Shown here: positions 1 through 32,445 of the stretch, piece after piece
How the letters are laid out: each line of letters begins with the position of its first letter
How positions within the stretch are numbered: position 1 is the first letter of the stretch
Source: Acetobacteraceae bacterium
GTDB taxonomy: Bacteria > Pseudomonadota > Alphaproteobacteria > Acetobacterales > Acetobacteraceae
DNA: 32,445 nt
Assembly (NCBI GenBank): GCA_009693865.1
Contig: SHWL01000033.1
Location: 1-32,445, forward strand
Direction of reading: 5' to 3'
The notes under the pieces: generated by a model
The model's database searches: none
Seen by the model: only the letters and a program-made list of their open reading frames with translations
What the model was told of the DNA's origin: nothing
Translations under genes and position numbers: made by a program

Positions 1-190
1 AGCACTGCACCTTCCCCGCAGTGAGCACCATGGCATGCTCGGCACCAGTCGGACGTTCAGGCCTGCCGCACATGCCAAAAACCGGAGGTGGATAAAGCAA
101 CCCTCGTTACGAATGCCGGGCGACAACTATCTTGACACTCACCGACTGGGTGCCGGTCATTCCGGCCACTCAGTGTCAACCAATGCATCC

Positions 191-1399
191 ATGCCCTGGC
201 ACCGCGCTTTAATCGTCTTCACGACAGTCACCGCATTCGCGCTCCTGGCGATCGGCAACGCGCGCGCCGCGGCCCAGGTCGGGGAGACCCGCCACATCCC
301 CGCGGGCCCGTCGCCGGCGCTCGCGTTCGACCAACTCAAGGAAAGCTACCGCCGTCCCCCCGCAAATCCATTTCCGCCGGAAAATCCCTTCACGCTGGCC
401 AAGGCATTGCTTGGCCGCATGCTGTTCCACGATACACGGCTATCCGGCGGGGGCGTGCTCGCGTGCGCCACTAGTACCTCGGCACAGTGGTTTTGACCGG
501 TTGAACAAAACGGGGCCGAAGCAGCAGATGCCCGCACCTCAGGCCCCAACGGATCAGTTCGATTCTTCGCAAGGATCGATTTCAAAGAGTCAAAATCACT
601 GTGCAGAGGTACTAGTCACAATCGAGGCTTCGGTTACGGCGACGGTCTGGCGAAAAGCGTTGGCGATGGCATGCGGCCGCTGGATCGGCGATCGCCCAGT
701 CTCATCAATGGCGCTTGGGGCCAGCGCTTCATGTGGGACGGCCGCGCGGCTTCGCTGGAAGACCAGGCGCCTGGCCCGATCCAGGCGCCAACGGAAATGA
801 ATCAGCCGCTCGACCGGCTGATCGACATCCTGTCCGCCATCCCGCGATACCTTTCGCTCTTCGCGGCGGCGTTTCCCGGCAAACCCATTACGCAAGGCGC
901 CATCGCCGACGCCATCGCGACCTGTGAACGCACGATCGTCTCCACGATCGCGCCCTTCGACGCGTGGATCGAAAACGACGCGGCGGCGTTCCCCCAGCCC
1001 GCGAGGCGTGGCTTCGCGCTGTTCAACACAAAGGCGCGATGTGCGTCCTGCCATGATGGATGGCGCCTCACCGATAACGGATTTCAGGACATTGGCCTGC
1101 CGGACAATGACGAGGGCCGTGGCCGCCTGTTTCCCCATGTCATCAAAATGAGCCACGCGTTCAAGACCCCTGGCCCGCGGGAGATCGCGCGTCGAGGACC
1201 GTATATGCATGACGGCTCGCTGCCGGCCCTTGAGGCCGTCGTCGCCCACTACGATCGCGGCGGCGGCGGACGCCCTGGGCAATCGGAATCGATCGCGCCA
1301 CTCGGGCGGTCGCCGGAGGAGCAGGCGGACATCGCCGCTTTTCTCCGAACGCTGTCGAGTGACGTCCGGCCCGGCTTCGTGCCGGACCTGCCGCGATGA
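191..1399 (+). pseudogene. di-heme cytochrome c peroxidase (MauG/CcpA-like), interrupted
   Basis: Periplasmic di-heme peroxidase-like gene. The ATG at 191 opens a signal peptide (MPWHRALIVF then a hydrophobic stretch ending ARA). It is followed by the family-typical N-terminus with LLGRMLFHDTRLSGG just before the first heme motif. The reading frame then meets a short inverted-repeat element (471-615) that brings a TGA at 494-496. After the element the same frame resumes with SHNRGFGYGDGLAKSVGDG and continues through the second heme motif CASCH (about 1050) and the C-terminal GPYMHDGSLPALEAVV region to the stop at 1397-1399. Without the element the first heme motif would read CATSH, so the second cysteine is also lost. 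Nothing is assignable in positions 1-190. The family call is strong. Whether any fragment is translated is unknown. Confidence 0.85.
471..615. mobile_element. MITE-like element, about 137 bp, in the peroxidase gene
   Basis: The ends at 475-497 and 589-611 are inverted repeats matching at 21 of 23 positions (5' end TACCTCGGCACAGTG). Matching TTGAA blocks continue a little further in. CTAG flanks both sides (471-474 and 612-615). This fits either a 4-bp CTAG duplication, as in IS5-type YTAR targets, or a 2-bp TA duplication within CTAG, as in IS630-type targets. No transposase is encoded. Element plus one target copy is 141 bp, a multiple of three, so frame is kept, but an internal TGA stops translation. 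The parent family is inferred, not shown. Confidence 0.8.
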
Positions 1400-1415
1400 A
1401 ACTGCCGCCGGAAGG

Positions 1416-2081
1416 AACCCGCTGGTGCCGCCCGGCGACTTCATCTCCGTCGGCGAAGAAATCGGCATCATCGTACAGATCGGTGCCTGGGCGCTCCACC
1501 AGGCCTGCGCGGAGGCGGCGAAGTGGTCCAATCACCTCAAAGTCGCGGTCAACCTGTCCCCGTTGCAGTTCCATGGCTAAAATCTGGTCGGCACGGTGAG
1601 CAATGCGCTCCGTATTTCCGGTCTCAAACCGGAACGCCTGGAGCTGGAGATCACGGAATCGGTGCCTTTACGAGACGATCCGGCGACGCGGGAGACTCTG
1701 CAGGCTTTGCACGGGCTTGGCGTGCGCATCGCGTTGGACGATTTCGGCACCGGCTATTCTTCGCTATCATATCTCCGTGGATTTCCGTTCGATAAGATCA
1801 AGATCGACCGTTCCTTCGTGACCGATTTGCAGACAAGGGACGAATGTGTCGCGATCGTCCGGGCCATCACGGGTCTGGCCGATAGCCTGCACATGGACAC
1901 CACCGCCGAAGGTGTCGAGACCGAGGAGCAGTTTGAATTCCTGGCCACCGCGGGTTGCACGGACATCCAGGGTGATCTTTTCAGCAAGCCGGTGCCCGCC
2001 AATGCGGTTCCCGCGCTGTTACGCCGGCTGTCAGGACGGCCGGTTGCCGTTCTTCCCGCGTTGGCCGCGGTCACTGGTTAG
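1416..2081 (+). pseudogene. EAL-domain (c-di-GMP phosphodiesterase) remnant
   Basis: One continuous frame reads NPLVPPGDFISVGEE, then VAVNLSPLQFHG, an in-frame TAA at 1578-1580, and then NLVGTVSNALRISGLKPE. It goes on to the hallmark LDDFGTGYSSLSYL, IKIDRSFV and TTAEGVETEEQ motifs. This is the C-terminal three quarters of an EAL domain, which hydrolyses cyclic di-GMP. The EAL tripeptide itself and everything N-terminal are missing. The fragment begins 17 bp after the peroxidase stop, so it looks like a rearrangement junction. The late QGYLFS motif reads QGDLFS. Truncation, internal stop and lack of a start make it a dead remnant. A downstream GTG/ATG product from about 1596 would lack part of the active site. 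Confidence 0.85.
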
Positions 2082-2155
2082 GGCCGGGCGTGGCGCTCGC
2101 ATCGTCGCCCAGGCGGTTGCATGCGATCCGGGGTCTGAGTAGGGTGCGCGGCGGC

Positions 2156-2229
2156 GCGGGTGTAGCTCAATGGTAGAGTTCCAGCCTTCCAAGCTGGCCA
2201 CGAGGGTTCGATTCCCTCCACCCGCTCCA
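2156..2229 (+). tRNA. tRNA-Gly (anticodon UCC)
   Basis: A full cloverleaf can be folded by eye. The 7-bp acceptor stem is GCGGGTG with CACCCGC. The D-arm is AGCTCAATGGTAGAGTT-like. The anticodon stem CCAGC/GCTGG encloses loop CTTCCAA with anticodon TCC. The T-arm is GAGGG TTCGATT CCCTC, followed by discriminator T and an encoded CCA at 2227-2229. It sits between the EAL remnant and the convergent VOC gene, whose stop is only 17 bp away. No duplicated tRNA 3' end, which would mark an integrated element, was seen in the window. Confidence 0.97.
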
Positions 2230-2246
2230 ACCGCCACGTTCCCCAA

Positions 2247-2663
2247 TCAGGCCGCGCGCGCCTCCGTCTCACCCGGCGGGAAGTTGCATTCCACGGCGAT
2301 CCCGTCTGGATCCAGGTAGAACAACTGCGTCATGTTCATCCTGGGCAGCACCCGCTCGTCGAACTTGATCCCGGCGTTGTTCAGGGTCGCCCGCATGTCC
2401 TTGAGCCCGGTGCAGGAGAAGGCGATATGGTCCAGCCGCCCGGTCTCGGCCGGATAGGACGGACCGTCGGGGATTGTCTTCGCGCCCGCCTGGTAGCCCA
2501 GAAGATGCACCGTCGGGGTGCCGCCGCAGTACAGCCAATAACCCGGGAAGGCCAACGGCGGCCGGTCACCGGTCTTCAGGCCGACGATGTCGCAATAGAA
2601 GTCCTTGGTCTTCTCCAGATCGCGCGCCTGGATCGTGTAGTGGTTCAGTGATTCCGCTGGCAT
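2247..2663 (-). CDS. VOC family (glyoxalase/dioxygenase fold) protein
   Basis: A 138-residue single-module vicinal oxygen chelate protein. The start MPAESLNHYTI is chosen because GGAGGA lies 7 nt upstream; an upstream in-frame ATG gives a longer form with no such signal. The expected VOC layout is visible: an N-terminal beta strand with His (LNHYTIQARDLEKTKDFY), PTVHLLGY, then RLDHIAFSC and the C-terminal FYLDPDGIAVECNF. These carry the His and Glu residues that usually bind the metal. It starts 13 bp after the upstream acyl-CoA-dehydrogenase-fold gene and is likely cotranscribed with it. This suggests a shared aromatic or organic-acid degradation step. The substrate cannot be told from sequence. 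Confidence 0.9.
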   Translation of the reverse strand: MPAESLNHYTIQARDLEKTKDFYCDIVGLKTGDRPPLAFPGYWLYCGGTPTVHLLGYQAGAKTIPDGPSYPAETGRLDHIAFSCTGLKDMRATLNNAGIKFDERVLPRMNMTQLFYLDPDGIAVECNFPPGETEARAA

Positions 2664-2676
2664 GTCGTGTCCTCCG

Positions 2677-3807
2677 TCAGAACTGGTTTTCAGCCGGCAA
2701 GCCAAGCATCAACTGGCCAACCGTCTCATAGTGAAGTTGCCGCCCCTGGCTCTGTTGCGCAACCGTGTGAATGTCGCGCAACCGCCGCTCGAACGGATTT
2801 TCCTCGAACACCGCGAACGAGCCGGCCGCATGATACAGCGTGTTCACCACCTCGCGCGAGGACTGGATGGCCCAGGTGGAGGCGAGGCGGATCTGGGCGC
2901 GGTGTTCGAGGGTCATTTCACCGTGCTGTTCGATATGGTCCCAGGCCTCATCGGCCGCGTCATGCAACAGCAGCCGAGCCGAGCGCCAACGCGCCTCGCA
3001 CTGGGCGAACTGGGATTGGATGACGTTATTTTCCCGCATCGGTTTGCTGGCGCCGCGGGCGACTTTGGTGGCGGGCAGCGTCAGGAACGCGTCGACCATG
3101 CCTCGCGCGATACCAAGGCCTACGCCGCCGAACCCAATCGAGTAAAGTTGGCCGCTGGTAAACCGATACAGCAGGCCGTCCTCGCGCCGGTATTTTGGAT
3201 TGTCGCGGTGCATCGCGCGTTCTTCCGGGACGAACAGGTTGTCGACCACATATTCGTTGCTGGAGGTTCCACGCAGACCGACCGTGTGCCAGATATCAAC
3301 CATTCTGGCGCTGGACTTCGGAAACAGGAAGCTGCGCAACTCGCCGGTGCCCTTGATCCGGATATGCGTGCCCAGATAAGTCGCGTTCTGACTGCCGCTG
3401 GCGAAGCGCCACGTGCCCCTGATGCGGAATCCGCCCTCGACCGGGATCGCCTCGTACGGACCCGGCGGGCCCCATGCCAGGATGCCGTTCGCAGGCCCGA
3501 ACATTTCCTTCGCCACATGCGGTTCAAGATACGCGGCGGACGTGGAGCAGCCATTGCTCTGGCACGTGACCCAGCCGGTCGATCCGTCCGCGGCGGCGAG
3601 CGCCTCGGTCACCTGGCAGAAGATCGAGGGTTTCAGTTCCATGCCGCCCACGGATTTCGGTTTCAACATGTGGAAGAAGCCGCCATCGATCAGCGCCGCG
3701 ACCACGGGTTTGGTCAGTTCGCGGATATCATTGTGAGTAGGCGCGGCCGCCGCGATCATCGGCTGAAGGTCACGGGCTTTCTGGACCTGCGGGTGGACGG
3801 GGGGCAT
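2677..3807 (-). CDS. acyl-CoA dehydrogenase-fold flavoprotein (HsaA/DszC-like monooxygenase?)
   Basis: A 376-residue protein with the acyl-CoA dehydrogenase fold of the group D flavin monooxygenase type. The N-terminal helical part includes GGFFHMLKPKSVGGMEL. The central beta domain has GTWRFASGS and ELRSFLFPK. The C-terminal helical bundle has REVVNTLYHAAGSFAVFEENPFERRLRDIHTV, ending near HYETVGQLMLG. Proteins with these features hydroxylate small aromatic or heteroatom substrates with reduced flavin from a partner reductase; none is in the window. The true dehydrogenases at 28-30 kb have a different C-terminus. It is the first gene of a two-gene unit with the VOC protein, a combination common in aromatic degradation. 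Function is inferred at family level only. Confidence 0.82.
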   Translation of the reverse strand: MPPVHPQVQKARDLQPMIAAAAPTHNDIRELTKPVVAALIDGGFFHMLKPKSVGGMELKPSIFCQVTEALAAADGSTGWVTCQSNGCSTSAAYLEPHVAKEMFGPANGILAWGPPGPYEAIPVEGGFRIRGTWRFASGSQNATYLGTHIRIKGTGELRSFLFPKSSARMVDIWHTVGLRGTSSNEYVVDNLFVPEERAMHRDNPKYRREDGLLYRFTSGQLYSIGFGGVGLGIARGMVDAFLTLPATKVARGASKPMRENNVIQSQFAQCEARWRSARLLLHDAADEAWDHIEQHGEMTLEHRAQIRLASTWAIQSSREVVNTLYHAAGSFAVFEENPFERRLRDIHTVAQQSQGRQLHYETVGQLMLGLPAENQF

Positions 3808-4009
3808 CGGCGAGGCTCCGGTTTGGGCCGCGACGCCATCGCGCGGCGCGTGCCGGGGCGGATTAACTCATTGGACGGCGAGGCGGGTCAAGCGAGAGAG
3901 CGGGAATTGGCGGAAGCGCTTGACTGATTCAACTGTGAGTATGTAAAGTTGGAAAATTGGAAATGTTGACTCTTTCCCGGCACTCGCCGGACATCAAGGA
4001 GACTCGAGC

Positions 4010-4297
4010 ATGCCGTTGGTCAAGATCAAAGAGAAGGGGCAGTTGACGTTACCGGCCAGGATCCGCGAGCGGCATGGACTGGCCATCGGCGATTACGTCG
4101 ACGTCACGGAGGAGGGAAGCCGGATTGTGCTTGTACCACAGACGTTCGTCGAACGACGTCCCGCCGTCGATGCCGCGATTGCCGAGGGACTTGCCGACAT
4201 CGGCGCCGGCCGGATTTCGCCACGCTTCGACAATGCGGAGGACTTCGAAGCCTGGCTGGAGACAGATGAAGGAAAGCTGTTCGCTCGCGCAAAATAA
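4010..4297 (+). CDS. AbrB/MazE-type antitoxin
   Basis: A 95-residue protein. Residues 1-45 form a swapped-hairpin AbrB/MazE DNA-binding domain (MPLVKIKEKGQLTLPARIR, then GDYVDVTEEGSRIVLVP). The acidic C-terminal tail (NAEDFEAWLETDEGKLFA) would wrap a toxin. AAGGAG lies 9 nt before the ATG. It is followed at once by a RelE/ParE-like toxin frame whose first possible codon overlaps the TAA stop. Family knowledge predicts that it neutralises the toxin and represses its own promoter. No clear operator was identified in the 200 bp upstream, where I see no gene. Confidence 0.85.
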   Translation: MPLVKIKEKGQLTLPARIRERHGLAIGDYVDVTEEGSRIVLVPQTFVERRPAVDAAIAEGLADIGAGRISPRFDNAEDFEAWLETDEGKLFARAK

Positions 4298-4338
4298 GAA
4301 CGGATTTTTCCGCGAGAGCAGCACGAGATTTCAATGCG

Positions 4339-4539
4339 TTGTCTCCCGAACTCAAAGCATTGGCGCGAAAGCAGCTCAATTTGTTGCGGGACAACCTTCG
4401 TCATCCGTCGCTCGATGCCAAGAAATACGGCGGGACCGATGATGTATGGCAAGCGCGGGTGAACCGGAGTTACCGATTTTATTTTCAGATTGACGGAGAC
4501 ACGTACAGAATTATTTCCATTGTCCCACATCCAAAGTAG
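4339..4539 (+). CDS. RelE/ParE-like toxin, start codon uncertain
   Basis: RelE/ParE-fold toxin partner of the preceding antitoxin. Its C-terminal half is intact: RHPSLDAKKYGG, VWQARVNRSYRFYFQIDGD and YRIISIVPHPK are the usual strands and basic residues of these ribosome-dependent mRNases. Similarity-like sequence (TDFSARAARDFNALSPELK) runs upstream of the first standard start, TTG at 4339, to about 4294. There the antitoxin TAA overlaps an ATA codon in the toxin frame, exactly where an ATGA overlap is expected. Translation from TTG would give 66 residues missing the first strand and helix. The gene may therefore be silenced by an ATG to ATA change, or use the rare ATA start. Confidence 0.7.
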   Translation: MSPELKALARKQLNLLRDNLRHPSLDAKKYGGTDDVWQARVNRSYRFYFQIDGDTYRIISIVPHPK

Positions 4540-4560
4540 ACTCCGATCCCTGTCCAACCG

Positions 4561-4947
4561 ATGGGGTCCACCTTATACGTCAGGGTCTGAGCGTGGGCTC
4601 TGGCAGCAATTCTCATTTTGGCGCTGACGCTCGCTTTTTCGTCATCCTCCGGTCACGCCGGAGGTGACGATTGGGGAGAGGTCTGCAGCCAAAATGAGAA
4701 TTGCTGGGGCTCTGGCGGGCGCATTGCCTTTCGGATCGAAGGAGGTACAGCCACCGTGCATCCGGCTGAGGAAGAAGGCACCGACCCGGCGCTTGGCCCC
4801 TTTCTTGACCTTCTGGCGCGCGACATCGCCACGCGGCCGGACACGCTTGCCGCATTGCCCAGGGCGCCTGACGCTCGCATCAAGCGTTTGACGGCTGGAG
4901 TCAACGTGAATCCCGAGGACTCAATTGAAGGCGACGTCGCGCTGTAG
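4561..4947 (+). pseudogene. prlF: prlF-like antitoxin gene, deleted and interrupted
   Basis: The C-terminal part after 4707 (GGRIAFRIEGGTATVHPAEE, FLDLLARDIATRPDTL, then LTAGVNVNPEDSIEGDVAL) matches the PrlF/SohA antitoxin layout, including its FLxFLxxDI and LxxGxDVNxDxxI segments. An upstream piece from ATG 4561 (MGSTLYVR) resembles the PrlF start. The conserved GQTTIP-type stretch is missing and the frames no longer agree, so a deletion of roughly 35 bp is inferred. A 103-bp element (4604-4706) then splits the frame. Joining the flanks seamlessly restores LSVGSGGRIAF. PrlF normally pairs with the YhaV RNase; a possible YhaV remnant follows. Confidence 0.75.
4604..4706. mobile_element. 103-bp MITE with 9-bp target duplication
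   Basis: Terminal inverted repeats are perfect over 18 bp: CAGCAATTCTCATTTTGG at 4604-4621 and its exact complement at 4689-4706. The 9-bp direct repeat GGGCTCTGG flanks the element at 4595-4603 and 4707-4715. A second hairpin sits inside: 4640-4652 pairs with 4658-4669 around a 5-nt loop. No coding capacity is present. Perfect ends and an intact duplication indicate a recent insertion. The 9-bp duplication suggests mobilisation by an IS4-, IS256- or IS1-type transposase, but the parent element is not in the window. Confidence 0.88.
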
Positions 4948-5100
4948 CACGATGCCGCACCGTCATGGTTAGAATTGTTCGCGTGTCAGCTGTTCCTCGA
5001 ACGAAGCGACCGATTGATTGGCGGTCTCACGCGCGGACGCTCACAGCCCTGTCATACAGATCGTCGCCGAAACGGAGGCCCATCGCGCCCGCCCCTCAAC
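4948..5100 (+). pseudogene. possible yhaV toxin N-terminal remnant
   Basis: Directly after the prlF-like stop, one frame reads SWLELFACQLFLERSDRLIGG and then LTRGRSQPCHTDRRRNGG. This weakly resembles the start of YhaV-family toxins, which have a GWxLxxHxLFLxxxxRL pattern and then a basic DPxGYRRN-like stretch. No start codon, no catalytic C-terminal part and no continuation beyond about 5100 are seen. Gene order, with the toxin immediately after PrlF, supports the guess. It may equally be unrelated non-coding sequence. Confidence 0.4.
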
Positions 5101-5170
5101 CCCGGCCTGGACCCTTGTCAGAGTGGCCCGGGGACGCCAAACCCGGCGAACGATGCGACAGGAGGTGAGA

Positions 5171-6556
5171 ATGCCGGGCACCGCGACCAGCCGAACGATC
5201 GAAGCCGCGCGCGCCTTGTTGGGCGAACGCCTCACCACGAATGCCAGCCTGCGGGAGCATCACTCGCACGGCCAGGACACTCAGACGCCGGTGCTGCCCG
5301 ACGCGGTGGCCTTCGTTGAAACCACGGAGGAAACCTCGAAGCTGCTGGCGCTGTGCCACGCCGAGCGGGTGCCGGTCGTGGCCTGGGGCGCGGGCACCTC
5401 GCTGGAGGGGCATGTAACTCCGGTCCGGGGCGGGATCACGGTCGATCTGTCGCGGATGACGAAGGTGCTGAACGTCAGCCAGCCGGACATGGATTGCCGG
5501 GTCGAGGCGGGGGTGACGCGGGACCAGCTGAACACCCACTTGCGCGATCTGGGGCTGTTTTTTCCGGTCGATCCGGGGACCGCCGCCTGCACGATCGGCG
5601 GCATGTGCGCGACCCGCGCGTCGGGCACCAATGCGGTGCGCTATGGCACCATGCGGGAGAACGCGATGGGCCTGACCGTCGCGCTGGCGGACGGGCGCGT
5701 GATCCGAACCGGCGGGCGCGTTCGCAAGTCGGCAACAGGTTACGACCTGACCCGGCTTTTCGTGGGCTCCGAGGGCACCCTGGGCATCATCACCGAGATC
5801 CAGTTGCGCCTGCACGGCATCCCCGAGGCGATGTCGTCCGCCACCTGCCAGTTCCCTACTCTCCGGGACGCGGTGGAAACCGTCATCGCCATCATGCAAT
5901 CCGGCATCCCCGTGGCGCGGATGGAATTGCTGGATGAGGTGCAGATGGAAGCTTGTGTCGCCTACTCGAAGTTGGAGGGGCTGCGGGCGATGCCCAGTTT
6001 GTTCTTTGAGTTCCATGGCACGCCGGCCGGAGTGAAGGAACAGGCCCAACAGGCCGAGGATATCGCCGGAAGCTTCGATGGCAGCGGCTTCCGGTGGGCG
6101 ACCGATACGGCCGAGCGGAACAAGCTGTGGCAGGCGCGGCACGACGCTTTATGGGCGGCGCTGGCGTTGAAACCCGGCCATAAGGGGATCGCCACCGACG
6201 CGATCGTGCCGATCTCGCGGTTGAACGAGGCGATCCTCGGGGCGAAGGAGGACATCGCCGCCTCCGGCCTGACCGCGCCGATCGTCGGTCACGTGGGGGA
6301 CGGCAATTTCCACACCGTGATCCTGGTTCCGCCCGAGCCGGACGGCCTGGCCCGAGCCTGGGACCTCGACAAGAAAATCGTCAACCGCGCGTTGGATCTG
6401 GGCGGGTCGTGCAGCGGAGAACACGGGGTCGGGATCGGCAAGCGCGAGTTCCTGGAGCGCGAGCATGGGACGGAGGCGCTCGCGGTTATGTACTCGGTGA
6501 AGCAGGCGTTGGACCCGCGCGGGATCATGAATCCCGGAAAGATTTTTCTGAACTGA
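5171..6556 (+). CDS. FAD-binding oxidase, D-lactate/glycolate dehydrogenase type
   Basis: A 461-residue FAD-dependent 2-hydroxyacid dehydrogenase of the GlcD/Dld family. It likely oxidises D-lactate or a related D-2-hydroxyacid and passes electrons to the respiratory chain. The start at 5171 is chosen for the strong AGGAGGTGAG 4 nt upstream. The PCMH FAD domain is near residues 40-215 (VVAWGAGTSLEGH, CTIGGMCATRASGTNAVRYG, SATGYDLTRLFVGSEGTLGI). The C-terminal substrate domain contains VGHVGDGNFHTVIL and the SGEHGVGIGKREFL motif. It ends with the family-typical LDPRGIMNPGKIF. A decayed copy of its last 240 bp lies at 7885-8116. The D-2-hydroxyacid dehydrogenase at 25.6 kb could act on similar acids. 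Confidence 0.92.
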   Translation: MPGTATSRTIEAARALLGERLTTNASLREHHSHGQDTQTPVLPDAVAFVETTEETSKLLALCHAERVPVVAWGAGTSLEGHVTPVRGGITVDLSRMTKVLNVSQPDMDCRVEAGVTRDQLNTHLRDLGLFFPVDPGTAACTIGGMCATRASGTNAVRYGTMRENAMGLTVALADGRVIRTGGRVRKSATGYDLTRLFVGSEGTLGIITEIQLRLHGIPEAMSSATCQFPTLRDAVETVIAIMQSGIPVARMELLDEVQMEACVAYSKLEGLRAMPSLFFEFHGTPAGVKEQAQQAEDIAGSFDGSGFRWATDTAERNKLWQARHDALWAALALKPGHKGIATDAIVPISRLNEAILGAKEDIAASGLTAPIVGHVGDGNFHTVILVPPEPDGLARAWDLDKKIVNRALDLGGSCSGEHGVGIGKREFLEREHGTEALAVMYSVKQALDPRGIMNPGKIFLN

Positions 6557-6606
6557 GGGGTGTTGACCATGCCACCTCTTCTTTCTGTCCGTGAACGATA
6601 CGCAAC

Positions 6607-7269
6607 TTGATACCGGCGATTCGCTTCGATCCAACCGGACCGCCTATGGTGAACTATCGTCCCCCCTTCATGGATGAGGTCGGATGGTGGCAAAGCACCG
6701 TGCATCCCGAAATCGTGAGGAGATTTGGCGCCCCTTTCGACGGGTGGAGGTGGCCCCGCCTTGCCGGGCTTTGCATGAACATTCCCCGAGCCAGAGGGTG
6801 GCGTCAGTCGGTCCATCGTGTGCGCCAGTTAATGTCCCCCTGGGCCCAGGCGGCGAACTTCGCGTATCAAGGCGTTGGGATGTTCCATCGCGAGGAACCC
6901 GCGCAACCCCTGGCGCTCGCCATTTTCATGGCTGCCACGAGAAACTTGCGTCCGAACGGGCCAGACATCCTATATCTTGAATGGTTTTCGGCACGGCCAT
7001 CAGGCACGCACGGGTACCTTAACACTGTGGGCTTTGGACAATATCTCATGGATTGGCTTACACTCCAGTCGCTGATGGCTGGCCTCGACGGCCGGATGTC
7101 ACTGCATGCCGCAACCGAAGGACTGTGCCGCGTGTACGAAGGTTGGGGTTTCGAACGAATCGGCGATGACGTCCCCATTATCAGGAATCGCCGGAACAAC
7201 GGCCTCTTCTATGAACTTCAGCCGAAAGCCGCGCTTGCCTTCCGTCGGCGGTTCGATCACCTGAGGTAG
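6607..7269 (+). CDS. unrecognised protein with GNAT-like C-terminal half
   Basis: About 220 residues; no confident family. The second half (PDILYLEWFSARPSG, then VGFGQYLMDWL and GLDGRMSLHAATEGLCRVYE before GWGFERIGDD) has the look of the last strands and motif B of a GNAT acetyltransferase, but the canonical acetyl-CoA loop (Q/RxxGxG/A) is not evident. The TTG at 6607 and the ATG at 6646 are both possible starts; neither has a clear ribosome-binding site. It is followed after 5 bp by a second unrecognised gene. Both are lower in GC than their surroundings and lie between the oxidase gene and a broken copy of its 3' end, which suggests acquired cargo. Confidence 0.6.
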   Translation: MIPAIRFDPTGPPMVNYRPPFMDEVGWWQSTVHPEIVRRFGAPFDGWRWPRLAGLCMNIPRARGWRQSVHRVRQLMSPWAQAANFAYQGVGMFHREEPAQPLALAIFMAATRNLRPNGPDILYLEWFSARPSGTHGYLNTVGFGQYLMDWLTLQSLMAGLDGRMSLHAATEGLCRVYEGWGFERIGDDVPIIRNRRNNGLFYELQPKAALAFRRRFDHLR

Positions 7270-7274
7270 TTATC

Positions 7275-7763
7275 ATGCCAACGCACACGGACGTCCTGAC
7301 CGAACTCGCTGTCCGATACGGAAAGTGCGATGCCGACTCACCGGAGGAGATTGACGAATTCTACACACGTCATTTCGTCAAGCTTCCGACTAAAATCCGC
7401 GATCGGATCAGTTTTGAGGTACTTCAACGGGACAGTGAGCATCCGATTTCGCCGCTGACCGAGGCTGAAGTCACGGAACTGGATACACTCTTCAAAGGTG
7501 AAGTTAGGGTTCGCGATGCAGCGCCAAGAAGGACTTTGAGCAACTTTCGTTTAGGCCTTCCGTCTGGATTTGATCCGGTGGTTACGCACGCCACTTATAT
7601 TATCCTGGCTTTTTCGGCCGGACTCGCCTTTGAAAACAGCTCGTTACATCATGGTCTGAGTTCGGCGATGCTGGCCGTTGTGACATTTGCTGGTCATATG
7701 AAAGCTATTGGCATTCAAGCGGCAGAATTTCTTAGCGATGTGACCAAGGTTCTTCACAATTGA
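7275..7763 (+). CDS. unrecognised 162-residue protein
   Basis: Not recognised. The N-terminal half is acidic and helical (TDVLTELAVRYGKCDADSPE, then HFVKLPTKIRDRISFEVLQR). The C-terminal half has long apolar stretches (THATYIILAFSAGLAFENSS, LSSAMLAVVTFAGHMKAIGI) that could be buried helices or membrane-associated segments; no signal peptide is seen. A GAGG 8 nt before the ATG overlaps the end of the upstream gene, so the two are probably translationally coupled. Base composition is near 50 percent GC, well below the neighbouring genes, consistent with transfer. A partner role with the GNAT-like protein is inferred from position only. Confidence 0.6.
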   Translation: MPTHTDVLTELAVRYGKCDADSPEEIDEFYTRHFVKLPTKIRDRISFEVLQRDSEHPISPLTEAEVTELDTLFKGEVRVRDAAPRRTLSNFRLGLPSGFDPVVTHATYIILAFSAGLAFENSSLHHGLSSAMLAVVTFAGHMKAIGIQAAEFLSDVTKVLHN

Positions 7764-7884
7764 TCGATTTCGGTCTCAGTTATCACCCTCGTGTCAGGGC
7801 CCAGCGGTAGGAGCGCTGGCCAAACTACGAAGATTGGCGAGGTGACTCTTCACCCACTTGAGGGGTGGCAACTAGCCTGGCATG

Positions 7885-8116
7885 GCTCCTGGTGCCGCCC
7901 GAATCGGACGGCCAGCAGTGAGACTGGGATTTGGACAGGGAGGATCGTCGCACACGTCCTCGACCTAGCGAGTGACACAGCGGGGAACACGGAGTCGGGA
8001 TTGGCAAACGCGAGTTTCTGGAGCGCGAGCATGGGACGGAGGCGCTGGCCGTCATGTACTCGGTGAAGCAGGCGCTGGATCAGCGAGGGATCATGAACCC
8101 AGGAAGATCTTTCTGA
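7885..8116 (+). pseudogene. decayed second copy of the FAD oxidase 3' end
   Basis: This stretch aligns base by base with the last part of the oxidase gene. CTGGTGCCGCCCGAATCGGA matches the VPPEPD codons, and from about 7982 ACACGGAGTCGGGATTGGCA onward the match is close to 88 percent by eye. It continues through the GVGIGKREFLEREHG codons to the equivalent of the stop. The middle (7920-7980) is poorly conserved and contains TGA and TAG stops, and there is a small indel in the last codons. No N-terminal part exists. It is a remnant of a tandem or related copy, with the two low-GC genes between it and the intact gene. Confidence 0.85.
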
Positions 8117-8198
8117 ATTGACGGAGCGCGCCGTATTTGGGTAGCCGCAGGTTCTGACGTTAGTTATAACTCGCGTCATCCAAAGCGGAGACCATGCG

Positions 8199-8423
8199 AT
8201 GGCCGCCCTGAAACTCACCCAGATCGGCAATTCCGTCGGCGTGATCCTGCCGAAGGAGCTCCTGGGTAAGCTCGGCGTAGGCCGGGGCGATACGCTTTAT
8301 GCGATTGAGCAGCCGGACGGCATCAAGCTGACAACAGCCGATCCGGACTTCGAGGCACAAATGAATGTCGCGCGCCGGGTGATGCGGGAACGGCGGGCCG
8401 TGCTCCGCGAACTCGCGAAGTGA
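8199..8423 (+). CDS. AbrB/MazE-type antitoxin, Doc partner
   Basis: A 74-residue protein with an AbrB-like hairpin (LKLTQIGNSVGVILPKELLG, then GDTLYAIEQPDGIKLTTAD) and a short helical, basic-acidic tail (NVARRVMRERRAVLRELAK) suited to bind the toxin. Its TGA stop overlaps the GTG start of the following Doc gene by 4 bp (GTGA). The 10-bp palindrome AGTTATAACT at 8162-8171, 27 bp before the start, may be an operator for autoregulation; this is inference. The family normally binds DNA as a dimer and inhibits the Fic/Doc active site. Confidence 0.9.
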   Translation: MAALKLTQIGNSVGVILPKELLGKLGVGRGDTLYAIEQPDGIKLTTADPDFEAQMNVARRVMRERRAVLRELAK

Positions 8424-8806
8424 CGGTCTGGTTGTCGCGCCCGCTTATTCTCGCGATCCACGACGAACAATTGACGGAGCACGGCGGCGCGATGGGCCTC
8501 CGTGACTCCGGGCTGTTGGACAGTGCTCTGGCGCGCCCGTCGAACCACGCCGGTTATGGTGAACCGGAGGTGGTGGAACTCGCGGCGTTGTACGCCATCG
8601 CGATCACGCGGAACCATCCGTTTGTCGATGGAAACAAACGGACCGCCTACGTGGCTCTGGAGACGTTTCTCGCGCTGAACGGCTGGCTTTTTCCGGTCAG
8701 CGATGCCGAGGCGGTGGTGATGACGCTCGCATTGGCGGCCGGGGAGATCGGGGACGCGGAGTTCACGGATTGGGTCAGGATGAACGCGACCATCCAGGCA
8801 CTTTGA
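8420..8806 (+). CDS. doc: Doc-type toxin (Fic-fold kinase)
   Basis: A 128-residue death-on-curing protein. The Fic-core motif is HPFVDGNKR at residues 66-74, with lysine after the asparagine as in Doc toxins, which phosphorylate elongation factor Tu and stop translation. The N-terminal GLRDSGLLDSALARP and the middle YAIAITRNHPF are also typical. The GTG start overlaps the antitoxin stop, so the pair is translationally coupled. All catalytic positions are intact, making this the best-preserved toxin-antitoxin pair on the left side. Confidence 0.93.
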   Translation: MTVWLSRPLILAIHDEQLTEHGGAMGLRDSGLLDSALARPSNHAGYGEPEVVELAALYAIAITRNHPFVDGNKRTAYVALETFLALNGWLFPVSDAEAVVMTLALAAGEIGDAEFTDWVRMNATIQAL

Positions 8807-8827
8807 TTCTGGACCACGACGAATGAA

Positions 8828-9724
8828 TCAATGCCCCAGATGCGCGCGAAACCACTCCACCGCCGCGCTGGAGGACCGGCCAAACGCCGCCCCATAAGCA
8901 TCGAAATGGCCACCTTGAAGCAAAGTCAGCCGCTTCGGCTCAAGCGCCCGCTCGTAGGCCGCGATGGCGAGGTCGGACGCCGTCACGTGGTCCCCGGTGG
9001 CCACGATCAACAGCAGGGGCGTCGGCGAAACCAGGCCAACATACGCGCCGGGCTCGTAGCCGAACGCGTATTCGATGCTGCGAACCGTCACCTCGTTCCG
9101 CCAGGAGGGCGCCCTCGCGGCGGCGGTTTCGCTGAACCACCGCCAGGCGTCGGCCGTCGGCAACGCCGAGGGACCCATGGGGTCCGCCGCCACGACCGGG
9201 ATCATCGCGGGGGAACCTCCGGCCGCGCGCGCGTTCCGCTCCGCCGCGAACTGGCCTTCCAGCATCCCGATGAAATCGGCGCGAACCAGCCGGCGTAATC
9301 CCTGCCACCCGCTGATCTGCGGCACCTGCGCGACGACGCAGCGGACCCGCCGGTCGGTCGCCCCGACCACCAGCACATGACCGCCGCTGTAGCTGGAACC
9401 CCAGATGCCAATGCGCCGGGGGTCGGTGTGTTCGAGTCCTCGGGCGAAAGTAATGGCGTCGGAGTAATCGCGGACCTGCAACCAGGGATCGATTTCCTGA
9501 CGCGGCGCCCCATCGCTCGCCCCAAACCCCCGATTGTCATAGACCACCGACGCGAAGCCCGCCTGGGCGAAGACCTCGGCGTAAGCGTCGAGATACATCT
9601 CCTTCACCGCCGAGAACCCGTGCGCCATGACGATCGTGGGGTGTGGCCCAGGAGAGTTGGGGGCGAAATGCCAGCCGCGCAGGGTGGTGCCGTCGGTTGT
9701 TTTGAACGCGATATCCGTTCGCAT
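8828..9724 (-). CDS. alpha/beta hydrolase
   Basis: A 298-residue cytosolic alpha/beta hydrolase. The start MRTDIAFKTTDG is preferred over an in-frame ATG 27 nt upstream because AGGAGG sits just before it. The oxyanion region is VMAHGFSAVKEMY. The nucleophile elbow is in GIWGSSYSGG, with Ser in the GSSYS form seen in acetyl-xylan-esterase/S15-like members. The acid is probably in IVATGDHVT and the catalytic His in GGHFDAYGA. It lies 63 bp after the P450 pair on the same strand, so it may hydrolyse an ester or thioester product made from their substrate. The substrate is unknown. Confidence 0.88.
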   Translation of the reverse strand: MRTDIAFKTTDGTTLRGWHFAPNSPGPHPTIVMAHGFSAVKEMYLDAYAEVFAQAGFASVVYDNRGFGASDGAPRQEIDPWLQVRDYSDAITFARGLEHTDPRRIGIWGSSYSGGHVLVVGATDRRVRCVVAQVPQISGWQGLRRLVRADFIGMLEGQFAAERNARAAGGSPAMIPVVAADPMGPSALPTADAWRWFSETAAARAPSWRNEVTVRSIEYAFGYEPGAYVGLVSPTPLLLIVATGDHVTASDLAIAAYERALEPKRLTLLQGGHFDAYGAAFGRSSSAAVEWFRAHLGH

Positions 9725-9787
9725 GGAGTCCTCCTTCCGGTTGGACTCCATACGGATGGCGACTGTGTTTGGATCTCGAAAAAAGCG

Positions 9788-11056
9788 TCAGGCCGGGATG
9801 CGCACTTTCATCTCGGTGATCCCATGGATCAAATTGGAGTAACTCCGCTTCGGCTCCTCCACGACCTCGATCGCCGGGAACCGCTTCAGGATTTCCTCCC
9901 ACAGGATTGTGAGTTGCATCTCGGCCAGGCGATTGCCGACGCAGCGATGGATCCCGAACCCGAACGACAAATGCTGCCGCGGGCGGGCACGATCGATGAT
10001 GAAGCTGTCGGCGTCCTCGATCTCGTCGCTGTCCCGGTTGCCCGAGATATACCACATGGCAACCTTTTCGCCCGCGCGGATCTGTTTCCCGTTCAGCTCC
10101 GCGTCGCGCAGCGCGGTGCGCCGCATATGCACCACCGGCGACTGATAACGGATGATTTCCGGCACCATCTTCGGGATCAGATCGGGGTTTTCCCGCAGCT
10201 TCTTGTATTGATCGGGGAACTTGTTCAGCGCCCACAAGCCGCCGCTGATCGAATTGCGCGTCGTGTCGTTGCCGCCGACGATCAACAGCAACAGATTACC
10301 CATGAACTCCTGTGGCCGCGACGGCAAATCCCGCGTCGCCTCGCCGTGCGCCAGCATCGAGATCAGATCGAATTTCAGCGGCTGTTGTTGCCGGACTTTC
10401 CACACATCGGTGAAATACGCCAGCATCTGGCGCAGGATCACATCCCGCTTCTGTTCGGAATCGATCTCGGTCCCGGCGCGCGTGTTCACCGTGGCGACGT
10501 TCGACCAATGCGTCAGGGTCCGCCGCTCCTCGAACGGGAAATCGAACAACGTGGACAGCATCTGCGTCGTCAGCTCGACCGAGACGCGGTCCACCCAGTC
10601 GAACACCTCCCCGCGCGGCAGTTCGTCCAGAATGCGGATCGCCCGTTCGCGGATCGTGGCCGACATGTTCGCCAGGTTCGGCGGCGCGACGATCGGCGAC
10701 ACGATCTTGCGTTGCGCGTCGTGCTTCGGCGGATCCATCGCGATGAAGCTTTCCTTGCGAAACTCCAACGGCACGTCCTTCAGCGCGATCCCGCCCATCG
10801 CCGCGTCCGACGAGTAAACACTGTGCGAGGTATCGACCTCCATGATGTCCCGGTAGCGCGTCACCGACCAATACGGCCCATACATCGGACTGTTGACGAA
10901 GTGCACGGGATCGTCGCGCCGCAGCCGCGCGAAGAAGCCGCCCCAGGTGTCTTCCTGATAAAGATAGGGGTTGCTGACATCGATGTCCTCAATCGGCATC
11001 GACCAGGGATCGCGATGGGCGATTGCCTGATAGTCGATCGCGATGGGAGCATTCAT
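9788..11056 (-). CDS. cytochrome P450, CYP153-like (second of tandem pair)
   Basis: A 422-residue class I bacterial P450 resembling CYP153 alkane/fatty-acid terminal hydroxylases. Visible elements are the substrate-side block [14 protein letters not shown] followed by IVAPPNLANM, the I-helix [11 protein letters not shown], the K-helix ExxR in PEIIR, and the heme loop [15 protein letters not shown] with the thiolate Cys. AAGGAGG precedes the ATG. It starts 21 bp after the other P450 and precedes the hydrolase, so all three are likely one operon. No ferredoxin or reductase gene, which class I enzymes need, is in the window. The substrate is inferred from family resemblance only. Confidence 0.92.
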   Translation of the reverse strand: MNAPIAIDYQAIAHRDPWSMPIEDIDVSNPYLYQEDTWGGFFARLRRDDPVHFVNSPMYGPYWSVTRYRDIMEVDTSHSVYSSDAAMGGIALKDVPLEFRKESFIAMDPPKHDAQRKIVSPIVAPPNLANMSATIRERAIRILDELPRGEVFDWVDRVSVELTTQMLSTLFDFPFEERRTLTHWSNVATVNTRAGTEIDSEQKRDVILRQMLAYFTDVWKVRQQQPLKFDLISMLAHGEATRDLPSRPQEFMGNLLLLIVGGNDTTRNSISGGLWALNKFPDQYKKLRENPDLIPKMVPEIIRYQSPVVHMRRTALRDAELNGKQIRAGEKVAMWYISGNRDSDEIEDADSFIIDRARPRQHLSFGFGIHRCVGNRLAEMQLTILWEEILKRFPAIEVVEEPKRSYSNLIHGITEMKVRIPA

Positions 11057-11077
11057 TGCGGCCTCCTTCTGTTTTTG

Positions 11078-12325
11078 TCAGGCCGGGATACGGACCATCA
11101 TGGACGAAATCCCGTGCACGAAGCTGGAAAAAATCCGCTTCGGCTCTTCCACCAATTCGATCACCGGGAAGCGCTTCATGATTTCCTCCCACAGGATTGT
11201 CAGTTGCAGTTCGGCCAGACGGTTGCCCACGCAGCGATGAATGCCGAACCCAAACGATAAATGCTGCCGCGGACGCGCGCGGTCGATGATGAAGCTGTCC
11301 GGATCCTCAATCGCCTCGGCGTCGCGGTTGCCGGAGATGTACCACATCGCCAGCTTGTCCCCCGCGCGGAGCGTCTTGCCGCCCAGTTCGGTGTCCGACA
11401 GCACGGAGCGGCGCATGTAGGAGAGCGGGGTTTGCCAGCGAATGATCTCCGGCACCATGTTCGGGATCAGACCCGGATTTTCCCGCAGTTTGCGATATTC
11501 GCCAGGGTGCTTGCACAGTGCCCACAGTCCGCCGCTGATGGAATTGCGGGTCGTGTCGTTGCCGCCGACGATAAGAAGCACGCAATTTCCCATGAACTCC
11601 ATCGGGTCCATGTTCCGCGTTGCCTCTCCATGCGACAGCATCGAAATCAGGTCGGGCTTCATCGGCGCGTTCACACGCTCGTTCCACAACCCCATCATGG
11701 CGCCGGCCATTTTTTTCAGCTCGTTGAACCGCTCTTCCTCGGTTTTCACGAGCGCGTTGGGATCCTTGAAATTGGTCGTGGCGACGTTCGACCAGTGCGT
11801 GAGATCCCTCCGCTTTTCGAACGGGTAGTCGAACAGCGTCGCGAGCATCTGGGTCGTCAGCTCGATCGACACACGCTCCACCCAATCGAAGGTTTCGTTG
11901 CGGGGAAGTTTCTCCAGAATCTCGATCGCCCGTTCCCGGATCGTGCCGGCCATGTTGGCGAGATTGCCCGGCGCCACGATCGGCGCCACCACGAGGCGCT
12001 GCACGTCGTGCTTCGGCGGGTCCATGGCGATGAACATCGCCAGCCGGTACTGGGTTTCCTGGTCCAGCAGGGTAATCCCGAACGCCGAGGAGAAGACCTG
12101 AGGATTGGTCTCCACCTTCATGATGTCCTTGTATTTCGTCACCGACCAGTACGGGCCGAACTGGCTGTCCGCCACATAATGCACCGGATCGTCCCGCCGC
12201 AGACGGGCGAACCAGTCGGGCCAGACGTCATTCTGAAAAATGCGCGCGTCGGAGACGTCGATCTGGTCCAGCGGCATGGTCCAGGGATCGCCCAAAGGAG
12301 GATCGGTGCTGACCGGCGCGTTCAT
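11078..12325 (-). CDS. cytochrome P450, CYP153-like (first of tandem pair)
   Basis: A 415-residue P450. The start [15 protein letters not shown] is chosen for GGGAGG just upstream; the longer frame to 12409 would run into the promoter region shared with dapF. The motifs are as in its neighbour: [58 protein letters not shown], and heme loop [15 protein letters not shown]. The two P450s are clearly paralogues. They diverge most around residues 75-95 and 185-215, which may give different substrate choice. It is first in the minus-strand unit, with a 98-bp gap to divergent dapF. Confidence 0.92.
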
Positions 12326-12423
12326 GGTGCCCTCCCTTGGCTTGGCCGGGGTACGGTAACCTGGCCTGTCCGGCGCCGCAATTGACGGTTGGCCATCCGT
12401 ACTGGGCACCTTATATCCGATCC

Positions 12424-13257
12424 ATGCGCGCCTCCTTCCTGAAAATGCACGGCTGCGGGAACGATTTCGTCGTGTTCGACGAACGGAGGGGCCCGCTCGG
12501 GCTCACGCCGGCCCGCGCCGCCGCCATCGCCAACCGGCGGACCGGGGTAGGCTGCGACCAGTTCATCGTCATCGAACCGGCGGAGGCGGGCGCGGACGCC
12601 TTCATGCGCATCCGCAATCCCGACGGAGCCGAGGCGGGCGCCTGCGGCAACGCCACCCGTTGCGTCGCGCATCTGCTGGCCGCGGAAACCGGGCGTTCGC
12701 GCCAGGTGATCCGCACCATCGCCGGCGATCTGCCGTCCGAGGTTCTACCCAACGGGCTGGTCTCGGTCGATATGGGCCCGGTTCGCCTGGATTGGCGGGA
12801 GGTCCCCCTGGCTCGCCCGATGGACACGTTGGACCTGGATCTGAGCGTCGGTCCGGTGTCTCACCCCGCCGCCGCGAGCATGGGAAACCCGCACGCGACG
12901 TTCTTCGTGACGGATATGGGTTCAATTCCGATCGACAAGATTGGACCTGTGCTGGAACGCGACCCGATCTTCCCCGAGCGTGCCAATATTGGCTTCGTCC
13001 AGATCCTGAGCCCGAACCGGTTTCGCTTACGGGTGTGGGAGCGAGGCGCCGGCCTGACGCTCGCCTGCGGCTCCGGCGCCTGTGCCGCGCTGGTCAATGC
13101 CGCCCGCCGCGGCCTCGCGGGACGGCAAGCAACGGTCATCACCGATGGCGGCGAGCTGATCATCGTCTGGCAGGACGATAACCACGTCCTGATGACCGGC
13201 CCGGTCGCGACGTCGTTCACGGGTGAAATCGACCTCGAGGCACTGCCCCTGAACTGA
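12424..13257 (+). CDS. dapF: diaminopimelate epimerase
   Basis: A 277-residue cofactor-independent epimerase that converts LL- to meso-diaminopimelate for lysine and peptidoglycan synthesis. The two half-domains each carry a catalytic cysteine: Cys74 in GACGNATRC and Cys215 in LACGSGACA. The N-terminal [16 protein letters not shown] and the central [10 protein letters not shown] are family signatures. The start ATG at 12424 fits the family N-terminus. It is divergent from the P450 unit. Length and motifs are complete, so it should be active. It is a likely essential housekeeping gene and marks a core-genome stretch. Confidence 0.97.
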
Positions 13258-13288
13258 CCAGCCGGCGAAACTTACGATTCCGTTACGG

Positions 13289-13302
13289 TTGATCTGCGTC
13301 AA
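13289..13302 (+). promoter_or_regulatory. FixK/FNR-type (anaerobox) binding site
   Basis: TTGATCTGCGTCAA fits the Crp-Fnr family consensus TTGAT-N4-(A/G)TCAA with no mismatch in either half. Its centre lies about 72 bp before the start of the small ORF at 13368. A promoter 41 bp downstream of the box centre would leave a leader of roughly 30 nt. This predicts oxygen- or nitric-oxide-responsive activation of that ORF. The site is seen directly; the regulator and its use are inference. Confidence 0.7.
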
Positions 13303-13367
13303 AGCAGAGACCGGGCGGCCGCGGCATTTTTCATGCTGAACAGGTCAGCACGAAGGAGGCAATCGTC

Positions 13368-13526
13368 ATGGCCACGATGACAATGTCAGAGACGTCAGGT
13401 ACCGCCGCCCGGTTCGTGCCAAAACACACCGAAGGCGTCAGTCACCTGTTGCCGTTCTTACTCGCGATGGCGTTGCTCGCGGCATCGGCGGTGGTGTCAG
13501 TTCTGCTCCCCGGCCCGATGCACTGA
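13368..13526 (+). CDS. small single-pass membrane protein, 52 residues
   Basis: A short ORF from ATG 13368 to TGA 13524-13526. AAGGAGG at 13353-13359, 8 nt before the ATG, is a near-ideal ribosome-binding site. The product has a polar N-terminus (MATMTMSETSGTAARFVPK) and one hydrophobic helix (LLPFLLAMALLAASAVVSVL) ending PGPMH. A FixK/FNR-type box lies upstream. No family is recognised. The combination suggests a small subunit or accessory factor of a membrane complex made at low oxygen, which is inference. It lies alone between dapF and convergent comF. Confidence 0.75.
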   Translation: MATMTMSETSGTAARFVPKHTEGVSHLLPFLLAMALLAASAVVSVLLPGPMH

Positions 13527-13558
13527 CGCAAATCTCCGCGAAAACCGCGGGTCGCCAT

Positions 13559-14407
13559 TCACTCATCGAGTTCCTTGAGATCCACGGCACGGTTCCGCCG
13601 CCGGAAACGTTTGCGCCCACGGGACTTCAAGCGCGGGTCAGGCACGCGAACCGCGACCAGCACATCGACCGAAGCCGCTCCCACCTCCAATAACGTCTCC
13701 GCGCAGGCACTGGCGGTCGCGCCAGAGGTCATGACATCGTCGATCACCAGAATCCGGCGTCCCGCCAACGCGGTGGCACGGCCCGGACGGACGGAGAAGG
13801 CGCCCGCCACCTCATCGCGCCGCTCCGCCGCCGACTTGCGAGCGAGGGATTCCGTGGCGTGCGACCGTATCAGCGCATCGATCAGCACGGCCCGCCCGGT
13901 CATGCGGCCCAACGCCTGAGCAAGCAGCGCCGCCTGATTATAACGGCGAGAAAACAACCGCCGCCGATGCAGCGGCACCGGCACCAGCACATCCGCCTCT
14001 CGCAACAAAACCGCCCCCGCCTGGGCCATCTTGCGGGCGAGGATCGCCGCATATTCGGTCCGGTCGCCATGCTTGAACGGCAGCACCAGGCGGCGGGAGG
14101 CTTTATCGTAATTCAACGCCGCCCGCGCCCGGTGAAACGGCGGCGGCGTGTCGATGCAACGGTGACACAGCCCGCCCTCGGAGTCGTGCCAGGCCAACTC
14201 GAACGGTGCACCGCAACACGCGCAACAGGGCGCGCCAATCGCGCTGAGCGCGCCAAAGCAAACGCCGCATTGCAGTCCCGGCGCATCGACCGGGGTGGCA
14301 CAAGTGACGCAGGCGGGTGGCAGCAACAGATCGAGCGCAGCCCGCGCCAGTCGGCGCGGGTTGAAAAAATCAGTGCGAGGCGGAAACGCCAAATACAATC
14401 GTACCAT
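13559..14407 (-). CDS. comF: ComF family phosphoribosyltransferase-like protein
   Basis: A 282-residue double zinc ribbon plus phosphoribosyltransferase protein. The N-terminal CVTCATPVDAPGLQCGVC and CCACCGAPF, and then LCHRC, provide zinc ligands. The C-terminal PRTase loop is ILVIDDVMTSGAT, with LVPVPLHRRRLFSRRYNQA in the hood region. ComF-type proteins take part in DNA uptake and recombination; most members are uncharacterised. The start overlaps the last 38 bp of the rhodanese gene, so the two are coupled. In many alphaproteobacteria comF sits near the methyltransferase found here at 16.0 kb; in this window a rhodanese gene lies between them. Confidence 0.93.
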   Translation of the reverse strand: MVRLYLAFPPRTDFFNPRRLARAALDLLLPPACVTCATPVDAPGLQCGVCFGALSAIGAPCCACCGAPFELAWHDSEGGLCHRCIDTPPPFHRARAALNYDKASRRLVLPFKHGDRTEYAAILARKMAQAGAVLLREADVLVPVPLHRRRLFSRRYNQAALLAQALGRMTGRAVLIDALIRSHATESLARKSAAERRDEVAGAFSVRPGRATALAGRRILVIDDVMTSGATASACAETLLEVGAASVDVLVAVRVPDPRLKSRGRKRFRRRNRAVDLKELDE

Positions 14408-15938
14408 CCCGCTCGATTTCGTTCACGAGGTCGATCTCCCAGGTCAGATACGCGTTCATCGCCTCTTCCACACCTGAATTCCGGTCGTAGGCTCGCAGGT
14501 AGAAATCGATGCAGTCGTCGTCCGGCGGATCGGCGCGGTTGACCGACACGGGATGCCCAGAGGCGCGCCAGCCGGCGGTGCCGCCTTCCAGCACCAGGAC
14601 CTCGGCTTTGGTCATGGCCTTGACCTCGGCATGGGCAAGCCGGGCCAGCGCCCCGTCCGGCGAGGTCAGCACAATCCGGCGCGCCTGTTTATGTTTGGCG
14701 ATCACCTGGCCCAGGCGGCTCCGGACCCCCCAGATCGCGTGCGAGATATGCCCGGCGCGGAAGTCGATACTGCGCGCGAGATCGATGATGAGGGTGCCCG
14801 CCTCGTTCGCGGCAAGCACCGCCGCTTCGATCGTTGGCGCTGGCGGGGCGAGATCGGGCAGACTACTTCCAGTGTCCTGACCAAGGGCATTGTCCGCGAC
14901 AAAGACGTCCTGATGACCCATCTGCCGCAGCCAGGCGGCGGACATCCGTGCGCGGACCCCTGTGTCGTCGATGACCACGACCCGGGCGCCCCGGACGCCA
15001 ACCCAGGTATCGGTCGCCTGCACCAGTTGACCGCCAGGGGCACTGAGGCTGCCAGTCCGATGACCGGCGCGATACTCGCTGGGGTCGCGAACGTCGAGTA
15101 CATAGTGGGTTCGAGAGGGATCCGCCTCAAACGCCTCGAGTTCGTCCGTCGTAATGACACGCACGCCCGATTGATCCGCGAAGGCCGTGGCGCGGCTCAG
15201 CGCGAGCGAGAGCGTGGCGGGAGTGCCGGGGACGAACCGCTCCGGCCGGCCATGTTCGCAAGTCAGGCCCGCGAGTTCCCAGCCCATCGTGCCGTTGCGT
15301 AGTGCCACGACCTGGTTCGGGATGCCGGCGCGGCGAAGGCTCTCGGCGCCCATGATGCTGCGGGTGCGGCCCGCGCAATTGACGACTACGAGAGTCTCCG
15401 GATCGGGAGCAAGGTCCCCGATGCGATAGGCCAGCTCGGCGCCCGGCATCGGAATGCCCGACGGGATCGACATGCGGGTGAATTCCTCCTGCGTGCGGCT
15501 GTCGAGGACGATCATGTTCCGGCCGCTGTCGATCCATTGCTTTAACTCGAGCGCGTCGACGCTTTCGGTGCCGTAGTGGTGTTCGACCCATTCCCCAAAA
15601 GCCTTGGAGGGGACGTTCATGCCCGAAAACAGGACATGGCCCGCGTCTTTCCAGGCCTTGGTGCCACCAGCCAGGAAAGAGACGTCGGTGTAACCCGCGC
15701 TTTCCAGCCACGCGGCGAGTTGAAGAGCCAGTTGACCGCCATCATCGGTCACGACAATGCGAACGTTCTTGCGAGGAAGCAGGGCCTGAGCGCGGGTCTC
15801 GCGGTGCGCCATGCCGAAAGGGATGGCCCAGAAAAGATGGCCGGCGCCAAATTCGCCGTCCTCCCGCGCGTCGATCAAAGCCAGTTCCTGGCCGTCCAGG
15901 ATGCACACGCGCAGGGTATTGGGGTCGATGTGTTTCAC
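14370..15938 (-). CDS. four-domain rhodanese-like protein, one active-site cysteine
   Basis: A 522-residue cytosolic protein built of four rhodanese modules, near residues 5-105, 125-230, 250-350 and 365-460, plus a 55-residue C-terminal tail (DDDCIDFYLRAYDRN then EEAMNAYLTWEIDL). Only module 2 keeps the catalytic loop: Cys188 in NCAGRTRS. At the same place module 1 reads TDDGGQLA, module 3 IDDTGVRA and module 4 TSPDGALA, so these cannot carry a persulfide. The GTG at 15938 is chosen because sequence further upstream is not rhodanese-like and lies in the divergent promoter. The likely role is sulfur transfer or a persulfide relay with structural modules. The partner is unknown; translation is coupled to comF. 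Confidence 0.88.
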   Translation of the reverse strand: MKHIDPNTLRVCILDGQELALIDAREDGEFGAGHLFWAIPFGMAHRETRAQALLPRKNVRIVVTDDGGQLALQLAAWLESAGYTDVSFLAGGTKAWKDAGHVLFSGMNVPSKAFGEWVEHHYGTESVDALELKQWIDSGRNMIVLDSRTQEEFTRMSIPSGIPMPGAELAYRIGDLAPDPETLVVVNCAGRTRSIMGAESLRRAGIPNQVVALRNGTMGWELAGLTCEHGRPERFVPGTPATLSLALSRATAFADQSGVRVITTDELEAFEADPSRTHYVLDVRDPSEYRAGHRTGSLSAPGGQLVQATDTWVGVRGARVVVIDDTGVRARMSAAWLRQMGHQDVFVADNALGQDTGSSLPDLAPPAPTIEAAVLAANEAGTLIIDLARSIDFRAGHISHAIWGVRSRLGQVIAKHKQARRIVLTSPDGALARLAHAEVKAMTKAEVLVLEGGTAGWRASGHPVSVNRADPPDDDCIDFYLRAYDRNSGVEEAMNAYLTWEIDLVNEIERDGTIVFGVSASH

Positions 15939-16024
15939 AGTCGTAATTCTCCCATCATGTCGCGGAAAGTAGCAAAACGGGCGGTGCTTGGCAACCTTTG
16001 GTGGTGCTGGTAGCGAGCCCGCCC

Positions 16025-16822
16025 ATGGAAACCATGCTGGTGTTCGACCGCGACACGGTCCGGGCGCATCGCGACCGCGCTGCCGCCACGGTCGCATCGG
16101 TCGCCGATCTGCTGCGCGACGCCGCGGACCGGTTGCTGGATCGGCTGGACGACATGACGGGCACATTCCAACACGCGCTGGATGTTGGCGGCCGGGGGGT
16201 GGTTGCTCCGATGTTGCGGGCGCGTGGGATTGCCGTCGTGTCCTCCGATCTGTCGGTCCCGATGGCGCGGTTGAACGGCGGGCTGGCGGTCGCGGCGGAC
16301 GAGGAGTTCTCGCCGTTCGCGACGGGCTCGTTCGATCTGATCGTGGCGAGCCTGTCGCTGCACTGGATCAACGATCTGCCGGGGGCGCTGATCCAGTTGC
16401 GCCGCGCGCTGCGTCCGGATGGGTTATTCCTCGCGTCAATGCCCTGTCTGGGCAGTTTGGCGGAGTTGCGAGCGGCGTTGACTGACTCCGAGCTGGCGCT
16501 TCTGGGCGGGGTGTCGCCACGGGTGTCGCCGTTTCCGGACCTTTCCGACTGCGCGGGCTTGTTGCAACGAGCGGGCTTTGCCGCGCCGGTCGCCGATCTG
16601 GAGGAGATTGTCGTGCGTTACGCCGATCCATTGCGGATGTTGCGCGATTTGCGGGCGGCGGGGGAGACGAATGCGGTTCGGGCGCGGTCGCGGACGTTTG
16701 CGCCCGCTGGATTGTTTCCGGCAACGCTGGCGGCGATGGCCGGGGAGGACGGGCGGGTGCCGGTGACAATGAGGCTGGCCATGATGACCGGGTGGGTGGC
16801 TGGAAAGGTCGGCGAGACCTGA
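16025..16822 (+). CDS. SAM-dependent methyltransferase-fold protein, NDUFAF5/BioC-like
   Basis: A 265-residue class I methyltransferase-fold protein. The SAM site is ALDVGGRGVVAPML, which is less glycine-rich than usual. Later motifs are SSDLSVPMARL, FDLIVASLSLHWINDLPGAL and LRPDGLFLASMPC. The HWxNDLPGAL stretch and overall length match NDUFAF5-type proteins, whose mitochondrial member hydroxylates an arginine of a complex I subunit. Bacterial members are mostly untested, and BioC relatives act in biotin synthesis. It is divergent from the rhodanese-comF unit across an 86-bp gap. The ATG at 16025 is preferred; one at 16034 is also possible. Confidence 0.85.
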   Translation: METMLVFDRDTVRAHRDRAAATVASVADLLRDAADRLLDRLDDMTGTFQHALDVGGRGVVAPMLRARGIAVVSSDLSVPMARLNGGLAVAADEEFSPFATGSFDLIVASLSLHWINDLPGALIQLRRALRPDGLFLASMPCLGSLAELRAALTDSELALLGGVSPRVSPFPDLSDCAGLLQRAGFAAPVADLEEIVVRYADPLRMLRDLRAAGETNAVRARSRTFAPAGLFPATLAAMAGEDGRVPVTMRLAMMTGWVAGKVGET

Positions 16823-16908
16823 TCGGGAGGCAAACCCGCACGACGGGCGGTTTTTGAGGAAAGCACGAAACGCGGCCAAAACGTGGGACTGGACCCAATC
16901 AGCCCCAA

Positions 16909-17997
16909 TTGGCTACAATCGGCCCTGGAATCGGCCACCCGGGATACCAATTAAAAACCCACTCCCTCATCGTCACGCAGGAAATCCTGCTTCTCATCGC
17001 CGATATCGATGAGTTCAAGGGCACCTGGAAAAGCCTCCAAACCCTCGCGCCGGAACGGCTCGCGTCCCTCCGCCACGTCGCGACCATCGAAAGCATCGGT
17101 TCGTCAACCCGGATCGAGGGCGCGCGCCTGACCGACCGGGACGTCGAAGCCCTCCTTTCACGCCTGGAGACCCATTCCTTCCGCTCCCGCGACGAGGAGG
17201 AGGTCGCGGGTTACGCGGATGCCATGCGGTTGGTCTTCGAAAGCTGGGATGCGATCCCGTTGACGGAGAACCACGCCAGGCAGTTGCACGGCGTGTTGCT
17301 GGGGCACAGCGGCAGGGACGTTCGCCATCGCGGCGAATACAAAACGTTACCGAACCACGTCGAGGCGTTCGACGATCAGGGCCGAAGCCTGGGGATTGTC
17401 TTCGCCACCGCCAGCCCCTTCGACACGCCGGCCCGTATGACCCACCTGATCGCCTGGACGCGCGATGCCATCGTGGAGCGTCAAATCCATCCACTTCTGA
17501 TCATTGGCATATTCACAGTCGTTTTCCTCGCGATCCACCCGTTCCGGGATGGCAACGGGCGTCTGTCACGTGTTCTCACGACGTTGTTGCTTCTGAAATC
17601 AGGCTACACCCATGTCCCGTTCAGTTCCCTCGAAAGCGTGATCGAACAGAGCAAAGACGGCTACTATCTCGCCTTACGCCGAACCCAGGGCACACTTGAC
17701 GACGCCGAGCCGGACTGGACCCCCTGGCTTCGGTTTTTCCTGACGGCGTTACAGCGCCAGAAGAACGGTCTGGCCGAAAAGATCGCCCGCGAGCACTCGA
17801 TGGCGGCGGCGCTTACCCGGCTTGCCACACAGATTCTCGCGTTGGTTCAAAGCCATGGCCGCGTCACGGCGGCTGAGGCCGAGCGCATCACAAACGCGCC
17901 GCGCGGAACGATAAAAAAGCGGCTGAAAGAATTGGTAGTATCGGGCCGGCTGATCCAGGAGGGGAAAGCGAAAGCCACCTGGTATCGATTTCCGTGA
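16909..17997 (+). CDS. Fic family protein, class II (self-inhibited)
   Basis: About 362 residues. The N-terminal inhibitory helix carries the (S/T)xxxE(G/N) motif at S66-E70-G71 (SSTRIEG), which blocks ATP orientation until released. The Fic core HPFRDGNGR lies at residues 210-218 and is intact, so AMP transfer is expected. A C-terminal winged-helix region (VTAAEAERITNAPRGTIKKR) may bind DNA. The start is uncertain: TTG 16909 opens the frame and no better codon precedes the conserved region. No separate antitoxin is present, as is usual for class II. Targets are unknown. It converges with the MFS gene 12 bp away. Confidence 0.9.
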   Translation: MATIGPGIGHPGYQLKTHSLIVTQEILLLIADIDEFKGTWKSLQTLAPERLASLRHVATIESIGSSTRIEGARLTDRDVEALLSRLETHSFRSRDEEEVAGYADAMRLVFESWDAIPLTENHARQLHGVLLGHSGRDVRHRGEYKTLPNHVEAFDDQGRSLGIVFATASPFDTPARMTHLIAWTRDAIVERQIHPLLIIGIFTVVFLAIHPFRDGNGRLSRVLTTLLLLKSGYTHVPFSSLESVIEQSKDGYYLALRRTQGTLDDAEPDWTPWLRFFLTALQRQKNGLAEKIAREHSMAAALTRLATQILALVQSHGRVTAAEAERITNAPRGTIKKRLKELVVSGRLIQEGKAKATWYRFP

Positions 17998-18009
17998 CGA
18001 ACCAGCGAT

Positions 18010-19200
18010 TCAACGAGCCACCGCGTCGCCTTGCCTAGCCCGCCGTGCCGCCACCTCGAACACAACCAACAGCGGCAGCGGCACGAGGAACATGGCGGCG
18101 GCGTAGCCCACCGCCGCCCCTCCCCCGGCATGGTCGTGTACCCAGCCGACGATCGCGGGCCCGCTCGCCTGCAATAATGAATGGCAGGTGTAAAACACGC
18201 CAAACCCCGCCGCGCGATCGGCGGCTGACAGCACCCGGGTTGGCAACGAGGTGATCACCCCGGGCGGCGGGCCGATCGCGAGCCCGAACGCGAGGCAGGC
18301 GACCAATGGCGGCGCGCCCGCCACGATGGCGGCCAGGGACGCCGCGGCCGCGCCACTGAACAGCACGATGGTCGCGCCAGGCCGGCGCAACCGTTGCGCG
18401 ACGAACCCGCCGGCGGAGATCGACAGCATTCCCACCCACAGCGCCAGGCTGGTCATCGCGCCCGCCGCGGCGAGCGTCGTCCCGCCGCGCTCAACCAGTA
18501 ACAACGGGACGAAACTGAAATATCCCACCAGGCCCGCGTTGAACGAGCCCCAGATCAATCCGGCCACGATGACCGGCGCGAGAACACGGCCAGCGGGCAA
18601 CCCCAGACCTCTGGCGGCCGGTGCGGCAACTGACGGCTCCGCCGCGGGAACGCGATAGAACAGCGAGACCAGCACCAACGACGCCACGCACATGGACGCC
18701 GAGAGCAGCATGACGATGCGCCAGCCGAACAACGCGGCGATCAGCGGCTGGGTGAACAAGCCAAGCGCGATGCCGAACGGCCAGGTGGACAAGATGACCG
18801 CCATGGCCAACACGATTTCCCGGCGCGCGAACCAGTCGGCGGTCATTTTGGTGATGACGATGTTGAACAGAATGCCGCCAATACCACTGACGAGGCGCCC
18901 CGCGATCGCGACACCGTATCGATCCGCCACCGCGATGAGCATGCCTCCCGCGGCCATCATTGTCAGACCGCACGCGCAGATTCGCTTGTCCCCGAAACGC
19001 TGTATGATCAGCCCGCCCGGCAGGGACAGGAACACGCCCGCGATGTGATACAGCCCGATCAGCGTGCCGATTTCCGTAAAGCCAATCCCGAGGGCATCCA
19101 TCAAATACGGGGTCGAGGAACCGATCGTCTGGTACTGGAACCCCATCGCCGTCCGCGCCACGAACAGGACACCCAGGATGACCCAGCGCCGATCGATCAT
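18010..19200 (-). CDS. major facilitator superfamily transporter
   Basis: A 396-residue inner-membrane protein with about 12 hydrophobic segments. The start MIDRRWVILGVLFVARTAMG is chosen at 19200, since sequence before it is not membrane-like. The loop 2-3 motif appears as PGGLIIQRFGDKR. The N-terminal half also has SSTPYLMDALGIGFTEIG and GRLVSGIGGILFN, typical of the CynX/NarK-like branch that handles anions and small acids. It starts 38 bp after livF on the same strand, so it is likely the last gene of the liv-type operon and may carry a related compound. Direction and substrate are not visible. Confidence 0.9.
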   Translation of the reverse strand: MIDRRWVILGVLFVARTAMGFQYQTIGSSTPYLMDALGIGFTEIGTLIGLYHIAGVFLSLPGGLIIQRFGDKRICACGLTMMAAGGMLIAVADRYGVAIAGRLVSGIGGILFNIVITKMTADWFARREIVLAMAVILSTWPFGIALGLFTQPLIAALFGWRIVMLLSASMCVASLVLVSLFYRVPAAEPSVAAPAARGLGLPAGRVLAPVIVAGLIWGSFNAGLVGYFSFVPLLLVERGGTTLAAAGAMTSLALWVGMLSISAGGFVAQRLRRPGATIVLFSGAAAASLAAIVAGAPPLVACLAFGLAIGPPPGVITSLPTRVLSAADRAAGFGVFYTCHSLLQASGPAIVGWVHDHAGGGAAVGYAAAMFLVPLPLLVVFEVAARRARQGDAVAR

Positions 19201-19238
19201 GCTACCCCACCTGGTCCGGTTTGGTGCCCCGGCTCGCC

Positions 19239-19988
19239 TCAAGCCCCCAGATAAAGTTCCCTGATGATATCGTTGTTGTTCAGGTCCTCAGCCGAGGCGC
19301 CCTCGAACTCGATCTGGCCGTGCACAATGACATAGCCGCGGTCCGCGATCCTGATCGCTTGCGTGAAGTTCTGTTCCGCCATCAGAACAGACAACTGAAA
19401 CCCATCCTTCAACTGTTTGATACTGTCGATCGTGCGCGCCACCAGCAGCGGCGCCAGTCCCACGCTTGGCTCATCGATCAGTAGCATTTTCGGCGCCGAC
19501 ATCAGCGCGCGCGCCAGCGCCAGCATCTGCTGTTCGCCCCCGCTCATGGAGCCCGCGAGTTGCTTCCGCCGTTCCGCCAACCGCGGAAACAACTCGAAAC
19601 AAAACGCCAGATTGCGTTCGATCAGGGGCCGGGCGGGGATGCGGAAAGCGCCCATCAACAGGTTCTCGGTCACCGTCAGGCGAGGGAACAAGCGCCGTCC
19701 CTCCGGCACGAAGCCGATGCCGAGATTGACGATGTCCTCGGTCGTCATACCCACGAGGTTGGATTTCACGCCGTCGATCTCGGCCTCGATCGTTCCGGCG
19801 GACGGGCGCAGCATCCCCATGACGCATTTCATCAGAGTGGATTTGCCGTTGCCGTTGGTGCCGAGAAGCGCGACGGTCTCGCCCTCGCGCACGTTCAGCG
19901 TCACGCCATGCAACACGCTGACGGCGCCGTATCCGGCATTGAGGCCGGCAATGCGCAAACTAGCTGCCAAGATACGCCGCCACGACAT
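19239..19988 (-). CDS. livF: branched-chain amino acid-type ABC transporter ATPase (LivF-like)
   Basis: About 249 residues with Walker A GTNGNGKST, signature SGGEQQMLALARAL, Walker B LLIDEPS and LivF-typical QNFTQAIRIADRGYVI. It is one of two ATPases powering a HAAT-family importer. The ATG at 19988 overlaps livG by 29 bp. The family N-terminus (LRIAGLNAGYG) starts near TTG 19958, directly after the livG stop, so that may be the real start. The final acceptor is the LivH-LivM channel encoded upstream. Actual substrates of such systems include amides, urea and aromatic acids as well as amino acids. Confidence 0.92.
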   Translation of the reverse strand: MSWRRILAASLRIAGLNAGYGAVSVLHGVTLNVREGETVALLGTNGNGKSTLMKCVMGMLRPSAGTIEAEIDGVKSNLVGMTTEDIVNLGIGFVPEGRRLFPRLTVTENLLMGAFRIPARPLIERNLAFCFELFPRLAERRKQLAGSMSGGEQQMLALARALMSAPKMLLIDEPSVGLAPLLVARTIDSIKQLKDGFQLSVLMAEQNFTQAIRIADRGYVIVHGQIEFEGASAEDLNNNDIIRELYLGA

Positions 19989-20700
19989 CGTCCTGCCGCA
20001 CCACGTCGCGGGGATCGCCGTCGGCGATCTTCCGTCCCGCGACCAACACCACGAGTCTTTGAGAGAATGACAGAACCGCGCGCATGATATGCTCGATCAG
20101 GATGATGGTGATGCCCTTTTCCTCATTCAGCCGCACGAGCAGGGTCAGGATATCGTCGACCTCGCCGTGCGACAGCCCCGCCATCGACTCATCCGCGATC
20201 AGTAACGTGGGTTCCGCCGCCATGGCGCGGGCGAGTTCAAGTTTCCGCATTTCGATCTGAGTCAGATCCTTGGGCAGACGCGCGGCTTTTTCGTGCAGCC
20301 CGACCATTTCCAGCAGCGCCATGCAACGCCGGTCGACATCCGCGCCCGCGCCGCCGCCTCGTGTTTGCACCGCATACAGGATCGGAATGCGCAAGTTTTC
20401 CGCCAGCGTCAGGGTCCCGAACGGCCGCGGTAACTGGAAACTGCGCGCGAGGCCCAGGCGTGTGCGCTGATGCGCGGCCATTCCATCCAACGTCCGGCCT
20501 TTGAACCGGACACTGCCGCTTTCGTTGCGCAACGTACCGCAGAGGCAATTGACCAGCGTGCTTTTGCCGGAACCGTTTGGCCCGATCAAACCCATGCGCT
20601 CGCCTTCGCCGACCTCCAACTCGATGTCCGCCAGCGCGATAAAGCCACCGAAGCGTTTGCCCAGGCCGGAGACCTGCAAAATGGGAGTGGTGATGCTCAT
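19960..20700 (-). CDS. livG: branched-chain amino acid-type ABC transporter ATPase (LivG-like)
   Basis: A 246-residue ATPase from MSITTPILQVSGLGKRFGG. Walker A is GPNGSGKST. The D-loop region is LLIADESMAGLSHGEVDD and the switch His is in IILIEHIMRAV. The usual LSGGQ signature is replaced by DLTQIEMRKLELARAM, a form found in a subgroup of LivG proteins. LivG-type ends (VVLVAGRKIADGDP) are present. It is 79 bp after livM and overlaps livF. The frame extends upstream to 20850, but that part is not ATPase-like and lies in the livM-livG gap. Confidence 0.92.
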   Translation of the reverse strand: MSITTPILQVSGLGKRFGGFIALADIELEVGEGERMGLIGPNGSGKSTLVNCLCGTLRNESGSVRFKGRTLDGMAAHQRTRLGLARSFQLPRPFGTLTLAENLRIPILYAVQTRGGGAGADVDRRCMALLEMVGLHEKAARLPKDLTQIEMRKLELARAMAAEPTLLIADESMAGLSHGEVDDILTLLVRLNEEKGITIILIEHIMRAVLSFSQRLVVLVAGRKIADGDPRDVVRQDDVVAAYLGS

Positions 20701-20779
20701 ACCAACGTCCGGGGTACTCGGCGCAAGATCCCCTCCCCGCCGCCATGGCCCGATAAGCCGGTATCGAAGACCGTTGGCA

Positions 20780-21706
20780 TCATTTCTGGAACCACCCCAG
20801 GATGCCTTTTGGCGCGGCCACCACGAAGAACACCAGCAGCACGCCGACAATCAGCAGTGACACAGCCGAGGAAATCGTCACCGTCGCCACCTGCTGCAAC
20901 GTGCCTAACAGCAACGCCCCCAGGATCGGGCCAAGCCAACTGGAGGTGCCGCCGATCAGCGGCATCGCGATGGTATTGACCGCGTAGCTGAGACTGAACG
21001 TCGATGCCGGATCGAGATAGGTCACGTAGTACGGCAACGGCGCGCCCGCCATTCCCATGAACCCGCCAGACAGGCCGCAGGCGATCAGTTTCAGCTGTAG
21101 TGTTGGCACTCCCGAGGCCTCGGCCGCCAGTTCGTCGTCGCGGATGGTGGCAAAGCCGTAACCAAGTCGGGATTTCTCGATGGCGCGCGCGACGCCGACC
21201 GCGACGATGCACAAGCCCAGCATCATCAGGAACAAATATTCAATGTAGTTGATGCCCAGATAGGGGACCATCGCCGGCCGGATGATATAGGCGCCGCGGG
21301 AACCACCGACAAAGGTCCAGTTGGTCACCAGCGTTTGCATCACCACGGCCATCGCCAGCGTGGCGATCGAGAAAAAAGTTCCACGCAATCGCAGCGTCAG
21401 ATACCCCATGCCGACGCCAAGCAGCCCGGACAGCGATCCGCCGATCACCATCATCGCAACCAATGGCAGGCTGGTGGTTTTGTGCAGCACCACCGTGCTG
21501 TAGGCGCCCACGGCGATGAACGCCGGGATGCCGAAATTCACATACCCGGTATAGCCGCCCAGAATGTTCCATGCGGTCGCCAGCACGATGTATTGCAGCA
21601 CGACATAGCCGGCGAAGTAGAAATAGGCGTTATCGACCAGCCGCGCGAGGATGTAGGTCAACGCCGCGGCGAAAATCAGCCACAGAATGAAAACCGGGTT
21701 CTTCAT
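20780..21706 (-). CDS. livM: branched-chain amino acid-type ABC permease (LivM-like)
   Basis: A 308-residue inner-membrane permease with about nine hydrophobic segments. LivM hallmarks are ATAWNILGGYTGYVNFGIPA near the N-terminus, the cytoplasmic coupling segment SRLGYGFATIRDDELAAEAS, and LIGGTSSWLGPILGA near the C-terminus. It forms the channel with LivH. Its ATG follows the livH TGA with no gap, so translation is coupled. Confidence 0.95.
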   Translation of the reverse strand: MKNPVFILWLIFAAALTYILARLVDNAYFYFAGYVVLQYIVLATAWNILGGYTGYVNFGIPAFIAVGAYSTVVLHKTTSLPLVAMMVIGGSLSGLLGVGMGYLTLRLRGTFFSIATLAMAVVMQTLVTNWTFVGGSRGAYIIRPAMVPYLGINYIEYLFLMMLGLCIVAVGVARAIEKSRLGYGFATIRDDELAAEASGVPTLQLKLIACGLSGGFMGMAGAPLPYYVTYLDPASTFSLSYAVNTIAMPLIGGTSSWLGPILGALLLGTLQQVATVTISSAVSLLIVGVLLVFFVVAAPKGILGWFQK

Positions 21707-22585
21707 TCACGCGCGTCCAAAAATGCCACTGGGCCGGAACGCCAACGTGAGCAACAGGAACCCGAACGCCACCGCCGGCGCCCAGGAGGGGCCGAAGAAG
21801 GTCGCCGTGATGTTCTCCATGACACCCAGAATGATCGCGGCAACCAGCGTGCCCGCGAAACTGCCGAGGCCGCCAAGCACGCAGATCGCGAAAATCCGGC
21901 CGATATAATCGCGCCCGATCGAGGGCTCGACCGGCTGAATGATGATCAGGATCGCGCCCGCCAACGATGCTGTGGCGATCGACAATCCGAACGCGATACG
22001 TTTGATCCGGCTCGGATCGGCCGCCATCAACCTCAACGCCAACGGATCCTGGGCGACCGCCTGGACGGCGCGGCCGATGAAGGTGCGGGACAAATAAAGC
22101 TGCAACGCGCCCATCAGCGCGACCGACACCAAAGCGGGAACCAGCAGCCGTAACGGCAGGTCGATGACGCCGATACGGATCGTGGGGCCGATATAAACCG
22201 CATCGACCAGCCGGTAATCAACGCCGAAGACCATGGTCAGCGTGACTTCAGTGATGAATAACAGGCCGAAGAAAAACGACAGGCCGCGGAGAGCGGTGTC
22301 ACCTCGGCGTTCGAAGGAAACGTCGTAAATGTGATAAATCGCGACGCCCAGGGCGTAGAACGCGGGCATGGCGACGATCGCGACCAGGATTGGGTCGAAG
22401 CCGAAATTGGCGTTCATGATGTAGGCGATATACGAGCCCAGTAGAATGAACGCCGGGTGGGCGATGTTGACGATGTCGAGCATGCCGAACGAGATCGACA
22501 CGCCGATCGTCACCGCGGCGTAGAAGCCGCCAAGCAACAGGCCGGAGACCAGGGCATTGCCCAGGAGATCGAAGGTGATATCCAT
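21707..22585 (-). CDS. livH: branched-chain amino acid-type ABC permease (LivH-like)
   Basis: A 292-residue permease starting MDITFDLLGNALVSGLLLGG. An upstream in-frame extension to 22708 is basic and not membrane-like, so it is left out. LivH features are SFGMLDIVNIAHPAFILLGS, the coupling segment GRAVQAVAQDPLALRLMAAD and ICVLGGLGSFAGTL. It is first in the minus-strand operon livH-livM-livG-livF-MFS. The periplasmic binding protein gene that such systems need is not in the window. The promoter should lie between 22586 and the hairpin at 22729-22756. Confidence 0.95.
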   Translation of the reverse strand: MDITFDLLGNALVSGLLLGGFYAAVTIGVSISFGMLDIVNIAHPAFILLGSYIAYIMNANFGFDPILVAIVAMPAFYALGVAIYHIYDVSFERRGDTALRGLSFFFGLLFITEVTLTMVFGVDYRLVDAVYIGPTIRIGVIDLPLRLLVPALVSVALMGALQLYLSRTFIGRAVQAVAQDPLALRLMAADPSRIKRIAFGLSIATASLAGAILIIIQPVEPSIGRDYIGRIFAICVLGGLGSFAGTLVAAIILGVMENITATFFGPSWAPAVAFGFLLLTLAFRPSGIFGRA

Positions 22586-22728
22586 GATTGGGTGCTTATG
22601 ACGTTTCCTCGGGCGTTCAATGTGGCCGATCGCGCGGCGGTTGGCCAGAGGGGGAACGCGGGCAAAAGACCTGGGCGGTCGCGCCAGGCCTGTAAACGAT
22701 TCATTCACAATTTTGGGGTCAAATTAAA

Positions 22729-22756
22729 TGGCCGGCGGGAATAGGCCCGCCGGCCA
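22729..22756 (-). terminator. strong hairpin, probable terminator of the PhyH unit
   Basis: An 11-bp perfect stem, 22729-22739 with 22746-22756 (TGGCCGGCGGG and its complement), has a 6-nt loop. Read on the minus strand it is followed by TTTAATTT, fitting a rho-independent stop after the PhyH gene and before the liv operon. On the plus strand it lies 18 bp before the small ORF at 22775 and could shape that leader. Confidence 0.6.
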
Positions 22757-22774
22757 AACGTCAGGAGGTGAGGG

Positions 22775-22855
22775 ATGTTGACGCATCTCGTCCTCTTGCT
22801 GCTGATCCTGGTGATTCTCGGCCGAAAAGTCAAGGTCACGCCAGAGACGCGGTGA
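22775..22855 (+). CDS. 26-residue hydrophobic peptide with very strong RBS
   Basis: The ATG at 22775 has AGGAGGTGAG ending 2 nt before it, an almost perfect anti-16S match. The product is MLTHLVLLLLILVILGRK then VKVTPETR and stop: one short membrane helix with a basic tail. The layout of short apolar helix, charged end and hairpin next to the leader resembles type I toxins of the Ldr/Ibs/Fst kind, but small regulatory membrane peptides look the same. It stands alone on the plus strand, with no downstream gene it could lead. No homologue is recognised. Confidence 0.5.
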   Translation: MLTHLVLLLLILVILGRKVKVTPETR

Positions 22856-22923
22856 GGGAGGGGCCGGTCTGGTTTGGGCCGGCCTACCCCTGACGAACCT
22901 CGACTCACAGCCACGTTGGCCAA

Positions 22924-23748
22924 TTACCCGCCGAGACGATCCAGGCGGCCACGCCGATAGCCGAGAACGCTGTCAGGCGTCTGGCAATCATAGCCAAGAA
23001 GGCGGCTGACCCTGGGGTCATCGGAAAATCGGCCGTCCAGCATGCGCGGCAGGTTAATTTGCTGGCGCAGGAACGGCAGGACGAAAACGTGATTGACCGC
23101 CCGGCGAACCTTGTTCGTCCGATTTTCGCCGCCGCTGTGGAAAACCATCGCATCCTGCACGATAAACGACCCGGCAGGGGCGGTCGCGACGCGCTCCAGC
23201 CGGGCGACGACAGGATCCGCCGGGAATGGTTCGTGCTTGTGCGATCCAGGAATCACCCGGGTGGCGCCATTCTCCTCGGTGAACGGATCGACACAAAACA
23301 AGGCATTGACCGCCAGTGGGCGGCTGGACACAAAATGTTGATAGGGCAAATCTCGATGGTACTGAGCCTGGTTGTGATGCACGTGCGGTTCCAGGACAAT
23401 CGAGTTTTGCTGGCTCAGCACGAAATAGTCGCCAAGCAGCCGCTCGACCAAGCCTATCAGTTTTGGGTTCGACATCAGGTCCAAAAATATATCGTCGTAG
23501 GCAAGAAGAGCTCGGCCCGTGCCAGCCTCTCCAATACGGCCCATCGCGGCTGATCCGCCCATTTCCGCTTCCTGCAGCGCGATGACGCGATCGATCGCCG
23601 ATCCAATCGCCTCGATTTGCACACGGTCGAGTCCGCTATCGATGACGGTATACCCCGCGATCCGGCACTCTTCCGCATAGGTATCGAGCTCATCGCCGGA
23701 GGGAGTGGTCTCCTTGACGCCATAGCGAGGAACCGATGGCAATGTCAT
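22924..23748 (-). CDS. phytanoyl-CoA dioxygenase (PhyH) family protein
   Basis: A 274-residue Fe(II)/2-oxoglutarate-dependent oxygenase. The metal triad is visible as His131 and Asp133 in QYHRDLPYQHF and His204 in AMVFHSGGENRTNK; an arginine about 11 residues later would bind 2-oxoglutarate. LFCVDPFTEENGATRVIPGS is the family core. PhyH-type enzymes hydroxylate lipids and natural-product intermediates. Its ATG overlaps the stop of the upstream methyltransferase by 4 bp, so they probably act on one pathway. The substrate is unknown. Confidence 0.9.
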   Translation of the reverse strand: MTLPSVPRYGVKETTPSGDELDTYAEECRIAGYTVIDSGLDRVQIEAIGSAIDRVIALQEAEMGGSAAMGRIGEAGTGRALLAYDDIFLDLMSNPKLIGLVERLLGDYFVLSQQNSIVLEPHVHHNQAQYHRDLPYQHFVSSRPLAVNALFCVDPFTEENGATRVIPGSHKHEPFPADPVVARLERVATAPAGSFIVQDAMVFHSGGENRTNKVRRAVNHVFVLPFLRQQINLPRMLDGRFSDDPRVSRLLGYDCQTPDSVLGYRRGRLDRLGG

Positions 23749-24566
23749 CGCGCGACCGCTTCCATGTCACGTGGTACCGAATTGTCCTCGGGTACACGGG
23801 CCAGCGCCATCAACTCCAGGCCCAGATCGGTACGGTAAAACAACCGTTGGAGGACGAACAACGGATAGAGGACAATCGGATTCAGAATGAGATTGAACCA
23901 CGACGGGAAGACCGTTTTGAACGGGATTTCCCGAATGCCGCTTTGGTGGGTTTGGTCCCGCTTATCCCACGCGGACTTCGACGTTTCGCCACTCCGCCTG
24001 ATCAACACGTTTCCAAGTCCGTATAGCAAATTGGCGACCGGTACCGCTACCGAATGAATGACGATATCCTTCAAACCAGCGGCCTGAAGGGTCTGCTCCA
24101 GGTCCGCGCGATCGTATCGTCTCACGTGGCCCACCGTTTCGTCTTCGACGGACCAGCGGTCTCGCCTGCCGGGAACCGAAACGATCAGCCGGCCTCCTGG
24201 CCTGATGAATCGCATGATCGATCGGAGAAATCCGACGTCGTCTTCGACGTGCTCCATGACCATCATCGACAGTCCAAGATCGACCGGTTCGAATGTGGAC
24301 GCGCCTGTGTCGAGTAGGTCCGAGCCCATCAGCATGAAACGCCCGTCGGCGATTTCGCGCTGGAGCTCCGAACCGGCCAATGTCACCGCGTCGTCTGACG
24401 CGTCGATGCCGTAGCCACGCAGACCACGGCCGACAAGAAGCCTCGCCAACTTGCCCGAACCCACACCCACTTCGAGAAAGGTTCGCGCAGGGGCATCGCG
24501 CAGGAAATCCCAGAGCGCCGCGTAATGGCAATGCGTGCCCGGTGGATCGATCCTGACGAATCGCAC
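23745..24566 (-). CDS. class I SAM-dependent methyltransferase with hydrophobic C-terminus
   Basis: A 273-residue protein. The SAM-binding motif is FLEVGVGSGKLARLL, followed by YGIDASDDAV, VDLGLSMMVMEHVEDDVGFL and IRPGGRLIVSVPGR. The C-terminal 90 residues hold two apolar stretches (VPVANLLYGLGNVL, FNLILNPIVLYPLFVLQRL) that could sit in the membrane, as in methyltransferases acting on lipid-linked sugars. GTG at 24566 is the likely start; AAGGAG lies about 13 nt before it. It is coupled to PhyH by an ATGA overlap. Confidence 0.85.
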   Translation of the reverse strand: MRFVRIDPPGTHCHYAALWDFLRDAPARTFLEVGVGSGKLARLLVGRGLRGYGIDASDDAVTLAGSELQREIADGRFMLMGSDLLDTGASTFEPVDLGLSMMVMEHVEDDVGFLRSIMRFIRPGGRLIVSVPGRRDRWSVEDETVGHVRRYDRADLEQTLQAAGLKDIVIHSVAVPVANLLYGLGNVLIRRSGETSKSAWDKRDQTHQSGIREIPFKTVFPSWFNLILNPIVLYPLFVLQRLFYRTDLGLELMALARVPEDNSVPRDMEAVAR

Positions 24567-24688
24567 GATGTCCGTTGAACTCCTTGATCGTACTGAAAGC
24601 CGCGCGCTGGCGCGTCAAAGGCGTCGTCTGGCGCAAATCTCATGGTAACTATCCTCGATCCACCGTCAAGTCGCGCAACACACACGAA

Positions 24689-24775
24689 GCAAGTGCCGGG
24701 GCTTGCCCTCCGCGATCCGTCCCGATTGAATCGCTTTCGGGATATATTCCCCGCAGCTTGCCGCGGGGATTTTTT
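24689..24775 (+). ncRNA. candidate structured leader or small RNA
   Basis: Three hairpins follow one another: GCAAG/CTTGC (24689-24693 with 24702-24706), TCCCGA/TCGGGA (24720-24725 with 24737-24742), and the terminator stem at 24748-24769 with a T-run. No ORF with a good start covers them. The first arm GCAAG could also pair with CTTGC in the terminator loop (24757-24761), a possible switch. It lies 41 bp before the SDR gene, so it may be an attenuating leader or a free small RNA. No known riboswitch was recognised. Confidence 0.45.
24748..24775 (+). terminator. intrinsic terminator upstream of the SDR gene
   Basis: Stem TCCCCGC with GCGGGGA (24748-24754 and 24763-24769), an 8-nt loop, and six Ts from 24770. 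This is a textbook plus-strand terminator, although no plus-strand gene lies upstream within 1.9 kb other than the 26-residue ORF. It therefore probably ends a small RNA or controls read-through into the SDR gene. Confidence 0.8.
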
Positions 24776-24816
24776 ATTAGGATACTTCCAAAAACCGAAC
24801 ACGGAGGAAACCGCCG

Positions 24817-25575
24817 GTGGGAAATCTGACGGGAAAGATCGCCTGGGTTACCGGCTCCGGTAGCGGTATCGGCGAGGCCGCCGCGCTCGCTCTGGCCGAG
24901 GATGGCGCGACCGTCATCCTGACCGGCCGCACCCGGGAAAAACTGGAGAATACCGCCCGCCGCATCGGCAACGCCGCCAGCGCGCATGTTCAGCCAGCCG
25001 ATCTGACGGACAAAGCGCAGGTGCGGCGCGTCGGCGATTACATCAAGGCGACCTTCGACCGGCTGGATATCCTGGTGAACAATGCCGGCGTGAACATCGT
25101 CGACCGCCACTGGGACAAGCTGACACCCGAGAGCATCGAATACATGGTCAACGGCAACCTGACCGCCGCCCTGTATTGCGTCACCGTCGCGCTGCCGTTC
25201 ATGCGGGCCCAACAGGACGGCGTCATCATCCACACCGCCTCAATGGCGGGCCGGTTCATTGGCGGCGTCAGCGGCCCGATCTATGTCGCCGCCAAGCACG
25301 GCATCGTCGCCATGAGTCACGGACTGAACATGGAGGAATGCCTCAACGGCATCCGCTCCACCGTGTTTTTACCGGGCGAGGTCGCGACGCCTATCCTGGA
25401 CCAGCGGCCCAACCCCGTGGGGCCAGAGGTACGCGCGAAGATGGTGCAGCCCGCCGATTGCGGCGACCTGATCCGCTATATCGCCAATCTGCCGAAGCAC
25501 GTCGTGATGAATGAGGTGCATCTGGCGCCAACCCACAACCGCGGCTATGTCGCGAACCTCCAACGCAGACTTTGA
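24817..25575 (+). CDS. short-chain dehydrogenase/reductase
   Basis: A 252-residue NAD(P)-dependent oxidoreductase. The Rossmann motif is TGSGSGIG at residues 13-20, the NNAG motif lies after DRLDILV, and the catalytic Tyr-Lys is in PIYVAAKHG with Ser in IIHTASMAG. Asp in QPADLTD and Arg in TGRTREKL suggest nucleotide discrimination that I cannot settle. The start is GTG with GGAGG 9-10 nt upstream. It is 12 bp before the hydroxyacid dehydrogenase, so they are likely one operon interconverting hydroxy and keto acids or alcohols. Read-through past the upstream terminator may control it. Confidence 0.92.
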   Translation: MGNLTGKIAWVTGSGSGIGEAAALALAEDGATVILTGRTREKLENTARRIGNAASAHVQPADLTDKAQVRRVGDYIKATFDRLDILVNNAGVNIVDRHWDKLTPESIEYMVNGNLTAALYCVTVALPFMRAQQDGVIIHTASMAGRFIGGVSGPIYVAAKHGIVAMSHGLNMEECLNGIRSTVFLPGEVATPILDQRPNPVGPEVRAKMVQPADCGDLIRYIANLPKHVVMNEVHLAPTHNRGYVANLQRRL

Positions 25576-25587
25576 GGACACACGCCC

Positions 25588-26568
25588 ATGGCCACCAACA
25601 AGCGTAAAGTCATGTTGCCGCACACGATGGGGCAGCAGGGAATGGATATCATCCGGGCGCGCGAGGACATCGAAACCGTCATCTATCCCGCCGGCATCAA
25701 GCAGGATGCGTTCCTGCCGATGCTGTCCGACGTCGCGGGCATCGCCCTGTCGGGGACGCCGTACAAGCAGACCGAGATGGATGCCTCGCCCGCCATGCTG
25801 GTCGTCGCGCGCATCGGCGTCGGGTATGACGCGGTGGAGATCCCTGCTTTGTCGGCGCGGAAAGTGCCGTTGATGACCGCGGGCACGGCGAACTCAACGA
25901 GCGTCGCGGAACAGGCGTTCCATCTGATGATTTCGCTGGCGAAAAAGCATTCCGAGCAGGACGCGCTGGTGAAGGAAGGCCGCTGGGGCGACCGGCATCG
26001 CGGCCCGCCGATGGAGTTGTCCGGTAAGAATGTCTTGATTGTCGGCTTTGGCCGCATCGGGACGCGGCAGGCGAAGCGATGCAACGGCTTCGACATGAAT
26101 GTTCTGATTCACGACCCCTATGTCGATCCCGCGAAGATCGTGGCCGCGGGTTGCACTCCCGCGCCCGATCTGGACGCAGTGCTGCCCAGCGTCGATTTCG
26201 TGTCGATTCACTGCCCGAAGAACCCCGAAACGATCGGCATGTTCAACGCGGCGCGTTTCGCGAAGATGAAGCAAGGTGCCTTCATCGTGAACACAGCGCG
26301 CGGCGGCATCATTTCAGAAATCGACCTGCACGCCGCCTTGACCAGCGGTCACATCGCGGGTGCGGGTCTGGATGTGTTCGACGAGGAACCGACTCCCCAG
26401 GACAATCCGTTGCTGAAACTGAGCAATGTGATTTCCTCGCCGCACATGGCGGGCGTGACGGTCGAGGCGATCCAGGCGATGGCGGTCGCGACGGCGCGGA
26501 ATATTCTGAGCGTGCTGGACGGGACGCCAAACAAGGAAAACACGATCAACCCGGAGGTTTATGAGTAA
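25588..26568 (+). CDS. D-isomer specific 2-hydroxyacid dehydrogenase
   Basis: A 326-residue NAD-dependent dehydrogenase of the SerA/glyoxylate reductase family. The nucleotide motif is VLIVGFGRIG followed by Asp in LIHDPYVD. The catalytic Arg is in NTARGGIISE, Glu in GLDVFDEEPT and His in VISSPHMAGV. Such enzymes reduce 2-keto acids to D-2-hydroxy acids or the reverse. It is second in a unit with the SDR gene. The FAD oxidase at 5.2 kb could use the same product. GGACAC before the ATG is a weak ribosome-binding site; coupling is likely. Confidence 0.93.
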   Translation: MATNKRKVMLPHTMGQQGMDIIRAREDIETVIYPAGIKQDAFLPMLSDVAGIALSGTPYKQTEMDASPAMLVVARIGVGYDAVEIPALSARKVPLMTAGTANSTSVAEQAFHLMISLAKKHSEQDALVKEGRWGDRHRGPPMELSGKNVLIVGFGRIGTRQAKRCNGFDMNVLIHDPYVDPAKIVAAGCTPAPDLDAVLPSVDFVSIHCPKNPETIGMFNAARFAKMKQGAFIVNTARGGIISEIDLHAALTSGHIAGAGLDVFDEEPTPQDNPLLKLSNVISSPHMAGVTVEAIQAMAVATARNILSVLDGTPNKENTINPEVYE

Positions 26569-26590
26569 GGCCGCCTTCGCTGCTCCGCTC

Positions 26591-26620
26591 CGCTTTGCCC
26601 CGATCCGTCGGGACAAAGCG
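26591..26620 (+). terminator. strong hairpin after the hydroxyacid dehydrogenase gene
   Basis: A 13-bp stem with one C-A mismatch: 26591-26603 (CGCTTTGCCCCGA) with 26608-26620 (TCGGGACAAAGCG), loop TCCG. It begins 22 bp after the stop codon. No T-run follows, so termination may be imperfect, or the hairpin may protect the mRNA end. Confidence 0.5.
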
Positions 26621-26666
26621 AAGTGTTCCAGGTGAAACCGTCGATATCGTGCCGCCGGACCGTAAG

Positions 26667-26753
26667 ATAATATCACCACAAAGGCACAAAGAACACGAAG
26701 AAGAACGGCAATCTGGCGCCTTTGTGTCCTTTGTGCCTTTGTGGTGATATTAT
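26667..26753. repeat. long intergenic inverted repeat (CACAAAGG type)
   Basis: Arms of 35 bp at 26667-26701 and 26719-26753 match at all but about three positions, with a 17-bp spacer. Each arm begins ATAATATCACCACAAAGGC and continues with short CACAAAG-type repeats. AT-rich sequence of this kind stands out in a GC-rich genome. Similar intergenic AAAGGCACAAAG hairpins are scattered in many environmental bacteria. It could act as a bidirectional terminator or a REP-like mobile palindrome. No ORF lies within it. Confidence 0.85.
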
Positions 26754-26804
26754 TGCTTTTTGAAACCGCGATCAGAGTTTCCAGGTAACCGAGGTCTGTC
26801 AACC

Positions 26805-27377
26805 ATGCCGCAACCCGACCACATCTCGGCGCTTGGCGTTCCCGACCCCGCCGGTCTCGACGACGACCTGAAGGCCATATGGGCCAAATGCGTGGAAAAA
26901 CTCGGCTTCGTACCGAACGTTTTCAGCACCTACAGCCTGAAACCCCAGCGTCTGCGCAACTTCATGGCGATGTACAACGAGATCATGCTGTCGAAGTCCG
27001 GCCTGTCGAAGCTGGAACGGGAGATGGTCGCGGTGGTCGTTTCCTCAGCCAACCGTTGTTACTACTGCCTCGTCGCGCACGGCGCGGCGGTGCGTGCGCT
27101 GTCCGGCGATCCCGAACTGGGGGAGATGATGGCGTTCAATTACCGGGTCGCGAAACTGGACGCGCGGCAACGTGCGATGCTGGACTTCACCTGGAAATTG
27201 ACGGTGACGCCGCATCTGGTCGATGACGCGGACCGGGACGGGCTGCGGGCGGTTGGGCTGACCACCGAGGACATTTTCGACCTCGCGGAGACGGTGGCCT
27301 TCTTCAACCTGTCCAACCGCATGGCCTCGGCCACGGACATGATGCCAAACCGGGACTATCACCGGGGATCACGGTAG
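26805..27377 (+). CDS. AhpD/carboxymuconolactone decarboxylase-like (peroxidase-related) protein
   Basis: A 190-residue all-helical protein. The redox motif CYYC at residues 85-88 with His92 (RCYYCLVAHG), preceded by Glu in LEREMVAVVVS, is that of AhpD-type peroxidase-related enzymes. The CxxC pair would reduce peroxides with a thiol partner. The ATG at 26805 is used; an in-frame TTG at 26760 in the repeat tail gives a longer, less likely form. It precedes msrA, another oxidative-damage gene, by 59 bp, and the two may be cotranscribed. Confidence 0.88.
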   Translation: MPQPDHISALGVPDPAGLDDDLKAIWAKCVEKLGFVPNVFSTYSLKPQRLRNFMAMYNEIMLSKSGLSKLEREMVAVVVSSANRCYYCLVAHGAAVRALSGDPELGEMMAFNYRVAKLDARQRAMLDFTWKLTVTPHLVDDADRDGLRAVGLTTEDIFDLAETVAFFNLSNRMASATDMMPNRDYHRGSR

Positions 27378-27436
27378 CGCGTGACCACCCCGGCCCGATA
27401 TGCGATGATGCGACGGGTCAAACACGGGAGAGTGAC

Positions 27437-27985
27437 GTGAGTGAGGAAGTCGCGACTCTGGGGGGCGGCTGCTTCTGGTGTCTGGAAGCGGTGTTCAAAG
27501 AACTACGTGGGGTCACCTGGGTAATGTCCGGCTATGCCGCCGGCCAGGTCGTCAATCCCACCTATTATGCCGTATGCGGCGGCGGCACCGGCCACGCCGA
27601 GGTCGTGCAGGTGAAATTCGACCCGGCGGAGTTGGACTACGCGGACCTGCTGAGGGTGTTCTTCACGATCCACGATCCGACGACGCTCAACCGCCAGGGC
27701 AACGATGTTGGCACGCAATACCGGTCGATCATTCTGACCCATACGCCCGCGCAGGCGGCCACGGCCGCCGCGGTGATCAAGGAAATCTCGGGCGCGGGTA
27801 TCTGGGGCCGGAAGCCGGTGACCGAGGTCGAGCCGCTGACCATCTTCTACCCGGCGGAGGAAGAACATCACGACTATTTCGCCAACAACCCCTGGAGCGG
27901 CTACTGCCAGGTGGTGGTCGAGCCGAAGGTCGCGAAATTTCGCAAGCAGTTCACCAGCCGGCTGAAACGCGAGGCGGCGGAATAA
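27437..27985 (+). CDS. msrA: peptide-methionine (S)-S-oxide reductase
   Basis: A 182-residue MsrA that repairs the S-epimer of oxidised methionine. The catalytic Cys12 is in GGGCFWCLEAVF. Other hallmarks are SGYAAGQVVNPTYYAVCGG, the HDPTTLNRQGNDVGTQYRS segment and HHDYFANNPWSGYCQ. The C-terminus has no clear recycling cysteine pair beyond GYCQ. GTG start with GGGAG upstream. The reading frame of the next gene is open across msrA by chance; that gene has its own start and ribosome-binding site. Confidence 0.95.
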   Translation: MSEEVATLGGGCFWCLEAVFKELRGVTWVMSGYAAGQVVNPTYYAVCGGGTGHAEVVQVKFDPAELDYADLLRVFFTIHDPTTLNRQGNDVGTQYRSIILTHTPAQAATAAAVIKEISGAGIWGRKPVTEVEPLTIFYPAEEEHHDYFANNPWSGYCQVVVEPKVAKFRKQFTSRLKREAAE

Positions 27986-28002
27986 AACAAGGAGGCACGT
28001 GG

Positions 28003-29199
28003 ATGGACCTGAATTTCACCGAGGAAGAGATCGCCTTCCGTGACGACGTCCGCCGTTTCTTCCGCTCCGCCATTCCGGACTCGATCCGCGCCAAGGTCGC
28101 CGAGGGCGAAGGTCTGACGCGCGACGACATGATCCAAAGCCAGCGGATTCTCAACCAGCACGGCTATGCCACGCCCAACTGGCCGGTGGAATGGGGCGGC
28201 AAGCCGTGGACGCCGGTCCAGGTCTACTTGTACCAGGATGAAATGCAGTTGGCCAACGTGCCCTCGCCCATTCCGTTCAACGTGTCGATGGTGGGCCCGG
28301 TCATAGCTCAGTTTGGCTGCCAGGAAATCAAGCAGCGCTTCCTGCCCGCGACGGCGAACGCGGATATTTTCTGGTGCCAGGGATTTTCCGAACCCGGCTC
28401 CGGTTCCGATCTCGCATCCTTGCGCACGCGGGCGGAGCGGAAAGGCGATAAATACGTCGTCAACGGGCAAAAGATCTGGACCACGCTGGCGCAGTACGGG
28501 GAGTGGATTTTCTGTCTGGTGCGGACCGATACCGACGCGAAGCAGCAGGAAGGTATTTCGTTCCTGCTCATCGACATGAAAACCCCGGGCATCACCGTCC
28601 GCCCGATCGTCCTGATCGATGGCGGGCGCGAGGTGAATGAGGTGTTCTTCGACAATGTCGAGGTCCCCGTGGAAAATCTCGTTGGGGAAGAGAACAAAGG
28701 TTGGGATTACGCGAAGTTCCTGTTGGGCAATGAGCGTACCGGGATCGCGCGCGTCGGTGCCTCCAAAGCCAAGGTGGCGCGGATCAAGGAACTCGCGGCG
28801 ATTGAGCAATCCGGCGGGCGGCCGTTGATCCAGGATCCGAGGTTCCGGGAAAAACTGGCCTCGGTCGAGATCGAATTGAAGGCGCTGGAAATGACCCAGC
28901 TTCGCGTCGTCGCCGACGAGCGGAAGATGGCGAAAGGCCGGCCCAATCCGGCGTCGTCGATCCTGAAGCTGAAAGGCTCCGTCATCCAACAGCAACTGAC
29001 CGAGCTGGTGATGGAGGTCGTGGGCCCGTACGCAATGCCGTATCAACGCGATTTCGACGGACGCAATGAACCCGTCGTTGGCCCGGACTACGCGACCGAG
29101 GCGGCGCCGATGTATTTCAATTATCGAAAAGTGTCGATCTACGGTGGGTCCAACGAAATCCAGCGCAACATCATCGCGAAGGCGATTCTTGGGCTGTGA
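28003..29199 (+). CDS. acyl-CoA dehydrogenase, PimC-like large subunit
   Basis: A 398-residue FAD acyl-CoA dehydrogenase starting MDLNFTEEEIAFRDDVRRF, with GGAGG 9 nt upstream. The FAD/substrate motif is FSEPGSGSDLASLRTRAER, the central beta domain holds GDKYVVNGQKIWTT, and the C-terminus is the family-typical YGGSNEIQRNIIAKAILGL. Length and gene order match the large subunit of pimeloyl-CoA-type dehydrogenases that work as heteromers. The small-subunit-like gene follows after 24 bp. The likely step is alpha,beta-oxidation of a dicarboxylyl, branched or alicyclic acyl-CoA. Confidence 0.92.
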   Translation: MDLNFTEEEIAFRDDVRRFFRSAIPDSIRAKVAEGEGLTRDDMIQSQRILNQHGYATPNWPVEWGGKPWTPVQVYLYQDEMQLANVPSPIPFNVSMVGPVIAQFGCQEIKQRFLPATANADIFWCQGFSEPGSGSDLASLRTRAERKGDKYVVNGQKIWTTLAQYGEWIFCLVRTDTDAKQQEGISFLLIDMKTPGITVRPIVLIDGGREVNEVFFDNVEVPVENLVGEENKGWDYAKFLLGNERTGIARVGASKAKVARIKELAAIEQSGGRPLIQDPRFREKLASVEIELKALEMTQLRVVADERKMAKGRPNPASSILKLKGSVIQQQLTELVMEVVGPYAMPYQRDFDGRNEPVVGPDYATEAAPMYFNYRKVSIYGGSNEIQRNIIAKAILGL

Positions 29200-29223
29200 T
29201 CTGACGGCGGGAGGGCGGCACCA

Positions 29224-30363
29224 ATGGACTTCGATCTGAACGACGAGCAGCGCCTGCTGAAGGAAAGCGTCGATCGGCTGATTCTGGACCAGTACCAGTT
29301 TCAGCAACGCAAGCAATACATGGCCGAGCCGACCGGGTACAGCTCAACGATGTGGTCCCGCTTGGCGGAACAGGGATTGCTCGGCCTCCCCTTCTCCGAA
29401 GCCGCGGGCGGTTTTGGCGGCGGCCCGATCGAGACGATGATCGTGGCCGAAGCCTTCGGCCGTGGTCTCGTCGTCGAGCCGTATTTCGCCACCGTCATCC
29501 TGGGTGGCGGGTTGTTGCGCCGCGCCGCCGATCCCGCGGTTCTGGCCGCGCTTGGTCCCCAGATCGTGGCAGGAAAACTGAAACTCGCCTTCGCGCATAT
29601 TGAGCGGCATTCGCGCTACGATCTGGCGAATGTCGCGACATCGGCGACAAAGGATGGCGGCGATCATGTGCTGAACGGCGCCAAGAGCGTGGTGCTGCAC
29701 GGCGATGCCGCGGATAAAATTCTGGTGACCGCGCGGGTATCCGGCTCGCAAATGGACCGAGACGGGATCGGTTTGTTCCTGGTGGACGCCACCGCGCCCG
29801 GCGTGACCCGGCGTGGCTATCCGACACAGGATGGAATGCGCGCGGCGGAGGTCGTGCTGACCGGCGCCCGCGCTCAGATGTTGAGCGAAAACGCCTTGCC
29901 GTCGATCGAACACGCGGTGGATGAGGCAATCGCCGCGCTTTGCGCGGAGGCCGTCGGCACCATGCAGTCGATGCAGGACCTGACGCTGGACTATCTGAAG
30001 ACCCGAAAACAGTTCGGCCGGCCGATCGGATCGTTTCAGGTGTTACAGCATCGTTCGGTCGACATGCTGGTGGCGCTCGAAGGCGCGCGTAGCATGGCCA
30101 TGTTCGCTGCCGTCATGGCGGCGGAGGAAAACCCCGTGGAACGCCGCCGCGCCATCGCAGCGGCGAAAGTACAGATCGGCCGCTCAGGGAAGCACATCGG
30201 GCAGGAAGCGATTCAGTTGCATGGCGGCATCGGTATGACGATGGAATATTCCGTCGGGCATTACTTCAAGCGCATGACGATGATCGACCAACTCTATGGC
30301 GACGCCGACCAGCATCTGGCGGGTCTCGCGGCTCTGGGCGGGCTATTTGGCGCGGCGGCGTAA
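29224..30363 (+). CDS. acyl-CoA dehydrogenase, PimD-like small subunit
   Basis: A 379-residue acyl-CoA dehydrogenase starting MDFDLNDEQRLLKESVDRL. Visible parts are GLPFSEAAGGFGGGPIETMI, VLNGAKSVVLHGDAADKILV, LKTRKQFGRPIGSFQVLQHR and the C-terminal AIQLHGGIGMTMEYSVGHYF. The middle FAD motif is weaker than in the partner, as usual for the small subunit of heteromeric dehydrogenases. GGAGGG lies upstream. It is likely cotranscribed with the previous gene. Transcription probably ends at the palindrome 30 bp beyond the stop. Confidence 0.92.
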   Translation: MDFDLNDEQRLLKESVDRLILDQYQFQQRKQYMAEPTGYSSTMWSRLAEQGLLGLPFSEAAGGFGGGPIETMIVAEAFGRGLVVEPYFATVILGGGLLRRAADPAVLAALGPQIVAGKLKLAFAHIERHSRYDLANVATSATKDGGDHVLNGAKSVVLHGDAADKILVTARVSGSQMDRDGIGLFLVDATAPGVTRRGYPTQDGMRAAEVVLTGARAQMLSENALPSIEHAVDEAIAALCAEAVGTMQSMQDLTLDYLKTRKQFGRPIGSFQVLQHRSVDMLVALEGARSMAMFAAVMAAEENPVERRRAIAAAKVQIGRSGKHIGQEAIQLHGGIGMTMEYSVGHYFKRMTMIDQLYGDADQHLAGLAALGGLFGAAA

Positions 30364-30392
30364 GGGCAAGACGAACGGGGCGACAGACAAGG

Positions 30393-30436
30393 CGTCATGG
30401 TCCGGCCCCGGCTTTCGCAGGGGCCGGGCCATGACG
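30393..30436. terminator. 17-bp palindrome between convergent genes
   Basis: CGTCATGGTCCGGCCCC at 30393-30409 pairs with 30420-30436 through 17 bp with a single G-T wobble, and a 10-nt loop. It lies centrally in the 84-bp gap between two convergent genes and probably stops transcription both ways. Its GTCATGG-CCGG core resembles palindromic repeats scattered in GC-rich alphaproteobacteria, so it may also be a REP-like unit. Confidence 0.7.
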
Positions 30437-30447
30437 GCGCGCGATCT

Positions 30448-31302
30448 TCAGGTCAGAAACTTCTCCGTCCAGGACTTGTAATCGCCCGCGCGGGTGACTT
30501 TCGCCATGCGCTCGGCCGACGCGATCCCCTTCAGATCGGACGGATTCGTCCCATCCCGCAACGCCTTCAACGTTTCGTAGACCGCCTGCACCGAGGCCGA
30601 AAACGGCTGATGCCCTTGCAGCGCGATTCGCACGCCCATGCTGCCCATATAGGCCTTGTCCCAACCGGCGACGCCACCACCCAGCATGATGGGGATTTTA
30701 AGTTCGCCCTTGAGGGCTTCAAGGAGTTCCTTGGTGACGCCGCCCGCGAAGAACATCGCGTCGACGCCTTCCTTCTCATAAGCCTTCGCCCGCGTCAGAG
30801 CGTCGCGCCAGTCATTGATCGCGGCGGCGCTGGTGCGGCCGATGATCGTCAGCGACTTATCCTCGCGCGCGGCCAAAGCGGCGCGCATCTTGCCAATCCC
30901 TTCGTCGAGCGAAATCAGCTGCGGCTTCGGTTCGCGGAAGGAGCGTGGCAGAACGGTGTCCTCGATCATGATGCCCGCGACACCCGCGGTTTCCAGCTCC
31001 TGGATGGTGCGCATCACATTCAATGCATTGCCATAACCATGATCCGCATCGACCATCAGCGGCAACTTCCCTGCCCGGTTGATCCGATACGCCTGGGCCG
31101 CGAATTCCGTCAGAGTCAGCACGATCAGGTCCGGCGCGCCAAGCACGGAGAAGGACCCAATCGAGCCGGCGAACATCCCGACCTCGAAGCCGAGTTCCTC
31201 GGCGATGCGGGCGGAGATCGCGTCGAAGACGGATCCCGGATGGATGCATTCGTTGCCGGCGATCGTGGCCCGGTAACGTTCGCGGCGGTCTGTCCAGTGC
31301 AT
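30448..31302 (-). CDS. PEP mutase/isocitrate lyase family protein (oxaloacetate decarboxylase-like)
   Basis: A 284-residue TIM-barrel enzyme starting MHWTDRRERYRATIAGNE, with GGGAGAGAAC upstream; the frame before it is not conserved. The metal-binding motif is DADHGYGN at residues 85-92. IMIEDTVLPRSF and IIGRTSAA are also visible. The isocitrate lyase KKCGH motif is absent, so C-C bond cleavage of isocitrate is unlikely. The layout is closest to the PA4872-type oxaloacetate decarboxylase subgroup. Alternatives are a methylisocitrate-lyase-like or phosphonate enzyme. It converges with the acyl-CoA dehydrogenase pair. Confidence 0.87.
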   Translation of the reverse strand: MHWTDRRERYRATIAGNECIHPGSVFDAISARIAEELGFEVGMFAGSIGSFSVLGAPDLIVLTLTEFAAQAYRINRAGKLPLMVDADHGYGNALNVMRTIQELETAGVAGIMIEDTVLPRSFREPKPQLISLDEGIGKMRAALAAREDKSLTIIGRTSAAAINDWRDALTRAKAYEKEGVDAMFFAGGVTKELLEALKGELKIPIMLGGGVAGWDKAYMGSMGVRIALQGHQPFSASVQAVYETLKALRDGTNPSDLKGIASAERMAKVTRAGDYKSWTEKFLT

Positions 31303-31470
31303 GGTGTTCTCTCCCTTGGGGTTGGGCGAAGGGTAGCCGCGGCGGGGGGCGGTGGGAAGGGTGACGTTCCGCCCGATTTCGCGCCCGGCGTTAACCTTCC
31401 GTTTTCCAATCGCCGGTATGAAGAAGGCCCATGACGAGCAGCCCAAGATTTATCAAAAAAGGTATTGCCT

Positions 31471-31863
31471 GTGGCCTCCTGGGTGATAAGATGCTTCCGT
31501 AATGCGCGGGATAATGTGTTTGAAAGAGAGTATCGCGAGCAGCCGCCAGCGGCGCGCGCGGAATTCAGGGCGACTCTGAACGGGCTCCGGGGTCAGCTAT
31601 CTATTATCGGATGGTGCCGCCCGAACGGTTTCGATCGTCTTGGCGGCCATTACCGGGCATTGGGGAAGCTCCGCTTCAAGGTCCGGAACGTGCAGCACCG
31701 GCCGCTCGGTTTTTTCGGCCCAGGAGGCAGGACATTCACGTTATTGGTGTGGGCGACAGAACGCGATGGTAAATTCGATCCACCCGGTATCCGCGACACG
31801 GCTTTGCGCCGCATGAATTTGGTTCTGGAAGATCCATCGAGGGCACATGAGCTTGATTTCTGA
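31471..31863 (+). CDS. HigB/Gp49-like toxin
   Basis: About 130 residues. GTG at 31471 is preferred since AAGG precedes it by about 8 nt; an in-frame TTG is 6 nt upstream. The RelE-fold core is visible: LRGQLSIIGWCRPNGFDRL, GHYRALGKLRFKVRNVQHRP and RTFTLLVWATERDGKFDPPG, then a helix DTALRRMNLVLED. This pattern fits phage-derived Gp49/HigB-like mRNA interferases. The toxin precedes the antitoxin, as in higBA, and overlaps it by 17 bp. Activity is expected but unproven. Confidence 0.78.
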   Translation: MASWVIRCFRNARDNVFEREYREQPPAARAEFRATLNGLRGQLSIIGWCRPNGFDRLGGHYRALGKLRFKVRNVQHRPLGFFGPGGRTFTLLVWATERDGKFDPPGIRDTALRRMNLVLEDPSRAHELDF

Positions 31864-32311
31864 AAAATTCGCCGATGAACTTTGCGAAAAGGAGATGCGG
31901 GACGCATATCTCGCGGCGCAGATCCGTACGAAGTTGACCGCTCAAATAAGGGCGCTTCGCGACCAGCGGGTGTGGTCGCAGGGAGCGTTGGCGCGGTACC
32001 TGGGAAAGCCGCAAAGCAATGTATCCCGGTTGGAAAATCGCGAGTACGGGAACTTTACTCTGAAGACGCTGCTTGAGTTGGCGTCGGCATTCGACGTTGG
32101 TCTCGTCGTCGAGTTCGTTCCCTATGACGAATTTATCAGACGAACGGAGGATCTACGGCCAGAGACGCTGAAAGTGCGAAGCTTTTCCCGGAGCGATTTA
32201 GGGAAACCAGATGACGAGCCGGGCCTCGCCATTGTGCCTCAGGCAGAAGCGCGTACTCAAGGGGTCAAAGCACGGCGGCGGCATGTTCTCACCCCTGGAG
32301 CCTGTCCGTAA
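31847..32311 (+). CDS. HTH (XRE) antitoxin, 3' end altered by IS insertion
   Basis: A 154-residue product. The helix-turn-helix is at about residues 43-75 (WSQGALARYLGKPQSNVSRL, NREYGNFTLKTLLELASAFD), followed by LVVEFVPYDEFIRRTEDL as in HigA-like antitoxins. The last residues (LTPGACP and the TAA stop) are read from sequence that looks like the left end of an IS256-like element (from about 32297), so the natural C-terminus is missing. The DNA-binding part is intact, so autoregulation may persist. Its start overlaps the toxin gene end. Confidence 0.85.
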   Translation: MSLISEKFADELCEKEMRDAYLAAQIRTKLTAQIRALRDQRVWSQGALARYLGKPQSNVSRLENREYGNFTLKTLLELASAFDVGLVVEFVPYDEFIRRTEDLRPETLKVRSFSRSDLGKPDDEPGLAIVPQAEARTQGVKARRRHVLTPGACP

Positions 32312-32445
32312 TTCTGTGTGCGGGGCATAACCAACGCCAAGGAGGCGTATTATGCCAGTCCGATCCAAAAAGCTGGAGCGCGCCGTCGCGAAGCTCCCCT
32401 CGATCCCCAAGGAGCTGGTCGCTCAGTTCCTGACCGGCCCGATGA
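32297..32445 (+). mobile_element. IS256-like element, left end, cut by window edge
   Basis: The sequence CCTGTCCGTAATTCTGTGTG at 32301-32320 resembles the terminal inverted repeats of IS256-family elements and lies 32 bp before a transposase-like start. The exact first base cannot be fixed without the right end. The element carries the stop codon now used by the upstream antitoxin gene. Confidence 0.5.
32352..32445 (+). CDS. transposase N-terminus, IS256-like (partial)
   Basis: The ATG at 32352 has AAGGAGG 6 nt upstream. The 31 visible residues read MPVRSKKLERAVAKLPSIPK then ELVAQFLTGPM, resembling the start of IS256-family transposases, where an IPKELLDQLL-like segment precedes the catalytic DDE domain. 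The frame is open to the window end. With so few residues the family call rests largely on this segment and on the terminal repeat-like sequence just upstream. Confidence 0.55.
   Translation, partial: MPVRSKKLERAVAKLPSIPKELVAQFLTGPM

Follow-up and report, generated by a model that had tools for sequence, protein, structure and literature searches.

The assembly and stability of terminal oxidases are affected by small single-helix proteins, among them CcoQ, CcoM and CydX, which are difficult to detect by sequence. Oxidases can take up extra single-helix subunits, as is described for CcoM (PMC8267372) and CydX (PMC4325964), and a few CydX homologues are encoded away from cydAB (PMC4325964). In Rhodobacter, the targets of the regulator FnrL include ccoNOQP (ccoN), hemA, uspA and fnrL, according to PMC4634722 and PMC2908626.

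The small ORF considered here lies behind an FnrL/FNR box in a window (the whole stretch of DNA that was analysed) of 32,445 nucleotides. The 14 letters of this box are identical to the FnrL recognition sequence listed for ccpA and speB1 of Rhodobacter capsulatus in PMC4634722. Unlike this box, which is shared with the Rhodobacter FnrL regulons, the ORF had no convincing homologue outside its own family in a class-wide draw of 385 genomes. As a small single-helix protein, its product resembles CcoM of the Pseudomonas cbb3 oxidase and CydX of cytochrome bd, and with CcoQ/FixQ (PF05545) it shares a length of about 50 aa, one helix and a unit with the same box type. It differs from CcoM in that the profile search of solved structures with the family gave nothing better than E 0.18 and matched no cbb3 chain, the CcoM sequence itself lying outside this comparison.

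The small ORF and its product

The following features were recognized in the window:

13289..13302, + strand: FnrL/FNR box TTGATCTGCGTCAA, letter-perfect, read from the sequence
13325..13330, + strand: -10-like element CATTTT in class II placement, with A and T at positions +24 and +28 counted from the box
13353..13359, + strand: ribosome-binding site AAGGAGG, 8 bases 5' of ATG, read from the sequence
13368..13526, + strand: small ORF for a 52-aa protein with a single transmembrane helix and the signature [H/Q]xxP, which is followed by 24 residues up to the C-terminal His

The ORF consists of 52 codons with ATG as start and TGA as stop, and purine-rich stretches also precede the start codons of its homologues. 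Transcription is predicted to start near 13337. On the 5' side, the box and ORF are adjoined by a DAP-epimerase gene ending at 13257, and on the 3' side by a convergent comF-like gene with double-zinc-ribbon and phosphoribosyltransferase domains. A sigma-70 and terminator scan gave no match. A perfect TTGAT-N4-GTCAA-type box, a strong ribosome-binding site and a 52-residue single-helix protein had all been named in the original prediction, and each of them stands.

When one mismatch was allowed, the window contained 2 boxes against 1.41 expected, so the count within the window is by itself hardly informative. Across the genome of 4.48 Mb, there are 11 sites of the form TTGATN4GTCAA and 21 of the form TTGAYN4RTCAA, against 0 in the reversed control in both cases; the latter number puts the chance of one site per given 130-base stretch at about 6 in 10,000.

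In the protein of the window, the only hydrophobic segment spans residues 30-48 (mean Kyte-Doolittle value of 2.42), and the AlphaFold2 model contains one helix (27-46, mean pLDDT of 71). The 20 homologous ORFs are 41-55 codons long. The distance from an invariant proline to the C-terminus is exactly 24 residues in 17 of them and 23, 25 and 25 residues in the other three; three positions before this proline there is H (16/20) or Q (4/20), and the sequence ends with H in 17 cases, with L in two and with A in one. Thus, the family protein ends in a fixed module composed of [H/Q]xxP and 23-25 further residues, usually with His as the last one. The charges flanking the helix disagree among the members and fix no topology. 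Purifying selection acts on the small ORF, as the dN/dS values of four homologue pairs (0.127, 0.306, 0.204 and 0.218) are well below 1. No Pfam match was obtained for any of the 12 members scanned out of 20, and NCBIfam gave only two chance-level matches, one member each.

Two other observations concern the window itself. At 9788-12409 (-), there are two adjoining cytochrome P450 genes, alike by eye and perhaps arisen by tandem duplication, and a single chain with four rhodanese-domain stretches is encoded at 14370-16166 (-).

Occurrence of the family

In the first search, tblastn over 59 genomes including the window's own, 27 genomes had a match at E <=1, many of these matches being spurious; the best match of the window peptide was 78% in one congener, with weaker ones in others. 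The profile search of the genus recognized clear members in 12 genomes out of 33, counting that of the window, and the small gene was not found in the other 21. Profile searches of 397 genomes drawn from the family added 8 carrier genomes from four other genera; 17 or 18 of the first-look candidates were scored per genome in the large draws, and member counts are to be read as "at least". The ORF frame and the box are both conserved in relatives, and the original prediction, which a broken frame there would have refuted, passes this check.

A number of matches were not accepted as members. These were 6 of 18 matching genomes in the genus profile search (E 7.9e-4 or weaker), with the G026 match lying in a 142-aa frame and its best site scoring 8/10, and 3 of 17 in the first family draw (G147, G282 and G353, for which no fitting small ORF was listed); G188 and G221 were accepted after a closer look. 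In the larger family draw, 45 of 59 matching genomes were excluded (E 6e-4 or weaker, mostly within long frames), including the match in G142 with a best site of 8/10. The G722 match of the class draw sits in a 463-aa frame, and a match in a record labelled Synechococcus (L242) is within a long frame and has no good box.

Four genus copies are present in named metagenome records labelled Acetobacteraceae, with peptides identical to those of G001, G016, G009 and G003; judging by these records, the host family is Acetobacteraceae. The placement in Rhodospirillales made in the original prediction fits this label. No paper on this type of ORF was found in a search limited to one open library. It may be concluded that this is a new small-protein family and, if the reading given below holds, a variant of the known FNR-controlled single-helix respiratory accessories.

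The distribution is patchy. To explain the presence of the gene on a CcoN tree of 20 rows, no fewer than 4 changes are required, and well-supported branches make 2 of these unavoidable; the small gene was not found in G011, which adjoins a carrier. At the same time, carriers are clustered in this tree, with 4 changes among 20 rows vs 7.1 in shuffles. The presence of ccoN does not discriminate carriers (11/12) from non-carriers (17/21; Fisher p 0.63, not significant). Matches to cydA were found in 3 of 12 carriers vs 18 of 21 non-carriers (Fisher p 0.0009) and, among genomes >=90% complete and <=5% contaminated, in 1 of 8 vs 12 of 15 (p 0.006); since carriers are clustered and all five rows of a carrier-free clade have cydA, no functional claim is made from this anti-correlation. 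An FnrL orthologue was associated with the small gene (11/12 carriers vs 6/21 non-carriers, p 0.0008), a result that shares the weakness of clustering, comes from a query that was the window genome's own copy and leaves aside 13 more non-carriers with weaker matches.

Promoter design and the FnrL regulon

The box is kept at all 20 homologous ORFs: taken as the highest-scoring site within 130 bases upstream, it scores 10/10 at 15 loci and 9/10 at 5, and it is separated from the start codon by 51-83 bases. When the 20 loci are anchored on the box, columns +2 to +37 are G+C-rich (<=0.45 A/T), except for +24, with A/T in 15 loci (12 A), and +28, with A/T in 19 (16 T); A at +24 and T at +28 occur together at 11 loci. 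The binomial p-values are 1e-4 (+24) and 5.5e-9 (+28) at an assumed A+T of 0.32, uncorrected for the number of columns or kinship. In a -10 element that places the box at -41.5, which is the class II position for FNR, the two columns are bases 2 and 6.

Some other positions in the same alignment are also uneven. Column +38 after the box is A/T-rich (0.80), perhaps as part of a second regulator site, and G at -18 (15/20), A at -15 (15/20) and C at -8 (17/20) prevail upstream of the box. In one genus, the upstream letters are GGACAGC...CTGACCG-like and perhaps also belong to a second regulator site.

The genes adjoining the 20 boxed ORFs differ. One convergent gene family (a scanned copy is Kup) is shared by 9 of the 17 other loci, and FliI, MFS-like or LLM-like genes are near at others. 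At 16 of 17 loci, the next ORF picked downstream points towards the small ORF, and the remaining locus is at a contig end, so the unit looks monocistronic. No respiratory gene was identified among the neighbours in a set of 10 scanned neighbour proteins and those of the window, most neighbours lying outside this set. An accessory role for an oxidase or respiratory complex, as proposed in the original prediction, is a matter of interpretation: neither the identified neighbours nor the ccoN statistics point to it, and the gene is missing from a genome closely related to a carrier.

The promoter of ccoNOQP, encoding the cbb3 oxidase, was checked in 20 congeneric genomes (10 carriers and 10 non-carriers) from the 28 with a ccoN match. 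A perfect box was found in all 20; 19 of them have A at +24, 16 have T at +28, and 16 have both. In other words, the small ORF and ccoNOQP have a common promoter design. The strict class II pattern gave 49 sites in six carriers and 0 in the reversed control, with cco downstream in 3 of the six genomes and the small ORF in 3; it misses the promoter of the small gene in 3 of six carriers and at 9 of 20 loci overall. Other genes 3' of class II sites encode an ALAS-like aminotransferase, Usp, a NapC/NirT cytochrome, DUF6455, an FnrL-type regulator, another Crp-type regulator and a receiver domain, and one site is followed by a P-type-ATPase-like ORF, read by eye. Some sites have no clear downstream gene, and others precede genes of no evident low-oxygen role. 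In our opinion, the promoter evidence, which is evidence from sequence, is strong for the putative membership of the small gene in the FnrL regulon.

The FnrL orthologues of nine relatives (seven carriers and two non-carriers) have CxxCx7C, a later Cys and an ETVSR/ETISR helix. Hence, of the designation "FixK/FNR-type" used previously, the FNR side is retained, and an FnrL-type regulator with a Cys cluster fits better than FixK. Carrier G022 had no FnrL match at the limit set. At the FnrL locus of the window genome (G000:C111:32601-32783, L206), only the C-terminal 81 residues align, and examination of 1.4 kb upstream did not reveal the part with the cysteines. The same genome (81% complete) had no ccoN match; assembly, decay or gene loss may account for both the missing ccoN and the partial FnrL.

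Probable action and alternative explanations

Summarizing these data, we consider the small ORF to be a stand-alone gene of the FnrL regulon for a bitopic inner-membrane microprotein, whose likeliest partner is the cbb3 oxidase or the machinery that assembles it, with a probability of roughly 0.4. Without oxygen, [4Fe-4S] FnrL would bind the box centred at -41.5 and recruit RNA polymerase at the -10 element (class II activation), and a transcript with a short leader would then give the 52-residue bitopic inner-membrane protein. The helix begins at an invariant proline, and the C-terminus, usually a histidine, follows at a fixed distance of 23-25 residues, so helix-to-helix docking of this protein at a set depth is probable. 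Its partner would be a co-made membrane complex, the oxidase being the likeliest of several, and the small protein would tune the stability or assembly of this complex. Given its patchy presence and the lack of discrimination by ccoN, the small protein seems to be an accessory and not a core subunit. As every copy found lies behind a low-oxygen switch of the kind that also precedes a high-affinity oxidase, it probably helps respiration when oxygen is scarce. As to the low-oxygen unit of the original prediction, it is strongly supported at the level of sequence (boxes at every locus, class II -10 element, ccoNOQP-like promoter); low-oxygen induction, topology, partner and effect are what we infer.

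A substantial possibility, although short of an even chance, is an FnrL-controlled microprotein with a partner other than cbb3, i.e. another regulon product (NapC/NirT-type cytochrome, transport ATPase or other quinone enzymes), or one that serves general membrane adaptation. The class II sites before Usp, NapC/NirT and regulator genes and before the P-type-ATPase-like ORF speak in its favour, as do the orphan position and dispensability of the small gene; general membrane adaptation has been proposed for stress-induced small membrane proteins, e.g. YohP, in the available part of the source. However, there is no positive link to any single partner, and cbb3 is the one regulon product that was checked in 20 genomes and found to have the same promoter design. 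The examples of CcoM and CydX, together with the same size class and one helix, count for one of the known small subunits of oxidases (CcoQ/FixQ or CydX), either displaced or present as an extra copy, but this origin is improbable. A separate ccoQ-like ORF lies between ccoO and ccoP in 20/20 cco operons, and one of these ORFs was recognized by Pfam as FixQ, which shows that the PF05545 control works, whereas all 12 scanned members of the small family have no match; displaced CcoQ was rejected on these grounds. CydX is disfavoured by the same absence of a Pfam match and by the 9 of 12 carriers without a cydA match.

Being short, hydrophobic and orphan, the product might also be taken for a type I toxin-like peptide or another non-respiratory short membrane peptide. 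This is quite improbable in view of the activator-type FNR promoter and purifying selection; moreover, Rfam gave no match around the small ORF, and a tblastn search of plasmids with the window peptide gave none either. The very short length of the ORF and the expectation of one-mismatch boxes in the window would suit a chance ORF behind a chance box, an explanation with practically no probability left, as it is refuted by 20 homologous ORFs with 20 boxes, low dN/dS and a fixed C-terminal length.

The preferred reading, with the oxidase or its assembly machinery as partner, can be put in a narrower form: a new FnrL-activated family of subunits, each with a single helix, that belong to the cbb3 oxidase (or to the complex assembling it), being a self-contained promoter-plus-gene unit in varying genomic places of Acetobacteraceae, with an [H/Q]xxP + 23-25-residue C-terminal module usually ending in His. 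In this form it is rather doubtful. If the cbb3 oxidase does bind the small protein, the latter would be an additional subunit, specific to the lineage and controlled directly by oxygen. The promoter contributed as much as the sequence to finding the family, and the box, -10 signal and fixed C-terminal length make it testable.

Some minor observations were made on other genes behind FNR boxes. Receiver-only response regulators follow class II boxes in two genomes (L188:1595-1963, confirmed by domain scan, and L187:1103-1471, recognized by eye). Between the FNR box and ccoN (L203:1606-1815 and the box-ccoN gap in L156-L175), there is an ORF for an uncharacterised protein of about 70 aa, in which two hydrophobic stretches can be recognized by eye. 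One copy had no Pfam match at E 0.001, and another had none over the cut-off. A loose pattern finds this leader ORF at 18 of 20 cco loci, and a 19th (G010) was also seen; it continues into the frame of ccoN in two genomes, G004 and G031. Its product is possibly a new cbb3-linked protein.
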